Below, in pieces: positions 1 through 64,000 of a stretch of 64,000 nt of DNA. Source of the stretch: Eubacterium sp. (GTDB lineage: Bacteria > Bacillota > Clostridia > Oscillospirales > Acutalibacteraceae); contig JAFLRY010000003.1 of the NCBI GenBank assembly GCA_022511205.1, forward strand, positions 18,577 through 82,576, given 5' to 3'. A program made the translations under genes and the position numbers. Position 1 is the first letter of the stretch. The number at the start of each line of letters is the position of its first letter. Below the pieces are notes generated by a model. That model had not been told where the DNA came from, searched no databases, and was given only the letters and a program-made list of their open reading frames with translations.

Positions 1-100
1 AGAACCCGTCTTGCGTGTCGCAAGCCGGAACCTTGTTGGCAAGCCGATAAGAACCTGTCTTGCGCGTAGCAAGACAGAACCTTGTTGGCGTAGCCAATAA
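1..100. repeat. Two tandem ~50-bp units with paired hairpins
   Basis: Two near-identical units start at 1 and 50. Each begins AGAACC, contains a dyad CTTGCG/CGCAAG (unit 1) or CTTGC/GCAAG (unit 2), then GGAACC or AGAACC, then a dyad TTGGC/GCC(A/G)A. The array may extend left of the window. Differences between units fall mostly in loops or in paired positions, so the folding may be maintained. No protein-coding sense is evident. Confidence 0.7.
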
Positions 101-104
101 AGCG

Positions 105-142
105 AACGCCTACCGCGGCTTTGATTGCGGTAGGCGTTTTTA
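105..142 (+). terminator. Strong hairpin terminator
   Basis: A perfect 12-bp stem (105-116 with 127-138, AACGCCTACCGC) closes a 10-nt loop and is followed by TTT and more T-rich sequence on the plus strand. It would stop transcripts entering from the left edge. On the minus strand it lies just past the lipase stop but lacks a good T run there. Confidence 0.75.
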
Positions 143-146
143 TGTT

Positions 147-1244
147 TTATCTGCCGATTTTATTTATCATCGTCAAATGCTTTTTGTAAAATTCTCTTAT
201 TTCGTTGGCGTTGTACTTACCGCCCTGCAAGGACATATGGTCGCCTCTATAAGTCTGCATAACGTTCCAAATGCCCGCTTCTATTTTGGCTTTGTCAAAC
301 TCAGTTGACGGCGCGTTGAAGGGAGCGGTTGATGAATTGGTATTAACAAGCCCGTCATTATCAAGCCAGCTTTCATCAAAGGAATAGCCGCCCGGCGTTA
401 CGCCTGTATGCTTTCCCATAATTTCGCTTGTTTCCCTAAATATTTTTATAACGTTGCAGGCTGTTGGCATATACGTTCCGTCAGCCTGCTTTTCACAGCA
501 GGAGGTTGGATACGAAAAATAATAAACGTTTGGCAGCGTTTCGATTTTTTCGTTTAACGCCAGCGCGTTGTCTAAGTACATATCGTATTCTGCGGTGTCC
601 TCAAACACTCTGTTTTTATCGGGATAGAGGAACTTGACCATAATGTCTGTATATATCGTTTTGATCCTTGCCTTTATATCCAAAGGCTTGATATTCACCC
701 TGAATTGCGACAAAACCTCTCTTGCGGAGTAGGCAGTAGTGCCGTTATGAGGCGCGGAAAGCGACGTTAAGCTGTAAAGCCAATCACCTTTACCCCCAAC
801 GAAAAAGGGAGAAATATCGTCAGTATCAGTCGCGTTTCGCTCTTCCTCGCTTCCGTAAGCGAGAATGTGGGCAAAAAGCCGAACAGTAGCGCCGCCGAAG
901 GAATGACCGAGGATGTTTATCTTGTTTTCGGCGCTCCAGTCAGTAATGAGCGGCTCAGAAGAAAAATCTCTTCCGAATCTTTCGTGACCGTATTTTTCGC
1001 TGTGGGCTTTTCCATAGTCAACTACCGAGCCAGTAAGCTGAGCGTAAAGCTCGCAGGCCCTGTCCCAAGCGCTGCCTTTTGGAGCAACGGAAGCGTCATA
1101 GCAGTCAAAGCCCTGCGCTTTAAGATAATCCATAAGCGAGCCGCCGCGCGTACCCCAATAGGGCATTGATCTGTTCATTTTATCGTAATGCCCCCAGCCA
1201 CAGAGACCGTGTACAAAAATGTATTTATAATTCGTTACCGACAT
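147..1244 (-). CDS. Alpha/beta-hydrolase, staphylococcal-type lipase family
   Basis: The 365-residue protein matches the family of large bacterial triacylglycerol lipases (Staphylococcus/Geobacillus L1 type), which hydrolyse ester bonds in lipids. It has the oxyanion-hole segment VHGLCGWG near residue 11 and a nucleophile elbow GHSFGG with Ser115. A DGLVN segment near residue 290 and a DHMSLQG segment near residue 337 are the likely sites of the catalytic Asp and His. There is no signal peptide, unlike the secreted family members, so it probably acts in the cytoplasm or exits by another route. The ATG is preceded by TGGGAGGA, a strong RBS. It stands alone on its strand. The fold is clear; the natural substrate is inferred. 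Confidence 0.8.
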   Translation of the reverse strand: MSVTNYKYIFVHGLCGWGHYDKMNRSMPYWGTRGGSLMDYLKAQGFDCYDASVAPKGSAWDRACELYAQLTGSVVDYGKAHSEKYGHERFGRDFSSEPLITDWSAENKINILGHSFGGATVRLFAHILAYGSEEERNATDTDDISPFFVGGKGDWLYSLTSLSAPHNGTTAYSAREVLSQFRVNIKPLDIKARIKTIYTDIMVKFLYPDKNRVFEDTAEYDMYLDNALALNEKIETLPNVYYFSYPTSCCEKQADGTYMPTACNVIKIFRETSEIMGKHTGVTPGGYSFDESWLDNDGLVNTNSSTAPFNAPSTEFDKAKIEAGIWNVMQTYRGDHMSLQGGKYNANEIREFYKKHLTMINKIGR

Positions 1245-1330
1245 AGAGCTTATCCTCCCATTTCCAGTTTAAACTATCGTTCAAATCACGTAAAGCTAAA
1301 ATACTTTACACGCGTTTTTAGAAAATTTTT

Positions 1331-1360
1331 AAAACTGCCGCATATAAACACGGCAGTTTT
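1331..1360 (-). terminator. Terminator of the SDR gene
   Basis: The stem AAAACTGCCG/CGGCAGTTTT has a 10-nt loop and is followed on the minus strand by a T-rich run. It lies 20 bp past the SDR stop codon. Confidence 0.8.
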
Positions 1361-1379
1361 ATTTCTAATCGTGATTCAT

Positions 1380-2180
1380 TTACGGTCTGAGACCCATTCC
1401 GCCCTCAAGGGTGATGGTTTCACCGGACATAAATTTGAAATCGGGAGACGCAAGCTGAACGCAAACTCTTCCAATCTCTTTTTCAGAGTCGCCGTAATGA
1501 CCCATAGGAGGCATTTTAACGTTCGCCTTGAATGCCTCGGGATAGGCGTTTTGAAACTGTTCAAGCTGCGCGGTCCACGCAAGGGGGCATACAACGTTAA
1601 CGTTGATCCCGTCCTTGCCCCATTCGGTGGCGGCAACTCGCGTAAGTCCTCTGATGCCCTCTTTTGCGGCGGCGTATGCGCTCTGACCGAAATTGCCGAA
1701 CAGACCCGCGCCGGAAGCAAAATTAATAACAGAGCCTTTTGTTTCTGCAAGATATGGATAACAGGCCTTCATATAGCAGAAGGAAGCGTAGAGCCCTGAA
1801 TAAATCGCAAGATCAAACTGCTCAATGGTGTGATCGGCAAGTGTAACTCCGGAAGCAGAAGCCTGAGCGTTGTTGATCAAAACGTCGATCCTGCCGAACT
1901 TCTCAATAGTCTGCTTAACAACGTCTTCAGCAATCTTAATATTGTCGCTTCCCGCGCTGATGTCCGCCTGAAGTGTAAGTACGCTGATGCCGTATTTTTC
2001 TTCAAGCTCGTTCTTTGCGTCCTCAAGCTTTTTTACGTTGCGCCCGGTGATTACGAGGTTTGCGCCCTCTTTGGCGTATGCTGTGGCAATGCCGTAGCCG
2101 ATAGAGCCGCATTCGCCGTTTGAAAGCACCGCGCGTCCCGCTCCTGTAATTATAGCGGTTTTACCTGTTAAAAATCCCAT
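1380..2180 (-). CDS. Short-chain dehydrogenase/reductase (SDR)
   Basis: A 266-residue classical SDR enzyme, expected to be an NAD(P)-dependent oxidoreductase. Visible motifs are an N-terminal TGAGR cofactor loop that is unusually extended (about nine extra residues before GSIGYG), a LINNAQ motif, and the active-site pair YAAAK with a Ser 13 residues earlier in FASGAG. The C-terminus GGMGLRP is typical of the fold. The extended glycine loop resembles enoyl-ACP-reductase-like and some hydroxysteroid-type SDRs, so substrate class cannot be assigned from sequence alone. It is monocistronic between its own terminator and cotJC. The SDR call is secure; no particular reaction is claimed. Confidence 0.85.
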   Translation of the reverse strand: MGFLTGKTAIITGAGRAVLSNGECGSIGYGIATAYAKEGANLVITGRNVKKLEDAKNELEEKYGISVLTLQADISAGSDNIKIAEDVVKQTIEKFGRIDVLINNAQASASGVTLADHTIEQFDLAIYSGLYASFCYMKACYPYLAETKGSVINFASGAGLFGNFGQSAYAAAKEGIRGLTRVAATEWGKDGINVNVVCPLAWTAQLEQFQNAYPEAFKANVKMPPMGHYGDSEKEIGRVCVQLASPDFKFMSGETITLEGGMGLRP

Positions 2181-2289
2181 AGTGTTCCCTCCGTGGATAC
2201 TTTTTATTTTAGTATATTAAATTTTTGTTCAAATTACAAGTGCAAGTTGATCGTATAATATGTTTTTTATAATTGTGTGATAAAAAATT

Positions 2290-2320
2290 TACAGCCGAAG
2301 CAGATAATACTTCGACTGTT
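2290..2320 (-). terminator. Terminator of cotJC
   Basis: The stem ACAGCCGAAG/CTTCGACTGT contains one G-U pair and is followed on the minus strand by a T6 run. It sits about 25 bp beyond the cotJC stop. Confidence 0.75.
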
Positions 2321-2345
2321 TTTGAAATCGTATAGATTTAGGGGG

Positions 2346-2948
2346 TTATGATTTTCTGTCAAACCCGGGATTGAAAGCATAATAGTTTTTACTGTTGAGC
2401 TTATCGGTCAACAGTCTCAGGCCTTCACCGAAGCGCTGGTAGTGAACGATCTCGCGGGCGCGCAAGAATCTGATAGGCTCAAGCACGTCGGGATCGTCCA
2501 CAAGGCGAAGAATGTTGTCGTAGGTCACACGTGCCTTTTGCTCCGCGGCAAGGTTTTCATTCAGATCGGCGATCGGATCGCCCGTAACCTGAATAGATGC
2601 GGCACTCCACGGAAAACCGCTTGCGGCGGTGGGATAAACGCCCGTAGTGTGGTCTACGAAATACGGCGCGAAGCCGCTTTCCTCGATCTGCTTCTCTGTA
2701 AGGTTACGAGTGAGCTGATGAACGATAGTCCCCACCATTTCTAAATGCCCCAGTTCCTCTGTGCCGATATCCGTTAATAAGCCTTTGAGCTCCGGAATAG
2801 GCATTGAGTAGCGCTGGGAAAGGTATCTAAGAGATGCTCCGAGCTCGCCATCGGGACCGCCATACTGTGAAATTATGATGCTTGCGGCTTTTGGATCGCA
2901 ATGCTTTATATTTACAGGATATTGTAATTTTTTTACATAACTAAACAT
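2346..2948 (-). CDS. cotJC: CotJC, manganese-catalase-like spore coat protein
   Basis: A 200-residue ferritin-like protein of the CotJC/Mn-catalase family, a component of the inner spore coat. Metal-ligand motifs are visible: EELGHLE near residue 65 and EQKARVTYDNIL followed by REIVHYQRFGE near residues 165-175. It is normally the third gene of a cotJABC operon. Here it is alone, and cotJB-cotJA lie about 6.7 kb away on the same strand. The divergent neighbour is rmlB. The family implies late mother-cell expression, but no sigma-E/K promoter was firmly placed. Confidence 0.92.
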   Translation of the reverse strand: MFSYVKKLQYPVNIKHCDPKAASIIISQYGGPDGELGASLRYLSQRYSMPIPELKGLLTDIGTEELGHLEMVGTIVHQLTRNLTEKQIEESGFAPYFVDHTTGVYPTAASGFPWSAASIQVTGDPIADLNENLAAEQKARVTYDNILRLVDDPDVLEPIRFLRAREIVHYQRFGEGLRLLTDKLNSKNYYAFNPGFDRKS

Positions 2949-3118
2949 AATTTTCTCCTTTTTTACTTATTCATTATATTTTATGATTTTCGAGAAATAA
3001 TGCTATAATTTTAATCAGCAAAGTCAACAATCTTATTGCTTGCGGTGATTGACTTTTTTCATAATGAATTATATAATTCTATTATCATAATGCAATTTCG
3101 CTTTATGGGGGTGTGCTG

Positions 3119-4111
3119 ATGGTAGTGGTCGTAACAGGCGGAGCGGGCTTTATCGGCGCAAATTTTATTTTCTATCAGCTTAAACATCACCCAAAAGACA
3201 GGATCATCTGCCTTGACAAGCTGACCTACGCGGGCAATATGGAAACCCTTGAGCCTGTTCTTAATAACGAGAATTTTCGCTTCATTAAAGGCGACATTGC
3301 CGATAAGGAGATCGTGGAGCGGGTATTTATTGAGGGAAAGCCCGATATTATCGTCAATTTCGCCGCAGAATCCCACGTTGACCGCTCAATAGATGATCCG
3401 GGAATTTTTATCAAAACGAATATCATCGGCACGCAGGTGCTTTTGGACGCCTGCAGGAAGTTCGGCATTAAGCGGTTTCATCAGATCTCCACTGACGAGG
3501 TCTACGGCGATCTGCCCCTTGACCGACCTGATTTGTTTCTTACAGAAGAAGCGCCGCTTCGCGCGTCGTCGCCATACGCGGCTTCGAAAGCGGGGGCTGA
3601 TCTTACGGTGCTTGCGTATCACAGAACGTACGGCATCCCTGTTTCGATAACCCGTTGCTCCAACAACTTCGGCCCGTATCAGTATCCCGAAAAGCTGATT
3701 CCCCTTGCCATTAGTTATGCGTTAGAAGATAAGCCCATTCCTGTTTACGGAGACGGAAAAAACGTGCGGGACTGGCTCTACGTTGAGGATAGCTGCGAAG
3801 CGATAGATCTTGTTATGCGAAAGGGTAGAGACGGCGAGATATACAATATCGGCGGGCATAATGAAAAAAGCAATCTTGACGTGATCAAAACCGTTTTGAA
3901 GCTGACGGACAAGCCCGAAAGCCTCATCACCTTCGTTGCGGACAGGCCGGGTCACGACAGGCGCTACGGAATAGATTATTCAAAAATTCAGGCCGAGCCG
4001 GGCTGGAGCCCGAAATGCGATTTTGACGACAGTATAAGGCAAACTGTTGAATGGTATTTAAACAACAAAGAGTGGCGGGAAAGCATAAATAAACGCCGCC
4101 GCAAACTATAA
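3119..4111 (+). CDS. rfbB: dTDP-glucose 4,6-dehydratase
   Basis: This NAD-dependent enzyme converts dTDP-glucose to dTDP-4-keto-6-deoxyglucose, the second step of dTDP-rhamnose synthesis. The 330-residue sequence has the Rossmann motif TGGAGFIG (6-13), the catalytic triplet T-D-E at 125-127 in STDEVYGD, and YAASK with Tyr153 and Lys157. The ATG at 3119 is preferred over an in-frame GTG at 3113 because a GGGGG run lies 7 nt upstream of the ATG. The rest of the rml pathway is not in the window. It heads a three-gene cell-surface glycan operon. Confidence 0.93.
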   Translation: MVVVVTGGAGFIGANFIFYQLKHHPKDRIICLDKLTYAGNMETLEPVLNNENFRFIKGDIADKEIVERVFIEGKPDIIVNFAAESHVDRSIDDPGIFIKTNIIGTQVLLDACRKFGIKRFHQISTDEVYGDLPLDRPDLFLTEEAPLRASSPYAASKAGADLTVLAYHRTYGIPVSITRCSNNFGPYQYPEKLIPLAISYALEDKPIPVYGDGKNVRDWLYVEDSCEAIDLVMRKGRDGEIYNIGGHNEKSNLDVIKTVLKLTDKPESLITFVADRPGHDRRYGIDYSKIQAEPGWSPKCDFDDSIRQTVEWYLNNKEWRESINKRRRKL

Positions 4112-4136
4112 GAATTACAAAATAAAGAGGTATAGA

Positions 4137-5084
4137 ATGGTTCTTTCACTTGTTGTACCCTGCTATAACGAAGAGGGAAACGTTGAAAAATTCTTCGCTG
4201 AAACGAATAGGGCCTTTGAAGGCAGAGGCTTTGACTACGAATTCGTTTTCGTTAATGACGGCAGCAGGGATTCTACCCACGCCAAGCTGAAAAAGCTTTA
4301 CGAGGAAAATGCGGATCACAACATTCAGGTGCTCAGCTTCAGCCGAAATTTCGGCAAGGAGGCGGCGATCTATGCGGGCTTAAACGCGGCAAAGGGCGAT
4401 AAGGTCTGCCTTATAGACGCCGATCTCCAGCAGCGCCCTGAGGTGGTGCTTGAAATGCTTGAGGCGATGAACGAGGATGATAACATTGATTGCGTTGCCG
4501 CCTATCAGGAGGAGCGCAAGGAAAACAAAATAATGATCGCCTTTAAGGGGATGTTTTATAAGCTTATCAACAGAATGGCTGATGTTGATTTTGTAAACGG
4601 CGCTTCCGATTTCAGGCTGATGAAAAGAAATATGGTTGAAGCGATACTGCAAATGACGGAATACCACCGCTTTTCAAAAGGTATATTCAGTTGGGTGGGC
4701 TTCAACACGAAGTACATCCCCTATAAGGTTCAGGAGCGTGAGAGCGGAGATTCAAAATGGAGCTTCGGCAAGCTTTTGAAATACGCCATAGACGGCATCG
4801 TTTCCTTCTCAACGTTTCCGCTGAAGCTTTCCGCCTTCGTGGGCTTCATTTCGGCGATCATCTCCATAATCTATCTCGTTATCGTAGTTGTTCAAAAGCT
4901 CGCCTTTGGTATAGACGTTCCCGGCTACGCCACCATAGTTGTGCTGGTGCTTTTCCTCGGCGGTATGCAGCTTTTCAGCCTTGGCATCCTTGGCGAGTAT
5001 CTCTCAAAAATATACGTTCAGGTGAAGAACAGACCTGTTTATGTGCTGAAAGAGCATTTAGGTAAAGACGATGAACGCGATTAA
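4137..5084 (+). CDS. GT2 polyprenyl-phosphate glycosyltransferase (GtrB/DPM1-like)
   Basis: A 315-residue family 2 glycosyltransferase that probably moves a sugar onto undecaprenyl phosphate at the inner face of the membrane. It has VPCYNEE at residues 7-13, VNDGS at 39-43 and IDADLQQRP at 93-101, the metal-binding segment of the DPM1/GtrB type. Two C-terminal membrane helices lie around 228-250 and 264-287. Its 3' end overlaps the GtrA gene by 14 bp, so translation is likely coupled. The donor sugar is unknown. Confidence 0.9.
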   Translation: MVLSLVVPCYNEEGNVEKFFAETNRAFEGRGFDYEFVFVNDGSRDSTHAKLKKLYEENADHNIQVLSFSRNFGKEAAIYAGLNAAKGDKVCLIDADLQQRPEVVLEMLEAMNEDDNIDCVAAYQEERKENKIMIAFKGMFYKLINRMADVDFVNGASDFRLMKRNMVEAILQMTEYHRFSKGIFSWVGFNTKYIPYKVQERESGDSKWSFGKLLKYAIDGIVSFSTFPLKLSAFVGFISAIISIIYLVIVVVQKLAFGIDVPGYATIVVLVLFLGGMQLFSLGILGEYLSKIYVQVKNRPVYVLKEHLGKDDERD

Positions 5085-5541
5085 AGATGTTTTAAAAAAG
5101 TATAAAGAGCCGATATTATACGTTTTGTTCGGCGGCTTTACAACGGTAGTAAATCTCGTTGTGTTTTACCTGATGAATAAGGCAGCAGGCGAGGAATTGT
5201 ATCTTGTGAATAACGTTGTTGCCTGGCTTGCCGCGGTGATCTTCGCCTATATAACGAATAAGCTTTGGGTGTTTGAATCAAAAAGCTTCAACCTTAAGGT
5301 TATTCTGAAGGAGATACCCGAATTCTTCGCGGCGCGTATCTTCAGCCTCGGAGTAGAGGAGGGCGGGCTCTGGCTCTTTGTTGACGTGTTGGGCTTTGAC
5401 AGCTTCTCCTTCTCCGTGCTGGGCTTTGAGGTTACGGGAAAGCTGATCGCAAAGCTTGTGCTGGCGGTGATAGTAGTTATTCTCAATTACGTTTTCAGCA
5501 AATTCATCATATTTAAAAAATCAAAAAACGGCGGGAAATGA
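5071..5541 (+). CDS. GtrA-like membrane protein
   Basis: A 156-residue protein with four hydrophobic helices and the GtrA-family pattern (LFGGFTTVVNLVVFYL at the N-terminus, NKLWVF mid-protein, FSKFIIFK at the end). GtrA proteins are proposed to flip polyprenyl-linked glucose across the membrane for the GT2 partner. Pairing with an overlapping GT2 gene is the standard arrangement. Its stop codon lies in the loop region of the following terminator. Confidence 0.9.
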   Translation: MNAIKDVLKKYKEPILYVLFGGFTTVVNLVVFYLMNKAAGEELYLVNNVVAWLAAVIFAYITNKLWVFESKSFNLKVILKEIPEFFAARIFSLGVEEGGLWLFVDVLGFDSFSFSVLGFEVTGKLIAKLVLAVIVVILNYVFSKFIIFKKSKNGGK

Positions 5542-5558
5542 TTCCGCCGTTTTTGATT
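5524..5558 (+). terminator. Terminator of the rmlB-GT2-gtrA operon
   Basis: The stem AAAAACGGCGG/CCGCCGTTTTT (5524-5534 with 5544-5554) encloses the GtrA stop codon. The A-rich left flank makes it plausible in both directions; the lipoprotein gene ends 15 bp further on the other strand. Confidence 0.85.
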
Positions 5559-5568
5559 TTATTAGAAG

Positions 5569-6330
5569 TTAATCATTTTCATCAGGATGTCCGAAATACA
5601 GTTCGCTCCAATCGATTTCTTCATTTTCGTCTTTTTCGGGATGATACCAATAAGTGTTGTGGTCAGCATCTTCCCAAACAACGAATTCCTCGTTGCAATC
5701 TTTACAGTAAAAACCTCTTTCATCAAAATCTCCGCTACAGCCATATATGACGGATATGCCGTTATTACTATGAGTAGCTATACTGTATTCCTCATTGTTT
5801 GGGTTAAGTTTAATAATATAATCTCCGTCGTCAAAAAGTATGTATTTACTATTTGAGGCATCATAGCTTATTTGATTAATCGAACCATACCGAGCTTTAT
5901 ACACTGTTTCGTATGTTCCATCCTCTTTATTTACTTTAACAACTTCGTTATCTTCAGTAACAACATATACTTTAGATACTAACTCGGCAATATCCATCAA
6001 TTTTGCTTTCTTTTCAAATAATTGTTTTGTTTCGCCGTATACAGCCTTTTTAAAATACACATAGCCCGGCGTACAATCATATGATTCGAGATACTCAATT
6101 ACGATTGGATCATCTTGTGCTACGAAGCAGTCACGTGTAGTAAACCGACTTGTCGTATTTTCGCTCGTAGTGTTGCTTGCTTCTGTAGTATTTTCATTTG
6201 AAATACTTTCGGAATTGGTAGTGTTTTCATTCGGGTCAGCGTTTTTACCGATACTGCACGCAGAAAATAAAATTGCAATAATAATTATTGTAATAGCAAG
6301 AACTGAATAAGTAAAATGCTTCTTTTCCAT
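5569..6330 (-). CDS. Lipoprotein of unknown function
   Basis: A 253-residue predicted lipoprotein. A hydrophobic N-terminus ends in the lipobox LFSAC with Cys25, followed by a Ser/Thr/Asn/Glu-rich linker to about residue 65. The folded part repeatedly shows short beta-like stretches (YVVTEDNEVVKVNKEDG, YILFDDGDYIIKLN) that resemble propeller-type blades. The acidic C-terminus has CKDC. AT-rich codon use resembles the ABC cluster upstream on the same strand, but a 140-bp gap separates them. No family was recognised. Confidence 0.75.
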   Translation of the reverse strand: MEKKHFTYSVLAITIIIIAILFSACSIGKNADPNENTTNSESISNENTTEASNTTSENTTSRFTTRDCFVAQDDPIVIEYLESYDCTPGYVYFKKAVYGETKQLFEKKAKLMDIAELVSKVYVVTEDNEVVKVNKEDGTYETVYKARYGSINQISYDASNSKYILFDDGDYIIKLNPNNEEYSIATHSNNGISVIYGCSGDFDERGFYCKDCNEEFVVWEDADHNTYWYHPEKDENEEIDWSELYFGHPDEND

Positions 6331-6472
6331 ATGCTTCCGTATAATGCGACTGTCCGCAGGATAGTTGCAGTGTTTTCCTTTCTAAAGACTTTACTAAATT
6401 GTTTTAACTTAATATATCATTATCTACTGAAGCTATTTCATCTTCTAGCTGCCTAAGCAAGTCGGGGTGTTT

Positions 6473-7192
6473 TTATTTACTGTCATAATATTCGATCATT
6501 TCTGTTGTGAATTGATTTATATGGTCAAGTGCCTCCTGTGAAAAGCATATATAAGATTTATCCTCAAGCGATGAAAAAGCTTTATCCCTTTCTATATCTA
6601 TATACGTACTTTGAATTTCATCTAAAGCATATGACACCGGGTGGCAGACAAAAACCTCAAGGTAATACTCATTGCTTTCAAGAGTATCTTGATATACATC
6701 GGTATAATTCATTTTGTTTACAAAAACGAGATAGCTTTTTCCCGGCTTAAGAGGAATGCTATAATCAATATTATAAAATACCATTGAATTATCTGAATTC
6801 TCGCAGAAAAAAGATCCGTGATAAATTACAATATTTTTACCGCTTTCATCAATATCTCCTTTAACTGTTTTTAATACCTCCACATTGTATTTGGTGGTTT
6901 CAAAACAATGCTCCACATCAAGGCACCTGATCTCAAATATATAATCGCAAATGTTTTCAAGCTCATACTTCGCGCCTTCAACAGAATAGCCCATAATATT
7001 TTCATCTGTTTCGTTTGCGTATTGAGGGGTAAAGCTCAGTTTGGCATCGTTATATGCTTCCTCATTGAGAGAAAGTCTTGAATAGCTCAATCTTGTAGCT
7101 ATGCCTAATGCGATACCGAAAACGATCAATATTATAAACACTATCAGTGTGCTTTTCTGATTTTTAGAAAGGTTTTTAAACAAGTTTACCAT
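6473..7192 (-). CDS. Membrane-anchored protein of ABC operon, unknown
   Basis: A 239-residue protein with one N-terminal transmembrane helix (about 15-33) and an extracytoplasmic remainder; no family was recognised. The segment VEVLKTVKGDI...NIVIYHG and SYLVFVNK resembles the OB-like domain seen in some secreted Firmicutes proteins that mention a price for 'LKSFKG' motifs, but this is a weak impression. It overlaps the ABC ATPase gene by 17 bp, so it is the last gene of the exporter operon and may be an accessory or immunity-like subunit. Confidence 0.65.
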   Translation of the reverse strand: MVNLFKNLSKNQKSTLIVFIILIVFGIALGIATRLSYSRLSLNEEAYNDAKLSFTPQYANETDENIMGYSVEGAKYELENICDYIFEIRCLDVEHCFETTKYNVEVLKTVKGDIDESGKNIVIYHGSFFCENSDNSMVFYNIDYSIPLKPGKSYLVFVNKMNYTDVYQDTLESNEYYLEVFVCHPVSYALDEIQSTYIDIERDKAFSSLEDKSYICFSQEALDHINQFTTEMIEYYDSK

Positions 7193-7808
7193 CCTTCATT
7201 TCTATAATTTCGTCGCATAAGTCATCAAGATTTGCCCTGTCGTGGCTTGCTATAATAAAGGTAGTTCCTTCGTTTTTATTTGCATCTGAAATAACGTTGC
7301 TTAATATTTTAACGGATTCTTCATCAAGAGCATTCGTGGGTTCGTCAAGTATAATTAAATCGGGCTTATTCATAAATGCTTGTATTAAGCTGACTTTCTG
7401 TTTCATTCCAAGGGAATACTTTTTCATATTTCTATTATCGTCTGCTTTTAAATGAAATCTTTCAAGCCATGCTTTTATTTCGCTTTCATCAATCTTATTA
7501 AATGAAATATCGTTAAGCATTTTAAGATTTTTAAATGCGCTCATATAATCAAACATGGAAATGTTTTCTATTACAACGCCCAGACTTTTTGGATAGATTC
7601 CGTTACCGACTCTTTGTCCGTCAACGTAGATCTCGCCGGTATTGGAAGTTATAAGTCCGCACATAGCTCTGATAAGCATTGTTTTGCCACTGCCGTTTTT
7701 TCCTACAAGTCCGTAAATTTTCCCTTTTTCAAGGTTGAGATTAATATTATTTAAAACGGTGTTTCCGTTAATTGATTTCGTATAATTTTTTACTTCAATA
7801 AATGCCAT
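7176..7808 (-). CDS. ABC transporter ATP-binding protein
   Basis: A 210-residue ABC ATPase. Walker A is GKNGSGKT (36-43), the signature is a divergent YSLGMKQK (131-138), Walker B is LIILDE (151-156) and the switch His is His189. The short length and signature place it with exporters of the bacitracin/lantibiotic-resistance type (CcmA-like). It sits between two membrane genes upstream and a membrane-anchored protein downstream, all in one direction, so it probably powers that permease pair. The substrate is unknown. Confidence 0.88.
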   Translation of the reverse strand: MAFIEVKNYTKSINGNTVLNNINLNLEKGKIYGLVGKNGSGKTMLIRAMCGLITSNTGEIYVDGQRVGNGIYPKSLGVVIENISMFDYMSAFKNLKMLNDISFNKIDESEIKAWLERFHLKADDNRNMKKYSLGMKQKVSLIQAFMNKPDLIILDEPTNALDEESVKILSNVISDANKNEGTTFIIASHDRANLDDLCDEIIEMKDGKLV

Positions 7809-7823
7809 AATTAACTCTCTCTT

Positions 7824-8582
7824 TTATAAAATGTCTTTTTTCTTTAACGCTTTATATCCTACAAAACAAATTAAGCAGTCAAAAACCATTGCAAACGTAT
7901 AGTAAACAATGGGACTGTAATAGAACGCTTCCTTTTGCTCGGTATACACAGTTACAAAATACCACGAAACCATATCCCACTGCTTCATATTCAGCGGCAG
8001 CAAAAATATTAAAGCGGTGAATCCAATGAAAAATGCAGTTACAACTATCATACCGATTTTTTCATTAAACAACACCGATATTATCGAGGCAATCTGCACA
8101 AACATAAATAGAATTAACGTATATGCTAAAACAGACTGTGTCATCAAACTTAAAGTGTTTACACTATATAAAGTCTTATCGCTTGATGTGAAAGCCATAA
8201 CTGCTATCCCCAAGGAATAGATTACACCCGAAACGAAGCATATAAAAAGATTTTTAAAGGTTTCACCCAGATATAGCTTTTTGTAATTTCCAAGCCTTGT
8301 TGCGGCATAATAGCATTTAGACAGATAATTTCTGTTCATAATGCAAGAAAGTAAAGGAATTGAAATAACAACATCCAGAACGCCGATTAAGACTTGAACG
8401 TCAAATTCTCTGCTCGTAAGATCAATATATATGCCTTCCCTTGCATAAAAAAATAAAACGTCAAAAGCGTGAGATTCCAATAAATCGGGATCAAGGCGTA
8501 TCATTCCAATGTAAATACCTATTACAAATTGGAGAAATAAAATTATAAGTATGTATTTCCTATCGCTTTTCAACATTCTCAT
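7824..8582 (-). CDS. ABC transporter permease subunit (second)
   Basis: A 252-residue protein with about six hydrophobic segments, the usual length for an ABC-2-type permease. It begins 4 bp inside the end of the preceding permease gene and is followed 15 bp later by the ATPase gene. No motif specifies a substrate. The AT-rich composition matches the whole block from 5.6 to 9.4 kb. Confidence 0.75.
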   Translation of the reverse strand: MRMLKSDRKYILIILFLQFVIGIYIGMIRLDPDLLESHAFDVLFFYAREGIYIDLTSREFDVQVLIGVLDVVISIPLLSCIMNRNYLSKCYYAATRLGNYKKLYLGETFKNLFICFVSGVIYSLGIAVMAFTSSDKTLYSVNTLSLMTQSVLAYTLILFMFVQIASIISVLFNEKIGMIVVTAFFIGFTALIFLLPLNMKQWDMVSWYFVTVYTEQKEAFYYSPIVYYTFAMVFDCLICFVGYKALKKKDIL

Positions 8583-9394
8583 ATAGTATTTTTCACCTTT
8601 TTTAATGCAAACGGTATAGGCGCAAATGCCATTAAAAAATAAGACGCAATGATGATTATAAAATATGGATATGACGGTGTACTTATATCAAGACCGAAAA
8701 TGCAATCTAAAACATCCAGTTTAATGTTTCGAACATCACAAAATACACTAAACAAATTTATAAATATAAACATAATGGATAAAACAAATATTTTATTTTT
8801 TACAAAATATGAAAGCTGATAAGCGATGACCGCGATAGCTCCGGCGATTAAACTTGATATAAATATGTAAAGCAAAAAATAAAGATGAGGTGAAAATATA
8901 TAAAGTCTTTTAAACAAAATTAAATCTAAAATAACACCATATGTATCTGCCTGTATTAGTCCCAAAGTGTATTGATTTGTTGATTCAAACGGGAAGGCTA
9001 TCATACATAATAAGTAATTGATGATCTGCGGCAGAAAAATTACGAAAGCGCCGCAAAAAAATACGGCGATAAGCTTTGAAAAATAATATTTTTTTGCGCC
9101 CATTCTTACGGCGCAGATGGGAAAATAATTATTATTGTAATCAGCAAGATAACTATCCGAATATGCCGCACAGGCAAGAAGCGGCATTACCATTCCAAAA
9201 ATTAAAGTTTGCCAGTCGCTATTAGCTAAAAACTGCATATATGATGCCTGAACGCTTATGATATCTGCGTTATATGACGAAATGCAGTTTATAATAAAAC
9301 AGAAAATGCTAAACACAACGCCGATAAGGCACACCCGCAAAAAGCCTGTTGAATTAAAAGCGTTTATTATCTGAAATTTAATTGCTTTTCTCAT
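8579..9394 (-). CDS. ABC transporter permease subunit (first)
   Basis: A 271-residue membrane protein with six or more hydrophobic helices and a large loop after helix 1, like ABC-2 permeases. It is the first gene of the operon and overlaps the second permease gene by the ATGA-type 4-bp junction. An AGGTG motif lies about 8 nt before the ATG. A stem-loop (9412-9441) sits in its leader. Two different permeases plus one ATPase suggest a heterodimeric membrane domain. Confidence 0.75.
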   Translation of the reverse strand: MRKAIKFQIINAFNSTGFLRVCLIGVVFSIFCFIINCISSYNADIISVQASYMQFLANSDWQTLIFGMVMPLLACAAYSDSYLADYNNNYFPICAVRMGAKKYYFSKLIAVFFCGAFVIFLPQIINYLLCMIAFPFESTNQYTLGLIQADTYGVILDLILFKRLYIFSPHLYFLLYIFISSLIAGAIAVIAYQLSYFVKNKIFVLSIMFIFINLFSVFCDVRNIKLDVLDCIFGLDISTPSYPYFIIIIASYFLMAFAPIPFALKKVKNTI

Positions 9395-9411
9395 AAGAAC
9401 ACCTATATTAG

Positions 9412-9441
9412 AAGCATAGGGGCAATAAAACCCCTATGCTT
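9412..9441 (-). other. Perfect stem-loop in leader of ABC operon
   Basis: An 11-bp perfect stem (AAGCATAGGGG with CCCCTATGCTT) with an 8-nt loop ends about 18 bp before the ABC permease start codon on the minus strand. It lacks a T run in that direction. A transcript start, mRNA-stability or regulatory role is possible; none is proven. Confidence 0.6.
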
Positions 9442-9550
9442 ATTTTAATATAGAGTTAGTAAGGCTGTCAATACGCTATAGGCATTCCTGCTGAAACAGT
9501 AAACAAAACCTTAACGCTCACTTGCAGTAATACCGGCGTGTGTAGTTGAG

Positions 9551-9586
9551 GTAATAGGTAATAGTGAATAGTGAATAAGTAAATAG
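9551..9586. repeat. Short tandem heptamer array
   Basis: Five imperfect copies of a 7-8 bp unit (GTAATAG, GTAATAG, TGAATAG, TGAATAA, GTAAATAG) lie in the 288-bp gap between the ABC operon and cotJB. The remainder of the gap shows no open reading frame. Confidence 0.6.
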
Positions 9587-9641
9587 GATCGGCAGTTTTA
9601 CTGCCCTGAACCTCTTAACTTTTCACTCTTACTTCTTCACT

Positions 9642-9684
9642 AAAAAAAATTTCCCGTCTGAGTAAATCAGACGGGAATTTTTTT
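9642..9684 (-). terminator. Terminator of cotJA-cotJB
   Basis: The long stem TTCCCGTCTGA/TCAGACGGGAA is flanked by A8 on the left and T7 on the right. It overlaps the cotJB stop codon and works for the minus-strand transcript. Confidence 0.88.
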
Positions 9685-9919
9685 ACTCTGCGTCCCAGGG
9701 CCACGGGTCTTTGAGCCACTCGTCGCTGTTATTCTCACCAAGGGTGAGCGGGCCGTATTTCTCCTCGAATTCCTTCTTCAGCATTTTAAACTGATTGAAA
9801 TATTTTTCATAAAGCTTTCTTGCTTCGGCGTTATCAAGGTGAGTGTCCATATACATTCTGACTTCCCACATGGCAAACTGCGCCTGAGAAACTCTTAAAA
9901 GCAATTGCTCTCTTGTCAT
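9683..9919 (-). CDS. cotJB: CotJB, spore coat protein
   Basis: A 78-residue protein with the CotJB pattern: LLLRVSQAQFAMWEVRMYMDTH at the N-terminus, NAEARKLYEKY in the middle, YGPL near 55 and a C-terminal DPWPWD. It is a small component of the spore coat, made in the mother cell. The gene overlaps cotJA by 4 bp. The usual third gene, cotJC, is not downstream; it lies at 2346-2948. Confidence 0.92.
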   Translation of the reverse strand: MTREQLLLRVSQAQFAMWEVRMYMDTHLDNAEARKLYEKYFNQFKMLKKEFEEKYGPLTLGENNSDEWLKDPWPWDAE

Positions 9920-10128
9920 ATCAGCACTCCCTTTCCCGTAAACGGCTTGTTGAGCTCGGGGAAAAGCGTTCCCTCGTTGAGCGCCTTAGCTTCTTCTTCA
10001 TATATAACAGGCTGTTGCTGAAACGGAACGTATGCCATCGTTACCGACGCGTCATCGGGCAGCGGCGGCAAAACGTTGCTTGCGTTTTTCAGAAACGTTG
10101 GGTTGAACATATCTACGTATTTATCCAT
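9916..10128 (-). CDS. cotJA: CotJA, spore coat-associated protein
   Basis: A 70-residue protein with the CotJA hallmarks: a central VTMAYVPFQQ segment, then YEEEAKALNEGTLFPELNKPF, which is the most conserved part of the family. It is a spore coat protein that acts with CotJB and CotJC. AAAGGAG lies 8 nt before the ATG. A possible mother-cell -10 (CATATTAT on the minus strand, 10153-10160) is present, but no matching -35 is at ideal distance. It is divergent from mazF. Confidence 0.92.
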   Translation of the reverse strand: MDKYVDMFNPTFLKNASNVLPPLPDDASVTMAYVPFQQQPVIYEEEAKALNEGTLFPELNKPFTGKGVLI

Positions 10129-10282
10129 TTGTTTTTACTCCTTTCTCTTTCCATAATATGCTATCCTGCGAAAAATGACAGATAAGAGAAAAAATTTTTC
10201 AAACATATAATGATTTAGAATGTTTAAAAATTACCTTTGGAGGTAAAAATATAAATGAAATAAAAAACATAGGTGATACAAT

Positions 10283-10624
10283 ATGACAGTTAAACGCGGA
10301 GATATATATTATGCCGATCTGAGCCCTGTTGTAGGCTCGGAGCAGGGAGGAGTAAGACCGGTGCTGATCGTTCAGAATGACGTGGGAAACCGCTTCTCGC
10401 CAACGGTCATCGCCGCCGCGATAACGAGCCAGAAGGATAAAAGCAATCTTCCCACCCATATCGAGGTGGACGCAAGAAATTGCGGCTTGGCAAAGGACAG
10501 TATCGTGCTTCTTGAGCAGGTGCGAACGATAGATAAGCGCCGCCTGCGTGAAAAAATGGGCGCTTTGGACGGCGGAGATATGGGAAAAGTTAATGAGGCT
10601 TTGTCCGTTTCCTTCGGGCTTTAA
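10283..10624 (+). CDS. mazF: MazF/NdoA-type mRNA endoribonuclease
   Basis: A 113-residue PemK/MazF protein, very close in pattern to Bacillus NdoA: VKRGDIYYADLSPVVGSEQGG, RPVLIVQND, GNRFSPTVI, AAITSQ and LLEQVRTIDK. These enzymes cut mRNA at a short sequence (UACAU in NdoA) and are held by an antitoxin normally encoded just upstream. Here the upstream 150 bp run to divergent cotJA with no reading frame for an RHH antitoxin, and none follows. The antitoxin may be elsewhere in the genome. Confidence 0.93.
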   Translation: MTVKRGDIYYADLSPVVGSEQGGVRPVLIVQNDVGNRFSPTVIAAAITSQKDKSNLPTHIEVDARNCGLAKDSIVLLEQVRTIDKRRLREKMGALDGGDMGKVNEALSVSFGL

Positions 10625-10630
10625 ATGGGG

Positions 10631-10660
10631 GATAACTCTAATTCAGAGTTATTCCTTTTT
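10631..10660 (+). terminator. Terminator of mazF
   Basis: The stem (G)ATAACTCT/AGAGTTAT(T) has a 5-nt loop and is followed by CCTTTTT. Confidence 0.75.
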
Positions 10661-10762
10661 CATTTATTACAAAATTGTCATTTCATATTTGATTTTTTAT
10701 GGTAATATAAGATTGAGGGGCAAACGCAAGCCGCCTAAACCTATAATTTGAGGTGATACGCT

Positions 10763-11434
10763 GTGAAAATTTTTCTTTTGGAGGACGATGCTTCCATCGC
10801 TATGGGGCTGGAGTATTCGCTTCAAAAAGAGGGTTATGAAACGAAACGTTGCGCTGACGTTAAAAGCGCGCTGAAAGCTGTTGACGCGGAGAATTTTGAT
10901 CTGTATCTGCTTGATCTTTCTCTGCCCGACGGGAGCGGTTATGACGTTTGCCGAGCCGTTAAGGCAAAGGGCGATCTGCCCGTTATTTTCCTCACCGCCT
11001 TTGACGATGAGGTAAACGTTGTTATGGGCTTTGATCTTGGCGCCGACGATTATATATCAAAGCCGTTTCGTATAAATGAGCTTATGGCGAGGATCAAAAG
11101 CGTGCTTCGCCGATACCACAGCGAAAATTATTCAGGCATCGTGGAGCTTCACGATTTGAAGATCAATACGAACGAAGCCAAGGTTTACAAAAACGGTAAG
11201 GAAATCGTCCTCACCGCTATGGAATACCGCTTGCTTCTGATCCTGCTCAACAACAGAGGGCAGATACTTACGCGAAATCAACTGCTTGAAAACATCTGGG
11301 ATATAGATGGGATTTTCGTTAACGATAACACGCTTACCGTTTACATCAAGCGCCTTCGTGATAAGATCGAGGACGATTCGGACGAGCCAAAAATCATAAA
11401 AACCGTTAGAAAAATGGGGTATATTCTGGAATGA
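10763..11434 (+). CDS. OmpR/PhoB-family response regulator
   Basis: A 223-residue two-domain regulator. The receiver has the acidic pocket EDD at 7-9, phospho-acceptor Asp51 in LLDLSLPDG, and the FLTAFDD and YISKPF switch segments. The winged-helix DNA-binding domain runs from about 128 and ends RKMGYILE. The GTG start is preceded by GAGGTG. It overlaps the kinase gene by 4 bp (ATGA). Its target promoters are unknown; no ABC transporter of the Bce type follows the pair. Confidence 0.93.
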   Translation: MKIFLLEDDASIAMGLEYSLQKEGYETKRCADVKSALKAVDAENFDLYLLDLSLPDGSGYDVCRAVKAKGDLPVIFLTAFDDEVNVVMGFDLGADDYISKPFRINELMARIKSVLRRYHSENYSGIVELHDLKINTNEAKVYKNGKEIVLTAMEYRLLLILLNNRGQILTRNQLLENIWDIDGIFVNDNTLTVYIKRLRDKIEDDSDEPKIIKTVRKMGYILE

Positions 11435-12432
11435 TAAAGAGATATAAGGAGTTTTTATATGCGATCATCGCTTCCGCCGTTCTCATTACGGTGGGCTTTA
11501 TCGCGATATTCAATATCAACACGGCTTCGGCGTTCGTTTTTCTCGGTATTTCGCTGGCGATTTTCGCTATCTTTTTCGTTGTTACATATAAGCGGATCGC
11601 GGAAATCCGTGAAATGTCCGATTATCTTCGCCGTATAAATGACGGCGAATTTGATCTTGATATAACGGACAATCAAGAGGGCGAAATGAGCATACTGAAA
11701 AATAATATTTACAAGGTGGTCGTTACCCTGCGGTCCCAGCAAGAGCTTCTCCTTAAGGATAAAAACTATCTCGCCGATTCAATTGCGGATATTTCGCATC
11801 AGCTCAAAACGCCTATAACCTCTATCACCGTGATGACAGATCTGCTTAAAGCGGAAAAAGACGAGGCAAAGCGGCGGGAGTTTCTTGAAGTAATCAACAG
11901 CCAGCTTTCAAGGATAAACTGGCTGTTGGTTACGTTGCTGAAGCTATCGAGAATAGACGCTGGCGCTATTGAATTCAAGAAAGAGCGAGGAAGCCTTAAG
12001 AGTATTATCGAAAACGCCGCGCGACCGTTTCTTATCAACGCGGAGGTCAAGGGGATCGAGCTCACCACCGAGTGCAACGATGACGTGTTTGCTGACGTTG
12101 ACAGGAATTGGTATGCGGAAGCGCTCTCAAATATTATTAAAAACTGTATTGAGCACACGGATGAGGGCGGCAAGGTAAGCGTTCACGCCTTTGAAACGCC
12201 CGTTCTTACAAAGATAGTCATTAAGGATAACGGCTCGGGCATTCATCCTGACGATCTACCGCACATCTTTGAAAGATTTTATCAGGGCAGAGCTCATTCG
12301 GAAACAAGCGTCGGCATCGGTCTTGCCCTCAGCAAGGCGATCCTCAATCGCCAGCAATCGTTTATTGACGTTAAAAGCGAAGTGGGCAAGGGAACGGAGT
12401 TTGAAATAACGCTTTATAAAACTACAGTGTGA
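11431..12432 (+). CDS. Sensor histidine kinase with two TM helices
   Basis: A 333-residue kinase. Two closely spaced membrane helices (about 10-27 and 33-52) leave almost no extracellular loop. A linker precedes the H-box ISHQLKTPIT with His123. The ATPase domain has the N-box NIIKNCIEH, the G1 box DNGSGI, the F-box IFERFYQ and GIGLALSK. The missing sensor domain puts it with intramembrane-sensing kinases, which usually read cell-envelope stress. It is cotranscribed with the regulator upstream and followed by a terminator. Confidence 0.93.
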   Translation: MIKRYKEFLYAIIASAVLITVGFIAIFNINTASAFVFLGISLAIFAIFFVVTYKRIAEIREMSDYLRRINDGEFDLDITDNQEGEMSILKNNIYKVVVTLRSQQELLLKDKNYLADSIADISHQLKTPITSITVMTDLLKAEKDEAKRREFLEVINSQLSRINWLLVTLLKLSRIDAGAIEFKKERGSLKSIIENAARPFLINAEVKGIELTTECNDDVFADVDRNWYAEALSNIIKNCIEHTDEGGKVSVHAFETPVLTKIVIKDNGSGIHPDDLPHIFERFYQGRAHSETSVGIGLALSKAILNRQQSFIDVKSEVGKGTEFEITLYKTTV

Positions 12433-12441
12433 TAAAAAATT

Positions 12442-12471
12442 AAGCCTTCTCAATAGGGAGAAGGCTTTTTT
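12442..12471. terminator. Bidirectional terminator after the two-component operon
   Basis: The stem AAGCCTTCTC/GAGAAGGCTT has a 6-nt loop, T6 on the plus side and an A-rich left flank. It also touches the stop codon of the small minus-strand gene 12470-12643. Confidence 0.85.
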
Positions 12472-12643
12472 ATAAGTCCTGCAGATCAGCGTCGGGAATA
12501 TCGTTTTCAAGATTATCCCGTGCCAAATCGTTATCTATAACGGAATAAGCGTCTGAAATAGGCTTTTCCCTGCGCGGATCCCTTTCATAGGGCTTTGCGC
12601 TATAAACGTTTTTCTTCGGTTGATTTTCGCCCTGCTTCGCCAT
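12470..12643 (-). CDS. Small charged protein, 57 aa
   Basis: A 57-residue frame on the minus strand starts MAKQGENQPKKNVYSAKPYE and ends in an acidic tail (NDIPDADLQDL). It is supported by GAGGTGA 5 nt before the ATG and by neighbours on both sides that leave exactly this gap. It is very polar, with no hydrophobic core, so it is probably disordered. No family was recognised. Its SD lies in one arm of a stem-loop (12648-12680). It follows a membrane-protein gene on the same strand by 47 bp. Confidence 0.7.
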   Translation of the reverse strand: MAKQGENQPKKNVYSAKPYERDPRREKPISDAYSVIDNDLARDNLENDIPDADLQDL

Positions 12644-12647
12644 AATA

Positions 12648-12680
12648 TCACCTCAGAAATAGTTTATCCGACTGAGGTGA
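12648..12680 (-). promoter_or_regulatory. Stem-loop sequestering an SD sequence
   Basis: On the minus strand TCACCTCAG (12672-12680) can pair perfectly with CTGAGGTGA (12648-12656) across a 15-nt loop. The second arm is the SD of the 57-residue gene. There is no T run, so it is not an ordinary terminator. Confidence 0.6.
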
Positions 12681-12690
12681 TTATATAAAT

Positions 12691-13161
12691 TTACTCAAGT
12701 TCTTTTTTGTGATTTATGTGTATTCCTATATGACCGATCCCGAATATTATAGCTGAAATGATGAGCAAAATATTTTTGCCGTAGATTCCCAAAAGAAAAG
12801 ACGCAATAACGGGAAGCGTTGCTCCCGCAACGGGGATTCCAAGCAGACTGCTGTAAAAATCCTTCATCGTTTTCTCGCTTTTGAAATATCTGATCCAGTA
12901 TATTTCGTAAAGCGCCATACAGAGAAACGAGAGAATAAGCCACATTATCCGCCATGAGTTTAACGAAACGTTAAAGTCTTTGAAAATCAATACAATGCAG
13001 GTGACGAGCGCCTGACCGACGCTTTCAAATATCAAAAATATTTTCTTTTCATTTTTGACGTATTTATCGTAATCCTTAGGCTTGTTCTTTGTCCAAAGCA
13101 GATTTGGAATACACAGCATCGCAAGAAATATAAGCCCAACGTATGAAAATCCAAAATTCAT
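12691..13161 (-). CDS. Small integral membrane protein, unknown
   Basis: A 156-residue protein with about five hydrophobic helices and a charged loop (NKPKDYDKYVKNEKK) after the first. The C-terminus ends HINHKKELE. The layout recalls small multi-helix proteins found in many Clostridia next to unrelated genes, but no catalytic or binding motif is visible and no function is assigned. It may be cotranscribed with the 57-residue gene downstream. Confidence 0.7.
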   Translation of the reverse strand: MNFGFSYVGLIFLAMLCIPNLLWTKNKPKDYDKYVKNEKKIFLIFESVGQALVTCIVLIFKDFNVSLNSWRIMWLILSFLCMALYEIYWIRYFKSEKTMKDFYSSLLGIPVAGATLPVIASFLLGIYGKNILLIISAIIFGIGHIGIHINHKKELE

Positions 13162-13212
13162 AATCTTTGCTCCGCTAATAATTCTAATTTATCAAATGCA
13201 ATAAGTAATAGC

Positions 13213-13703
13213 TCACATAAAGCGCCTTGTGAATTCCCTCGATTCTCCTCTTAATCGCCAACTGTTTCCGTTTTTATTTTCTCCAATAATTCGCAGACCA
13301 AGTTTTCTGGCTATCGCTTGAGAATTTGAGTTCTGCTTGTTTATATATGCCTCAACGTATAAAATATCTTTTTGCACAATGTGACTGCGTATTTAAAAAA
13401 TCGGTAGAAAAGAGCGGTGCGTTGGTGTTCGGGCTTTATTTCTATTTCTTCAATTACCATTGTATCATTGTTAATGCTATACTGAAAATAGCCCGCAAAG
13501 ATTTTATCAACGTACATTAGTATGATCTGCTGACCATCAGCCGGAGCTGATTTCATAAAAGACAGCCATAGCCGCTTATCATCATCGTAGCTGTTGCCGG
13601 TTGGCGCTATTCGGCTCATATTGCTATACAGGATATCAAACATTTGAGGCAATATCTCTTTCGATTGTGTTTTATCATAAAAACAAAATGATATTTCTCT
13701 CAT
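13213..13703 (-). pseudogene. GNAT acetyltransferase broken by a frameshift
   Basis: The first frame gives 120 residues (13341-13703) and stops just after VTLCKK. The next frame continues the fold with DILYVEAYINKQNSNSQAIARKLGLRIIG and more, to a stop at 13213. That tail is the expected C-terminal GNAT segment (N...A...KLG). Adding one base to the T5 run at 13369-13373 (A5 in the coding strand) restores one frame, so a single-base deletion explains the break. It lies 10 bp after another GNAT gene in the same direction. It is either a true pseudogene or a homopolymer sequencing error. Confidence 0.75.
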
Positions 13704-13713
13704 ATTTTCTCCT

Positions 13714-14208
13714 TTATTCTATATGATAAACGTACTGCAAATCAACAAGGTCTTTCCCGCCGATATTGTCTTTATATGATTCGCCGCTGTAGCTGAAGTC
13801 GCACTTTTCGTAAAACCGCCTTGCGTTGTGATTTTCCTCCAAAACCCAGAGGAAAATATCATTAAAGCCCATTGCCTTAAGTTCTTCCACCGCGCGCATC
13901 AAAAGCTGTTTGCCATAGCCATTTCCGCAGTATTCCGGCAGAAAATAGATCGAAATGATTTCGCCCATCCCCTCAAACTTTTCAAAGCGTGAAGCGCAAT
14001 AGGAGGACGAGCCTATCATTTTGCCGTTATCGAACATAATAAGCGTGTGACACTTTGGGTTATCAAACGCTCTGCACCATCTGCCTTTCGGAATACTGTC
14101 CAAAAACTCCTGCGGAATAATTCCCTTGTATGCGTGCCGCCAGCTTTGCTCGTATATGTTGCTTATTTCCTCTCTGCTGTCTGACTGATTGATTTTCCTG
14201 ATTTCCAT
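13714..14208 (-). CDS. GNAT-family N-acetyltransferase
   Basis: A 164-residue acetyltransferase beginning MEIRKINQSD. The acetyl-CoA pyrophosphate loop is in YCGNGYGKQLL and the C-terminal NHNARRFYEKCDF segment is typical of the RimI-like group. The substrate is unknown. A longer frame extends upstream to 14343, but the added 45 residues do not fit the fold and cross an AT-rich spacer, so the start at 14208 is preferred. A frameshifted second GNAT follows in the same direction. Confidence 0.87.
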   Translation of the reverse strand: MEIRKINQSDSREEISNIYEQSWRHAYKGIIPQEFLDSIPKGRWCRAFDNPKCHTLIMFDNGKMIGSSSYCASRFEKFEGMGEIISIYFLPEYCGNGYGKQLLMRAVEELKAMGFNDIFLWVLEENHNARRFYEKCDFSYSGESYKDNIGGKDLVDLQYVYHIE

Positions 14209-14401
14209 ATTTTCACCATAATGAATAATAATATAAAAATTATAAATTGCGACAGGGTGTTTGTCAATTGTTGAACGTATTCGTTGTTTTGAGATAAAAA
14301 TCCCAATTATATAAAACAATGATAATTGTGACATAGAATGCAAATGAACAATAAAAATTACACTTAATTATAAAATTTATAATAAATTATAATTTTTGGT
14401 G

Positions 14402-14430
14402 TTGACATCACCTTAAAAAAGTTGTATTAT
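14402..14430 (+). promoter_or_regulatory. Near-consensus sigma-A promoter
   Basis: TTGACA (14402-14407), a 17-bp spacer and TATTAT (14425-14430). A transcript would start near 14437, inside the adjoining palindrome. Confidence 0.85.
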
Positions 14431-14431
14431 A

Positions 14432-14455
14432 ATTTTTGTTATTAATAACAAAAAT
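14432..14455. promoter_or_regulatory. Perfect 24-bp palindrome over the transcription start
   Basis: ATTTTTGTTATT is followed directly by its exact reverse complement. It begins 2 bp after the -10 box. It is well placed as an operator for the ribbon-helix-helix protein encoded directly downstream, which would give negative autoregulation. It could alternatively fold in RNA. Confidence 0.7.
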
Positions 14456-14474
14456 CAATATAAAGAGGACGGCG

Positions 14475-14924
14475 ATTAGCATCAATACATCATATACGTT
14501 ACAAAGTAATATTAAGGAATTATTGGATCACCAGCGTAAATATTGGTATGGAAAAGAAGTATCGTCTAAGGATTATCGAGACAGCTATATCTTGGGTGAG
14601 GCAATAGACACTTTTGTTCTTGATGATGTTCATAAGCTTTTGGCATATAAAAAAGAAGATTCTGAAGTAACTAAGGTAGCAAAATCTATAACTTTAAAAG
14701 CCAAAACACATGAGCGCCTGACCCGAATATGCGAGATGCTGGGAACATCTGAGAGTGAAACCTGTCGATTAATTATTTTTCATTTGATTCATGAAACGCT
14801 TGACGAAAAAAAGGTTACCAGGATTCCTAAAGAAATCGAGTTGGAGCTGGCAGTCTTAAAAAAGGCCTTGTCTAACGCCCAAAATGCCTTGAAGGCAATT
14901 GAAAAATATTATTTTAATAAATAA
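14475..14924 (+). CDS. Ribbon-helix-helix-like DNA-binding protein, cassette gene 1
   Basis: About 149 residues. A beta strand and helix pair, KSITLKAKTHERLTRICEMLGTSESE, fits a ribbon-helix-helix fold, and TAISINTSYTLQSNIKELL near the N-terminus may be a second, diverged copy. The C-terminus (about 120-149) is a likely coiled coil. The start is uncertain. The in-frame TTG at 14436 lies in the palindrome at the expected transcription start. The best RBS (AAGAGGA) sits 5 nt before an ATT codon at 14475, and no ATG or GTG is in frame nearby. It is AT-rich compared with flanking genes, and no family was recognised. Confidence 0.7.
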   Translation: MSINTSYTLQSNIKELLDHQRKYWYGKEVSSKDYRDSYILGEAIDTFVLDDVHKLLAYKKEDSEVTKVAKSITLKAKTHERLTRICEMLGTSESETCRLIIFHLIHETLDEKKVTRIPKEIELELAVLKKALSNAQNALKAIEKYYFNK

Positions 14925-14940
14925 AATGGAGGTGATTTTG

Positions 14941-15171
14941 ATGATTGGTACTGATTTAACTACTGATGAAAACAATCTGTATTCAGATGTTTTGAAAAAC
15001 ATTTCAACTCTTCCCGATGGGTTATATTATGCGAAAGATTTCTTTGGTAACGCGGCTACAAATCCAAGAGTGGTGAAAAAACTTTACAAAGATGTAAAGA
15101 ATGGCACTATACCCGGTGTCTCTTTGATTGGCGAACGCTCAAGGGATGGATATGAGATAAAAAATAATTGA
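14941..15171 (+). CDS. Small unknown protein, cassette gene 2
   Basis: A 76-residue protein starting MIGTDLTTDENN, chosen because TGGAGGTGA lies 4-5 nt before this ATG. The second half, GLYYAKDFFG...KKLYKDVKNGTIPGVSLIGERSRDGYEI, looks like a small helical unit with a terminal beta hairpin, possibly a winged helix. No family was recognised. It is 16 bp after the RHH gene, so the two form one transcription unit. The arrangement resembles a toxin-antitoxin or plasmid-maintenance pair, but no toxin motif is visible. Confidence 0.7.
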   Translation: MIGTDLTTDENNLYSDVLKNISTLPDGLYYAKDFFGNAATNPRVVKKLYKDVKNGTIPGVSLIGERSRDGYEIKNN

Positions 15172-15214
15172 AAGTACATTTTATTAAGAATGCAATGTTA
15201 GGGATTTAACGACT

Positions 15215-15694
15215 GTGATAAAAACTATGTTCGTCTGCCACGGCAATATATGCCGTTCGCCAATGGCGGAATTTATATTTAAAGATATGGTGAAAAAGCA
15301 GGGGATAGACGATGAGTTTTTCATTGCCTCCTCCGCAACAAGTACCGAAGAGATTTGGGGAGATATAGGCAATCCCGTATATCCTCCGGCGAAAAAGGAG
15401 CTTGCGAAGCACGGACTTTCCTGCGAGGGAAAGTGCGCCGTTCAGCTGCGAAAAAGCGATTACGAAAAGTATGATCTCTTCATAGGTATGGACAGCGCCA
15501 ACGTCCGCAATATGATGCGCATCTTCGGCGACGATCCCGAAAACAAAATCAGCAAGCTGATGGATTATTCGCATCGCGGCGGAGACGTTGCCGATCCATG
15601 GTATTCAAGGCGGTTTGATATAGCTTACCGTGACATTTACGACGGCTGCGAAGCTTTATTAAAAAAGCTTTTAAAAGAAAACTTTATTGTATAA
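15215..15694 (+). CDS. Low-molecular-weight protein-tyrosine phosphatase
   Basis: A 159-residue LMW phosphatase. The P-loop C-x5-R-S is CHGNICRS with Cys8 and Arg14, and the general acid is Asp127 in DPWY. Such enzymes remove phosphate from tyrosine residues or, in some subfamilies, from phospho-arginine. The start is GTG at 15215; an ATG at 15227 would still keep the P-loop. Phospho-arginine is relevant here because the genome encodes McsB, but the subfamily cannot be decided by eye. Confidence 0.92.
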   Translation: MIKTMFVCHGNICRSPMAEFIFKDMVKKQGIDDEFFIASSATSTEEIWGDIGNPVYPPAKKELAKHGLSCEGKCAVQLRKSDYEKYDLFIGMDSANVRNMMRIFGDDPENKISKLMDYSHRGGDVADPWYSRRFDIAYRDIYDGCEALLKKLLKENFIV

Positions 15695-15724
15695 AAATAG
15701 GGTGCGGATTTCCGCACCCTATTT
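15695..15724. terminator. Bidirectional terminator
   Basis: A nearly uninterrupted 14-bp stem (AAATAGGGTGCGGA with its complement) with a very small loop lies between the convergent phosphatase and NERD genes. Confidence 0.8.
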
Positions 15725-15734
15725 AATAAATCTA

Positions 15735-16433
15735 TTAATTATGTTTACTCTTTATATTAGCTATATGCTCCTGTTTAACTTGCTCACTAACCTGTGAATA
15801 AGGATATAAAAGCTCATATAACCTATTAATTTCCTCTTCAGAAATCAAGGGATTTTCAATAGGATTGAATATTTTTGCAATAGCAGTATCTACATCATTG
15901 CGTTTAACAACCTGAATATTCGAGCTATATACAGTGATGTTTTTTAAAGTGCATCTTTCCGAAAATGCGATAATTGAGTGAATCGGGTAATCTTCTCCAA
16001 TTACGTTTTTCAAACATTTAATATGTAAATTGTTTTGCATTATCGGATTAAAAAAGTGTTCTTTTAAGCTTCTTCCTTTGCCTTGCGGTAAGGTTTGGGT
16101 CCAGTTTTTACTCTTTTCATTTCCGAAGATCCAACCGCTGTAATTTTTGCTTTCAAATACGACTATACCTTTGCGAGCGATCAACATAACGTCAATTTCC
16201 GTGGTTTCACCATTATCCTTTGGCAGATAAACGTTGAACAAGAATTTACAGCCCTTTGCTTCAAGATACTTTAATCGTTTAAATATTAAGTATTCTCCAA
16301 ATTTTCCTTTATCGTTTCGTGTTGCAAAGTAAGAATTATTCGTGCTGAGATGATATGTAGATTTATTGAAAGTAACTATATCAAGAACTATGAATAAAAC
16401 GAAAACAATTAACATTAATATCAAAAGATACAT
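15735..16433 (-). CDS. NERD-domain membrane protein
   Basis: A 232-residue protein with one N-terminal membrane helix (about 2-22) and a nuclease-related domain: GKFGEYLIFKRL, then TEIDVMLIARKGIVVFESKNYSG, whose E...D...E-x-K pattern matches the PD-(D/E)XK-like core. NERD proteins are suspected to process DNA, but their roles are mostly unproven. The membrane anchor keeps the domain at the inner surface. It is AT-rich and sits beside two other uncharacterised genes. Confidence 0.85.
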   Translation of the reverse strand: MYLLILMLIVFVLFIVLDIVTFNKSTYHLSTNNSYFATRNDKGKFGEYLIFKRLKYLEAKGCKFLFNVYLPKDNGETTEIDVMLIARKGIVVFESKNYSGWIFGNEKSKNWTQTLPQGKGRSLKEHFFNPIMQNNLHIKCLKNVIGEDYPIHSIIAFSERCTLKNITVYSSNIQVVKRNDVDTAIAKIFNPIENPLISEEEINRLYELLYPYSQVSEQVKQEHIANIKSKHN

Positions 16434-16509
16434 TATTAAACCTCCTGAAATTTGTTTTATGTATTTATTATAATGTTTTGTTTAAGAAATACAACAGTTA
16501 TGAAGTTTT

Positions 16510-17082
16510 TTATTTCCATTTGCGCCTATGAAGCCATTCGTCCCACGTTGCGTATTCACCGTATGCGTTTTTCATTCTTTGAAATTCAAAATTTCCTGCC
16601 GCAAAGGACTTTTTTAGGCTTTTTGAAACGTATTTTGTAAAATCATCACGGCAGTATTCGCGATCGTCGGTTACGTAGAATATTTTATAATTGTTCTTAG
16701 CTAGCTGTTCAATTTTGGCGATATGCACCTCGTGATGACCGGTATATCCGACCAATCGTTCAGCAAAAGTTTTTATTGAGTCAAGCCTGTTTTCAAGCCG
16801 TTCCATATGCTTTTTATTTGCGAGCTTTTGCATTTCGCGCTTTTCGTTTTCTCTTTTTTGAATTTTCTCTTTATTCTGCAGCTTTTCCCAGTACTCGCTG
16901 CTATCATACTTTTCAAAATAGCGGCATTCCTTTTCAAGGCACGCGTGTCCATCTATGGTGTTAGCGGTCATATATCCGCAATGAAGGGAGCAATGGCAGA
17001 ATCCAACTATGTTTTTGCTTTTGACTGAGGATATCCCTCCGCCGACTATATAAACCTCTACGATTTCAGTTGAGTTCGTCAT
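16510..17082 (-). CDS. Cys/His-cluster protein with coiled coil, unknown
   Basis: A 190-residue soluble protein. Residues 29-53 hold five Cys (29, 31, 35, 48, 53) and three His (30, 34, 46) in a spacing that suggests a metal-binding module. A long charged helix (about 60-110) follows, probably coiled-coil. The C-terminus contains KIFYVTDDREYCRDDFTKYVSKSLKK. No known family was recognised. It stands alone on its strand, with a 240-bp AT-rich gap upstream in which nothing else was found. Confidence 0.65.
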   Translation of the reverse strand: MTNSTEIVEVYIVGGGISSVKSKNIVGFCHCSLHCGYMTANTIDGHACLEKECRYFEKYDSSEYWEKLQNKEKIQKRENEKREMQKLANKKHMERLENRLDSIKTFAERLVGYTGHHEVHIAKIEQLAKNNYKIFYVTDDREYCRDDFTKYVSKSLKKSFAAGNFEFQRMKNAYGEYATWDEWLHRRKWK

Positions 17083-17323
17083 ATTTGTTACTCCTTGTTT
17101 ATGTTGCCGATAATGTACATTTGTTATCTTGGTTTGACAATATCATATTAAGCTTTCACTTGCAACTAAAACAAAAACCAAGTCCGTTTTATAGGACTGT
17201 ATAGCAGTTGTCTGGTGATTCTTAACAATTACGGTATTAAGTTTATTTTGTTTGGCTTGGGCTTGTTTTATATTTTCTCATATGTTAAAATAAAATCATA
17301 TTAATTGCAAAAGAGGGATCGAT

Positions 17324-17839
17324 ATGGAAAGAATAGCGGCATTTGAAAAAGTCAGCTTTGAGCAGTTTGAGAAGGATTGGTTAAAGAATTTTCCGGATAC
17401 GGCGGACGTTAGAGCCGTTTACGAATCAATAAAAATGCCAAAGAGAGCAACCACAGGCTCAGCGGGCTACGATTTTTACGCCCCCGCTGATATCACTCTT
17501 GAAAAGGGGAAGTCCGTTCTTATCCCCACAGGCATACGCTCTAAAATCGCTGACGGCTGGGTGCTGAAAATTTATCCACGTTCCGGTCTCGGCTTCAAGC
17601 ACAGGATCCAACTTGATAACACCGTTGGCATTATTGATGCCGATTATTACAATTCCTCAAACGAGGGGCATATTATGATAAAGCTTTCCTGTGACGCCCA
17701 CGATGAGGGCCACACCGTTCAGCTCAGCGCCGGAGACGGCTTTGCGCAGGGCATTTTCCTGCAGTTCGGCATCACCTTTGACGATGACGCTGACGGCGTT
17801 CGCGACGGCGGCTTCGGCTCTACGACGCAGAAAAACTGA
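17324..17839 (+). CDS. dut: dUTPase-family dUTP diphosphatase
   Basis: A 171-residue trimeric-type dUTPase, which hydrolyses dUTP to dUMP and keeps uracil out of DNA. All five motifs are visible: AGYDFYAP, PRSGLGF, GIIDADYY, GFAQGIFLQF and RDGGFGSTT. An N-terminal extension of about 40 residues (EQFEKDWLKNFP...) precedes motif 1. Insertions around SNEGHIMIKLSCDAHDEGH are longer than in E. coli Dut. AGAGGGAT lies 6 nt before the ATG. Confidence 0.92.
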   Translation: MERIAAFEKVSFEQFEKDWLKNFPDTADVRAVYESIKMPKRATTGSAGYDFYAPADITLEKGKSVLIPTGIRSKIADGWVLKIYPRSGLGFKHRIQLDNTVGIIDADYYNSSNEGHIMIKLSCDAHDEGHTVQLSAGDGFAQGIFLQFGITFDDDADGVRDGGFGSTTQKN

Positions 17840-17853
17840 TATAATATAAAAAC

Positions 17854-17882
17854 AGCCACCTGCATAATCTACAGGTGGCTTT
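17854..17882. terminator. Bidirectional terminator
   Basis: The stem AGCCACCTG/CAGGTGGCT lies between the convergent dut gene and an unknown gene, A-rich to the left and T-rich to the right. Confidence 0.8.
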
Positions 17883-17885
17883 ATT

Positions 17886-18386
17886 CTATTCCCAAATAAA
17901 TTCTACCTCTTCGGTAAAAAGCCTCAAAGAGCAGGTTCGAAAATTATTTCGTTTGTATTTCCAGCCATAAGTGCTTAGTTCTATTAAAACACTTCTTATA
18001 TTAGGTGTAACCGCGGTATCAATATACTCCCACGAATGATATCCTTTTTCTTTTCTCTTTTTGATTTCCTCATTGGCGGTATCAACAAATTCGGGAATTG
18101 ATAATATACAACCTTCGTATTTGTTTTTCTTGTTGATACCGGTTTCTATCAATGCGTTATCAAAGCGATATTTTACATTATCCGCATTTAGCTTGCATTT
18201 TATATGGCATTTTGTGAAATCCTTGTATTTCTCCACAAATTCAGTGGTAGTATAATCATCGGGATAATAATACGTTTCAAAGCTCAAAGTCAATTCATTA
18301 TTCTCAAGTGAAACGCTATAAAGCTTTGAATCGTGAAGTATTCCGTCAGGAATATTCATATCTTTCATTATCAATTTTTCTGTCAT
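17886..18386 (-). CDS. Unknown acidic protein
   Basis: A 166-residue soluble protein with beta-strand-like stretches (LYSVSLENNELTLSFETYYY, SVLIELSTYGWKYKRNNFRTCSLRLF) and a DG/D-rich N-terminus (NIPDGILHDSKLYSV). The opening HDSKL...V motif resembles the many small accessory proteins that carry immunity-like folds, but this is only an impression. It is AT-rich. It ends beside the dut terminator and is monocistronic. Confidence 0.6.
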   Translation of the reverse strand: MTEKLIMKDMNIPDGILHDSKLYSVSLENNELTLSFETYYYPDDYTTTEFVEKYKDFTKCHIKCKLNADNVKYRFDNALIETGINKKNKYEGCILSIPEFVDTANEEIKKRKEKGYHSWEYIDTAVTPNIRSVLIELSTYGWKYKRNNFRTCSLRLFTEEVEFIWE

Positions 18387-18593
18387 ATTTTTCTCCTAAT
18401 TGGTTTTCTTGAATTTAATTCCTATCAGCATTGTAACATAATCCGCAAACACAATCAACGCTTGTGTGAAAAAGGCTTATCCTATTCTGCAAGCGCATTT
18501 TGTATATCTTCTCCTTATAAATGAAAAAACGAATTACAAAAGCTGACAGAAAAATCCTTTTTCAGTAGATTTATACATTATTTGATAAAATGC

Positions 18594-18622
18594 TTGACTT
18601 TTCAGTATCATTCGTATATAAT
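18594..18622 (+). promoter_or_regulatory. Sigma-A promoter of rpsU
   Basis: TTGACT (18594-18599), a 17-bp spacer, TATAAT (18617-18622). It lies about 65 bp before the rpsU start. The remaining part of the 300-bp gap upstream (18387-18593) holds no recognised feature. Confidence 0.88.
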
Positions 18623-18688
18623 CTCTGCAGAATATTAAAAAGGATATTCAAAAATAACCCCTGACAGCGGTCGGAGGGAGGGAATTAA

Positions 18689-18865
18689 GTGAGCCAGGTT
18701 AAAATCAAAGAAAACGAGACTCTTGACAGTGCGCTTCGCCGTTTCAAGCGTCAAACTTCTCGTGACGGTATTATCCAGGAAGTTCGCAAAAGAGAGCATT
18801 ATGAAAAGCCCTCCGTTGCTCGTAAAAAGAAGAGCGAGGCTGCTCGTAAAAGAAAGTATAAGTAA
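18689..18865 (+). CDS. rpsU: Small ribosomal subunit protein bS21
   Basis: A 58-residue bS21 protein, a late-assembling component of the 30S subunit near the anti-Shine-Dalgarno region. The sequence [20 protein letters not shown] and the basic tail [15 protein letters not shown] are characteristic. The GTG start is supported by CGGAGGGAGG about 8 nt upstream. A consensus promoter lies upstream and a terminator directly downstream, so it is largely an independent unit ahead of aroQ. Confidence 0.95.
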
Positions 18866-18875
18866 TATACATAAC

Positions 18876-18908
18876 AAGGGGAGCGGGATCGTTCCCCTTA
18901 GTTTTTTT
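18876..18908 (+). terminator. Terminator of rpsU
   Basis: The stem AAGGGGA/TCCCCTT with a 10-nt loop is followed by AGTTTTTTT. It is 17 bp before aroQ, whose expression would need readthrough or a promoter not identified here. Confidence 0.85.
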
Positions 18909-18925
18909 CAAATTTTGGTGATACT

Positions 18926-19372
18926 ATGAATAAGGCTAAGAAAATTCTGGTTTTAAACGGCCCTAATCTCAATATGACGGGTATCAGAAAAAAGAACGTC
19001 TACGGCGGCGAAACCCTGAAGCAGATCAACAATGAGCTGAAGATTTACGGTAAGGCGCGTGGCGCAAAAATGTTTTTCTTTCAGTCTAACCACGAGGGAG
19101 ATATTATCGACGTGATCCACGAAAGCCGCGATGAGTTTGACGGCGTAGTGATCAACGCCGGCGCGTATACCCATTATTCCTACGCTATCCGGGACGCTAT
19201 CGAGGCTGTGAATGAATGCACGCCCTTCGTTGAGGTGCATATGAGCAATATTCACGAGCGTGAGGATTTCAGGAAAATTTCCGTTATAACCGACGTTTGC
19301 GTAAAACAAATCTGCGGCTACGGCAAGGATAGCTACAAAATGGGTATTGATTTATTATTGGAAATAATATAA
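18926..19372 (+). CDS. aroQ: Type II 3-dehydroquinate dehydratase
   Basis: A 148-residue dodecameric-type enzyme that dehydrates 3-dehydroquinate to 3-dehydroshikimate in the shikimate pathway. Key residues are visible: the NGPNLN loop (11-16), catalytic Tyr26, NAGAYTHYS with Asn78, and His105 in VEVHMSNIHERE. It lies between rpsU and efp, in the aroQ-efp order common in Firmicutes. No other shikimate gene is in the window. Confidence 0.95.
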   Translation: MNKAKKILVLNGPNLNMTGIRKKNVYGGETLKQINNELKIYGKARGAKMFFFQSNHEGDIIDVIHESRDEFDGVVINAGAYTHYSYAIRDAIEAVNECTPFVEVHMSNIHEREDFRKISVITDVCVKQICGYGKDSYKMGIDLLLEII

Positions 19373-19417
19373 AATAAGCTTAATAAAATATTTAGTTAAT
19401 TTTGGAGGTATAATATT

Positions 19418-19975
19418 ATGGTAACAGCAGGTGATTTCAGAAACGGCGTTACTTTTGAAATGGATGGTCAGGTTTACCAGATCATCGAATTTCAGCACGT
19501 TAAGCCCGGTAAGGGTGCGGCGTTCGTAAGAACCAAGATCAAGAACGTAATTCAGGGCTCAGTGGTTGAAAAAACCTTTAACCCCACTGAAAAGTTCCCC
19601 ACCGCTTTCATTGAGAGAAAGGATATGGTTTATTCCTACAATGATGACGGTCTCTATTATTTCATGGATCAGGAAACCTTTGATATGATCCCCGTTGGCG
19701 AGGCTGACCTCAGCGATAACTTCAGATTCGTTAAGGAAAACGACGTTTGCCGTATTCTCTCCTACAAGGGCAAGGTTTTCGGCGTTGAGCCGCCTACCTT
19801 CGTTACTCTTGAGGTTACGAAGACCGATCCCGGTTTCAAGGGCAACACCGCTACCAACACGCTTAAACCCGCCGTTCTTGAGACGGGCGCGGAGATCCGC
19901 GTTCCTCTTTTCATCAACGAGGGCGATCTTATCCGTGTAGACACCAGAACCTGTGAATATATGGAAAGAGCATAA
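19418..19975 (+). CDS. efp: Elongation factor P
   Basis: A 185-residue EF-P, which binds stalled ribosomes between the P and E sites and promotes bond formation at proline stretches. The modification loop is KPGKGAAF with Lys32 at its tip, the residue carrying 5-aminopentanol in Bacillus subtilis. The C-terminal domain carries [12 protein letters not shown]. The RBS is TTGGAGGT. A yfmF-type gene whose family is linked to this modification begins at 63227. Confidence 0.97.
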
Positions 19976-19993
19976 TTAAAAGGAGTTAAAACT

Positions 19994-20395
19994 ATGAATA
20001 CTGTTGAAAGCTTAGGTTATCTTAAGGGTCTGCTTGACGGCCTTGACGTTGATAACAAAAACGGCGCAAAAATCTATAAGGCGATCGTAGAGGTTCTCGA
20101 GAATATCGTTGACGATATTGATGAGATCTATGAGGAAATAGATTCCGTTGAGGAGCAGATGGACGCTATCGACGAGGATCTTGCGGCAGTTGAGGAGTAT
20201 CTTGACGATGACTGCTGCTGCGATGATGATTGCGACTGCGAGGACTGCATGGGCGAATATGAGCTTGAGTGTCCTGCCTGCTGCGAGACGATCGTTGTAG
20301 ATGAGGAAACGGTTGCTGAGGGCGGACTTGAATGCCCCAACTGCGGCGAATACCTTGAATTCGACCTTGACGGCGAAGAAGAGGACAAAGAATAA
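19994..20395 (+). CDS. Acidic zinc-ribbon protein (CD1247-type N-terminus)
   Basis: A 133-residue very acidic protein. The N-terminal helix pair (SLGYLKGLLDGLDVD...YKAIVEVLENIVDDI) matches a family found after efp in many Clostridia. A Cys/Asp cluster (DDDCCCDDDCDCEDC) at about 71-85 and a C-terminal ribbon CPACCETI...CPNCGEYLEF could bind metal. It is 18 bp after efp, so it is cotranscribed. Its function is unknown; a link to translation is guilt by association only. Confidence 0.85.
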   Translation: MNTVESLGYLKGLLDGLDVDNKNGAKIYKAIVEVLENIVDDIDEIYEEIDSVEEQMDAIDEDLAAVEEYLDDDCCCDDDCDCEDCMGEYELECPACCETIVVDEETVAEGGLECPNCGEYLEFDLDGEEEDKE

Positions 20396-20415
20396 TTAAT
20401 ATGAATAAGGGAAAC

Positions 20416-20452
20416 GGCTGTAAAGCAATTGAGCTTTACAGCCTGTTTTTTA
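20416..20452 (+). terminator. Terminator of the aroQ-efp operon
   Basis: An 11-bp perfect stem GGCTGTAAAGC/GCTTTACAGCC with a 6-nt loop is followed by TGTTTTTT. Confidence 0.9.
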
Positions 20453-20472
20453 TGTTTATCCTTTAAATCGTT

Positions 20473-20781
20473 TTATTTCACTTTTTTAAGAAATAGCTTT
20501 TTCTCAAATTTTCCGTTTTTCTTTGCTTTTTTCTCTTTGATTTCTAATACTTGCTCAAGCGAACTGCCTTTGTGATTTGCAAGTGCCTCAATTACCTCGA
20601 TGATATCCGCAAGCTCCTCAATTTCTTCGCTCATAAGGTATTCCCGCACTTCCTCTTTAAGCTTCCTTCTTAATTCCGCGTTATAACGCGCGTCAGTAAG
20701 AACAGATACATACGGAGTTTCGCCTTTGCTTTTGATTATTTCGGGAATATTATCTCTAACCAATTTGTTATAAATTCTCAT
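20473..20781 (-). CDS. MazG-like nucleotide pyrophosphohydrolase
   Basis: A 102-residue all-alpha NTP pyrophosphohydrolase-like protein. YNKLVRDNIPEII at the start and KEEVREYL...SEEIEELADIIEVIEAL give the paired acidic metal-binding motifs (E-E-x-x-E and E-x-x-D). This group resembles phosphoribosyl-ATP pyrophosphatase, and members are thought to remove unusual nucleotides. It is 9 bp downstream of a Nudix hydrolase gene on the same strand, so the pair may sanitise the nucleotide pool together. Confidence 0.85.
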   Translation of the reverse strand: MRIYNKLVRDNIPEIIKSKGETPYVSVLTDARYNAELRRKLKEEVREYLMSEEIEELADIIEVIEALANHKGSSLEQVLEIKEKKAKKNGKFEKKLFLKKVK

Positions 20782-20790
20782 TGCGGTCTC

Positions 20791-21222
20791 CTATTCGGCC
20801 AAGCCCTTTTCAATTATTTTTGCGAGCAGATGCGGCTGAATGAGGGGATAAGTCCAATTTTGAACGGGTTCGTCCGTCAAAATGATTTTTTCAATCTCAC
20901 TGTGAAGCTCCGTTTCAAACGATCTTATTTCCGCAAAGCACAGCATTCCGAATGTTTCCTCACCATTGAAATTGTCAGGCGCGGTGACGGAGTAAACGCA
21001 TACGGGCGTGAGATCAAAATCGATCGCTCCCGTCTCCTCATAAAGCTCACGCTCGGCGGTATCAAAAATATCCTCGCCCGGCTCACGGTGACCGCCGGGG
21101 CATTCAAAAGTATCCCTTTCCTTGTGCTTGCAGAATAACCACTTTCCGCCCGAGCGTGAAACGATAACGGCGAATTTTAAAAGCTCGTCTGCAACGCTGT
21201 CATAGAAGCGAACTACTGTCAT
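20791..21222 (-). CDS. Nudix hydrolase
   Basis: A 143-residue Nudix protein with a complete box GGHREPGEDIFDTAERELYEETG (G-x5-E-x7-R-E-x2-E-E-x-G). It cleaves a nucleoside diphosphate linked to another group; the exact substrate is unknown. It is followed after 9 bp by the MazG-like gene. An unrelated second Nudix gene is divergent, 129 bp away. Confidence 0.9.
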   Translation of the reverse strand: MTVVRFYDSVADELLKFAVIVSRSGGKWLFCKHKERDTFECPGGHREPGEDIFDTAERELYEETGAIDFDLTPVCVYSVTAPDNFNGEETFGMLCFAEIRSFETELHSEIEKIILTDEPVQNWTYPLIQPHLLAKIIEKGLAE

Positions 21223-21351
21223 ATTGCGCCTTCTTTCGAAAATTTGTTCTTATGAAATTATATAATAAAATGTCCGGAATGTCAAGAATTGACAAAGTAC
21301 TTTTCGCTTTTTATAATTATTGTTGAAAATCAAGCGAAAGGCAGAACGGAA

Positions 21352-21807
21352 ATGGCAGAAAAGCAAAAAGTGATTTTAACGAATATGTGTATGATATATG
21401 ACGACGAGGGCAGGATTTTGGTTCAGAACAGGCTCGCCAAGGATTGGGGCGGCGTTACCTTCCCCGGCGGGCACGTGGAAAAGGATGAATCCTTCTACGA
21501 AAGCGTTATCCGTGAAGTCAAGGAAGAAACGGGGCTTGATATCGAGTGTCCGCAGATCTGCGGAATAAAAAACTGGCACGTAAAACGCGACGTGAGATAT
21601 ATAGTTCTGTTTTATAAAACGAATCGCTTTTCGGGCGAGATCCGCTCATCTGAAGAAGGCGAAGTCTTTTGGATAAAACCTGAAGAACTGAAAAACTATA
21701 AGCTGGCAAGCGATTTCGATGAAATGTATGAAATTTTCGCAAACGATGAGCTGCAGGAAATGCAGTGGATCAAGGAAAACGGCGAATGGGTAAAGAGGAT
21801 ATTTTAA
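21352..21807 (+). CDS. Nudix hydrolase, 8-oxo-dGTPase-like
   Basis: A 151-residue Nudix protein with the box GGHVEKDESFYESVIREVKEETGL. The preceding VQNR...W.GVTFPGGH matches proteins annotated as 8-oxo-dGTP diphosphatases, but substrate cannot be read from sequence. The start is placed at MAEKQK (21352). A longer frame from 21289 would add a hydrophobic stretch overlapping the likely promoter. The gene is divergent from the other Nudix gene and ends at a strong terminator. Confidence 0.88.
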   Translation: MAEKQKVILTNMCMIYDDEGRILVQNRLAKDWGGVTFPGGHVEKDESFYESVIREVKEETGLDIECPQICGIKNWHVKRDVRYIVLFYKTNRFSGEIRSSEEGEVFWIKPEELKNYKLASDFDEMYEIFANDELQEMQWIKENGEWVKRIF

Positions 21808-21811
21808 ATGA

Positions 21812-21850
21812 AAAACGGACGGTGTGGGCACCGTCCGTTTTGGCTTTTTT
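21812..21850 (+). terminator. Terminator of the Nudix gene
   Basis: A 13-bp perfect stem AAAACGGACGGTG with its complement and a 4-nt loop is followed by TTTT and GGCTTTTTT. It can also serve the convergent gene ending at 21865. Confidence 0.9.
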
Positions 21851-21864
21851 ATTAAGTTTTCCGT

Positions 21865-22203
21865 TTAGCCTAAGCCGTTTTGAACAGCATCTCCAACGTC
21901 ATCGATTGCGTCGCCCACGCCGTCAGCAACGTCGTTGCCTGCATTGCCTAAGTCTGAAAGCGCCTCGCTGGCGTTGTCTCCAATGTCTGAAAGACCTTCG
22001 CTTACGTCGTTTCCAAAGTCATTGCCGCGATCATTGCTCGTGCCGTTATTGTCCATAATGTCATTCGTGGTATTTGCTCTGTTTGTAGTGCTGGTTGTGT
22101 TTCTCGGATTCGTAGTGCCTGAGTTGTCCATTCTGCCGCAGGCCACGAATACGGCTATAACAACTGCAAATACGATCATAAAAATTAAAGTTTTATTTTT
22201 CAT
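21865..22203 (-). CDS. Small lipoprotein with low-complexity tail
   Basis: A 112-residue predicted lipoprotein. The signal helix ends in VFVAC with Cys22. An Asn/Thr-rich stretch follows, then a repeat of about eleven residues (NDVSEGLSDIGDN, ASEALSDLGNA, NDVADGVGDAIDD, VGDAVQNGLG), probably an amphipathic helix. No family was recognised. It lies downstream of ypeB on the same strand with a 74-bp gap. Confidence 0.78.
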   Translation of the reverse strand: MKNKTLIFMIVFAVVIAVFVACGRMDNSGTTNPRNTTSTTNRANTTNDIMDNNGTSNDRGNDFGNDVSEGLSDIGDNASEALSDLGNAGNDVADGVGDAIDDVGDAVQNGLG

Positions 22204-22277
22204 AGTATTTACTTCCTTTCTGTTATATTATTATCAGCGATCGTTCTATTATTCATTTAAATTTTTCAAATAATGGT

Positions 22278-23606
22278 TTATTTTGTCAGCGTGCCGTTAT
22301 CGGAGTAGAGAAGCATAAGAATGTTTTCCTCTTCGCCCGTTTTGGTGTTGATATAGATCAAAACCTCATCACCGCTGCTTTTTCCCGCGCAGTGGTATTC
22401 GATACAAGCGGCTTCGGTTCCGTTTTCTTTGGGGATAACGCAATATTTGCTCGATATCACGTCAACGTGCTTTGAAAGACTGCTTCTGAGATCGCTCTCC
22501 GAAACATTTACCGTGATGTCCTTTCGCGTTTTGTGGTTGGTGAGATAGCCCTTTGCTTCAAAGGAGTATATCTTGCCGTTCGCAAGGGATACGCCCACCT
22601 TGATAAGATCGGAATAATAAGTTACCCCCTTGTTGGTATAGGCAAAATTTATCAGGCAAATGTTGCCGTGATTGGCGTAATAAGTGTCCTTCATACCCTC
22701 GTAGCCGAGCCTTTTCAGATAAGCCGATGCAACGTTAATGGCGTTTTCCTCGGTAACGGTGCGGTCCTCCGCCTTATCGGAGCAAAGGATATATGCTATA
22801 TGCCCGCCGTTTTTAGAAACGGCAACGTTGCAGTTTTTATAAGTGTAGTTGTAGCAGGGGACTGTTCCGTCTTCCTCGCCGGCGTAGGTCAGCTTATCCG
22901 TTGTAACGTAAAGCGCCTTTGCCGCCTGCTTAAGCGCTTCATCGCGGGTGATCTCCGCTTCCTTCTTTACCTCTGCTTCCTTGTTCAGCACGGCGTCCGC
23001 AAACGGACCGTCATAAAGCAGGGTGGGGTAGTCCGAAAAAGTATCTTCCGCCTGTGTGAAGTCCAGAGAAAGGGAGGAAACCTTCGAGTCACCGTTGCTG
23101 TTTTGTATTTCGTTTTCCGTGATCTCTCCGCCGTTACTGCATCTCGTTACCATATCGTTAACGCATTTGGCGTATTTGTTCGCGTAATCAAGGAGTTTCT
23201 GCAGATTTTCATATTCCTCGTCGCTGATCTCGGTTTTATTCTTGACCTTTTCTGAAAGATAGGCGGCGTAATCTCCCGCCTGGCTCAAAAATTTGTACGC
23301 GCCGCTCAGGTTCATCTGCTCGATCGGCAGATGGGAAAGGGCGTTTTTAGCCGTGCTGCACTCCGTGTAAAGATCCTCCGAAAGCCTTTGCATCATCGTG
23401 GTAGTTGAGGCATAGGTGCTTTTGGTGAGATTTGTTTCAATGGAATCCATACATTCCGATAATTCATTGAGACTCTGCTGATAGGCAGCCTCAAGGCGCG
23501 ATTTATACGTTGCGCTGGTGTGATTGCCGATTATCGCGTATGCCGCAAGAACTGCCACGATGCAAACGGCGTATGAAAAAAATCTTATACTCGTTCGATT
23601 TGTCAT
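22278..23606 (-). CDS. ypeB: Germination protein YpeB
   Basis: A 442-residue protein with an N-terminal membrane helix (about 9-27), a helical central part and PepSY-type repeats at the C-terminus (ITRDEALKQAAKAL..., VTEENAINVASAYLKRLG). In Bacillus YpeB is needed to localise the cortex-lytic enzyme SleB in dormant spores and is normally cotranscribed with sleB. No sleB gene is next to it here. Upstream is divergent proB. Confidence 0.9.
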   Translation of the reverse strand: MTNRTSIRFFSYAVCIVAVLAAYAIIGNHTSATYKSRLEAAYQQSLNELSECMDSIETNLTKSTYASTTTMMQRLSEDLYTECSTAKNALSHLPIEQMNLSGAYKFLSQAGDYAAYLSEKVKNKTEISDEEYENLQKLLDYANKYAKCVNDMVTRCSNGGEITENEIQNSNGDSKVSSLSLDFTQAEDTFSDYPTLLYDGPFADAVLNKEAEVKKEAEITRDEALKQAAKALYVTTDKLTYAGEEDGTVPCYNYTYKNCNVAVSKNGGHIAYILCSDKAEDRTVTEENAINVASAYLKRLGYEGMKDTYYANHGNICLINFAYTNKGVTYYSDLIKVGVSLANGKIYSFEAKGYLTNHKTRKDITVNVSESDLRSSLSKHVDVISSKYCVIPKENGTEAACIEYHCAGKSSGDEVLIYINTKTGEEENILMLLYSDNGTLTK

Positions 23607-23725
23607 GTTGTTTCAACCTCCGAATGTATTTTTGCCCCGAAATGCTAAAAACATACAAAAAAGGCTTTAAATGCGGCGATGAATTTGGTATACTAATAGC
23701 AATTGTAATTTGAGGAGATTTCCTA

Positions 23726-24514
23726 ATGCTTGGAAAAGGCGAAAAGAAAAGGATAGTCGTTAAGGTGGGAACCTCAACACTTACCCACGAAACAGGAAAA
23801 ACGAATATTGCCAGGATAGCGAAGCTTGCCTCCGTTTTGTCCGATCTCAAAAACGAGGGATACGAGGTCATTCTCGTTTCCTCCGGCGCAATCGGCGTTG
23901 GCACGGGAAAACTGAGGCTCAGCGAAAAGCCCGAAACAACAAAGGGGCTTCAGGCGGCAGCCGCGGTAGGGCAGTGCGAACTGATGTTTCTTTATGATAA
24001 AATGTTTTCGGAATACGGAGTGGTGGTAAGTCAGCTCCTTTTCACCTCAGACGAGCTGTATAACGAGGAAAGCAAAGGCCATTTGGTGGACACCTTTAAT
24101 CAGCTTTTGGAATACGATTGTCTGCCGATAGTAAATGAAAACGATTCTATCTCCGTTGAGGAACTGCTGAACGGCGATAACGATTGCCTTTCGGCAAGAG
24201 TTGCCGAAATAACCGGTTCCGATCTGTTAATACTTTTAACGGATACGAACGGACTTTATGACAGTGATCCTTCTGCCAATCCAAGCGCGAAGCTGATCGA
24301 AACAGTTGATGAGATAAACGACGATATACGCGCCATTGCGGGAAGCGCGGGCAAGCGCGGAACGGGCGGCTTTACTACAAAAATTAAGGCGGCGGAAATA
24401 GCTGTTAATTCCGGCATACCGGTAGTTATAATGAACGGCTCCAAGCCCACGGATATCTATAAGGTGCTGGAGGGCAGACCGATCGGAACGTATTTTAAGG
24501 CGGTGAAGAAATGA
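23726..24514 (+). CDS. proB: Glutamate 5-kinase
   Basis: A 262-residue enzyme that phosphorylates glutamate in the first step of proline synthesis. Amino-acid-kinase motifs are clear: VVKVGTSTLT at the start, VSSGAIGVG and LPIVNENDSIS, then GTGGFTTKIKAAEIA. It ends at about 262 residues, so it lacks the C-terminal PUA domain of E. coli ProB, as in many Firmicutes. TTGAGGAGA lies 7 nt before the ATG. It overlaps proA by 4 bp. Confidence 0.95.
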   Translation: MLGKGEKKRIVVKVGTSTLTHETGKTNIARIAKLASVLSDLKNEGYEVILVSSGAIGVGTGKLRLSEKPETTKGLQAAAAVGQCELMFLYDKMFSEYGVVVSQLLFTSDELYNEESKGHLVDTFNQLLEYDCLPIVNENDSISVEELLNGDNDCLSARVAEITGSDLLILLTDTNGLYDSDPSANPSAKLIETVDEINDDIRAIAGSAGKRGTGGFTTKIKAAEIAVNSGIPVVIMNGSKPTDIYKVLEGRPIGTYFKAVKK

Positions 24515-25746
24515 TCGAGCTTGCAAAAAAGGCAGTTCAGGCAAAGGATTTTCTTTCCACCGTTACGGAAGCGCAGAAAAACACGGCGCTGAACGCCATT
24601 GCGAAAGCACTGCGTGAAAACGCCGAAGCGATCATTGAAGCGAATAAAAAAGATCTTGAAAACGGCGAAAAAGCGGGTCTTAATAAAGGCTTGCTCGACA
24701 GATTGATGCTTGACGAAGCGCGGATCGAGGGTATCGCTCAGGGCGTTGAAAGCGTCGCAATGCTTCCCGATCCCTGCAATATAACGCTGGAGGAGATCGA
24801 GCGCCCTAACGGTCTTGTTATAAAAAAGGTTACTGTGCCGATCGGCGTTATCGGGATCATCTACGAGGCGCGCCCGAACGTTACGGCGGACGCCGCGGCG
24901 CTCTGCCTGAAAAGCTCAAATGCCGTTATCCTGCGGGGCGGCAAGGAAGCGATAAACTCAAATATAGCCATTGCCGATATTATGCGAAACGCCATAAAGG
25001 AATGCGGCTTTGACGAAAACTGTATTCGGCTTGTAACGGATACCTCAAGAAATTCGGCAAACGAAATGATGAAGCTGAACGGCTATCTCGATTGCCTGAT
25101 TCCCAGAGGCGGGAAAAATCTCATTAAATCAGTCGTTGAGAATTCCACAGTTCCCGTAATAGAAACAGGCTCGGGCAACTGCCATATTTACGTTGACGAT
25201 GACTGCGATATCGATATGGCGGCTCAGATCATTTTCAACGCCAAAACACAGCGGATAAGCGTTTGCAATGCCTGTGAAAGTCTTGTAATAAATTCGGCAA
25301 TAATAGATAAGGCGATGCCGAAAATCAAGGCGCTTCTTGATACGAAAAACGTTGAAATTCGCGGCGACGAGCGGGCAATGGGCGCGGCAGCAGGCATACT
25401 CCCCGCGACAGATGAGGACTTTTCTACGGAGTATCTTGATTATATTATTAGCGTAAAAACCGTTGATACTCTTGACGAAGCGATAAAGCATATCAACAAA
25501 AACTCCACGCGTCACAGTGAGGCTATCATTACCAACAATGACGCGCACGCAAGGGAGTTTTTACAGCGCATTGATTCCTCCTCGGTTTATGTTAACGCCT
25601 CGACGAGATTTACGGACGGCGGCGAGTTCGGGCTCGGCGCAGAGATCGGAATATCTACTCAGAAGCTCCACGCCAGAGGACCGATGGGGCTTCGTGAGCT
25701 TACCACTACAAAGTATTTGATTTTCGGAAACGGACAGACAAGATAG
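24511..25746 (+). CDS. proA: Glutamate-5-semialdehyde dehydrogenase
   Basis: A 411-residue NADPH-dependent enzyme that reduces glutamyl-5-phosphate to the semialdehyde that cyclises to pyrroline-5-carboxylate. The catalytic thiol is Cys252 in RISVCNACE; IYEARPNVTADAAALCLKSSNAVILRGG and the family end FGLGAEIGISTQKLHARGPMGL fit well. It forms a proBA operon. proC is not in the window. Confidence 0.96.
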   Translation: MIELAKKAVQAKDFLSTVTEAQKNTALNAIAKALRENAEAIIEANKKDLENGEKAGLNKGLLDRLMLDEARIEGIAQGVESVAMLPDPCNITLEEIERPNGLVIKKVTVPIGVIGIIYEARPNVTADAAALCLKSSNAVILRGGKEAINSNIAIADIMRNAIKECGFDENCIRLVTDTSRNSANEMMKLNGYLDCLIPRGGKNLIKSVVENSTVPVIETGSGNCHIYVDDDCDIDMAAQIIFNAKTQRISVCNACESLVINSAIIDKAMPKIKALLDTKNVEIRGDERAMGAAAGILPATDEDFSTEYLDYIISVKTVDTLDEAIKHINKNSTRHSEAIITNNDAHAREFLQRIDSSSVYVNASTRFTDGGEFGLGAEIGISTQKLHARGPMGLRELTTTKYLIFGNGQTR

Positions 25747-25823
25747 CTTTTCTTTTAGAATAAAAAGCAAAAATTTTGAATAATCTATACGGCGGCTTGA
25801 TCGCTGCCGCGGCGGGAGAAAAT

Positions 25824-27263
25824 ATGGATAAGTATAAAAAATTAGCTTCTAATACAATAATTTTCGCGATAGGCACTTTTTCATCAAAGGTGCTTACGAT
25901 ATTGCTCACGTCTTTTTACACCCGCGTTATGGCAACGGGGGATTTCGGCGGAGCAACGCTTATTCAAAACGCCGTTAATATTCTTGTTCCCGTTGTCACT
26001 CTTGCCGTAAACTCCGCGGCGCTGAGATTCGCCATAGATAAATCCACCGATAAAAAGGGCGTTTTCACAACGGGAGTGGCAACAACGCTTATCGGATTTG
26101 CCATATTCTGTCTTTTCTCTCCCTTCGTTTCGATGATACAGATCAACGATTTCAGGCTCGGCGAATACGCGATACTGCTTTACGTTATGCTTCTCGGCAC
26201 ATCGCTCAGAGAGCTTACTCAGCAGTTCGTTCGCGGTATGGGGCATGTTAAAATATTCGCTTTAGACGGCGTTATCGCAACCGGCACCACGGCACTGTTT
26301 ACGTTCCTGTATCTCGGTGTGTTCAATTTCGGCATATACGGCTATATTTTAGCTATCTTTACCAGCGATATGCTCTCTGTATTCTTTATGTTTATTACGG
26401 TTAAGCTGTGGAGATATATTGATTTTAAAAACGGTCTCAAAAAGAATATCGCTTTCCCGATGCTCAAATACTGTATTCCGCTTATCCCCACCATAATCCT
26501 TTGGTGGATCATCAACGTTTCGGATCAGTATATCGTAACCTATTATAACGGCGTTGCCGTAAGCGGAATTTATACTGCGGCTTATAAGATACCTAATCTT
26601 ATCGTTATCTTCGCAACGATATTTATCAACGCCTGGCAGCTTTCGGCGGTTGACGAGTATGACAGTGAAGGAAAAGCAGAATTCTTCACTAAGGTGTTCA
26701 AGGTTTACAGCGGCGGCCTTTTCGTTGTGGGAGCGTTTCTGATAACAGGCTCAAGGATCATAACGAGTATTTATCTCGGACCTGATTATTACGATGCCTG
26801 GCATTACGAGCCGATTCTCGTTATCGCCACCACGTTTTCAAATATCGTGAATTTCTATGCTTCCGTTTATATGGCGGAGAAAAAGAGCGTGCTTTCAATG
26901 CTCACGGCGGGCACGGGCGCGGTTACAAATATAGTGCTCAATTTCATTCTCATTCCTAAGATGGGCCCATACGGCGCGGCCATCGCAACGGCAATATCCT
27001 TTGTATTGGTTTTTGCCATTCGCGTGGTTAATACGAAAAAATTCGTTAATATTAAAATTAATTGGATCCGCTTTGCGCTTTCTTTCCTTTTGATGATCGG
27101 CTCTGTTTGCGTTATGCAGTTTGAAATCGGCGGAGAATGGGGAAGCTTCGGCATTTCCCTTGCGCTGACCGCCGCGATGATCCTTGTGAATATCGGGGCA
27201 GTTATAGACATAGTTAAGCTGTTTTTGGATAAATTTCTCAAAAAAAGAGGCCAAAGCGTATAA
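25824..27263 (+). CDS. MOP-superfamily polysaccharide flippase
   Basis: A 479-residue membrane protein with about 13-14 helices, of the Wzx/MurJ/SpoVB-like oligosaccharide exporter class. It starts MDKYKKLASNTIIFAIGTFSSKVLT, a common opening of PST/Wzx proteins, and contains ILIPKMGPYGAAIATAISF, the helix-14 region. The ATG at 25824 has GGGAGAAA just upstream; an in-frame TTG at 25776 is less likely. It follows proA by 78 bp. The glycan it moves is unknown; a rmlB-GT2-gtrA cluster lies at 3-5.5 kb. Confidence 0.88.
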   Translation: MDKYKKLASNTIIFAIGTFSSKVLTILLTSFYTRVMATGDFGGATLIQNAVNILVPVVTLAVNSAALRFAIDKSTDKKGVFTTGVATTLIGFAIFCLFSPFVSMIQINDFRLGEYAILLYVMLLGTSLRELTQQFVRGMGHVKIFALDGVIATGTTALFTFLYLGVFNFGIYGYILAIFTSDMLSVFFMFITVKLWRYIDFKNGLKKNIAFPMLKYCIPLIPTIILWWIINVSDQYIVTYYNGVAVSGIYTAAYKIPNLIVIFATIFINAWQLSAVDEYDSEGKAEFFTKVFKVYSGGLFVVGAFLITGSRIITSIYLGPDYYDAWHYEPILVIATTFSNIVNFYASVYMAEKKSVLSMLTAGTGAVTNIVLNFILIPKMGPYGAAIATAISFVLVFAIRVVNTKKFVNIKINWIRFALSFLLMIGSVCVMQFEIGGEWGSFGISLALTAAMILVNIGAVIDIVKLFLDKFLKKRGQSV

Positions 27264-27280
27264 TTAAATTGCACTTGCTA

Positions 27281-27309
27281 TTGAAATATTTGCTATTTTA
27301 GTATATAAT
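27281..27309 (+). promoter_or_regulatory. Sigma-A promoter of glgP
   Basis: TTGAAA (27281-27286), a 17-bp spacer and TATAAT (27304-27309). Confidence 0.8.
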
Positions 27310-27311
27310 TG

Positions 27312-27340
27312 ACAAACAATTTCAATTTTTAACTGTTTGT
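27312..27340 (+). promoter_or_regulatory. Dyad in the glgP leader
   Basis: ACAAACA (27312-27318) and TGTTTGT (27334-27340) are exact inverted copies just downstream of the -10 box. They could be an operator or an RNA hairpin in the 5' leader. Confidence 0.5.
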
Positions 27341-27366
27341 TTATTGATCTTTTGGAGGTTTTGTAT

Positions 27367-29835
27367 ATGAATTCATCAATTTCTGTCTCTCAGGCAAAAA
27401 AGATGATAAGTGACAAATTGAGCCACTTCTTCGGTGTTTCTCCCGATAACGCTTCGCTGGAGCAGTATTACAAAGCGGTGGCAATGATCGTGCGCGATGA
27501 GCTGGCTTCTATGAACAGCGATTTTCGCCACGCTGCCGCAAAGCAGAATACGAAGAAGGTTTATTATCTCTGTATGGAGTTCCTTATGGGCCGCTCCCTT
27601 AAGAACAACCTTTATAATCTCGGTCTTATCGACGTTTTTGAAAGCGCTTTAAAGAGCTTTGACGTAAGCCTTGATTCTCTCTATTCTCAGGAGCCGGACG
27701 CGGGTCTCGGCAACGGCGGTCTCGGCAGACTGGCCGCCTGCTATCTTGACGGACTTGCCACCAATGGCTTTGCCTCAATGGGCTATTCCATTCGCTATGA
27801 GGCCGGTATTTTCAAGCAGAAGCTTGTTGACGGCTGGCAGACTGAGCTTCCCGATTTTTGGCTTCCCGGCGGAGACGTTTGGCTCATTCCCCGTGAGGAG
27901 AGAGCGGTTGAAGTTAAGTTTGAGGGCTATATTGATGATAGCTGGGACGGCGAGTATCACCACGTTGAGCATAAGGGCGCAAACGTAGTTACCGCTATTC
28001 CTTACGATATGTACGTTTCGGGTAAAGGAAACGGCGTTTCAAGGCTTCGTCTTTGGGCTTCCAAGAAGCAGGAGCTGGATATGGCGCTGTTCAATCAGGG
28101 CTCATATATCAAGGCTATGGAGCAATCCGCAATGGCGGAGGCTATCTCAAAGATACTCTATCCCGCCGATAATTATCCCGAGGGTAAGTCACTGAGACTT
28201 CGCCAGCAGTATTTCCTTGTTTCCGCTTCGATTCAGGATATTATCCACCGCCACCTTACCACGAACGATACTCTTGATAATCTTCCCGAGAAGATCGCTA
28301 TTCAGATCAACGATACCCACCCGACCATGGCTATCCCCGAGCTGATGAGAATTCTGCTTGATGAATGCGGCTACAGCTGGGACAATGCCTGGAATATCGT
28401 TACGAAAACGATCTCCTACACCAACCACACGGTTATGAAGGAAGCCCTTGAGTGCTGGAGCGAGGAGCTTTATAAGCGCCTGCTTCCGAGAATTTATCAG
28501 ATCACCAAGGAAATAGACAACCGCTTCCGCGCATACGTTTGGGCGGCTACCCACGATGCGGACAGAGTGGAGAGAATGGCTATCGTTTCAAACGGCGTAG
28601 TTCGTATGGCAAACCTCTGCGTTGCCGGCTCTCATTCCGTAAACGGCGTTTCCGCGCTCCATTCCGAGATTCTTAAGGACACTGTGTTCAACGATTTCTA
28701 CACGATGACGCCCGAAAAGTTCAAGAACGTTACCAACGGTATTGCTTTCAGGCGCTGGATATGCCAGGCAAACCCCAAGCTTACCGCTTATATTACGGAG
28801 CTTATCGGCGATAAGTTCATCACCAAGTCAGACGAGCTTTTGAAGCTTCGCGATTTCGTAAATGACGATAAGGTGCTTGATAAGCTGATGCAGATCAAGC
28901 ACGAAAACAAGGTGCGCTTTGCCGAGGTAGTTAAAAAGAGGAACGGCATTGAAATAGACCCGAATTCTATTTTTGACGTTCAGGTAAAGAGACTTCACGA
29001 ATATAAGCGCCAGAGCCTGAATATTCTTAACATAGTTGCGGAGTATCTTGCGCTTAAAGAAGATCCGGAAAAGGATTTCGTGCCAAAGACGTACATCTTC
29101 GCCTCAAAGGCCGCGCCCGGTTACTATATGGCTAAGAAAACCATTGAGCTTATTGACGCGCTTTCAAAGCTCATCAATAACGATCCGGACGTTAACAAAA
29201 AGCTCAAGGTCGTATTTATGGAAGAATACAACGTCAGCCTTGCGGAGCTTCTTATGCCTGCCGCCGATCTCTCCGAGCAGATCTCCCTTGCGGGAACGGA
29301 GGCTTCAGGCACGGGAAATATGAAGCTTATGCTCAACGGCGCGATCACTGTTGGCACGCTGGACGGCGCGAACGTTGAGATCGCCGAAGCAGTGGGCGAT
29401 GATAATATCATCATCTTCGGTATGAAAACGCCTGAGGTTCAGCAGCTTATGCGCGCAGGGTATAATCCGATCAATTATATCAGCAACAATATCGTTCTCA
29501 AAAACGTTTTTGATTTCCTCAATGCGGGAATAGACGGAAAGATGTTTACCGAGTTTACTTCAACGCTTATGTATTCCGATCCCTATATGGCGCTTGCGGA
29601 TTTCGCCGACTATCAGAAAGCGCAGGAATTCGCTTCTCAGATCTATAAGGATAAGGTGCGCTTTGCGAGAATGTCTCTTATGAACATCAGCGGCGCGGGC
29701 ATTTTCAGCGCGGACCGCTCCATAATGGATTACGCTGAGGATATCTGGCACACGAAGCCGGTTGAGTTCACGGCGGAAGAAGCGCCTAAGGTTGAGAAAA
29801 GGCGAGTTACAAGAAGAGTCAGAAAATCTAAATGA
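27367..29835 (+). CDS. glgP: Glycogen/alpha-glucan phosphorylase
   Basis: An 822-residue GT35 enzyme that releases glucose-1-phosphate from glycogen or maltodextrin. It has the family segments EPDAGLGNGGLGRLAACYLD, VKRLHEYKRQ and the PLP site EASGTGNMKLMLNGA with Lys653. The C-terminus is a short basic tail (EKRRVTRRVRKSK). The start is placed at 27367, where TTTTGGAGG precedes the ATG. The next gene encodes a GH13 enzyme, so together they degrade internal or imported alpha-glucan. Confidence 0.96.
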   Translation: MNSSISVSQAKKMISDKLSHFFGVSPDNASLEQYYKAVAMIVRDELASMNSDFRHAAAKQNTKKVYYLCMEFLMGRSLKNNLYNLGLIDVFESALKSFDVSLDSLYSQEPDAGLGNGGLGRLAACYLDGLATNGFASMGYSIRYEAGIFKQKLVDGWQTELPDFWLPGGDVWLIPREERAVEVKFEGYIDDSWDGEYHHVEHKGANVVTAIPYDMYVSGKGNGVSRLRLWASKKQELDMALFNQGSYIKAMEQSAMAEAISKILYPADNYPEGKSLRLRQQYFLVSASIQDIIHRHLTTNDTLDNLPEKIAIQINDTHPTMAIPELMRILLDECGYSWDNAWNIVTKTISYTNHTVMKEALECWSEELYKRLLPRIYQITKEIDNRFRAYVWAATHDADRVERMAIVSNGVVRMANLCVAGSHSVNGVSALHSEILKDTVFNDFYTMTPEKFKNVTNGIAFRRWICQANPKLTAYITELIGDKFITKSDELLKLRDFVNDDKVLDKLMQIKHENKVRFAEVVKKRNGIEIDPNSIFDVQVKRLHEYKRQSLNILNIVAEYLALKEDPEKDFVPKTYIFASKAAPGYYMAKKTIELIDALSKLINNDPDVNKKLKVVFMEEYNVSLAELLMPAADLSEQISLAGTEASGTGNMKLMLNGAITVGTLDGANVEIAEAVGDDNIIIFGMKTPEVQQLMRAGYNPINYISNNIVLKNVFDFLNAGIDGKMFTEFTSTLMYSDPYMALADFADYQKAQEFASQIYKDKVRFARMSLMNISGAGIFSADRSIMDYAEDIWHTKPVEFTAEEAPKVEKRRVTRRVRKSK

Positions 29836-29857
29836 TAAGGGTATGATCCTTAATTTC

Positions 29858-29890
29858 AAAAGGGCAGATTAAAATTGATCTGCCCTTTTA
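29858..29890 (+). terminator. Terminator of glgP
   Basis: A 12-bp perfect stem AAAAGGGCAGAT/ATCTGCCCTTTT with an 8-nt loop ends in its own T4 and one A. Confidence 0.8.
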
Positions 29891-29943
29891 GGATGGCGGA
29901 AAGCTGCCCGAAAAACAGATTTGGGGTTGATTCCCGCCACCCT
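29891..29943 (+). other. Stem-loop before the GH13 gene
   Basis: GGATGGCGG (29891-29899) pairs with CCGCCACCC (29934-29942) with one mismatch, leaving a 34-nt loop containing GCTGCCCG. It directly follows the glgP terminator and ends 15 nt before the GH13 start. A regulatory leader is possible. Confidence 0.45.
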
Positions 29944-29957
29944 AAGATAGGTTGCTT

Positions 29958-31808
29958 ATGAGTATATTTGATTCAAGAAAAATTGAATATAAAGCCCCCG
30001 TATCCGCAATTGCCACCGATGAAAAGGTCAAATTGCGGATAAAGGTCTTGCGCTCATTAAGCTGCAGCGGCGCCCGACTTGCTGTTTTTAAGGACGGCGA
30101 GGATACCGTATATTACGATATGTTTTGGGCGGGAATGTGCGGTAACGACGAGGAGTTTTGGGAGCTTCATTTTTCCGCCACCACGCCGGGGCTCTATTTC
30201 TACCATTTTGAGTTGGAAACGCCTTGGGGCAGATTGTTTGTTAAAAATATTGGAAACGGCAAGGGCGAGCTTAGTATAGACGGCGCAGAGTTTCAGCAGA
30301 CTGTTTATGATAAGGCTTTCAAAACGCCGGATTTTCTCAAGGGCGGCATCATTTATCAGATTTTCCCCGATAGGTTTTATAATAGCGGCGAAAAGAAAGA
30401 GGGCGTTCCCGAAAAACGCGTTATGCGCCAATGGGGCGAAGAACCGCTTTGGGATGAAAGCCAGATGAACGGAATTTGGAACAACGATTATTTCGGCGGC
30501 GATCTTAAGGGAATAGAGGAGAAGCTTGATTATATCAAGGAGCTTGGCGTTTCCTGTATTTATCTAAATCCTATTTTTGAAGCCAATTCAAATCACCGCT
30601 ACGATACGGCGGATTACGAAAGGATCGATCCGCTTCTCGGCAATGAAGAAGATTTAAAATCGCTCTGTCAAAATGCGAAGGAGAAGGGAATCGCGATCGT
30701 GCTTGACGGCGTTTTCAGCCACACGGGATGCGATTCAAAATACTTTAATATCTACTCGAATTATGACAGTGTTGGCGCGTACAACAGCAAGGAAAGCCCT
30801 TATTTTGAGTGGTACAAATTTGTTGAATATCCGAAAAAATACCAGAGCTGGTGGGGTATAGAGCTGCTTCCCGAGGTCATTGAGGAAAACGAAAGCTACC
30901 GTGAATATATCTGCGGCGAAAACGGAATTCTGCGAAAATGGCTTCGCTGCGGCATAAGCGGCTGGCGGCTTGACGTTGCGGACGAACTCCCTGATATTTT
31001 CCTTGACGATCTGCGAAAAGCCGTTAAGGCTGAGAATGAAAACGCCGTTATAATCGGCGAGGTTTGGGAGGACGCCACCACCAAATATGCCTACGGGCAA
31101 AGGCGCAGATATCTGCTCGGCGATCAGCTTGATTCCGTTATGAATTATCCCTTTGCGGACGCAGTTTTGAATTTCGTTCGCTACGGCGGAGCAGAGGGCT
31201 TTTTCGACGCCGTTATGACAGTCGTTGAGAATTACCCGCCGCAGGTTTTAAACGTGCTTATGAACCATATCGGCACCCACGATACGGAGCGCGCGCTGAC
31301 GAGGCTTGCGGGGGAAAATCCAGACGGCAGAGACCGCCATTGGCAGCACGAGCATAACGAGCTTTCCGCTGAAAACTACGAAAAGGGCGTCGCCATGATG
31401 AAAATGGCAAGCCTGCTTCAATATACTCTGCCCGGTGTTCCCAGCCTTTATTACGGCGACGAAGCGGGTATGCAGGGTATGAAAGACCCCTTCAACAGAG
31501 CCTGCTTCCCGTGGGATAATATCAACGCTGATCTTCTTCGCTGGTATAAGCGCCTCGGCGAGATCAGACGGGGGTGTAAGGCATTTAAAACAGGCAGCTT
31601 TGAGCCGATCTTCGCGGTGGGGAATACGATAGCCTATAAGCGCGTGGGAGACGGCAATCAGGTACTTGTTGCCATGAATAATTCTCCCGAAACCGTTGAC
31701 GTTTACGTTGGTGCTGAGTGGGATAACGCCTATAATCTCTTTGATCCCGTTTCAAAGGACGGCTATATCCGCCTTGATCCCTATTGCTACACCTTATTGT
31801 CTAAATAA
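29958..31808 (+). CDS. GH13 alpha-glycosidase (neopullulanase/maltogenic type)
   Basis: A 616-residue enzyme with an N-terminal beta domain (about 1-115), a (beta/alpha)8 barrel and a small C-terminal domain. The GH13 catalytic residues are visible: nucleophile Asp339 in GWRLDVADE, acid/base Glu368 in IIGEVWED and Asp442 in GTHDTERA. QIFPDRFYN and FNRACFPWD are typical of the cyclomaltodextrinase/neopullulanase group. There is no signal peptide, so it acts on imported or stored maltodextrins, in line with its glgP neighbour. The start at 29958 is favoured over TTG at 29952. Confidence 0.93.
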   Translation: MSIFDSRKIEYKAPVSAIATDEKVKLRIKVLRSLSCSGARLAVFKDGEDTVYYDMFWAGMCGNDEEFWELHFSATTPGLYFYHFELETPWGRLFVKNIGNGKGELSIDGAEFQQTVYDKAFKTPDFLKGGIIYQIFPDRFYNSGEKKEGVPEKRVMRQWGEEPLWDESQMNGIWNNDYFGGDLKGIEEKLDYIKELGVSCIYLNPIFEANSNHRYDTADYERIDPLLGNEEDLKSLCQNAKEKGIAIVLDGVFSHTGCDSKYFNIYSNYDSVGAYNSKESPYFEWYKFVEYPKKYQSWWGIELLPEVIEENESYREYICGENGILRKWLRCGISGWRLDVADELPDIFLDDLRKAVKAENENAVIIGEVWEDATTKYAYGQRRRYLLGDQLDSVMNYPFADAVLNFVRYGGAEGFFDAVMTVVENYPPQVLNVLMNHIGTHDTERALTRLAGENPDGRDRHWQHEHNELSAENYEKGVAMMKMASLLQYTLPGVPSLYYGDEAGMQGMKDPFNRACFPWDNINADLLRWYKRLGEIRRGCKAFKTGSFEPIFAVGNTIAYKRVGDGNQVLVAMNNSPETVDVYVGAEWDNAYNLFDPVSKDGYIRLDPYCYTLLSK

Positions 31809-31818
31809 AATACGATCC

Positions 31819-31847
31819 GGCTTCCTTTATACAAGGAGGCCTTTTTT
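31819..31847 (+). terminator. Terminator of GH13 gene
   Basis: The stem GGCTTCCTT/AAGGAGGCC with one G-U pair is followed by TTTTTT. Confidence 0.85.
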
Positions 31848-31856
31848 GTAGGGGAC

Positions 31857-31902
31857 GGCGTCCTCGACGTCCCGCTTTCGGCGTCCTCGACATCCCGCTT
31901 GG
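31857..31902. repeat. Two tandem 23-bp repeats
   Basis: Units start at 31857 and 31880 and share GGCGTCCTCGAC(G/A)TCCCGCTT. CGGGAGG follows and can pair with TCCCG. It resembles GC-rich intergenic repeats common in Ruminococcaceae genomes (memory-based impression). Confidence 0.65.
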
Positions 31903-31986
31903 CGGGAGGTTGTTTTAATTTTGTTGACTGTTCGCTCCAAAAAATATATAATGAAATCACCAATAATTATGTAAGGAGTAAAAATT

Positions 31987-32406
31987 ATGGAAGCTATTAA
32001 AACGTTATTTATGCAGAATATCCCTGCCGCCATCGCCGTTATCGGGCTTGTGGGCTATTTCTTCGGAATGGCTGTTGTGTTCGTTATCAGCCCCCTCAAG
32101 AATGCCGAAAGCTTTTCGATAAAGCCTGTTGACAACGCGGGTAAAACGGAAATCAGAGTTTATTACGGCGGAATTTCCTTTGCGCTGGGCGCGTTTCTGC
32201 TTTATCTCACCATCGCGCTGGGCACTGCTGAATATTCGCTGGTCGGCGGACTTTTCTTCTCAACCACGGTTTTTGTTACGAGAAGCATATTCCTTTGTGT
32301 GGATAAAGGCTGGAAATGCCCATATACTAAGCTTGCTATCCCTGCAGAGGGGCTTTTCGTTGTCGCTCTGTGGACGTGCTTTATTCTTTCAAAGGTGCTT
32401 TATTAA
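31987..32406 (+). CDS. Four-helix membrane protein, unknown
   Basis: A 139-residue protein with about four hydrophobic helices, beginning with IAVIGLVGYFFGMAVVFVI. A soluble loop (NAESFSIKPVDNAGKTEIRVYYGG) lies between helices 1 and 2. It is 20 bp before a membrane phosphoesterase gene in the same direction, so the two are cotranscribed. AAGGAG precedes the ATG. No family was recognised. Confidence 0.75.
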   Translation: MEAIKTLFMQNIPAAIAVIGLVGYFFGMAVVFVISPLKNAESFSIKPVDNAGKTEIRVYYGGISFALGAFLLYLTIALGTAEYSLVGGLFFSTTVFVTRSIFLCVDKGWKCPYTKLAIPAEGLFVVALWTCFILSKVLY

Positions 32407-32426
32407 TTTAGCTTAGGGGAAATTTT

Positions 32427-33932
32427 ATGAAACAAAAAGGCAGAATAATACTTACTTCGGTTTTAACGGCGCTGTCCGTTTTGATCACCCTGGGGCTTTG
32501 CGCCGTGCGTGTGGGCTTCGTTTTCGTAGATCATCTTGTTTTTGACGGCTTTTGCTATATCCTTTGGGCGCTTTTCATCGTAAATACGATCGTTCTGTTT
32601 TTCCAGCTCAGGGGCAGCATACTTGATAATAAGCTTTATAACAAAATCGTTTTAATAATCAATATCGTTTTAGAAGTTGTGAATATCGCCTGTATCGCGG
32701 CATTTCTCATTATCGGCAATGATGATTTAGTCGATTATCTTTACGTGTCCTTCGAAACGCTGCCGTATCTCGCCGCGTTTTACGCGCTTCTGTTCTTCAC
32801 GCTGATCCTGCCCATAAGCCATAAGCTTCTGCATAAGATCACTGCTTGCGTTGTTGCCGCGGCTATCGTTATCAGCGCTGTTGCGTTCCTTTTTCCCGCA
32901 GGCGGCTTTGATTTTGAGGCAGCGCCCGCCGTGTTTGATACAGGAGACGGCTATCACATCGTTTTCGCCACCAACAGAGATTCCGTTGGCTATGTTAAAC
33001 TCGGCAATGAAATATTGTGGGACACCTATGCCGGGCGCAAGGAATCATCAAGAATCCATAGCATTGAGGTTTCCTACGAAGCGCTTGATAACAATGAATA
33101 TTCTATCGGAGCGGCTCGCGCTATCGAGGATATCGCTTACGGCGGTCATCTCGGCAAGGAGATAACGCTTAACGCGGGGGTATTCACGCCCTGCCCCGAG
33201 GACGATTTTGATATGACCTGTATTACAGATAATCACAGTTGCCGTCCCGATTGGGAAGCTATAGGCGCTGATGCGGATATTTACGTATTCCTCGGCGATA
33301 TCTCCAGCGGTGTATACGCCATTAACAGTATTATTGATAACCTGATCGCTCCCGCGGGCAAGGTCAGCGGCGGCGTGAAGCCTGTTATCTATACACTCGG
33401 AAATCACGATCACAGAGGAAGCTACGTTCAGGCTCTGCTTGATTCCCTCGATTTCGGCGATTATTACTATCGTTTGAACGTGGGCAAATATAACTTTACC
33501 GTCCTTGATTCCGGCGAAGATAAAGAGGACGAAAACTACGAATATGCGGGCTACAACGCTTTCGCGCCGTATTTCGCTCAGCAGATCGAATGGGCAAAAA
33601 CGCTTCAAAAGGAGAGCGGCTACAACGTTATCATAACCCACTCGCCGTCTATCTATTTTGAGCCGGACGGTCAGCCCACCCCGATGGCGGAGATCATGCG
33701 CAATCTCGGCGAGGAATTCGTCATTTGCGGTCATCATCACAGTGCCGAATATGTCAGCGTTGAGAATAGCATAACGGGTATCGCCACCTACATCTGTGGC
33801 GCAAAGGCCGATTCTCACGAGATCGTTTACACGAGAATGCATTTTAATGGCGGTATTATAGATATTAAGAGCCAAAATACAAAGGGTGAAATAATCAACA
33901 CCCATCAATTTCAGCTTACCCTCGCCGAATAA
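32427..33932 (+). CDS. Membrane-bound calcineurin-like phosphoesterase
   Basis: A 501-residue protein. Four or five N-terminal membrane helices (to about 155) precede an extracytoplasmic metallophosphatase domain with the dinuclear metal motifs TDNHS, FLGDISSG, LGNHDHRG, IITHSP and ICGHHHS. The substrate is unknown; family members act on nucleotides, phosphoproteins or lipid phosphates. The preceding gene encodes a small membrane protein in the same unit. Confidence 0.88.
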   Translation: MKQKGRIILTSVLTALSVLITLGLCAVRVGFVFVDHLVFDGFCYILWALFIVNTIVLFFQLRGSILDNKLYNKIVLIINIVLEVVNIACIAAFLIIGNDDLVDYLYVSFETLPYLAAFYALLFFTLILPISHKLLHKITACVVAAAIVISAVAFLFPAGGFDFEAAPAVFDTGDGYHIVFATNRDSVGYVKLGNEILWDTYAGRKESSRIHSIEVSYEALDNNEYSIGAARAIEDIAYGGHLGKEITLNAGVFTPCPEDDFDMTCITDNHSCRPDWEAIGADADIYVFLGDISSGVYAINSIIDNLIAPAGKVSGGVKPVIYTLGNHDHRGSYVQALLDSLDFGDYYYRLNVGKYNFTVLDSGEDKEDENYEYAGYNAFAPYFAQQIEWAKTLQKESGYNVIITHSPSIYFEPDGQPTPMAEIMRNLGEEFVICGHHHSAEYVSVENSITGIATYICGAKADSHEIVYTRMHFNGGIIDIKSQNTKGEIINTHQFQLTLAE

Positions 33933-33944
33933 TTGAGCGTAAAA

Positions 33945-33978
33945 TAAAAAGGCAGTTCATCCGAATTGCCTTTTTATT
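33945..33978 (+). terminator. Terminator of the phosphoesterase operon
   Basis: The stem AAAAAGGCAGTTC/GAATTGCCTTTTT with one G-U pair is flanked by A- and T-rich runs. Confidence 0.85.
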
Positions 33979-34013
33979 TTGCTCATTGCAGGGAATATGA
34001 TGGCTTTTGAGTT

Positions 34014-34412
34014 TTACCAAAGCGGAGCGCCGGAAGCAATATAGAGCCTTGTATGCGGTATTTCAATGAAATGATCCACGAAAATCTTTTCGCGAATGAA
34101 ATCTTTTGTCGTTTCGTCACAAATAACGAAATTTCCGGTAACCGCAGAGCGCTGAAATGTTTGAAGCTCCACCATTTTTTCGAGCGTGCTTATTTTGGAG
34201 GAATTTATTATTATAACCTCGTTTAAACGGAGGTCTTCCGTGTCTTCAACAACCTCTTCGCACAGTTGATCAAAGCTGTTATTCCTGTCAATAATAACAT
34301 AGCGTACGGCTTGAGATACAGTAAGGTACGCAAATATGCTGAATAAATCAGTATAATATTTCTTATCATCATACCCATCCTTGATATTGGTGTAAACGGC
34401 GCAAAATTGCAT
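34014..34412 (-). CDS. Unknown protein downstream of a structured leader RNA
   Basis: A 132-residue soluble protein starting MQFCAVYTNIKDG. The start is chosen because GAAAGGAG lies 8 nt before this ATG; a longer frame would run through two hairpins. The sequence AVYT...YVIIDRNNS...LNEVIIINSSKISTLEKM faintly follows the order of a serine-recombinase N-terminal fold (strand, Arg, strand), but the catalytic Ser context is missing, so this is not claimed. It is preceded on its own strand by a predicted structured RNA and two terminator-like hairpins. Confidence 0.65.
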   Translation of the reverse strand: MQFCAVYTNIKDGYDDKKYYTDLFSIFAYLTVSQAVRYVIIDRNNSFDQLCEEVVEDTEDLRLNEVIIINSSKISTLEKMVELQTFQRSAVTGNFVICDETTKDFIREKIFVDHFIEIPHTRLYIASGAPLW

Positions 34413-34428
34413 AGTAAAAACTCCTTTC

Positions 34429-34456
34429 AAAAAGGTGCGCAGCAGCGCTACCCACC
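34429..34456 (-). terminator. Second terminator-like hairpin, adjoining an RBS
   Basis: On the minus strand GGTGGGTAGC, a GCT loop and GCTGCGCACC form a stem with one mismatch and one G-U pair, followed by TTTTT. GAAAGGAG, the RBS of the gene starting at 34412, follows at once. Confidence 0.6.
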
Positions 34457-34459
34457 GAA

Positions 34460-34628
34460 AATAAAAAAGCGCGCAGCCGAAGCTACGCGCCGAAAAACGC
34501 ATAGCTCTTGGTTGCCCAACCAATTAAATACTGTATAGACAAAGTATACGTTTTTTAGAGCATGCGTTTTTACACAATAGTAAAAACGTATACTACGCCT
34601 AAAATCGAACATATTTAATTAATTGGGC
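34460..34628 (-). ncRNA. Predicted structured RNA or leader, ~169 nt
   Basis: A sigma-A-like promoter predicts a start at about 34628. The first 17 nt (complement of 34612-34628) can pair with the complement of 34514-34530 (15 Watson-Crick plus two G-U pairs). Inside, 34582-34594 pairs perfectly with 34543-34555 (13 bp). A competing 9-bp hairpin (34565-34573 with 34580-34588) uses part of the same strand. The transcript ends at a 9-bp stem (one mismatch) with a UUCG loop and T6 (34463-34490). It may be an independent small RNA or an attenuator for the gene at 34412. No known RNA family was recognised. Confidence 0.6.
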
Positions 34629-34634
34629 ATATTC

Positions 34635-34663
34635 AGTTTATCATACAAGGATTTTTAAGTCAA
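34635..34663 (-). promoter_or_regulatory. Sigma-A-like promoter of the structured RNA
   Basis: On the minus strand TTGACT (34663-34658), a 17-bp spacer and TAAACT (34640-34635). The predicted start coincides with the first base of the closing helix. Confidence 0.6.
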
Positions 34664-34672
34664 TAAAAAAAT

Positions 34673-34700
34673 AAAAAGCAGAGCGGCTGCTCTGCTTTTT
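34673..34700 (-). terminator. Terminator of the GH78-like gene
   Basis: The stem GCAGAGC/GCTCTGC with a 4-nt loop is flanked by A5 and T5. It directly follows the stop at 34703 on the minus strand. Confidence 0.88.
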
Positions 34701-34702
34701 AT

Positions 34703-36631
34703 TTAGCTGCAAATTATTGAAAAATCGCCCGTATCCGCCAATTCCTCAAAAAGTATGATTATCGGCGCGGTGGACCAGGGGTGGAAAAGGCTGGTGTTCC
34801 ATTTGCCGTCCTTACTCCACGCTTCAAAGCAGGTTGTTGCGCCCTCATGAATCATATTGTACCAGCTGTTTGGCGATTTGGAAACGATAGCGTTATACGC
34901 TTCTTGCTTTCTGCCCGCGTTGCAGAGGGCCTTCAGATAAAAATATGCCATATACGTTCCGCAGCGCATACCTTTTGTGATTAGAAAATCTGCAATTTTT
35001 TCTTTGTATTCCTCTGGGCAGATATCGAAAGCCAGAGGAAGCATATTAGAATGGATTGCCGAGTGTATGCTTGCTTCGCTGTCCGTATAAAGCTGAGTTT
35101 CTTCGTTGAAAAACGCCGCGTTAAAGCTTTCTTTCAGCGCCTTCGATTCGTTTTCAAAGGGGATATTCAGCTCTTTTTTTATTCTTTCGGTGCTTTGAAC
35201 GCTTGAAATATAAAAGGCATTTATAACGTTATGACGCCCGGCGCAGATGGGGTCGCTTAAATCAAAATCGTAATTATCCCTTGCGTTTTCGGGCCAGTCA
35301 ACGAGATTCCATTGAGTATTAACTTCGTTCAGCAGACCGTCACCGGCGGCAAATTTTGCGAAATAATTGCATATATATTCACACACGGGCAGCATTTTAT
35401 GCAAAAAATCCCTATCCTTCGTGTAGCCGTAATACCGCCAAAGGATAAGCGGAAAGAGTAGGGAATAATCAGCGATTCTTTGCTTGTGGGCGCAGGGGGA
35501 GACGGCTAAAATTTCGCCGCTGAATTTGATTGATTGCGCCGCGTTTTCAATCGCCTTTTTCAGCATTCTATAGTCTTTTGTTAATATTAAATGAGAAAAG
35601 CCCGAGATGAAAACGTCACCAAGATATTGCCCCTTTTCCCTCGTTGGGCAATCAACGAAAACCTCCTGCGTGCCGTATTTTACCGTGTTTTTGCAAAGGT
35701 CAAACACAGCCTTTAAAGCTTCATCATTCGTTTCGATTTCCGCTGAGTTTTCGGGAAACGGGTAATGCCTTACGAGAAGCTCTGCGCTGTCAATTTCAAC
35801 GCCCTTATCGGCGATGATTTCAGCGTAGCGGAAGGCTTTGTAATCGAACTGCTCAATAAGGTTTTCGCCTTTGTCTAATATGCAGGTTTCCTCGTAATCA
35901 CAGTTGCAGCGCATTTTGTATCTGGGCCTGCCGTTTTCCTCAAGCTCCTCGGCACAGCGGATAATTATTTTCTTGCCCGCCGTATCGCTTCTCGCTTTTA
36001 TGCTGAGATTTCCCGCGTATTCCTGCTTGAAATCGTAAAAGTATTTGTTGTCAGAAACGATTGGCTCAACGCTCACGGGATAGACCTCAAGGGCAGGGAA
36101 GGGTTCTGCGCAAAATTCGTATTCCTTTTTGGCTTCAACGCAGACTTTGTATTCGCTGGCTTTGATACGCAAATCTCTATCCTCTAAAAATGCAGTATCA
36201 TAGCCGACAGTGCGCGTTGAGATAAAGCTGTTGTCCACGCAATAAATCCAGCTTTCGTCTGTGCCGAAGGCGAATTCTCCGTTGAAAAATATATCGGCGA
36301 TCATACCCTGCTTGCCGTCTCCGCTGACGAAAACGCGATTGATAAGGCCTTGATAATAAACGGTTACCTCGATAAGATTTTCGCCTGTTTTGAGATATTT
36401 TGTTATATCATACTGATTGTAATTGTAAGCGAAATCATATCCCGGCGCGGGTCCCTGACCAACGTATTTTCCGTTAATATATAGCTTGTAGTAATCGTCC
36501 GCGGTGATCTTAATTGCAGCGCTTGGAATATCCTTTAAAACGAACGCCTTTTTCACTTTCATATAAAAATTCTTGATATCAGTATTTCCGCCGCAAAATT
36601 CCTGCGCTTTGATCCATTTGCCGTTAAACAC
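34703..36631 (-). CDS. GH78-like glycosidase (alpha-L-rhamnosidase superfamily)
   Basis: A 642-residue protein with an N-terminal beta-sandwich (INGKYVGQGPAPGYDFAYNYNQYDITKYL), a central linker and an (alpha/alpha)6 barrel. The segment QEVFVDCPTREKGQYLGDVFIS near residue 320 matches the DCPxRxE...GD signature of bacterial rhamnosidases. There is no signal peptide. The start is GTG with GGCGGTG upstream. It is divergent from a beta-glucuronidase, suggesting joint use of plant or host glycosides. It could act on another alpha-sugar, since GH78-like proteins are diverse. Confidence 0.85.
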   Translation of the reverse strand: MFNGKWIKAQEFCGGNTDIKNFYMKVKKAFVLKDIPSAAIKITADDYYKLYINGKYVGQGPAPGYDFAYNYNQYDITKYLKTGENLIEVTVYYQGLINRVFVSGDGKQGMIADIFFNGEFAFGTDESWIYCVDNSFISTRTVGYDTAFLEDRDLRIKASEYKVCVEAKKEYEFCAEPFPALEVYPVSVEPIVSDNKYFYDFKQEYAGNLSIKARSDTAGKKIIIRCAEELEENGRPRYKMRCNCDYEETCILDKGENLIEQFDYKAFRYAEIIADKGVEIDSAELLVRHYPFPENSAEIETNDEALKAVFDLCKNTVKYGTQEVFVDCPTREKGQYLGDVFISGFSHLILTKDYRMLKKAIENAAQSIKFSGEILAVSPCAHKQRIADYSLLFPLILWRYYGYTKDRDFLHKMLPVCEYICNYFAKFAAGDGLLNEVNTQWNLVDWPENARDNYDFDLSDPICAGRHNVINAFYISSVQSTERIKKELNIPFENESKALKESFNAAFFNEETQLYTDSEASIHSAIHSNMLPLAFDICPEEYKEKIADFLITKGMRCGTYMAYFYLKALCNAGRKQEAYNAIVSKSPNSWYNMIHEGATTCFEAWSKDGKWNTSLFHPWSTAPIIILFEELADTGDFSIICS

Positions 36632-36746
36632 GTTGTCACCGCCTTTCTTTTCTAATATATCATAGTGGTTATTTTATTTCAAATAATTGTAAATATTTTT
36701 AATATGTGTTATTCTATTAAATATTAAATTATAAGGCGGAAAAGCA

Positions 36747-38552
36747 ATGCTCTATCCACAGATGAATGAAAAAAGATTTTTAACTGATTTGAACGGCATA
36801 TGGGATTTTTGCCTCGGCGGTGAGGAATTTGAAGAAAAATTTATGACCGCTCCCATCGGGAATCCCGAGAAAATATACGTTCCCGCTTCGTATAACGATC
36901 AAAAGGCGGATATCCGTTTCCGCGATCATTACGGCTTCGTGTATTATCAAAGGTATTTCAGCGTTCCCAAAGGTCTTGAAAATAACCGAATGGTTATCCG
37001 CTTCGGCGCGGTAACGCATAATTGTGTTGTGTATGTTAACGGCAAAGAGGTAACGAGGCACACGGGCGGTTTTCTGCCCTTTGAAGCCGAGCTTGACAGT
37101 GCTTTACTGAAAGAGAAAAATCTGCTGAGCGTTGCCGTGGATAACAGGATAGACCTTTCCACACTCCCGGTTGGCAACGAGAACAACACCGCTATGTTCG
37201 CGGACGGACTGCCGAATTTTGAGAGCGTGCGCAAGACTGTATTGAAGAAAAAGAATTATCCCAATTTCGATTTCTTCAACTATTGCGGTATAAACCGCCC
37301 CGTTAAGCTATATACCACGCCGAAGGAATACATAAAAGACGTTTACGTTGATACGAAAATTTCGGGCGAAAACGCAAATGTTAAGGTAAGCGCCGAGCTT
37401 GTAGGAGAGGGAACAGCCACCGTTTCTATCCTTGACAAACAGGGCAACGAAATCATTTCAAATAAAGAAATCAACGAAGAATTTATAATAGGAAACGTAA
37501 ACCTCTGGCAACCGAATAATGCATATTTATACACTGCTAAAATCACCTTTGGTGATGATTGCTACTATCAAAAATTCGGCGTGCGGGAAATTGAAATCAC
37601 GGGCGACAAATTCCTTATAAACGGCAGACCTTTCTATTTCAAGGGCTTCGGTAAGCACGAGGATAGCGAGATCCACGGCAGGGGAATCGACGAGGCGCTG
37701 AACGTTAAGGATATTGCCCTGATGAAATGGATCGGCGCGAATTCTTTCAGGACTTCCCACTATCCCTATTCAGAGGAAATGCTGAATCTTTGCGACGAGG
37801 AGGGAATCGTGGTTATCGGCGAAGCTCCCGCGGTGGGGCTAAGCTTTCCCGAAGCACATGGAGAGCTTCTTGACAAGCTCAATGCGAGAGCGAATCACCA
37901 TAAACAGGTGATAGAGGATATGATCGCAAGGGATAAAAACCACCCCTGCATAGTTGCGTGGTCACTTGCCAATGAACCCGATACCGCGGGCAGTCCTGAC
38001 AGGGCTCTTGATTATTTCAAACCACTTTACGAGCTTGCCCACGAGTGCGATCCCCAAAGCAGACCCGTTACGGTTGTAGTTTGCAACAACGATTACGTTA
38101 AGGACAAGGTTGCGCCCTTCGTTGATCTTATCTGTATAAACCGCTACTACGGCTGGTATATTTTCGGCGGCGATCTTAACGCGGCGGAGCAGGCGATGAC
38201 GGTTGAAATGGATTATTTCGCGCAATTCGGCAAGCCGCTGATGATAACGGAATACGGCGCGGATACCGTGGCGGGCGTTCACAATGCCGTACCCAATATG
38301 TTCAGCGAGGAATTCCAAGTGGAATACTACAATACGGTGAATTCCGTGCTGGATAAGTATGATTTCGTAGTGGGGGAACAGGCGTGGAACTTTGCCGATT
38401 TTGCTACGATTCAGGGTACTTTACGAGTGGACGGCAACAAAAAGGGCATTTTCACCAGAGACAGACGCCCAAAGCTTGCGGCGCATTATTTTAGGAATCG
38501 CTGGAGCAAAATCCCGGATTTTAACTATAAAAACGATAATAAAGGAGAATAA
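36747..38552 (+). CDS. uidA: Beta-glucuronidase (GH2)
   Basis: A 601-residue GH2 enzyme that removes glucuronic acid from conjugates. Catalytic residues align with E. coli GusA: acid/base Glu410 (LANEPD) and nucleophile Glu502 (ITEYGAD). The glucuronate-recognition N-x-K motif is Asn564/Lys566 in DGNKKGIFTRDRRPK, and EQAWNFADF also matches. The active-site loop after EAPAVGL (about 21 residues to the conserved helix) is shorter than in E. coli. There is no signal peptide, so conjugates must be imported. A PAS-domain gene follows by 2 bp. Confidence 0.94.
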   Translation: MLYPQMNEKRFLTDLNGIWDFCLGGEEFEEKFMTAPIGNPEKIYVPASYNDQKADIRFRDHYGFVYYQRYFSVPKGLENNRMVIRFGAVTHNCVVYVNGKEVTRHTGGFLPFEAELDSALLKEKNLLSVAVDNRIDLSTLPVGNENNTAMFADGLPNFESVRKTVLKKKNYPNFDFFNYCGINRPVKLYTTPKEYIKDVYVDTKISGENANVKVSAELVGEGTATVSILDKQGNEIISNKEINEEFIIGNVNLWQPNNAYLYTAKITFGDDCYYQKFGVREIEITGDKFLINGRPFYFKGFGKHEDSEIHGRGIDEALNVKDIALMKWIGANSFRTSHYPYSEEMLNLCDEEGIVVIGEAPAVGLSFPEAHGELLDKLNARANHHKQVIEDMIARDKNHPCIVAWSLANEPDTAGSPDRALDYFKPLYELAHECDPQSRPVTVVVCNNDYVKDKVAPFVDLICINRYYGWYIFGGDLNAAEQAMTVEMDYFAQFGKPLMITEYGADTVAGVHNAVPNMFSEEFQVEYYNTVNSVLDKYDFVVGEQAWNFADFATIQGTLRVDGNKKGIFTRDRRPKLAAHYFRNRWSKIPDFNYKNDNKGE

Positions 38553-38554
38553 AA

Positions 38555-38929
38555 ATGGAGCTTTCACTATTTTTTAAAAGCGTACTTGATGCGGATACAG
38601 CACCCGTAGTGCTTTGCAATTTACAGCACGATATCGTTTATATGAACCCCTGCGCCATAGTGAGTTATGCCTATCGCGGCGGCGCTGAGCTGATCGGCAA
38701 AAGCATTTTTGAATGCCACAACGAAAAGGCAAACGAGATGATAAAAAAGGTAGTTGCGTGGTTTGAGGAGAGCGCCGAGCATAATATCATACATACCTTC
38801 AAAAACAAAAAGGAGAACAAGGACGTGTATATGGTTGCCTTGCGGGATGACGATAAAAACCTCATCGGCTACTACGAAAAGCACGAATACCGGAGCGCGG
38901 AAACAGCCGCATTATATGACTTTAGTTAA
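38555..38929 (+). CDS. Single PAS-domain protein
   Basis: A 124-residue protein consisting almost only of a PAS-like sensor domain: FKSVLDADTAPVVLCNLQHDIVYMNPCA, IGKSIFECHNEKANEMIKKVVAWF and DVYMVALRDDDKNLIGYYEKHE. Stand-alone PAS proteins of this type bind a small ligand or cofactor. It starts 2 bp after the beta-glucuronidase stop with GGAG just upstream, so translation is coupled. This makes a link to glucuronide sensing possible but unproven. Confidence 0.85.
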   Translation: MELSLFFKSVLDADTAPVVLCNLQHDIVYMNPCAIVSYAYRGGAELIGKSIFECHNEKANEMIKKVVAWFEESAEHNIIHTFKNKKENKDVYMVALRDDDKNLIGYYEKHEYRSAETAALYDFS

Positions 38930-39014
38930 CTTAAATTGTTGATATTATTTACTTAGCGAGTGTAAAAGCGTTAGAAATTTTTGCATATTTTATATATACA
39001 ATTTAAAATTATTA

Positions 39015-39023
39015 TGCTATACT
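39015..39023 (+). promoter_or_regulatory. Extended -10 promoter of aspS
   Basis: TGCTATACT is an extended -10 element, with a weak TATACA at the -35 distance. The predicted leader is only about 60 nt, too short for a T-box. Confidence 0.6.
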
Positions 39024-39088
39024 ATTACGGATTTATTGTGGAGAGGTATAATTATTCATAAAACCGCTTCACTGAAAGGGAAAAGCAT

Positions 39089-40843
39089 ATGGCATACAGA
39101 ACACATAACTGCAATGAATTAACTCTAAATGATCTCGGCAAGCAGGTTTCCCTTGCGGGCTGGGTGGATACTATACGCGACCACGGCGGCGTGGCGTTTA
39201 TCGATCTTCGTGACGAATACGGCGTTACGCAGGTGGTAGTCAACGATAGCGACCTCATCAATCATCTCAAAAAGGAAAGCGTTATTTCCGTTAACGGTAC
39301 GGTCGTTAAGCGTGACGAGGAGACTGTCAACACCAAGCTTGCAACGGGTGAGCTGGAGGTCAAGGTAAATGATCTTACCGTTCTCGGCGCATGCACGGAA
39401 AATCTTCCCTTCGAGGTTTCCGAATCAAAGGATACGAGGGAGGACGTTCGCCTTACTTACCGCTTCCTTGATTTAAGAAATAAAAAGGTTCACGACAATA
39501 TCATTTTCAGAAGCAAGGTGGTTGCTTTTCTTCGCCGGAAGATGACGGAGCTTGGCTTTACGGAGATCACTACGCCTATCCTCACCAGCTCATCCCCCGA
39601 GGGCGCGAGAGACTACATCATTCCCAGTCGTAAGCACGAGGGAAAGTTTTACGCTCTGCCCCAAGCTCCCCAGCAGTTTAAACAGCTGCTTATGGTTTCG
39701 GGCTTTGATAAGTATTTCCAGATCGCTCCCTGCTTCCGTGATGAGGACGCGAGAGCGGATCGTTCGCCCGGCGAATTTTATCAGCTTGATTTTGAAATGG
39801 CGTTCGCCACGCAGGAGGACGTTTTCGCCGTAACCGAGAGCGTGCTTTACGATACATTCACGAAATTCGGCGGCGACAAAAAGGTAAGCCCCGCGCCCTT
39901 CGTTCGCATTCCCTATGAAGAGGCTATGCTGAAATACGGAACGGATAAGCCCGATCTTAGAAACCCGCTTATCATTAACGATTTGACCGAATTCTTCTCA
40001 AGAGTTGAATTCAAGGCGTTCAAAGGCAGACCCACCCGCGGAATCGTAGTTCCGAACTGTGCCAAGCAGAGTAACGGCTGGTTTGAGAAACTCACGCAGT
40101 TTGCCCTTGATATCGGTATGAAGGGGCTTGGCTACATCACCGTTATGGAAGACGGCTCTTACAAAGGCCCGATCGATAAATTTTTCACCGATGAACAGAG
40201 AGAAGAGCTCAGAGAAAAGCTTGATCTTAAAGTAGATGACACGCTCTTCTTTATCTGCGATACGCCGAAACGTGTTAATGACTTTGCGGGTCAGATCAGA
40301 ACCGAGATCGCAAAGCGCCTTGATCTTATCGATAAGGACAGATTTGAGCTTTGCTATATCACCGATTTCCCGATGTTTGAAAAGGATGAGGACGGCAAGC
40401 TGATCTTCACCCACAACCCGTTCTCAATGCCCCAGGGCGAAATGGACGCGCTTCTTAATCAGGACCCGCTGGAGATCAAAGCGTATCAGTACGATATCGT
40501 TTGCAACGGCGTTGAGCTTTCCTCAGGCGCAGTCCGCAATCACCGCCCGGACGTTATGGTTAAGGCGTTTGAAATGGCGGGCTACAGCGAGGAGGACGTT
40601 AAGGAGAAATTCGGCGCTCTGTTTAAGGCGTTCCACTACGGCGCTCCGCCTCACGCAGGTATGGCGCCGGGCGTTGACAGAATGATAATGCTCCTTAAGG
40701 ACGAGGAGAATATCCGAGAGGTCATCGCGTTTCCGATGAATTCCAACGCGCAGGATATGCTTCTCGGTGCGCCCAACACGGTTACGGAATTGCAGCTTCG
40801 CGAAACCCACGTCAAGCTTCGCAGACCCGTTCCCGAAAAATAA
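39089..40843 (+). CDS. aspS: Aspartyl-tRNA synthetase, bacterial type
   Basis: A 584-residue class II synthetase with an OB-fold anticodon domain (SLAGWVDTIRDHGGVAFIDLRD), motif 2 (FRDEDARADRSPGEFYQLDFEM), a GAD insertion (about 280-410) and motif 3 (GMAPGVDRMIMLL). It starts an operon with gatCAB. In such genomes AspRS can be non-discriminating and also charge tRNA-Asn with Asp. The sequence alone does not settle that. A short leader and a GGG-type RBS precede the ATG. Confidence 0.95.
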   Translation: MAYRTHNCNELTLNDLGKQVSLAGWVDTIRDHGGVAFIDLRDEYGVTQVVVNDSDLINHLKKESVISVNGTVVKRDEETVNTKLATGELEVKVNDLTVLGACTENLPFEVSESKDTREDVRLTYRFLDLRNKKVHDNIIFRSKVVAFLRRKMTELGFTEITTPILTSSSPEGARDYIIPSRKHEGKFYALPQAPQQFKQLLMVSGFDKYFQIAPCFRDEDARADRSPGEFYQLDFEMAFATQEDVFAVTESVLYDTFTKFGGDKKVSPAPFVRIPYEEAMLKYGTDKPDLRNPLIINDLTEFFSRVEFKAFKGRPTRGIVVPNCAKQSNGWFEKLTQFALDIGMKGLGYITVMEDGSYKGPIDKFFTDEQREELREKLDLKVDDTLFFICDTPKRVNDFAGQIRTEIAKRLDLIDKDRFELCYITDFPMFEKDEDGKLIFTHNPFSMPQGEMDALLNQDPLEIKAYQYDIVCNGVELSSGAVRNHRPDVMVKAFEMAGYSEEDVKEKFGALFKAFHYGAPPHAGMAPGVDRMIMLLKDEENIREVIAFPMNSNAQDMLLGAPNTVTELQLRETHVKLRRPVPEK

Positions 40844-40872
40844 ACTTTAACTTTAAATTTGGAGGCAAAGTA

Positions 40873-41160
40873 ATGCAGATTACTCCCGATTTAATTCAAT
40901 ATCTGGAAGCTCTTGCAAGGATCACCCTGACCGAAGACGAGGAAAAAAAGATCGGCGGGGAATTGCAGGAAATTCTCACCTATATAGATAAGCTCAACGA
41001 GCTTGACACCGAGGGCGTTGAGGCAATGAGCCATTGCTTCCCGCTAAATAACGTGTTCCGCAAGGACGAGGTGAAGGCTTCAATGTCTCCCGATGAGATC
41101 GTAGCCAACGCGCCCGAAAGCCAGGACGGCGCCTTCGTCGTTCCAAAAACCGTTGAATAA
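40873..41160 (+). CDS. gatC: GatC, Asp/Glu-tRNA amidotransferase subunit C
   Basis: A 95-residue GatC, the small subunit that wraps around GatA and stabilises the complex. It has the typical opening ITPDLIQYLEALARITLTEDEEKKI and YIDKLNELDTEGVEAM...HCFPLNNVFRKDEV. TTTGGAGG precedes the ATG. It is 29 bp after aspS and 12 bp before gatA. Confidence 0.94.
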   Translation: MQITPDLIQYLEALARITLTEDEEKKIGGELQEILTYIDKLNELDTEGVEAMSHCFPLNNVFRKDEVKASMSPDEIVANAPESQDGAFVVPKTVE

Positions 41161-41172
41161 GGAGGGCGGAAT

Positions 41173-42639
41173 ATGGAAATTTTTGAAATGACCGCTCTTG
41201 AAACGGCCCAGCTTATAAAAAATAAAGAGATCACCGCAATGGACGCGGTGGAATCCGTTGCCAAGGTGATCGAGCAAAGGGACAAAATCTATAATTGCTA
41301 CACCCATTTTGATAAGGCGCTGGCCCTTGAAAACGCGGAAAAAGCGCAGAAGCTTATTGACGAGGGCAAAACGGATTCACCCATTGCGGGCGTTCCCGTT
41401 GCGATTAAGGACAATATCTGCACGAAGGGTGAAACCACCTCTTGTGCTTCAAAAATACTTTACAATTTCAAACCGCCCTATGACGCTACGGTTATCAAAA
41501 AGCTGAACGCAGCGGGCATCGTGCCCTGCGGCAAGGTGAATATGGACGAGTTCGCTATGGGCTCAACTACTGAAACCTCTTATTACGGCGCAACGAAAAA
41601 CCCGTGGGATATCACGAGAGTTCCCGGCGGCTCATCAGGCGGCGCGGCGGCATGCGTTGCGGCTGATGAGAGCATAATCGCCCTTGGCTCTGATACGGGC
41701 GGTTCTATCCGCCAGCCTTGTTCCTTCTGCGGTGTTACAGGCTTAAAGCCAACTTACGGAGCGGTATCCCGCTACGGTCTTATCGCCTACGCTTCGTCAC
41801 TTGACCAGATCGGACCTATCGGCAAAAACGCTCTTGACGTGGCGGCAATGTTCTCCGTTATCTGTGGCAAGGATACAATGGACGGTACGTCTATGGACGG
41901 CAACCCCTTTACCCTTGACGAGATCAAAAACACAACTGATTTAAAGGGCAAAAAGATCGGTATCCCAAAGGATTATTTTGGCGAGGGTATCAGCGAGGAT
42001 GTGGCGAAAAACGTTTTAGTCGCCGCCGAAACCCTTAAAGCCCTTGGCGCTGAGGTCGAGGAATTCTCAATGCCTATCGTTGAGTACGCGATCCCAACCT
42101 ACTATATCATCGCCTGCGCCGAGGCTTGCTCAAACCTTTCAAGATTTGACGGTATCAAGTACGGCTATAAATCACCCAGCGCCGATAATCTTCGTGACGT
42201 GTATTTCAAATCACGCTCCGAGGGCTTCGGTATGGAGGTCAAAAAGCGCATAATGCTTGGAAATTTCGTGCTTTCCAGCGGATATTTTGACGCTTACTAT
42301 ATCAAGGCGCTTAAGGCAAAGGGACTTATCGTAAAGGCATTTAACGAAGCCTTTGAGAAATACGATTTTCTTCTCGGTCCTGTTGCGCCCACCACGGCGC
42401 TGAAAATGGGCGAGGGTCTCAGCGATCCGCTGGCAATGTACCTCGGCGATATTTACACCGTTATGATAAACATTGCGGGCTTGCCGTCTCTGGCACTTCC
42501 CTGCGGCTTTGACAGGGATAATATGCCGGTTGGTATGCAGCTTATCGGCAGACCTTTTGACGAAAAAACGATACTCTCGGCAGGCAACGCCTATCAGAAT
42601 GCTACTGATTGGCACAAGCAGAGGCCGAATCTGGCGTAA
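41173..42639 (+). CDS. gatA: GatA, amidase subunit
   Basis: A 488-residue amidase-signature enzyme that releases ammonia from glutamine or asparagine for the amidotransferase. The Ser-cisSer-Lys triad is visible: Lys in VAIKDNICTKG, cisSer in PGGSSGGAAACVAA and the nucleophile Ser in LGSDTGGSIRQP. It partners GatC and GatB. The RBS AAGGAGGG precedes the ATG. Confidence 0.96.
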   Translation: MEIFEMTALETAQLIKNKEITAMDAVESVAKVIEQRDKIYNCYTHFDKALALENAEKAQKLIDEGKTDSPIAGVPVAIKDNICTKGETTSCASKILYNFKPPYDATVIKKLNAAGIVPCGKVNMDEFAMGSTTETSYYGATKNPWDITRVPGGSSGGAAACVAADESIIALGSDTGGSIRQPCSFCGVTGLKPTYGAVSRYGLIAYASSLDQIGPIGKNALDVAAMFSVICGKDTMDGTSMDGNPFTLDEIKNTTDLKGKKIGIPKDYFGEGISEDVAKNVLVAAETLKALGAEVEEFSMPIVEYAIPTYYIIACAEACSNLSRFDGIKYGYKSPSADNLRDVYFKSRSEGFGMEVKKRIMLGNFVLSSGYFDAYYIKALKAKGLIVKAFNEAFEKYDFLLGPVAPTTALKMGEGLSDPLAMYLGDIYTVMINIAGLPSLALPCGFDRDNMPVGMQLIGRPFDEKTILSAGNAYQNATDWHKQRPNLA

Positions 42640-42651
42640 GGAGGGGAAAGT

Positions 42652-44085
42652 ATGGAATATTCAACCGTATGCGGGCTTGAGGTCCACACCGAGCTCGCCA
42701 CGAAAACGAAAATTTTCTGCTCCTGCTCCACTGAATTCGGCGGAGAGCCAAACACTCACGTTTGTGAAATTTGCTCCGGTATGCCCGGCACGCTTCCCGT
42801 TTTAAACGAAAAGGTGCTGGAGTTTGCCGTGAGAACAGGTCTTGCAACCAACTGCGAGATCACGATGTATAATAAATTCGATAGAAAGAATTATTTCTAC
42901 CCCGATCTGCCGAAGGCGTATCAGATCAGCCAGCTTTATCTGCCCATCTGCCGCAACGGCTATATCGAGATCAACGATAGCATTAACGGCGGCAAGAAAA
43001 AGGTCAGAATTCACGAAATCCATATGGAGGAGGATGCGGGCAAGCTCGTTCACGATGAATGGTCGGATTGCACCCTCGTAAACTACAACCGTTGCGGTGT
43101 TCCGCTTCTGGAAATCGTTTCCGAGCCCGATATTGCATCCGCAGACGAAGCCGTTGAATACGTTGAAAAGCTTCGCGAAATTCTCCAGTTCTGCGGCGTT
43201 TCCGACTGCAAAATGCAGGAGGGATCGCTCCGTGCTGACGTTAACGTTTCCGTTATGGAAAAGGGCAGTAAGGTTTTCGGTACGCGTACCGAGATGAAGA
43301 ATATCAACTCCTTCAAGGCAATCCACAACGCCATTGAAAGCGAGGCGCAGCGCCAGATCGAGCTTATTGAGGACGGCGAAAAGATCGTTCAGGAGACACG
43401 CCGTTGGGACGATAGTAAGGGTACTTCTTACGCGATGAGAAGCAAGGAGGACGCGCAGGATTACAAATATTTCCCCGATCCCGATCTTCCGCCCGTTCAG
43501 CTCACGGAGGAGTACGTAAACGGTATCCGTGAATCGCTCCCCGAGCTTCCCGACGCGAAAAAACAGCGCTATATGACTGAGTTTGGCCTTTCGGAATACG
43601 ATACCTCTATGATCTGTTCTTCCGTTGCTTACGTTAAGCTTTTTGAGAGAACGGTTGAGCTCACGAAGAATCCCAAGGACAGCGCCAACTGGATCATGGG
43701 CGAGCTGATGAAAATGCTCAACGACAGCCAGACGCTTCCCGAAAATATGACTTTCCGCACGGACTCTTTAGGCGAGGTCATCAACCTGCTGAACAGCAAC
43801 AAAATCAGCCGTGACTCGGCGAAAAAGGTGTTTAAGGCTGTGTTTGAGGAAAATGTTATTCCCGCCGATTACGTTAAGGCGAATAATATGGAAATGGTTT
43901 CCGATACCGGCACGATCAAGCCGATCATTGAAGAGGTGCTTGCCAACAACCAAAAGGCGGTTGACGAGTACAGAGGCGGCAAGGAAGCTTCGTTTAATTT
44001 CCTTATCGGTCAGTCTATGCGCGCGCTGAGAGGTAAAGCACCCGCAAGCGAAGTTACGAAAATTTTAAAAGAGCTTTTAGGCTAA
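42652..44085 (+). CDS. gatB: GatB, kinase/amidotransferase subunit
   Basis: A 477-residue GatB, which phosphorylates the mischarged Asp or Glu on tRNA and transfers ammonia. The N-terminal GLEVHTELATKTKIFCSCS, KNYFYPDLPKAYQISQ and HMEEDAGKLVH are diagnostic, and the C-terminal YqeY-like tail ends IGQSMRALRGKAPASEVTKILKELLG. It is the last gene of aspS-gatCAB and is followed by repeat copy A, with no ordinary terminator visible between them. Confidence 0.96.
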   Translation: MEYSTVCGLEVHTELATKTKIFCSCSTEFGGEPNTHVCEICSGMPGTLPVLNEKVLEFAVRTGLATNCEITMYNKFDRKNYFYPDLPKAYQISQLYLPICRNGYIEINDSINGGKKKVRIHEIHMEEDAGKLVHDEWSDCTLVNYNRCGVPLLEIVSEPDIASADEAVEYVEKLREILQFCGVSDCKMQEGSLRADVNVSVMEKGSKVFGTRTEMKNINSFKAIHNAIESEAQRQIELIEDGEKIVQETRRWDDSKGTSYAMRSKEDAQDYKYFPDPDLPPVQLTEEYVNGIRESLPELPDAKKQRYMTEFGLSEYDTSMICSSVAYVKLFERTVELTKNPKDSANWIMGELMKMLNDSQTLPENMTFRTDSLGEVINLLNSNKISRDSAKKVFKAVFEENVIPADYVKANNMEMVSDTGTIKPIIEEVLANNQKAVDEYRGGKEASFNFLIGQSMRALRGKAPASEVTKILKELLG

Positions 44086-44105
44086 AAAATAGAACATTGC
44101 TCCCT

Positions 44106-44294
44106 GTGGCACTGTGCGAGTGCGCGTGCCGCATAAATAAAAGGGGGGTTCAGGGGGATTTGAGCGTTTTGCGCTCATTCCCCCTGAATTGTTTTCTCTG
44201 ATTACTCTCTTTTGCAACACAAAAGAGAGTAATGCCCACCCCGGCAGGGGTAAAATATGAAAAGCATAATTATATTTGCCCACCGCGGCAGCGG
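44106..44294 (+). repeat. Structured dispersed repeat, copy A
   Basis: One of three related elements (others at 50142 and 56401). Five hairpins in order: H1 GGCAC/GTGCC (44108-44130); H2 CAGGGGGA/TCCCCCTG around TGAGCG/CGCTCA; H3 TTACTCTCTTTTG with its complement and a 5-nt loop; H4 CCCC-GGCA-GGGG; H5 CCGC-GGCA-GCGG (44283-44294). It follows gatB by 20 bp. The rest of the gap to spoVAD is AT-rich and ends in the hairpin at 44372. Confidence 0.85.
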
Positions 44295-44371
44295 CAAATA
44301 ATTTAGATTATTTCAATCAATTAGATTTAAAAGAAAAATTTGTAAATTATTCAAAAGAATAATAATAAACT

Positions 44372-44405
44372 ACACCTCGGATAAAATAATCCCGAGGTGT
44401 TTTTT
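44372..44405 (+). terminator. Terminator whose arm carries the spoVAD SD
   Basis: ACACCTCGG (44372-44380) pairs perfectly with CCGAGGTGT (44392-44400) and is followed by TTTTT. GAGGTG, the spoVAD RBS, is inside the second arm, and the T run forms the spacer to the GTG start. Confidence 0.75.
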
Positions 44406-45407
44406 GTGAACATAAACGGTAAAACTATATTTTTTGATACTCCGCCTGTTATTACAGGAAGCGCAGGAGTGGTTGGTAAAAAAGAGGGAGAAGGTCCGTT
44501 GGCGCAGGATTTCGACGCGATTTTCGAGGATACCACAATGGGTCAGCAATCCTTTGAGCTGGCAGAATCCGCAATGCTCCACGATGCGATCATCAGGGCG
44601 CTCACCAACGCGCAGGAAAGCCCTGCAAACGTGAATTTCATTTTAAGTGGCGATCTGCTGGATCAGTGTATGGGTAGTGCGTTCGCCATTAAAGATTTGG
44701 AAATTCCGTCAATAGGACTTTTCGGCGCCTGCTCCACTATGGCGCTTTCCCTCTCCGTGGGCGCAATGCTGATAGACGGCGGCGCGGATTGCGTTGTAGC
44801 AGGTACGTCAAGCCATTTTTGCTCGTCGGAAAGGCAGTTTCGCTTTCCACTTGAATACGGCGGACAAAGGCCGCCCAGCGCCCAGTGGACAGTAACGGGA
44901 GCAGGCTCCGCCGTTCTCAAAAAAGAGGGCGAGGGTGTAAAAATCAGCGCGATCTCGATCGGCACGATCTGCGATCTCGGTATCACAGACGCCAACAATA
45001 TGGGTGCCGCCATGGCTCCCGCCGCGGAAAAAACCATATACGAATTTCTGCGTGACAGCGGCTCAAAGCCTGAGGATTACGATCTCATTCTAACGGGCGA
45101 TCTTGGCTACACCGGCTCTCAGCTTCTCTACGAGCTTATGGAGAATGAACATGGAATAGATCTTCGAAGCGTTCACAACGATTGCGGACTTATGATCTTT
45201 AACCTTAAGGAGCAGGACGTAAACAGCGGCGGCTCGGGTTGCGGCTGTTCCGGCTCGGTGCTTTGCTCACATATTCTAAAAAGAATGAAAAAGGGCGAGC
45301 TGAAAAAGGTGCTTTTCGTCGCCACCGGCGCGCTTCTGTCTCCCACTTCAAACAAGCAGGGCAATCCGATACCGTCAATTGCCCACGCGGTTCTGTTGGA
45401 GGCGTAA
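44406..45407 (+). CDS. spoVAD: Stage V sporulation protein AD
   Basis: A 333-residue thiolase-fold protein of the SpoVA channel, which moves dipicolinic acid into the forespore and out at germination. It shows the family segments GPLAQDFDAIFEDTTMGQQSFELAESAM, FGACSTMALSLSVGAM and the C-terminal GCGCSGSVLCSHI...ATGALLSPTS. The GTG at 44406 is chosen because GAGGTG lies 6 nt upstream; the in-frame GTG at 44397 overlaps that RBS. spoVAC and spoVAE, usually adjacent, lie 2.5-5 kb away. Confidence 0.94.
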   Translation: MNINGKTIFFDTPPVITGSAGVVGKKEGEGPLAQDFDAIFEDTTMGQQSFELAESAMLHDAIIRALTNAQESPANVNFILSGDLLDQCMGSAFAIKDLEIPSIGLFGACSTMALSLSVGAMLIDGGADCVVAGTSSHFCSSERQFRFPLEYGGQRPPSAQWTVTGAGSAVLKKEGEGVKISAISIGTICDLGITDANNMGAAMAPAAEKTIYEFLRDSGSKPEDYDLILTGDLGYTGSQLLYELMENEHGIDLRSVHNDCGLMIFNLKEQDVNSGGSGCGCSGSVLCSHILKRMKKGELKKVLFVATGALLSPTSNKQGNPIPSIAHAVLLEA

Positions 45408-45408
45408 T

Positions 45409-45597
45409 ATGGATCTTAAGAATAATATCAAGGTGCTGGGCACGTTTAAAACCGCCGTCAACGGCTTATATACAGTAATAACGGTTATCAGGGTCATCGC
45501 TGTAATATTCTTAGTGTTGCAAACGATCCTTCTTTTAACCGAAAATAAAGCCTCTCTTCCGTCCGCCCAAAACCCTTTCAACAAACTGAAAAGCTAA
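45409..45597 (+). CDS. Small membrane protein downstream of spoVAD
   Basis: A 62-residue protein with one hydrophobic helix (about 15-43) and a polar tail. Its ATG is 2 bp after the spoVAD stop and is preceded by TTGGAGG, so it is translated with spoVAD. No family was recognised. Coupling to spoVAD suggests a forespore or germination role, as inference only. It ends at a terminator. Confidence 0.75.
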   Translation: MDLKNNIKVLGTFKTAVNGLYTVITVIRVIAVIFLVLQTILLLTENKASLPSAQNPFNKLKS

Positions 45598-45625
45598 AAA
45601 ATCTCCCCAAGCGGGAGATTTTTCT
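45597..45625 (+). terminator. Terminator of spoVAD unit
   Basis: The stem AAAAATCTCCC with its complement and a 5-nt loop ends in T5. Confidence 0.88.
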
Positions 45626-45701
45626 TTTATTATAGTCTTTAAATAAATTAGTTTTAATGATATAATCATAATTAATTAATTTCCCAGAGCAAGGTGATTA
45701 T

Positions 45702-46316
45702 TTGTTCAAACTAATAAAAGGCGCTAAGATAAATGACAGTATAGAATTAAAGGAAGAATATGAAGTTGCAGATAGATGGATTTATGCAAATATTAGCGCT
45801 GAGAATATTCGCAAAGTAATCGATAAGTTTATAGAAATTGAAGACGGAAATAGGTTCTGCTTATTTATTGAATTGCCTTCAAATAGAAAAGATGAAAATA
45901 TTGTAGGTGTCACTGAAGAGGGTTATTATCAAGCGGATAGCCTGCATATTGATGTGTATTATCTTGATAATATTTCAGCGGATTATCTGATTGAACTACT
46001 TAATCTTTTTGATGACATTCTTGTTAATGATGGACTTTCAAGTTTTGGAGTGCTATCTCAAAGCGGGAGAGAAATCGGCAAATATAAGTACAACGTTATC
46101 AAGGCATACAGTAATGATGATTTATCACCTATAGTTGAAGTGTTTACAGCTCTTGATATACCTGAAACTTATGAACTGGTCACTGCTTGGAATTATTTTT
46201 CGTATGATGATCCCGGAGAAAGCAAAATATATAATCTGGAAGGAAAAACGATATATGATGTGGTTGATACATTGAAAGAAGTCGGAATGTATAAAGCGGA
46301 GCAAAGGGTGGAATGA
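45702..46316 (+). CDS. Unknown acidic protein
   Basis: A 204-residue soluble, acidic, AT-rich protein. It starts at TTG with AAGGTGA 8 nt upstream. The N-terminal half has strand-like WIYANISAENIRKVIDKFIEIE and FCLFIELPS, and the C-terminal half ends LEGKTIYDVVDTLKEVGMYKAEQ. It resembles small intracellular immunity-type proteins in size and acidity, but no motif was recognised. It is separated from neighbours by gaps of 76 and 91 bp. Confidence 0.65.
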   Translation: MFKLIKGAKINDSIELKEEYEVADRWIYANISAENIRKVIDKFIEIEDGNRFCLFIELPSNRKDENIVGVTEEGYYQADSLHIDVYYLDNISADYLIELLNLFDDILVNDGLSSFGVLSQSGREIGKYKYNVIKAYSNDDLSPIVEVFTALDIPETYELVTAWNYFSYDDPGESKIYNLEGKTIYDVVDTLKEVGMYKAEQRVE

Positions 46317-46407
46317 TTTTTAATGTATCATTTGTGAGAAAAGATTTTGATTCAGTTAATTTATATGCTATATTAAAACATATTGATAGGTATCAGGAGG
46401 GATAATT

Positions 46408-46959
46408 ATGAAATTCGTATTTATTTTAGGAGATGCGGCGGTAGGCAAAATGACCGTCGGTCAGGAACTTATGAAGAGAACAAAACTGCGCTTATTTCAT
46501 AATCATATGACGATTGAGCCTGTTATTGAGATATTCGGCAAATTCGACAGTAAAACGATAAGCGAAATAAGGGAAGTAATCTTTAAAAATTTTGCGGCTT
46601 CCGATAATTACGGAATGATTTTTACAATGATGATGGCGTTTGACCAGCAGTCCGATTGGGATTATTTGGAGCATATTCAAGAAGTTTTCAGCCCCTACGG
46701 CACGGAATTTTTTTACGTTGAGCTGATTGCTCCGCAGGAAATAAGGCTTCAGAGAAACGAAACCGAAAACCGCTTGAAAAATAAGCCATCCAAAAAGAAT
46801 ATTGCCGAATCGAATCAACGCCTTATAAATGATGACAAAAACTACAGATGCGTCAGCTACGAGGGCGAAATACCTTTTGATAATTATCTCAGAATTGACA
46901 ACTCAGATAAATCACCTGATGAGGTCGCTCTGTTGATAAAAGAAACGTTCAAACTCTAA
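46408..46959 (+). CDS. P-loop kinase-like protein
   Basis: A 183-residue P-loop protein with Walker A GDAAVGKMTVG (8-18), in which Met replaces the usual Ser/Thr after Lys, followed by KLRLFHNHMTIEPV. The LFHNHM segment recurs in shikimate-kinase-like proteins of unknown function. RLKNKPSKKNIAESNQRL may form a lid. Substrate unknown. CAGGAGGG precedes the ATG. It is convergent with the next gene at a shared terminator. Confidence 0.82.
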   Translation: MKFVFILGDAAVGKMTVGQELMKRTKLRLFHNHMTIEPVIEIFGKFDSKTISEIREVIFKNFAASDNYGMIFTMMMAFDQQSDWDYLEHIQEVFSPYGTEFFYVELIAPQEIRLQRNETENRLKNKPSKKNIAESNQRLINDDKNYRCVSYEGEIPFDNYLRIDNSDKSPDEVALLIKETFKL

Positions 46960-46964
46960 TAAAT

Positions 46965-46990
46965 AAAACCGCCCGGATAGGGCGGTTTTT
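46965..46990. terminator. Bidirectional terminator
   Basis: The stem AAAACCGCCC/GGGCGGTTTT with a 5-nt loop lies between convergent genes. Confidence 0.88.
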
Positions 46991-47867
46991 AGTTTTGTGA
47001 CCAAAGGAGCATATTGTTTTCAAAATCGGCTTTCAGTCTGCCGGCTTCCTTAAGATAGGTGAGGTAGGAGCGGACGGTGCTGCCGACAAGGGCGTATTGC
47101 TCGAAGTTCATCGTCAGATCGTATTCGTTGAAAAGCTTTTGCAAAAGGGCTTCGAAGCTAATCGGCTCTTTGCAGAATTCAACAATTTTATCCGCGATCT
47201 CGTTCACCTTATCAATGTTGTACTGCGCCAATTCCGCAATACTTTCAGTTGCGGCGGCGTGGGCGGGAATAAACATTTTCGCTTCCATATTCTTCACTTT
47301 TTCAAGCGTATTTATGTATGCCGCAATATCGTAAATAAAGCCGATTTGATATTTTTCAAGTGTTTCTTTGCTTGAAAGACAGTCGGCAAGATAGACCACA
47401 TCATCTGGCGTTCTGAAGCCCACCATATCGAAAAAGTGACCGGGTAGGGGGATGATCTCAAAACCCTCAGGCAAAACGCGTTCCGTAAGCTCTTCCGCGT
47501 CGCTCTCCTGCGCCAAGAGGAATTTGCGGCGCAGCTCCTTCGGCGGGTAGCCGCCGTAAAGGAACGAGGACTCAAGAATAGGGTGTCGTGTGAAATCCTG
47601 CTCTATTCCCAAAGCGTAGATTTTGCAACCCGTCTGTGCCTGCAAATACTTGTTGCCGCCGATATGATCCGCATTGGAATGGGTGTTATAGATCGCCTTC
47701 AGCTTCCAGCCATTGGCGTCTAAAATTTGGCGCACCTTGCGCCCCGCGTCCTTATCGTTTCCGCTGTCTATCAGGCAAACGTCTGTATTATTCAGCTTAA
47801 CAAGACCGATTTTCGCGGGGCTTTGAACGTAATAGCAATTTTCCGAAACTTGGATCAATTCGTACAT
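46989..47867 (-). CDS. Metallo-beta-lactamase-fold hydrolase with altered HxHxDH
   Basis: A 292-residue MBL-fold protein. The metal motif reads NTHSNADHIGGN, so the second His of HxHxDH is Asn, while Asp and the final His remain. Later ligands are present: PLPGHFFDMVGF and LADCLSSKE, then IPAHAA. A C-terminal helical region (about 215-292) resembles a winged-helix extension. Family members hydrolyse thioesters, lactones or phosphodiesters. The altered motif may mean a different metal site. Confidence 0.85.
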   Translation of the reverse strand: MYELIQVSENCYYVQSPAKIGLVKLNNTDVCLIDSGNDKDAGRKVRQILDANGWKLKAIYNTHSNADHIGGNKYLQAQTGCKIYALGIEQDFTRHPILESSFLYGGYPPKELRRKFLLAQESDAEELTERVLPEGFEIIPLPGHFFDMVGFRTPDDVVYLADCLSSKETLEKYQIGFIYDIAAYINTLEKVKNMEAKMFIPAHAAATESIAELAQYNIDKVNEIADKIVEFCKEPISFEALLQKLFNEYDLTMNFEQYALVGSTVRSYLTYLKEAGRLKADFENNMLLWSQN

Positions 47868-47945
47868 TGCGGTTTTCTCCGTTTATATTTAATTTAGACA
47901 AACCAAATCAAAACACGGTTGAAAACTGCTGATTTGCTTTGCCTG

Positions 47946-48299
47946 TTATTTATCCTTTGGCTTTGCGATGAAGGATACGAGAAGTCCCGAAAGCACCGCA
48001 ACGGTCACTCCGCCGGCGCATGCAGTGAGTCCGCCGGTGATAACGCCGATAAAGCCGTCTTTCTGTATAGCTTCTTTCACACCGTTTGCAAGGGCGTTTC
48101 CAAAGCCTGTAAGGGGGATCGTCGCTCCTGCGCCCGCAAAATCAACAAGTTTATCGTACCAGCCAAACGCGCCGAACAGCACGCCGAGACAAACGAAAAG
48201 AACAAGTATTCTTGCGGGGGTCAGCTTTGTTAAATCGATAAGAAGCTGGCCAATCACGCAGATAATTCCGCCTACTAAAAACGCGTATAAAAATATCAT
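47946..48299 (-). CDS. spoVAE: Stage V sporulation protein AE
   Basis: A 117-residue membrane protein with the SpoVAE signature GGIICVIGQLLIDLTKLTPARILVLFV, WYDKLVDFAGAGATIPLTGFGNALANG and FTGG-like VITGGLTACAGGV. It is part of the SpoVA channel. The start is the ATG at 48299, with AGGTGA 5 nt upstream. That RBS forms the arm of a hairpin. It is on the opposite strand to spoVAC and spoVAD. Confidence 0.92.
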   Translation of the reverse strand: MIFLYAFLVGGIICVIGQLLIDLTKLTPARILVLFVCLGVLFGAFGWYDKLVDFAGAGATIPLTGFGNALANGVKEAIQKDGFIGVITGGLTACAGGVTVAVLSGLLVSFIAKPKDK

Positions 48300-48340
48300 A
48301 AAAATCACCTGCTATATTTTTTACTGCTTGCAGGTGATTT
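48300..48340 (-). terminator. Terminator whose arm carries the spoVAE SD
   Basis: On the minus strand AAATCACCTGC (48340-48330) pairs perfectly with GCAGGTGATTT (48312-48302), with T5 right after the stem (48304-48300). The second arm holds AGGTGA, the RBS of spoVAE. It also lies about 40 bp after the ABC ATPase stop, so it can terminate that gene. Confidence 0.75.
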
Positions 48341-48379
48341 ATTCTTTATTTTTAATTGTTTGATATGAAAGCCTTGTTA

Positions 48380-49126
48380 TCAGCCCTCATCAATAGGATT
48401 TTTATTGTCTTTTTTCGATTCTCTGCCGTATTTTTCCTCAAAGCCGGGATTGATATAATCCTCAACAACTTTTCCGTCTCTGATTCGAATAACGCGCTCA
48501 GCCTGCTCGGCGATCTCGTTATCGTGGGTGATGATGATTACAGTTCTGCCGTCATCCTTAAGATTGTGGAGGATCTGCATAACGTCATTCGTTGAGCGCG
48601 TATCAAGATTTCCCGTTGGCTCGTCTGCAAGGATCACCGGCGGAGCGGCGGCGATAGCGCGGGCAACGGCAACTCTCTGCTGCTGACCGCCTGAAAGCGC
48701 GGCGGGCAGATGATGCATTCGCTGCTCAAGGCCAACCTTTTTCAGCGCCGCTTCGGAAATCTCACGTCTTTCATATTTTGATATTCCTCTGTAAACGAGA
48801 GGAAGCTCAACGTTTTCAATCGCGTTTAATGATGAAATCAAATTGAAGCCCTGAAAAATAAAGCCGATCTGCTCGTTGCGGATCTTGCTCATCTCGTCGT
48901 CCGTGAGGTCGTCAACGAGGGTTCCGTTTATATAATATTCCCCCGAAGTGGGCGTATCAAGCAGACCGAGCATATTCATAAGGGTGGATTTTCCAGAGCC
49001 TGACTGACCGATGATCGCAACGAATTCGCCCTCGTCAATGGTCAGCGAAACGCCGTCAAGCGCGTTTACCTGATTTTCGCCGGGGTTGTAAATTTTATAT
49101 ACGTCTCTAACGTCGATAAGGTGCAT
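48380..49126 (-). CDS. ABC transporter ATPase, MacB/LolD type
   Basis: A 248-residue ATPase: Walker A GQSGSGKS (about 39-46), Q-loop FIFQGFNLI, signature ALSGGQQQRVAVA, Walker B VILADE and His in ITHD. Such ATPases pair with FtsX-like permeases in exporters or mechanotransmission machines. No permease gene is adjacent, so the partner must be encoded elsewhere. It is divergent from spoVAC. Confidence 0.93.
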   Translation of the reverse strand: MHLIDVRDVYKIYNPGENQVNALDGVSLTIDEGEFVAIIGQSGSGKSTLMNMLGLLDTPTSGEYYINGTLVDDLTDDEMSKIRNEQIGFIFQGFNLISSLNAIENVELPLVYRGISKYERREISEAALKKVGLEQRMHHLPAALSGGQQQRVAVARAIAAAPPVILADEPTGNLDTRSTNDVMQILHNLKDDGRTVIIITHDNEIAEQAERVIRIRDGKVVEDYINPGFEEKYGRESKKDNKNPIDEG

Positions 49127-49243
49127 AATATAATGTTCCTTTACATTTTGTATATTTAATTATTACAGATGATTATATGATTTGTCAAGCAAATTGTATA
49201 AATGTAAAAATATATTAAATAATAGTTAATGAGGTGTTAATAA

Positions 49244-49687
49244 ATGAGTATAAGCAAAGACGAATACAGCAAAATGGCGGACAAGGCAAGCCCGAATTCG
49301 CCGATACTTTTAAACTGCATAAAGGCGTTTCTTTTCGGCGGACTGATCTGCACTTTCGGTCAGCTGCTCAACACGATTTTTGAGAGCGCGGGGCTCGGTG
49401 AGAATGAGATCAAGATCGCCACGCCCTGCATAATCATTATTATAACCGCTATATTAACGGGAATCGGCGTTTTCGATAAAATCGCCCGCCACGCGGGAGC
49501 GGGAACGATCGTGCCTATCACGGGCTTTGCCAATTCCGTTGTTTCTCCGGCGCTTGAATTCAAGCACGAGGGTGCAGTTCTCGGAACGGCGGCGCAGATG
49601 TTTTCAATAGCAGGCCCTGTTATCGTTTACGGCGTTGGCGCTTCGGTGCTTTACGGGCTTATCATTTATATTTTTAAGCTTTATTAA
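49244..49687 (+). CDS. spoVAC: Stage V sporulation protein AC
   Basis: A 147-residue membrane protein with the SpoVAC pattern: CIKAFLFGGLICTFGQLL, ILTGIGVFDKIARHAGAGTIVPITGFANSVVSPALEFKHEG and a final hydrophobic helix. SpoVAC acts as a mechanosensitive channel in spore germination. GAGGTG lies about 9 nt before the ATG. It is separated from spoVAD by four genes and from spoVAE by one. Confidence 0.94.
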   Translation: MSISKDEYSKMADKASPNSPILLNCIKAFLFGGLICTFGQLLNTIFESAGLGENEIKIATPCIIIIITAILTGIGVFDKIARHAGAGTIVPITGFANSVVSPALEFKHEGAVLGTAAQMFSIAGPVIVYGVGASVLYGLIIYIFKLY

Positions 49688-49735
49688 AACAATATCCTAC
49701 GACGTCCGTTGAATATTTATTTGAGGTGTGATAAA

Positions 49736-50116
49736 ATGATCAAAAAAGGGTTGAATCCATCAACCTTAATGAATAGGAGGCGGATCATCGTGGGGATTAC
49801 TTATGAATCGATCGTTGAAGCAATGAGAAATAAAATCAAAGGTGTGGACGTTAGCTACGTTCCCGGCACGCTGGCTTACCAGTTTAACGTTGAGGGCAAG
49901 GGAGAAGGTATTTTCTACCTTGAGATCAAGGACGGCAAAGCAAGCGTTGAACCATATGAGTATTACGACAGAAACGCGATTATCATTATGAGCGGTGCTG
50001 ATCTGCTGAAGCTGATAGACGGCAGGCTCGATCCCGTAGTTGCCTTTACTACAGGAAAGCTTAAGGTTGAGGGCGATATCAACGCGGCGCTGGAGCTTAC
50101 GAAGTTTTTAAGATAG
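49736..50116 (+). CDS. SCP2 sterol-binding-like domain protein
   Basis: A 126-residue protein whose core (YESIVEAMRNKIKGVDVSYVPGTLAYQFNVEG...PYEYYDRNAIIIMSGADLLKLIDGRLDPVVAFTTGKLKVEGDINAALELTKFL) is a small SCP2-like fold that binds lipid or other hydrophobic ligands. Two starts have good RBSs: ATG at 49736 (GAGGTG, 7 nt) and GTG at 49790 (AGGAGG, 9 nt); the second gives 108 residues and matches the domain better. It lies 50 bp after spoVAC and may be read with it. Repeat copy B follows. Confidence 0.82.
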   Translation: MIKKGLNPSTLMNRRRIIVGITYESIVEAMRNKIKGVDVSYVPGTLAYQFNVEGKGEGIFYLEIKDGKASVEPYEYYDRNAIIIMSGADLLKLIDGRLDPVVAFTTGKLKVEGDINAALELTKFLR

Positions 50117-50141
50117 ATTATCAGTTTTTATAAGGTTTCCC

Positions 50142-50323
50142 GCGGCACAGTGCGCGGCGTGCGCGTGCCGCAATGATAAAGGGGGTTTTCAGGGGGACTT
50201 GAGCGCATTGCGCTCACTCCCCCTGAATTGTTTTCTCTGATTACTCTCTTTTGCAATACAAAAGAGAGTAATGCCCACCCGGCAGGGGTAAAATATAATT
50301 ATGCTTGCTTTCCGCGGCAGCGG
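50142..50323 (+). repeat. Structured dispersed repeat, copy B
   Basis: The closest relative of copy A. H1 is GCGGCAC/GTGCCGC, longer than in A. H2 CAGGGGGA/TCCCCCTG and H3 are identical to A apart from loops. H4 reads CCC-GGCA-GGG and H5 CCGC-GGCA-GCGG (50312-50323). It starts 25 bp after the SCP2 gene with no ordinary terminator between them. The remaining part of the gap to the GH3 gene is AT-rich with no recognised feature. Confidence 0.85.
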
Positions 50324-50449
50324 AGTATTCCTGCTTCCTGAATAAGGAAGCTTTTATTATTTTAAAAGTGTTTTCATATTTAACACTTGTATAAAACTCC
50401 CATTTAATCTATAATAAAAATACAAAACTATTACATATGGGGTAATATT

Positions 50450-52921
50450 ATGAAACATCCTGAAATTATAAGCAAAATGAGCCTGGAGCAAAAAGCTAAA
50501 TTCGTTTCCGGCTTTGATTATTGGCATCTTGCGGAATGCGAGGAGCTGGGGCTTCCTAAAATTATGATTACGGACGGTCCTCACGGACTTCGTAAGCAGA
50601 ATCCAAACGGCAAGAGCGTTGGTCTCGGCAACTCTTATCCTGCCACCTGTATGCCTCCCGCCGCCACCTCTGCCTGCTCATGGGACGAGGAACTGTTGAA
50701 AGAAGAGGGCGAAGCGCTCGCCGAGGAATGCCTGCAGGAAAAGGTGTCCGTTATCCTCGGACCGGGAACGAATATAAAGCGTTCCCCCGTTTGCGGACGT
50801 AACTTTGAGTATTTCTCTGAGGACCCGCTCCTTGCCGGTAAAATGTCCGCCGCCCTTATCAACGGCTGTCAGTCCAAAGGCGTCGGCACTTCGCTTAAGC
50901 ATTTTGCCTGCAATTCGCAGGAGGCGTTTCGTATGGTCATCAACGAGGTGATCGACGAGCGCACTATGCGAGAACTTTATTTCCCCGCTTTTGAGATCGC
51001 CGTTAAGGAATCTCAGCCGTGGACGATCATGAACTCATATAACCGTATCAACGGCGTTTACGCCTCGCAAAACGACTGGCTTCAGAATAAGGTCGCCAGA
51101 GATGAATGGGGCTTTGAGGGCCTTTTCGTTACCGACTGGGGCGCTTCTGTTGACCGTATTCCCGGTCTGAAAGCAGGAACAGATCTTGAAATGCCCACCT
51201 CGGGAGAATTGAACACGCAAAGGATCATCGAAGCCGTGAATAACGGCGCGCTTGATATAGAGGTGCTTGACGAAAGAGTAGACGCGGTAGTTGATTTGAT
51301 TCTCAAATCAAAGCCGGCTCTTGAGCAGGAGCATACATACGATATCGAAGCGCATCACGATATCGCCCGCAGGGTTGCCGAGGGCTCAATGGTGCTTCTC
51401 AAAAACGATGATAGCGTTTTGCCGCTCAAGAACGGACAGAAGATCGCCGTTATCGGTGAAATGGCAAAATCGCCACGCTATCAGGGCGCGGGTTCATCCG
51501 TTATCAATCCCACAAAGATAGATAACGCCTATGACGTGCTCGTTGAAGCGGGAGCAGACGTTACCTACGCGCAGGGCTATTACAAGAGTGCGCCCACGAA
51601 AAAGGATAAGAACAGAAAAACAGACGATCAACTCCTTGCCGAAGCAATCGAAGCGGCAAAGGCGGCTGACGTTGCGGTGGTTTTTGCAGGTCTCACCGAG
51701 GAATTTGAGGGAGAGGGCTACGACAGAGAGAATATCAATATGCCCGATAACCACAATCATCTTATCAGCGAGGTAGCAAAGGCAAATCCAAACACGGTTG
51801 TTGTTCTTGCGGGCGGCTCGGTAGTGTATATGCCGTGGATCAACGAGGTAAAAGGTCTTCTCAATTCAGGTCTCGGCGGTCAGGCAGGCGGCAGTGCCGT
51901 TGCGAATATCCTCGTTGGCAAGGTGAATCCCTCCGGTAAAACTGCCGAAACCTATCCGATTGATTTTAAAGATAACCCCACCTACGGAAATTATCCCGGC
52001 GAGCCGGTTATTTCAGAGCATAAGGAGAGCGTTTATATCGGCTACCGCTTTTATGATACTGCGAAAAAGAACGTTCTTTTCCCCTTCGGCTACGGACTTT
52101 CCTACACGAGCTTTGAGTATAGCGATTTGAAATTATCTGCTGATAAAATTAAGGATAACGAAACGGTTACCGCTTCCTTCAAAATCAAAAATACCGGCAC
52201 GGTTGACGGCGCAGAGATCGCGCAGGTTTACGTTGCTGATTTGAAATCAACCATATTCCGCCCGGAAAAGGAGCTTCGCGGCTTTACTAAGGTGTTCCTC
52301 AGAGCAGGGGAGGAGAAAGAGGTTTCCATCACCCTCGGCAAGCGCGCCTTTGCGTATTACAACGTTAATATCGGTGATTGGCACGTTGAGAGCGGTGAGT
52401 TTGATGTCCTCGTTGGCGCTTCAAGCAGGGATATCAAGCTGAGTGCTACGCTTGATGTTGAATCAACTGTTGAAGCAGAAATCCCCGATTACAGAGAAAG
52501 CGCCCCCGCTTATTACACCGCTGATAGGTGCGGTATGAGTAACGCCCAGTGGTCAGTGGTTTACGGTCAGCCGCTCCCCGCGAAAGAGAGAAGCAAGGAT
52601 CAGAAGATCGATATTTACTGCTGTCTTAACGACGCGAGAAATACCAAATGGGGCGGCAGAATATGCAAGCTTATCGTCAAGGTAGTGGCAGGCGCAGGCT
52701 CTGCCGAAAACGGCGACGGAAAGATGCTCGCCGCCATGGCAACGCAGATACCGATCAGGAACTTCATCGCCATGAGTATGGGCGTGTTCTCACCGAAAAT
52801 GGCGGACGGACTGCTTATGCTTCTCAATGATGATACAAGTTCATTCAAAGGCATTTGCAAGATACTTTCGGGCGTTCCTACTGCAATCGCAAAAGCGCCG
52901 AAGCTTCTTAAGTCAATATAA
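50450..52921 (+). CDS. GH3 beta-glycosidase with C-terminal extension
   Basis: An 823-residue cytoplasmic GH3 enzyme (beta-glucosidase or related). Domain 1 is a TIM barrel with nucleophile Asp229 in FVTDWGAS. Domain 2 follows, then a fibronectin-III-like domain (YGLSYTSFEYSDLKLSADKI...VFLRAGEEKEVSITL). Residues after about 690 form an extra segment, ending in a hydrophobic, Met-rich helix region (ATQIPIRNFIAMSMGVF...) seen in other clostridial GH3 proteins. There is no signal peptide. The specific sugar is not determined. Confidence 0.92.
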   Translation: MKHPEIISKMSLEQKAKFVSGFDYWHLAECEELGLPKIMITDGPHGLRKQNPNGKSVGLGNSYPATCMPPAATSACSWDEELLKEEGEALAEECLQEKVSVILGPGTNIKRSPVCGRNFEYFSEDPLLAGKMSAALINGCQSKGVGTSLKHFACNSQEAFRMVINEVIDERTMRELYFPAFEIAVKESQPWTIMNSYNRINGVYASQNDWLQNKVARDEWGFEGLFVTDWGASVDRIPGLKAGTDLEMPTSGELNTQRIIEAVNNGALDIEVLDERVDAVVDLILKSKPALEQEHTYDIEAHHDIARRVAEGSMVLLKNDDSVLPLKNGQKIAVIGEMAKSPRYQGAGSSVINPTKIDNAYDVLVEAGADVTYAQGYYKSAPTKKDKNRKTDDQLLAEAIEAAKAADVAVVFAGLTEEFEGEGYDRENINMPDNHNHLISEVAKANPNTVVVLAGGSVVYMPWINEVKGLLNSGLGGQAGGSAVANILVGKVNPSGKTAETYPIDFKDNPTYGNYPGEPVISEHKESVYIGYRFYDTAKKNVLFPFGYGLSYTSFEYSDLKLSADKIKDNETVTASFKIKNTGTVDGAEIAQVYVADLKSTIFRPEKELRGFTKVFLRAGEEKEVSITLGKRAFAYYNVNIGDWHVESGEFDVLVGASSRDIKLSATLDVESTVEAEIPDYRESAPAYYTADRCGMSNAQWSVVYGQPLPAKERSKDQKIDIYCCLNDARNTKWGGRICKLIVKVVAGAGSAENGDGKMLAAMATQIPIRNFIAMSMGVFSPKMADGLLMLLNDDTSSFKGICKILSGVPTAIAKAPKLLKSI

Positions 52922-52925
52922 TAAA

Positions 52926-52960
52926 AACAAAAGGACTGATTATTTCAGTCCTTTTTTGTT
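52926..52960. terminator. Bidirectional terminator
   Basis: The stem AACAAAAGGACTGA with its complement and a small AT loop overlaps the stop of the convergent XRE gene. Confidence 0.88.
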
Positions 52961-53161
52961 ATCTGTCAGGCCCAGCATATAATCTGCGGAAACGTTGTAA
53001 TATTTGCAAAGGGCGATTATGTGCCGAATCGGTATCTCATTTTCGCCTAACTCGTATCTTGAATAAACCTGTTGCGTAGTTCCCAAAAATTCGGCAACTT
53101 CTTTCTGCGATTTATCATTATCTTCCCTTAAATCACGAATGATTTCAATATGACTTTTCAA
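52940..53161 (-). CDS. XRE-family transcriptional regulator
   Basis: A 73-residue single-domain helix-turn-helix protein (LREDNDKSQKEVAEFLGTTQQVYSRYELGENEIPIRHIIALCKYYNVSADYMLGL). The start is TTG with GGGGGA upstream. It is divergent from a surface-protein gene with two 18-bp operator-like dyads between them, so it probably regulates that gene and itself. No cofactor domain is present. Confidence 0.92.
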   Translation of the reverse strand: MKSHIEIIRDLREDNDKSQKEVAEFLGTTQQVYSRYELGENEIPIRHIIALCKYYNVSADYMLGLTDNKKGLK

Positions 53162-53202
53162 TAGAAATCCCCCAGACTTATTATTTCAAAAAAATTTTAC
53201 TT

Positions 53203-53220
53203 TACATCAAATATGATGTA
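53203..53220. promoter_or_regulatory. Operator-like dyad 1
   Basis: The 18-bp site TACATCAAATATGATGTA has arms TACATCA/TGATGTA. It ends exactly before the -35 box of the surface-protein promoter and is 25 bp from a second related site. Confidence 0.75.
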
Positions 53221-53249
53221 TTGACATTACACTAAATTAGGTGTAGAAT
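53221..53249 (+). promoter_or_regulatory. Sigma-A promoter of the surface protein
   Basis: TTGACA (53221-53226), a 17-bp spacer and TAGAAT (53244-53249). It is overlapped by dyad 2. Confidence 0.85.
53228..53245. promoter_or_regulatory. Operator-like dyad 2
   Basis: TACACTAAATTAGGTGTA matches dyad 1 at 13 of 18 positions (TACA, AAAT, TGTA conserved) and lies within the promoter spacer. Binding there should block transcription. Confidence 0.75.
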
Positions 53250-53298
53250 GGTCTTGTAAAGATATATAAGTTATGGCAAAAGCCAAGGAGGATTTTTT

Positions 53299-54549
53299 AT
53301 GAAAAAGATTATCAGCTTATCAATTGCCCTTGTAATGCTCTTTAGTATTGCGGTGGGGCAGAATGTGTCCGCCTTTGCGCTGGATACAGATTCAGAATGG
53401 AATGAAGATTTCGATTATGACTTTGGCTTCGACGATGATTTTGATTTCGATTTCGATTTTGACTTTGACTTTGACTTCGATGACGATTTCGACTTTGATG
53501 ACGATTTCGACTTTGATGATGATTTCGATTTTGATTTCGATTTCGACGAAGATTACGAAGTGTTCACAAGCGGTGATTTCGATTATATCCTGCTTGATGA
53601 CGGCACGGCATCAATAGTAGGCTATTACGGAGAGGACGAAGAGCTTGTCATTCCCGAAGAATTAGATGGCTACAGCGTTACGGCAATAGATGATCTTGCG
53701 TTTCTGTGGTGTGAAAGCTTGGAGCGCGTAGTGATAGGCGGAAATATTGATCATATCGGATTAATGGTATTCAGCGGTTGCGCTTTCTTAAGCGAGATCG
53801 TTGTTGATGAGAGTAACGATTTTTATTCCTCCGAGGACGGAGTGTTGTTTGACAAGGAGAAAACGGAACTCATTATGTATCCGATTGGCAATGAAAGAGA
53901 AAACTACACTGTTCCGGACGGTGTTTTGAGCATTTCAGATTGCGCATTTGCAACAAGCTTATATTTAACGAGTGTTGTTTTGCCGGAAAGTGTGGAGAAT
54001 ATCGGCAACTTGGCGTTTGCGTTTTGTATGAGCATGGAGAGCATATATATTATGAATGCCAATTGCGTTATTGATGAGGACGAATGGACCATATACGAGG
54101 AAACCACTATTTACGGCTACGATGATTCCACTGCCCACAAGTATGCGCAGACGAATGACAGAAGCTTCGTTGCACTTGACGAAGAAACTGACGAGCCCAC
54201 CACCCAAGAGCCTGCCGATGAGCCTACCACTCAAGAACCCGAGAGTGAGCCCACTACCCAAGAACCCGAAAATGAACCAACGAGTGAATCATCAAAAGAT
54301 GAACCCGCAACAGAAGCTCCGACAGCTGAGAAACCAAGTCAAGAGCCTACAAGCGAATCAACTACAGAAGTAACCGCAGAGGAAACTGCAAACGCGCAGA
54401 CAACTGCGAAGCCGAGTACGCCGGAAAAAGATGACAGCGCGAAGTCGCCCTCAACCGGAGCAACGGGTAAAGGCTTGATTGCCTTTGCGGCAATTGCTCT
54501 TGCGGGCGGAGCAGTTATACTTGCTAAGAAAAAGGAACAGGATCAATAA
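53299..54549 (+). CDS. Cell-wall-anchored LRR_5/BspA-like protein with Asp-Phe repeat
   Basis: A 416-residue surface protein. A signal peptide (about 1-29) is followed by an almost pure Asp/Phe repeat (about 37-83), a leucine-rich BspA-like domain (about 90-290, e.g. YSVTAIDDLAFLWCESLERVVI), a Thr/Pro/Glu repeat linker (EPTTQEP units, 296-375) and a C-terminal sorting signal. SPSTG replaces LPXTG, then comes a hydrophobic helix and KKKEQDQ. S-P-x-T-G is accepted by clostridial class B-type sortases such as C. difficile SrtB. GGAGG precedes the ATG. An XRE regulator is divergent. Confidence 0.88.
   Translation: MKKIISLSIALVMLFSIAVGQNVSAFALDTDSEWNEDFDYDFGFDDDFDFDFDFDFDFDFDDDFDFDDDFDFDDDFDFDFDFDEDYEVFTSGDFDYILLDDGTASIVGYYGEDEELVIPEELDGYSVTAIDDLAFLWCESLERVVIGGNIDHIGLMVFSGCAFLSEIVVDESNDFYSSEDGVLFDKEKTELIMYPIGNERENYTVPDGVLSISDCAFATSLYLTSVVLPESVENIGNLAFAFCMSMESIYIMNANCVIDEDEWTIYEETTIYGYDDSTAHKYAQTNDRSFVALDEETDEPTTQEPADEPTTQEPESEPTTQEPENEPTSESSKDEPATEAPTAEKPSQEPTSESTTEVTAEETANAQTTAKPSTPEKDDSAKSPSTGATGKGLIAFAAIALAGGAVILAKKKEQDQ
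53407..53547 (+). repeat. In-frame GAT-TTY tandem repeat
   Basis: Imperfect hexamer repeats of GATTTC/GATTTT/GACTTT, interrupted by GAC/GAT doublets, encode the Asp-Phe stretch. Third-position variation shows the repeat is not freshly expanded. Confidence 0.85.
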
Positions 54550-54560
54550 GTAAAATAAAG

Positions 54561-54590
54561 AAACAGGAGAGCGGCTGCCCTCCTGTTTTC
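54561..54590 (+). terminator. Terminator of the surface-protein gene
   Basis: The stem AAACAGGAG/CTCCTGTTT is followed by TC and T3. Confidence 0.75.
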
Positions 54591-54602
54591 GTTTAAAGTA
54601 TT

Positions 54603-55106
54603 TTATTCGGATTTCTTGCTTTTCTTTGCCTCTACCTCGGCGATCTCCTTGTAAAAGGCGTTTGCCTTAACGTAAACCATAATGATATCGTGAATATGCT
54701 CGTAAAGCTCGCCCTCGGTGTAGGGATTGGCAATTATTCTTTCGTCATCGTCTATGCAGAGCGGACCTTTTTCGTAGTCGTTAAAGGTGGGCATGATTGA
54801 ATAAGTGTTTCCTGTTTTTACAAGGGAAATGAGCGTTAAATCAGCCGTGGCGGCAACGAAGCCCTTTTTCTTCGTGTAACGCTCAATGGTGGAAACGGGG
54901 TTGTCATCGTTATGCTTTTTTGTGTAGCAAGCGGCGAAAACCTTTTCGATGAAATCTTCAACTTCTTTAGCGGAGTAGGGGGCCTTGAGAAGCAAAACCG
55001 TGTCTATATCAGCGATGCCGTACTGTGCGCTCTCGCCGCAGGGAATGCCTATAAGCGTATCGTCCTTGTCAACGTAAACCGAAATCGTGTAAAAATCTCT
55101 TTCCAT
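54603..55106 (-). CDS. Unknown soluble protein
   Basis: A 167-residue protein starting MERDFYTISVYVDKDDTL. The start at 55106 is favoured by GGTGA 4-5 nt upstream. It has an alternating alpha/beta look (DIDTVLLLKAPYSAKEVEDFIEKVFAACY) and a Lys/Glu-rich C-terminal helix. No catalytic motif or family was recognised. It is monocistronic and divergent from the SDR gene. Confidence 0.7.
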   Translation of the reverse strand: MERDFYTISVYVDKDDTLIGIPCGESAQYGIADIDTVLLLKAPYSAKEVEDFIEKVFAACYTKKHNDDNPVSTIERYTKKKGFVAATADLTLISLVKTGNTYSIMPTFNDYEKGPLCIDDDERIIANPYTEGELYEHIHDIIMVYVKANAFYKEIAEVEAKKSKKSE

Positions 55107-55196
55107 TTTATCACCCAAATCATTTTGTTAATTGCAATGATAGCATATTTGATTGAAAATTACAAGTTAATGTGATAATATGAAAGCGGTGATTCG

Positions 55197-55865
55197 ATGA
55201 AAAAGGTGCTTATTACTGGCGGCGCTACCGGCATCGGCAAAGCAACGGCGCTTGCCTTTGCCCAAAAGGGCTATGACGTTTATATAACCTATAATAAAAC
55301 CGCGCCGGATTATGACGGAGTGACGGCAATCAAGTGCGATCTCAGCAATATTGACGATATCAAAAGGCTTTTTGAGAAATTCACATTCCTTGACGTTCTC
55401 GTCAACAACGCGGGCGTGAGCCTTATCAAAATGATAAACGATGTTACGCCTGAGGATTACGAAAGCCTTATGAGCGTGAATTCAAGGGCAGTCTATTTTT
55501 GCGGTAAATACGCGGCGGAGATTATGCTGAAACGCCACAGCGGAGCGATAATCAACGTTTCTTCAATTTGGGGAGAGACGGGCGCCTCCTGCGAAACGCT
55601 TTATTCAATGAGCAAGGCGGGCGTGATCGGCTTCACGAAGGCGCTTGCGCAGGAGCTTGCGCCCAGTGGGATAACTGTTAACTGCGTTTCGCCCGGTATC
55701 ATTGATACGAGAATGAATTCCGCGTTTACAAAAGAGGAGCTTGCCGAAGAAGTCCCCGTTGGAAGGCTTGGAACACCCGAAGAGATCGCCTCTGCGATCC
55801 TTTTCCTTGCGGAAAACGGCTATATTACAGGTCAAGACATCTCCGTCAGCGGTGGGATAGTGTGA
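55197..55865 (+). CDS. SDR-family oxidoreductase (FabG-like)
   Basis: A 222-residue classical SDR with cofactor motif TGGATGIGKA (8-17), NNAGVS, the Ser in INVSSIWGE and YSMSK as the active-site pair, then a typical C-terminus GYITGQDISVSGG. It is shorter than FabG of fatty-acid synthesis (about 246), and no fatty-acid genes are nearby, so a role as 3-oxoacyl-ACP reductase is not claimed. The gene is followed by a HIT-family gene 8 bp away. Confidence 0.9.
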   Translation: MKKVLITGGATGIGKATALAFAQKGYDVYITYNKTAPDYDGVTAIKCDLSNIDDIKRLFEKFTFLDVLVNNAGVSLIKMINDVTPEDYESLMSVNSRAVYFCGKYAAEIMLKRHSGAIINVSSIWGETGASCETLYSMSKAGVIGFTKALAQELAPSGITVNCVSPGIIDTRMNSAFTKEELAEEVPVGRLGTPEEIASAILFLAENGYITGQDISVSGGIV

Positions 55866-55873
55866 GGTGCGCA

Positions 55874-56341
55874 ATGAATAATTGTGAATTTTGCGATCTT
55901 GCGCCTGATGATATGAAATGGCTTTTATATGAAAATGAGTATTGGTATCTCTTTTTGGCGGATAGGCAGGATTACGCAGGTAGATGCCTTATATCCTGCA
56001 AGCGGCATTGTGAGAACATATCCGATCTAAGCATTGAGGAATGGCTGTCGCTTAAGAATGTTATGACGAATACAGAAGCTATGCTTAAAGATGAGTTTGG
56101 CGCTGATGTTTTCAATTGGTCTTGCCTTATGAATGACGCTTTTAAGCAAAGCGTTCCCGAGCCGCACGTTCATTTTCATCTTCGCCCTCGATATTCAAAA
56201 CCTGTTGAAATCGGAAATGCCGTTTTCAAGGATAAGGAATTTGGACATCATTATAACAACAAGGCGAAGCCTATTGACAATAAAACCGCGCAAATGATAT
56301 TTGAACGGCTAAAAGCAAATGTACATAAATATTTCAAATAA
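55874..56341 (+). CDS. HIT-family hydrolase-like protein
   Basis: A 155-residue histidine-triad protein. The triad lies in PEPHVHFHLRPRY, and the N-terminus CEFCDL carries a Cys pair as in zinc-binding HIT proteins. HIT enzymes hydrolyse nucleotide phosphoramidates or dinucleotides. The ATG at 55874 (GAGGTG close upstream) is preferred over the earlier in-frame GTG. It is cotranscribed with the SDR gene and followed by repeat copy C. Confidence 0.88.
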   Translation: MNNCEFCDLAPDDMKWLLYENEYWYLFLADRQDYAGRCLISCKRHCENISDLSIEEWLSLKNVMTNTEAMLKDEFGADVFNWSCLMNDAFKQSVPEPHVHFHLRPRYSKPVEIGNAVFKDKEFGHHYNNKAKPIDNKTAQMIFERLKANVHKYFK

Positions 56342-56347
56342 TGCCGC

Positions 56348-56366
56348 CTGCGGCACTGTGCCGCAG
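56348..56366. repeat. Perfect GC-rich dyad preceding copy C
   Basis: CTGCGGCAC, one T, and its exact complement (19 bp). It matches the H1 arm of the dispersed element in sequence (GCGGCAC/GTGCCGC) and may be a remnant of a second copy. Confidence 0.65.
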
Positions 56367-56400
56367 AGAACAATATTTGAGGTTTTTATTCTCGCATCCT

Positions 56401-56627
56401 CGGCGCAGTGCGCAATGTGCGCGCGCCGAAAAGCGAAAGGGGATTTTCAAGGGGACTTGAGCGACTTGCGCTCACTCCCCTTGAATTATTTTCTCTGGTC
56501 ACTCTCTTTTGCAATACAAAAGAGAGTAACGCCCCGCGCCGGCAGGCGCAAATATAAAGAATAAAACATATTGACCTGCACCGAATGGCGCAAAAGCCAT
56601 TTTAAAATATCACCGCCGCGCAGCGGC
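56401..56627 (+). repeat. Structured dispersed repeat, copy C
   Basis: A diverged and longer copy. H1 is CGGCGC/GCGCCG, H2 CAAGGGGA/TCCCCTTG, H3 as in A but with one mismatch, H4 GCGCC-GGCA-GGCGC, H5 GCCGC-GCA-GCGGC (56615-56627). An extra stem AATGGC/GCCATT lies at 56584-56601. Changes in H1, H2 and H4 keep base pairing. The rest of the gap to the Cys-rich gene is AT-rich without recognised features. Confidence 0.82.
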
Positions 56628-56720
56628 AAAATAACAAATTAAATCGTTGCATTTTGAAATTTGTAACACTTCTTTTTGCTTTTCATAGTATGACTTAGAA
56701 AAGCGAAGGGAGGTCTGGCT

Positions 56721-56843
56721 ATGGGTTGCGGTTGCAATAACGGTTGCAATGGTTCTTCTTGGGTTATCATCCTTATCATAATCCTTCTCCTTTGCGGAGG
56801 CTTCAACAACAACGACAACGGCTGTGGCTGCGGTTGTAACTAA
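56721..56843 (+). CDS. Cys-rich small membrane-associated protein, 40 aa
   Basis: A 40-residue protein: a Cys/Gly/Asn N-terminus (MGCGCNNGCN), a hydrophobic helix (about 14-25) and a Cys-rich end (NGCGCGCN). Pattern and size match small Clostridia proteins sometimes labelled YjcZ-like or chorion-class high-cysteine, several tied to sporulation in Bacillus. GGGAGG lies 7 nt before the ATG. It has its own terminator. A function is not established. Confidence 0.75.
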   Translation: MGCGCNNGCNGSSWVIILIIILLLCGGFNNNDNGCGCGCN

Positions 56844-56860
56844 TTCGTTTAAAAACGAAG

Positions 56861-56893
56861 ATGCACTTGGGTAAAACCGAGTGCATTTTTTCT
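56861..56893 (+). terminator. Terminator of the Cys-rich gene
   Basis: The stem ATGCACTTGGGT/ACCGAGTGCAT (one bulge) is followed by TTTTTC. Confidence 0.75.
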
Positions 56894-56952
56894 TATAAAA
56901 CCGCCTTGTTTTAAGCCCCTAAAACTATTTGAAAATTTTTTTAAAAATAATT

Positions 56953-56969
56953 CTTGACTTTCTTTGACC
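56953..56969 (-). promoter_or_regulatory. CtsR operator 1
   Basis: On the minus strand GGTCAAA-GAA-AGTCAAG, matching the CtsR heptad repeat (RGTCAAANNNRGTCAAA). It overlaps the -35 box of the ctsR promoter. Confidence 0.85.
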
Positions 56970-56982
56970 TTTGTGCTAATAT
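56954..56982 (+). promoter_or_regulatory. Promoter of ctsR-mcsA-mcsB-clpC
   Basis: TTGACT (56954-56959), a 17-bp spacer and TAATAT (56977-56982), flanked by CtsR operators on both sides. Confidence 0.75.
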
Positions 56983-56992
56983 CACAGTAGAA

Positions 56993-57015
56993 AGTCAAAG
57001 AAAGTCAAAGTCAAA
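56993..57015 (+). promoter_or_regulatory. CtsR operator 2
   Basis: AGTCAAA-GAA-AGTCAAA (56993-57009), a perfect heptad pair, followed by another AGTCAAA sharing the last A. It lies just downstream of the -10 box. Confidence 0.87.
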
Positions 57016-57065
57016 AACGATTTGAATTTGAAAATTTGACCCATAATAGAATGGAAGTGACGAAT

Positions 57066-57515
57066 ATGAAAATGTCGGATATCATTGCGGATATGATCCT
57101 TGATATGTTTGACGAAAATAATAGTACGATCCAGATCCAGCGAAACGATCTTGCGTCTCAGCTCGGTTGCGTGCCCAGCCAGATAAACTACGTTATCACC
57201 TCACGGTTCACCCCTGAGCAGGGTTATAGGATAGAGAGCCGCAGAGGTGGCGGCGGTTGTATCTACATCACCCGCGCGGAGACGAAAAGCTCGGCCATCG
57301 TAGCGCTGATAAACAGCATAGGCGCGTCCATTGACGAACGCTCCGCGAAAGCGAATATATACAATCTCAATTATCATAATTATATAGATGATAAAACGGC
57401 TAAGCTGCTTATCGCCGCCACGGCAGACAGCAACCTGCACGGACTGCCCCCCGAGGTACGAAACACGATAAGGGCAAAGCAATTCAAACAAATGCTTCTT
57501 GCATATATTGATTAA
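57066..57515 (+). CDS. ctsR: Transcriptional repressor CtsR
   Basis: A 149-residue repressor of clp and class III heat-shock genes, inactivated by heat and degraded through McsB-ClpCP. It has the winged HTH QLGCVPSQINYVITSRFTPEQGYRIESRRGGGGCIYI, with the glycine-rich wing that contacts DNA. The start is placed at MKMSDIIADMI, matching family length. It is first in the operon and sits behind two CtsR boxes, so it regulates itself. Confidence 0.95.
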   Translation: MKMSDIIADMILDMFDENNSTIQIQRNDLASQLGCVPSQINYVITSRFTPEQGYRIESRRGGGGCIYITRAETKSSAIVALINSIGASIDERSAKANIYNLNYHNYIDDKTAKLLIAATADSNLHGLPPEVRNTIRAKQFKQMLLAYID

Positions 57516-57536
57516 TACGGAAAGGACTGAATTATA

Positions 57537-58055
57537 ATGAAATGTCAGCATTGTAACGAAAGGGAAGCAACAACCTTTATCAAAAAGAATATAAACGGCA
57601 AAGTAACGGAAATGCACCTTTGCAGTGAGTGCGCCGCGGAGCTGGGAGTTTTGGAGGATTTCGCCCCCGAAAACTTCTTCGGAGATACGTTTTTCGGCAA
57701 TTTTCTCGGAGCTGGAATCCCCGCAATGAACGTGCTTTCGGGCGTGGACAGATGTGAATACTGCGGCTCGTCCTTTAACGATATCGTCAATAGCGGAACC
57801 GTTGGTTGCGCAAACTGCTATTCAAAATTCGCCGATAGGTTGGAGTCCTCAATAGTTAAGATCCACGGCAAAACGAGGCATGTTGGCAAAAACGTGACCT
57901 ACACGGAGGAGCCGGAACCCGAAAAGGAGGCGCAAAAGCCAAAAAACACGGTTGAATCGTTAAAAGATGAGCTTAAGCAGGCGATAAAAGAGCAGAGATT
58001 TGAGGATGCGGCGGTGCTTAGGGATAAGATTAAAGAAATTGATACGGAGGCATAA
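57537..58055 (+). CDS. mcsA: McsA, activator of the McsB kinase
   Basis: A 172-residue zinc-binding protein. Two CxxC pairs at 3/6 and 29/32 and two more (CEYC, CANC) around 75-100 bind metal, and the C-terminus carries a UVR motif (SLKDELKQAIKEQRFEDAAVLRDKIKEID). McsA binds and activates McsB and delivers proteins to ClpC. GGAAAGGA precedes the ATG. It ends 4 bp before mcsB. Confidence 0.95.
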   Translation: MKCQHCNEREATTFIKKNINGKVTEMHLCSECAAELGVLEDFAPENFFGDTFFGNFLGAGIPAMNVLSGVDRCEYCGSSFNDIVNSGTVGCANCYSKFADRLESSIVKIHGKTRHVGKNVTYTEEPEPEKEAQKPKNTVESLKDELKQAIKEQRFEDAAVLRDKIKEIDTEA

Positions 58056-58059
58056 TAAG

Positions 58060-59052
58060 ATGAGTAAATGGTACAGCGGCGAATGCGCCGATAACGATAT
58101 TGTTCTGTTTTCAAAGGTGCGTCTTGCCCGCAATCTAAGCGACACTCCCTTTAAAAACAAAATGAGCAGGGAGATAAGAAAGAATACCGTTAAAAAGCTT
58201 TATGCCTGCGTGAAGAATTCCGAGCTTGCAAGGGATTTTGATATCATCGATCTTGCAACTTGCTCAGATGTTAAGGCGGTATCCTATGCCGAAAAGCAGT
58301 ACATAACCCCGGAATTCGCCAAGGAAAAGGGCGCGTTTCTGCTCTCCGCAGATGAGGACGTATCCGTTATGCTCTGCGGCGAGGATCACATAAGGATCAC
58401 TGCCTTTGCGGGTGGAATCGCGACTGACAAAGCCTACGCGCGAGCCGATAAGGTGGACGATATTTTCATTAAGAATATGAAGATCGCTTTTGATGAGCGG
58501 CTCGGCTTCCTTACGGCAAGCCCGATAAATATCGGCACGGGTATGAGAGTATCCGTTGCGCTTCATCTTCCGGCGATAAAATCAAACGGCGGAATTGCGC
58601 GCCTTGCATCTATGGTCGGCAAGCTGGGGCTTTCTCTTCGACCGCTCTATAGCGAAAAAGGAGCTTTCTATCTGCTTTCCAATCAGATATCGATGGGCAT
58701 CAGCGAAAAGGCGGCGATTGATAATATAAACGCCGTAACCGCGCAGATCATCAGGCAGGAGCGGGGTCTCCGTGACGTTATGAAGCAAAGCGAGGCTTGG
58801 GAGGATAAGCTTTTCCGCAGTCTCGGCACGCTGAAAATGGCAAGACGTCTTGACTTTGGCGAGTTTATCGAGCTGATTTCCGATGTTAGACTCGGTATTA
58901 CCCTGGGATTCTTCAATGAAGATTTGTTTACCGTGGAGTATCTTATCCACAATCTTGCGGACGGAACGGTGCTTGCCGATTCCGATGAGGTCAGCGAGCC
59001 TGAGCTTGCGCCCAAAATCAGAGCAAATATTATAAGAGAGAAATTGAAATGA
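58060..59052 (+). CDS. mcsB: Protein arginine kinase McsB
   Basis: A 330-residue protein of the phosphagen-kinase fold that phosphorylates arginine residues, marking proteins for ClpCP. It starts MSKWYSGECADNDIVLFSKVRLARNLSD, with the nucleotide-binding segments ...ISCEDHIRI-like LCGEDHIRITAF, LGFLTASPINIGTGMRVSVALHLPA and RLGITLGFF. The start at 58060 has ACGGAGG 9 nt upstream. Operon position between mcsA and clpC supports the assignment. Confidence 0.95.
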   Translation: MSKWYSGECADNDIVLFSKVRLARNLSDTPFKNKMSREIRKNTVKKLYACVKNSELARDFDIIDLATCSDVKAVSYAEKQYITPEFAKEKGAFLLSADEDVSVMLCGEDHIRITAFAGGIATDKAYARADKVDDIFIKNMKIAFDERLGFLTASPINIGTGMRVSVALHLPAIKSNGGIARLASMVGKLGLSLRPLYSEKGAFYLLSNQISMGISEKAAIDNINAVTAQIIRQERGLRDVMKQSEAWEDKLFRSLGTLKMARRLDFGEFIELISDVRLGITLGFFNEDLFTVEYLIHNLADGTVLADSDEVSEPELAPKIRANIIREKLK

Positions 59053-59083
59053 GGATATTTCTCTTATTTACATAGTAGCAATA

Positions 59084-59107
59084 GTGTAAAGTTAAATTGC
59101 TTTACAC
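59084..59107 (+). other. Stem-loop between mcsB and clpC
   Basis: GTGTAAAG/CTTTACAC is a perfect 8-bp stem with an 8-nt loop and no T run. It may protect or tune the clpC part of the mRNA. Confidence 0.55.
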
Positions 59108-59131
59108 CGTTGCGACATAGGAGGAATGGAA

Positions 59132-61558
59132 ATGTATAGATTTAACAGTTTTACACAAAAAGCAAATGACGTTTTAAACCTTGCGATCAAGGCGGCTGAG
59201 AATTTCGGTCACACCTACGTTGGCTCAGAACACGTCCTCATCGGTCTCCTAAAAGAGGGCACGGGCGTTGCGGCGATGCTTCTTGAGGGCAAGGGAGTTA
59301 CTCTTGAAAAAATTGAAGAGCTTATTGAAAAGCATATAGGGGCGGGAAATCCCACGCGTCTTTCGCCCCAGGATTTCACGCCAACCTGCAAAAGAATAAT
59401 TGAGGTGAGCTTCCAGATAGCTCGCGGAATGCTCAATTCCTTTGTTGGCACGGAGCATATTCTGCTGGCGCTTCTCAGGGAGAGCGATTCCTACGCGGTC
59501 AAGTTTCTGAACGCCTGCGGCGTTGACGAGCAAAACCTGCTTGACGAGGCGTTGTCCTCCCTTGGCAAGGCGGAAACCGATTATAAGGCAAACTCAAAAA
59601 GCGCCAAAAAAGGAAAGAGTACCACACCAACTCTTGATGAGTTTGGTAAAAATCTTACGGAAGCGGCAAGAGACGGTAAAATCGATCCCGTTATCGGCAG
59701 AGATAAGGAGATAGAAAGAGTTATTCAGATCCTTTCCCGCCGTACGAAAAACAACCCCTGCCTTATCGGTGAGCCGGGCGTCGGCAAAACGGCGATAGCA
59801 GAGGGCTTGGCGCTTAAGATTTATAAGGACGAAGTGCCTGAGCTTCTTTCCGGCAAAAAGATCATCGCCCTTGATTTGACCTCAATGGTTGCCGGCACGA
59901 AATACCGCGGCGACTTTGAGGAACGAATCAAAAAGGCCATGGATGAGGTGAAAAACGCCAAGGACGTTATCCTGTTCATCGACGAGGTCCACACCATTAT
60001 GGGCGCGGGGGCAGCCGAAGGCGCGGTTGACGCGGCAAATATCCTGAAGCCCTCCCTTGCAAGGGGCGAAATTCAGGTTATCGGCGCAACCACCATTGAC
60101 GAATACAGAAAGAATATCGAAAAGGATTCCGCTCTTGAGCGCCGCTTCCAGAGCGTTATGGTTGGCGAACCTACTGAAGAAGAAACCGTTGAAATTCTTA
60201 AAGGGCTTCGTGATAAATACGAGGCGCACCATAAGGTTAAGATCACGGACGCGGCAATTGAAACGGCGGTTAAGATGAGTATACGCTATATTGCCGACAG
60301 ATTCCTGCCCGATAAGGCAATCGACTTGGTAGACGAAGCGGCATCGCGTGTAAGGCTAAAGGCCTTTACAGCTCCTCCGAACCTCAAAGAGATGGAAAGG
60401 GAGATAAAAAGGCTGAAGGATGAGAAAGCCTCCGCCGTCAGAGGCCAGGATTTCGAAAACGCGGCGAAATTCCGCGATAAGGAAAAGGAATTGCAGACGC
60501 TTCTTGACGAGGAAAAGGAGAAATGGAAGAACAGTTCCTCCCACGGTGTTAAGGAGATCACCACCGAGGATATCGCATCGGTAGTTTCAGCGTGGTCGGG
60601 CATTCCCGTTAACCAGCTAACGCAGGAGGAATCGCAGAGACTTCTCAATATGGAAAAGATAATGCACGAGAGGATCGTTGGGCAGGACAAGGCAGTGTCC
60701 TCCGTGGCAAGAGCCATCAGGCGCGGCAGGGTAGGGCTTAAAAATCCAAACAGACCGCTGGGTTCGTTCATCTTCCTTGGCCCAACGGGCGTTGGTAAAA
60801 CGGAGCTTTGTAAGACCCTTGCGGAAACGATGTTTGGCAGTGAGGATGCCATCGTTAAGCTTGATATGAGCGAGTATATGGAAAAGCACACGGTATCTAA
60901 GCTTATCGGCTCGCCCCCGGGCTACGTTGGCTACGACGAGGGCGGACAGCTCACCGAGAAGATCAGGAGAAAGCCCTATTCCGTAGTTCTTTTTGACGAG
61001 ATCGAAAAGGCACATTATGACGTTTTCAATATGCTTCTTCAGATCCTTGAAGACGGCGTACTCACCGATTCACAGGGCAGAAAGGTTTCCTTTAAGAACA
61101 CCGTTATCATAATGACCTCCAACGTGGGCGCTTCCAAGATAACCGATAACAAAACGGCTCTGGGCTTCGGCGGAAATGACGGCGGTAAGCTTGATATCGA
61201 AAGCCTCGTTATGGCTGATTTGAAAAAGACCTTCAAGCCGGAATTTATCAACAGAATCGATGAGATCATCGTTTTCAATCAGCTTGAAAAAGAGGATATC
61301 ACGGAGATCGCCAAGCGTATGCTGAAATCCCTTGAAAAGCGACTTGCGGATATGGAGATAGAGGTTGAATTCACCGATGAAGCGATAAACGCTCTTGCGG
61401 ATAAGGGCTTTGATAAGTCCTACGGCGCGAGACCTCTAAGGCGTGTTATTCAGCAGAAGATCGAAGACCCGCTTTCGGAGCTTATCCTTGAAAACAAGGT
61501 CACGAAAAACGGCAGATGCACCGTTGATTTCAAAGACGGAGAATTTATTTTCAACTAA
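59132..61558 (+). CDS. clpC: ATP-dependent Clp protease ATPase ClpC
   Basis: An 808-residue AAA+ unfoldase. Two Clp-N repeats (about 1-140) are followed by AAA-1 with Walker A GEPGVGKT near 213, a UVR-like middle domain ([27 protein letters not shown]), AAA-2 with Walker A GPTGVGKT near 550, and a C-terminal domain. It feeds ClpP with proteins marked by McsB. The ATG at 59132 (7 nt after GGAGG) is preferred over one at 59126. Confidence 0.96.
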
Positions 61559-61572
61559 AATACCAAAGGAAT

Positions 61573-61607
61573 ACGCCTTATCAGCTATTGATAAGGCGTT
61601 TGTTTTT
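61573..61607 (+). terminator. Terminator of the ctsR operon
   Basis: An 11-bp perfect stem ACGCCTTATCA with its complement and a 5-nt loop is followed by TTTGTTTTTT. Confidence 0.9.
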
Positions 61608-61609
61608 TA

Positions 61610-62080
61610 TTACAGTCTTGCGTTAATGCAGATTATTCCCGAATCGGTGATATCCACCATTCCGTAGCGCCCGTCCTGCGCCGCGCCGGGGTTGAAAATA
61701 TGAAGTCCGTCTCTGTATTCATAATAAGGATTATGCGTATGCCCGAAAATCACCACGTCAGCTTTTCTGCGCTTTGCTTCTTCGATAAGCATTTCGTAGC
61801 TGAATTTGACCTTGAAGGTGTGACCGTGGCAGAACATGATCCTTTTCCCTTTTGGATTTATTTCTCTAATCGTGGGCTCGGTGGAATACCAATCGCAGTT
61901 TCCGCATACAGTAAGAAGCCTCAATTTATCTTTAAAATAGACTTTTGCATACTCGAAATCGTCTCCGCCGTTGCAGTCCCCAAGGCAAATGAAATAATCA
62001 GCGTCCTCAATATGCATATCGATGATATCGAAAACGTTTCCTTTTCTGCCGTGGCTATCGGATATTACTACCAATCTCAT
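61610..62080 (-). CDS. YfcE/MJ0936-type phosphodiesterase
   Basis: A 156-residue calcineurin-like phosphoesterase with compact metal motifs: ISDSHG, CLGDCNGGDD, VCGNCDW, FCHGH and FGHTHNP. Related proteins hydrolyse phosphodiesters in vitro with Mn or Ni; the natural substrate is unknown. It is monocistronic and convergent with clpC. Confidence 0.9.
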   Translation of the reverse strand: MRLVVISDSHGRKGNVFDIIDMHIEDADYFICLGDCNGGDDFEYAKVYFKDKLRLLTVCGNCDWYSTEPTIREINPKGKRIMFCHGHTFKVKFSYEMLIEEAKRRKADVVIFGHTHNPYYEYRDGLHIFNPGAAQDGRYGMVDITDSGIICINARL

Positions 62081-62144
62081 TCATATATTTCCTTTATTTT
62101 TCATAGTATAGTTATAAAGATAATTTGATATTATTATATAAGAT

Positions 62145-62408
62145 ATGAAAGGGGAAAACAACTTCAAAATGAATTTAAGCGAAGAGCAAATGAATAAAAT
62201 AATGAAAAACGCCTCGAAAAAAGGGGTGGACGTTAATAAAATGAAGAATGCGGCGCAAAACGGCAAGCTTGATGATTTTATTGGAAAAAATCTTTCTGCC
62301 GACGCGTCTAAAAAACTGAAATCCGTGCTGACGGATAAATCCGCCGCGGAAAAACTTTTATCAACTCCCGAGGCAAAGGAGCTTTTGAAAAACTTATTAA
62401 AGGGATAA
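62145..62408 (+). CDS. Small helical protein, unknown
   Basis: An 87-residue, very polar, helical protein (LSEEQMNKIMKNASKKGVDVNKMKNAAQNGKLDDFI). A second in-frame ATG at 62169 is possible; neither start has a clear RBS. It leads a three-gene unit with overlaps or gaps of under 5 bp. No family was recognised. Confidence 0.7.
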   Translation: MKGENNFKMNLSEEQMNKIMKNASKKGVDVNKMKNAAQNGKLDDFIGKNLSADASKKLKSVLTDKSAAEKLLSTPEAKELLKNLLKG

Positions 62409-62411
62409 GCT

Positions 62412-62777
62412 ATGGATAATATAAACGATATAATTTCAAGTCTGTCTGCCGACGATATAAATATGCTGAAAGGCGTTGCATCATCAATTTTAGGCGGGGA
62501 AGCGGAACCCGATTCTGTCCCCGCGCCGAAAGCTCCGCCATCGCCACAGGGAAATGGCCTTGGGCTTTCTTCACTGGGAATTAATACTGACGATTTCAAT
62601 ATGATGATGAAAGCGAAAGGCATATTTGACAGAATGAATAACGCTTCAAATAAAAACACTGATCTGATCCTTGCTTTAAAGCCGCATCTGTCGCCCCAAA
62701 GCAGGGATAAGGCGGACACCGCAATTAAAATTTTGAAGCTTTTTGAGGTTCTGCCGCTTTTGAGGGATATGTTCTAA
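62412..62777 (+). CDS. Small helical protein, unknown
   Basis: A 121-residue protein with an N-terminal helix (DDINMLKGVASSILGG), a Pro-rich linker and a C-terminal helical half ending TAIKILKLFEVLPLLRDMF. The final part resembles the same type of repeat unit found in small spore or surface-linked proteins of Clostridia, but this is not enough for a call. It is 3 bp after the preceding gene and directly abuts the next. Confidence 0.7.
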   Translation: MDNINDIISSLSADDINMLKGVASSILGGEAEPDSVPAPKAPPSPQGNGLGLSSLGINTDDFNMMMKAKGIFDRMNNASNKNTDLILALKPHLSPQSRDKADTAIKILKLFEVLPLLRDMF

Positions 62778-63065
62778 ATGCCGACATTTTCAAGCAGTGA
62801 GATCGAAGAAGCCAAAAGACGTGTGCGTGAAATGCAAAGCAGGGCAGACAGCTATGTTTCAGGCGGAAAAGCTCAGGAAAAAGAGAATATACCAAATCCC
62901 CATAAGGAGAATATTAAAAAGCAGAATGAAACGGAAATGCCTGTTAGAAACGAGGATTCTTCCTCAGATGATTCCTTTATGACCATTCTGCTTCTACTTA
63001 TCATTCTCTCCCACGAGGGAGCGGACAACAAGCTGCTGCTGGCGTTGCTGTATTTGCTGCTTTAG
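62778..63065 (+). CDS. Small protein with C-terminal hydrophobic tail
   Basis: A 95-residue protein: a charged, disordered-looking region (to about 70) and a hydrophobic Leu-rich end (FMTILLLLIILSHEGADNKLLLALLYLLL). Starting on the base after the preceding stop codon shows it is cotranslated. No family was recognised. The 160-bp gap after it holds a short dyad AAGCCTT/AAGGCTT near 63077 and no open reading frame. Confidence 0.7.
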   Translation: MPTFSSSEIEEAKRRVREMQSRADSYVSGGKAQEKENIPNPHKENIKKQNETEMPVRNEDSSSDDSFMTILLLLIILSHEGADNKLLLALLYLLL

Positions 63066-63226
63066 GATTGTAATTCTTAAGCCTTTTAAGGCTTTGGCTG
63101 CAATTCTATGGCGAACGCCCGCGGCGGCATTTTCTTTTGTTAAAATAAATATATTATGGAAATAATGGTAATGTTGTGCTATTATAATATAGTTATTTAA
63201 ATCGGAATATCAATTCGGAGGATAAA

Positions 63227-64000
63227 ATGTCTGACTTTATAAAAACAAACGTTGGCAGGGGAATAGATATCGTATCCGTTCCTGCCAATCAGTTTAAAAC
63301 GAACGAGATCGCCCTGTCGCTTTCTATGCCGCTGACCAAAGAAACGGCGGCGCTGAACGCGATTATCCCTATGCTTCTGTGCAGAAGCTCAAAGCAGTAT
63401 CCAAGCCTTACGGCTATAAATACGAAGCTGGCTTCATTATACGGCGCTTCCCTTGAACCCTTCGTTACGAAGGTTGGCGAGGTGCAGATGATAAAGCTTG
63501 GCGTGACTTGTGTTGACGATCGCTTTTCTCTTGACGGTGCAAAAATCTCAAAGGAATGCGCCGAGCTTTTGCTCTCCGTTCTCTTTGAGCCAAGGCTTGA
63601 TGAAAACGGCAATTTTTATAAAGAGGACGTTGAAAGAGAAAAAAGGATACTCACTGAAAAGCTTGAGAGTGAGGAAAATGAAAAGCGCACCTACGTTTTG
63701 CGCAAGACTGAGCAAATCATGTTTGATGGCGAACCCTATGCGATCAACCGTTACGGTTCAAAAGAAAGCGTGGCGGCGATCACATGCGAGGGCGTGTTTT
63801 CCGCTTGGAAAAATATGCTGAAAAGCGCTAAGGTGCTGCTCACAGTTGTGGGCAGTGCGGATACGGTAGAAATCTCCGATATGCTGAAAAGCAGATTTTC
63901 AGAGGTGCGCCGAAGTTATTCTGCGCTTCCCGAAGCGGTATTCAAGCCCCACGTTTCCTCCGTTAAAGAGATCGAAGAGAGAATAGACGTTAAGCAGGGC
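63227..64000 (+). CDS. yfmF: YfmF-type M16 peptidase-like protein (partial)
   Basis: The first 258 residues of an M16-family protein cut by the window edge. The region where active M16 proteases carry HxxEH has PMLLCRSSKQYPSLTAINTKLASLYGASL instead, so this subunit is catalytically inactive, as in the YfmF (YmfF) branch linked to EF-P 5-aminopentanol modification in Bacillus. CGGAGG precedes the ATG. An active partner (YfmH type) is expected downstream. Confidence 0.85.
   Translation, partial: MSDFIKTNVGRGIDIVSVPANQFKTNEIALSLSMPLTKETAALNAIIPMLLCRSSKQYPSLTAINTKLASLYGASLEPFVTKVGEVQMIKLGVTCVDDRFSLDGAKISKECAELLLSVLFEPRLDENGNFYKEDVEREKRILTEKLESEENEKRTYVLRKTEQIMFDGEPYAINRYGSKESVAAITCEGVFSAWKNMLKSAKVLLTVVGSADTVEISDMLKSRFSEVRRSYSALPEAVFKPHVSSVKEIEERIDVKQG

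Follow-up and report, generated by a model that had tools for sequence, protein, structure and literature searches.

MITE-like elements with a predicted RNA triplex pseudoknot, perhaps a 3'-end cap, in the genomes of diverse bacteria

The window, that is the whole stretch of 64,000 nucleotides that was analysed, carries three related stretches on its + strand, copies A (44106-44294), B (50142-50323) and C (56401-56627), and over a core of 135 nt copies B and C are 87% and 77% identical to A, respectively. As the original prediction had it, all three have the same orientation, and each lies directly behind the last gene of a + strand unit. The parts of the element follow one another in the order H1, H2, a pyrimidine tract, H3, the letters CGCC and then one to four small GC hairpins, for example GCCAC-GGCA-GTGGC or GCGCC-GGCA-GGCGC, each of which is followed by AAA and an AT spacer (Table 1). 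The compensatory changes that had been described were found as written: H1 reads GGCAC/GTGCC in A and B and GGCGC/GCGCC in C, H2 has the form CAGGGGGA/TCCCCCTG in A and B versus CAAGGGGA/TCCCCTTG in C, and H4 reads CCCC/GGGG in A versus GCGCC/GGCGC in C. Across the copies of the family the tip of H2 is TGAGCG...CGCTCA or TGAGCG...GCGA. The five hairpins said to be shared are present, except that H5 of C is degenerate and the tail varies between copies. No U-run follows any stem of A, B or C in the sequence, and it was correctly noted that no intrinsic terminator lies between the upstream gene and the element at any of the three; ordinary terminators do, however, lie behind the element at A (44372-44405) and at B (50333-50359). 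The window also holds an Asp/Phe-rich coding repeat (53384-53575, copies 12 or 18 nt apart) in an ORF of 416 aa (53299-54549) and, at positions 1-89, two direct repeats of 40 nt that are 88% identical and 49 apart.

Table 1. Parts of copies A, B and C, with their positions in the window
Feature	Position	Strand	Basis
Copy A, H1	44106..44132	+	sequence
Copy A, H2, TTCAGGGGGA...TCCCCCTGAA, TGAGCG...CGCTCA tip	44149..44188	+	sequence, covariation
Copy A, S1 5' strand, TTG pairs with CAA of H3 loop	44188..44191	+	sequence, scanner
Copy A, L1 third strand, TTTTCTCT-G	44192..44200	+	sequence, scanner
Copy A, H3 (= S2), ATTACTCTCTTTTG CAACA CAAAAGAGAGTAAT; purine strand is the triplex partner (predicted)	44201..44233	+	sequence, scanner, R2 covariance model
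Copy A, H4, CCCC-GGCA-GGGG	44239..44250	+	sequence
Copy A, tail hairpin H5, CCGC-GGCA-GCGG	44283..44294	+	sequence
Copy B, H1	50142..50171	+	sequence
Copy B, H2	50188..50227	+	sequence
Copy B, S1 5' strand, ATTG pairs with loop CAAT	50227..50230	+	sequence, scanner
Copy B, L1 third strand, TTTTCTCT-G	50231..50239	+	sequence, scanner
Copy B, H3 (= S2)	50240..50272	+	sequence, scanner, R2 covariance model
Copy B, H4	50278..50288	+	sequence
Copy B, tail hairpin H5	50312..50323	+	sequence
Copy C, likely remnant of head-to-head partner arm, H1 only	56342..56368	-	by eye; compared with partner arms in the window genome
Copy C, H1	56401..56428	+	sequence
Copy C, H2	56446..56485	+	sequence
Copy C, L1 third strand, TTTTCTCT-G; preceding S1 strand weak, TTA vs CAA	56489..56497	+	sequence, scanner
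Copy C, H3 (= S2), one C·A mismatch	56498..56530	+	sequence, scanner, R2 covariance model
Copy C, H4, GCGCC-GGCA-GGCGC AAA	56536..56552	+	sequence

The hairpins are real, but their earlier description missed a pseudoknot and a third-strand match around H3. The 3-5 nt that precede the pyrimidine tract are complementary to the loop of H3 (pairing S1), and the tract itself, UUUUCUCU, matches the purine strand of H3, AAAAGAGA, when both are read in parallel (third strand L1, with the stem of H3 as S2). This geometry is predicted to be that of an H-type pseudoknot with a major-groove triple helix. Among 97 distinct sites from different phyla, the mean number of complementary nt in S1 was 4.34, versus 3.18 (sd 0.11, maximum 3.54 of 1000) when the loops were re-dealt among sites and 3.33 (maximum 3.63 of 300) when the upstream letters were shuffled; an S1 of at least 4 bp was present at 69 of the 97 sites, against 33 on average (maximum 44) with re-dealt loops and 38 (maximum 51) with shuffled upstream letters. 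In 30 distinct H3 types from the window genome (G000) and its genus, which were picked by the hairpin alone so that loop pairing was not imposed, TTG precedes the tract where the loop has CAA or UAA (16 types) and TCG where it has CGA or UGA (11 types), with zero cross-over; the three types outside this rule are copy C (TTA/CAA) and loci L081 and L084. The tract and the purine strand also vary as parallel pairs, including CUUUCUCU/GAAAGAGA, UUUUCUCU/AAAAGAGA, UUUUCUU/AAAAGAA, CUUUCUUU/GAAAGAAA and CUUUCUCC/GAAAGAGG. Departures from the third-strand match occur at the last step in the copies of genome G023, earlier and in greater number at locus L107, and at the first step at locus L004 (C opposite A). 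Where the match was not imposed, 82 candidates, false ones included, had on average 4.27 of 6 parallel matches versus 3.62 in the null (sd 0.08, maximum 3.90), and the 56 with purine strands that are not mirror-symmetric had 3.82 versus 3.12 (sd 0.10, maximum 3.43), with an antiparallel control of 3.25.

A scanner that needs an S2 of at least 10 bp, an S1 of at least 4 and at least 6 consecutive parallel matches found exactly A, B and C when both strands of the window were scanned, and none in 10 dinucleotide shuffles of it. In 887 kb of other loci it recovered 95 of the 125 pattern sites and picked up another 33, with one site in 60 shuffled loci (437 kb) and one in mirrored sequence; the scanner and the tests were designed after the sequences had been seen, and shuffles leave shared descent in. 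Since S1, S2 and the third-strand match are requirements of the scanner, the sites that it selects cannot test them, a limit that covers the 33 extra sites, the outward pairs, four two-armed elements, a pairing set of 64 sequences and a further list of sites, in place of which the 30 H3 types were used for S1. In the four two-armed elements (L205, L218, L238 and L246) the arms differ and each has its own third-strand match, the match being imposed by the scanner and the difference not. Among the 64 diverse sequences, scanner-selected and hence selected for S2 pairing, S2 was 97.8% paired and 12 of 12 S2 pairs had changes on both sides; in the same scanner-selected set S1 was 50% paired when columns were fixed, and its register shifts. 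The near-invariance of L1 (TTTCTTT) in the cross-phylum pattern arises because the pattern fixed L1. A small covariance model, R2, gave A, B and C scores of 51-62 bits in the window, with reverse-strand echoes at ~25 and the next match at 12.9. Taken over 72 distinct S2 stems, the non-Watson-Crick pairs in the orientation of the tract strand were G·T in 17 cases versus A·C in 2 (16 versus 1 without the one stem that adds to both, at least two of the 72 being false candidates), and the G·T pairs, most of which fall at two positions, are therefore not 17 independent events. This bias speaks for a folded single strand of the tract orientation, RNA or single-stranded DNA alike, and together with the covariation it upholds the earlier idea of selection on such a strand. 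Judged from the sequences, S1 and the third strand are very likely real constraints.

The original prediction spoke of a family of three copies, but the window genome (1.9 Mb in 74 contigs, 97% complete) has about 39 whole or partial places. Searches of this genome returned 69 blastn rows and 55 covariance-model rows, and by our own sorting about 39 of the latter are whole or partial copies, the 16 dropped rows being opposite-strand overlaps with a copy, which are echoes of the palindromic H3. Single arms of pairs are counted among these 39 places, as are pieces at contig ends, of which two may be the halves of one copy, and therefore the number of separate insertions is smaller. Many copies lie at contig ends; the assembly probably breaks inside the elements. 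In 16 copies from this genome, 17 of the 46 predicted pairs had at least one change on both sides. Some copies are head-to-head pairs in which ~30 nt separates the two H1 arms; such pairs were found in G000, G008 and G030, and their outer ends are the variable hairpin tails, while A and B are solo arms. G030 belongs to another family of the order, and in 20 of 20 loci fetched from it there were parts of a repeat of up to ~850 bp with inverted arms.

A strict location behind a same-strand gene was not supported in the genome at large: it applies to 7 of the 12 copies in G000 for which both flanking genes were called, two of these 12 being arms of one pair. Ten of the 12 lie between genes of the same direction, one between convergent and one between divergent genes. 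A further 18 copies sit at contig ends, where the gene on the tail side is the only one known, and in 14 of these it is directed towards the tail. A terminator-like hairpin was found within 330 nt behind 9 of 26 copies, starting 98-104 nt after S2 in five of the nine; this count, made without a control, leaves out the L021 row and one of the two hairpins of L022 as tail hairpins of the element, and it is no more than suggestive of insertion targeted to terminators in this genome. Several other observations were made at individual loci. A second repeated stretch, agcaataagaactggcag.ggtcaaaatttttga...ttttgggtaccgcaact, accompanies some G000 copies on the H1 side (L008 and L016), and the copy of L012 (contig C44 of G000) lies ~530 nt upstream of an rpsJ-like gene, with a sub-threshold match to the S10-Clostridia leader between them. 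In G008 (contig C4), an outward pair at L071 1307-1492, with 356 nt between its members, encloses an ORF of 61 aa resembling a ribbon-helix-helix regulator, and other copies in G008 and G011 adjoin ORFs resembling XRE-type HTH genes.

The nine closest relatives of the window genome, as judged by GatB, are 90-92% identical to it in that protein. The model was searched against six of them (all except G058, G061 and G065), with no match in five and one in G015. The junction of copy B was readable in eight of the nine, and in all eight the same two genes are present and the element is absent; most have a terminator-like hairpin, seen by eye, at this empty site, and G061 has unrelated extra sequence. 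Copy C was absent in six of six aligned relatives, with both neighbouring genes kept in G022 only, and at site A the gene order downstream of gatB is not conserved. The window family has traits of MITEs in that its many dispersed copies are non-coding and relatives have empty sites. For the family of G000 itself, neither a terminal inverted repeat nor a target duplication nor a mobilising enzyme came to light.

Evidence from Methylobacter marinus A45 bears on how such a knot may be carried. Thirteen knot-bearing copies align there as one unit with the terminal repeats AACTGATGTTACGCA...TGCGTAACATCAGT, one of them being interrupted by an IS near its right end. Perfect 5-bp target duplications flank 16 of 22 fetched Methylobacter elements (10 of 13 with the knot and 6 of 9 without it by the scanner), versus 2.8%, with a maximum of 19% among 2000, when the flanks were re-dealt; R2 sees a knot or an interrupted knot in L349 and L356 and, weakly, in L355. 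Six short Methylobacter elements have no knot. Three of these (L351-L353) share the ends of the others and are flanked by perfect duplications, and the knot therefore seems to be carried here as cargo by a DNA transposon derivative. It sits ~100 nt inside the terminal inverted repeat (TIR). Among 86 TIR-like sites in the Methylobacter genome G384 one long pair (1.9 kb) was seen, which is a copy broken by a nested IS, and in the part of these 86 that was inspected no transposase partner for the TIR was found, only the nested IS. At L348 704-2050 of this genome an IS of ~1.5 kb interrupts a knot-bearing MITE, and its transposase we take to be IS1380-like. In L349, L355 and L346 there are extra hairpins at recurring internal sites, inside the knot in L349 and L355, as if they were modules.

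It is highly probable that the family is mobile or borne by mobile DNA. The MITE-like alternative of the original prediction is favoured by the empty sites in relatives, the lineage-specific copy number and, in Methylobacter, the TIR and target duplications. The REP-like half of that alternative was not sustained. The Y1 transposase (PF01797) had no match in G000 and G030, the two genomes with most copies, and two weak matches in G023, which has 21 copies; we accordingly rejected REP/BIME membership, on the absence of Y1/RAYT from those two genomes. Retro-mobility was rejected on the absence of reverse transcriptase (PF00078) from G000, G008, G023 and G030, which are drafts 97-99% complete. 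Searches of 50,697 phage records and 72,556 plasmid records also gave no match to the window copies, and a phage or plasmid origin was rejected on this basis.

Members of Pseudomonadota, Bacteroidota, Selenomonadales and Fusobacteriota also have the fold. A scan of genome contigs for the H3 motif gave at least 120 stretches, and among the matches listed were Caballeronia, Lysobacter, Methylobacter, Mucilaginibacter, Chitinophaga, Selenomonadales, Oscillospiraceae, Lentisphaeria and Nitrospirae. In 20 genomes, each chosen for having a match and with up to 150 candidates scored per genome, R2 gave 1 to 110 matches per genome at E ≤ 1e-7, with ten or more in 10 of the 20, although some strong echoes may remain in these counts: 110 in Silvimonas terrae, 67 in Caballeronia glathei, 50 in Chitinophaga skermanii, 47 in a Selenomonas MAG, 42 in a Lysobacter sp., 15 in Methylobacter marinus and 10 in one Oscillospiraceae MAG. 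Counts at E ≤ 1e-3 were set aside because reverse-strand echoes of the palindromic S2 raise them (29 versus 15 in Methylobacter). Under strict filters and with 15 candidates each, 4 of 299 genomes of the window's phylum score, G000 included. A megaplasmid of Ilyobacter (Fusobacteriota) has seven matching places, and the one that was fetched fits the fold by the scanner, which imposes S1. The wider H3 pattern gave two stretches in viral contigs, and one proteobacterial knot had no match in E. coli.

None of the 125 pattern sites lies inside a gene called by our own simple gene caller, and the gene on the 3' side is convergent at 71 of 108 sites. Close knot pairs (<700 nt) in the wide loci point outward in 18 of 21 cases, with one inward and two the same way, and several of the 21 come from Caballeronia and so are related rather than independent. 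The same gene caller placed no gene inside the 18 outward pairs or 18 G030 elements. Where both flanks were called, outward pairs lie between convergent genes in 6 of 14 cases and between divergent genes in 1 of 14, and G030 elements in 7 of 17 and 2 of 17, respectively; among 174 background gaps of >150 nt, 32 are convergent and 43 divergent.

We propose that A, B and C each represent one arm of a mobile element, non-coding and MITE-like, that was amplified in this lineage and would settle between genes, rarely between divergent ones. What is conserved across phyla would be a single-stranded fold on the element's 3' side, the pseudoknot of S1, L1 and S2. Here L1 would fill the major groove of S2, forming 6-9 U•A-U and C•G-C triples, and a small GC hairpin and A's would often come next. 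Many elements would be inverted pairs in which each strand has a knot close to its 3' end, and others, such as those of Methylobacter, would carry one. We put the probability that these are MITE-like elements carrying an RNA triplex pseudoknot, perhaps serving as a 3'-end cap, at roughly 0.55. The acting molecule is probably RNA, although the data fit single-stranded DNA too. On the strength of the fold, the outward pairs and the bias towards gene ends, we tentatively suggest that the knot may cap or stabilise the 3' part of transcripts that enter the element from either side, in which case insertions would be harmless or useful. With similar reserve we speculate that the knot may represent a cross-phylum RNA family absent from Rfam, with a telomerase-like pseudoknot and an unusually long triple helix, which unrelated mobile DNA elements have spread to many places in each genome and in which a transcript of either strand would end in the knot, that is, a portable bidirectional RNA 3'-end cap.

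An alternative is that the fold serves as a single-stranded DNA handle for transposition by an HUH/Y1, RAYT-like or other enzyme and has no role as RNA. The knots that many genomes have close to the two outer ends of paired elements, the patchy and amplified distribution and the two weak Y1 matches in G023 would suit such a handle, and the G·T/A·C asymmetry fits it equally. We nevertheless consider it unlikely, in view of the absence of Y1 from G000 and G030 and of reverse transcriptase from the four drafts searched, the position of the Methylobacter knot well inside its TIR, the three knotless MITEs with perfect duplications and the frequency of solo copies. A double-stranded DNA site, whether a cruciform, H-DNA or a protein-binding palindrome like the gyrase or nucleoid sites of BIMEs, could account for the palindromic arms, the mirror repeat formed by L1 and S2 and the intergenic inverted pairs, but it is hard to reconcile with the G·T excess in the L1-strand orientation, with an S1 that needs a single strand and with mirror arms of only 7-8 nt, and is accordingly quite improbable.

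The location of A, B and C directly behind the last + strand gene had led to the proposal that they act in transcription termination or 3'-end processing of the upstream gene. This is very doubtful, since there is no U-run, ordinary terminators follow A and B, the empty B site of relatives has its own terminator-like hairpin (by eye) and the orientation to upstream genes is inconsistent; as termination elements, in particular, the copies were not borne out. We give as little credence to a trans-acting RNA of the TwoAYGGAY type that titrates CsrA. In 3 of the 37 wide loci scanned (L208, L222 and L233, from Psychromonas, Pseudomonas and a Halothiobacillaceae MAG), the TwoAYGGAY covariance model (RF01731) scored above gathering at a distance of 6-85 nt upstream of the knot, and CsrA binding has been proposed for this RNA (PMC4333381). 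However, CsrA (PF02599) had no match in G000, G023 and G030, and window-type copies are under the Rfam cut-offs and have no AYGGAY loops by eye.

Triple-helix pseudoknots are known to be rare, specialised folds, and a predicted one appears here at the conserved core of repeats from bacteria as distant from each other as Oscillospiraceae, Burkholderiales, Chitinophaga and Ilyobacter. Should the fold form in cells, one could test directly whether mobile repeats supply an RNA-stabilising end of their own, the TwoAYGGAY RNA would gain a possible 3' domain, and assembly breaks at the repeats would be explained.

A match to a known Rfam family had been named as grounds against the original prediction. 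No family reached gathering in the window, where matches overlapping the copies (E up to 10) were far below the cut-offs, and this includes TwoAYGGAY, for which window-type copies are under the gathering score; the same fold does, however, have TwoAYGGAY upstream of it in some proteobacteria. In the three loci with TwoAYGGAY the match ends before the knot, and the window copies do not match. TwoAYGGAY is listed for human gut, gamma-Proteobacteria and Clostridiales in PMC2864571. A match to Bp1_684 (RF02421) overlaps the outer end of a Caballeronia element at L157 6713-6820, covering only the 3' part of S2 and the region outside it. Bp1_684 is among the sRNA candidates detected by RT-PCR according to PMC3521395, and this is a weak sign of transcription. 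ERIC, Correia/NEMIS and RUP, as described in a review of MITEs (PMC2229807), resemble the present element in being small, non-coding, intergenic, multi-copy and foldable, the TIR and target duplication being a further likeness in Methylobacter, and the RNA structures of ERIC and MITEs are reported there to affect the mRNA of adjacent genes. They differ in being tabulated there for single genera or related groups, whereas the present fold occurs across phyla, and the word pseudoknot is absent from that review (PMC2229807), while a pseudoknot is predicted here.

In the open-access PMC literature we found no paper on the present fold, and the papers that matched five literal 12-13-mers had listed titles on animals, viruses and yeast. 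REP/BIME sequences are alike in their intergenic hairpins and inverted pairs, but G000 and G030 are without RAYT/Y1. Pneumococcal BOX and the bcr elements of Bacillus are further bacterial MITEs with structured RNA. In topology the predicted fold is like the triple-helix pseudoknots of telomerase RNA, the SAM-II and preQ1-II riboswitches and ENE elements, in which the pyrimidines of loop 1 occupy the major groove of stem 2 and run parallel to a purine strand. It differs from these in having no known ligand or enzyme, in its 6-9 predicted consecutive triples with C•G-C steps, and in being multi-copy and mobile.
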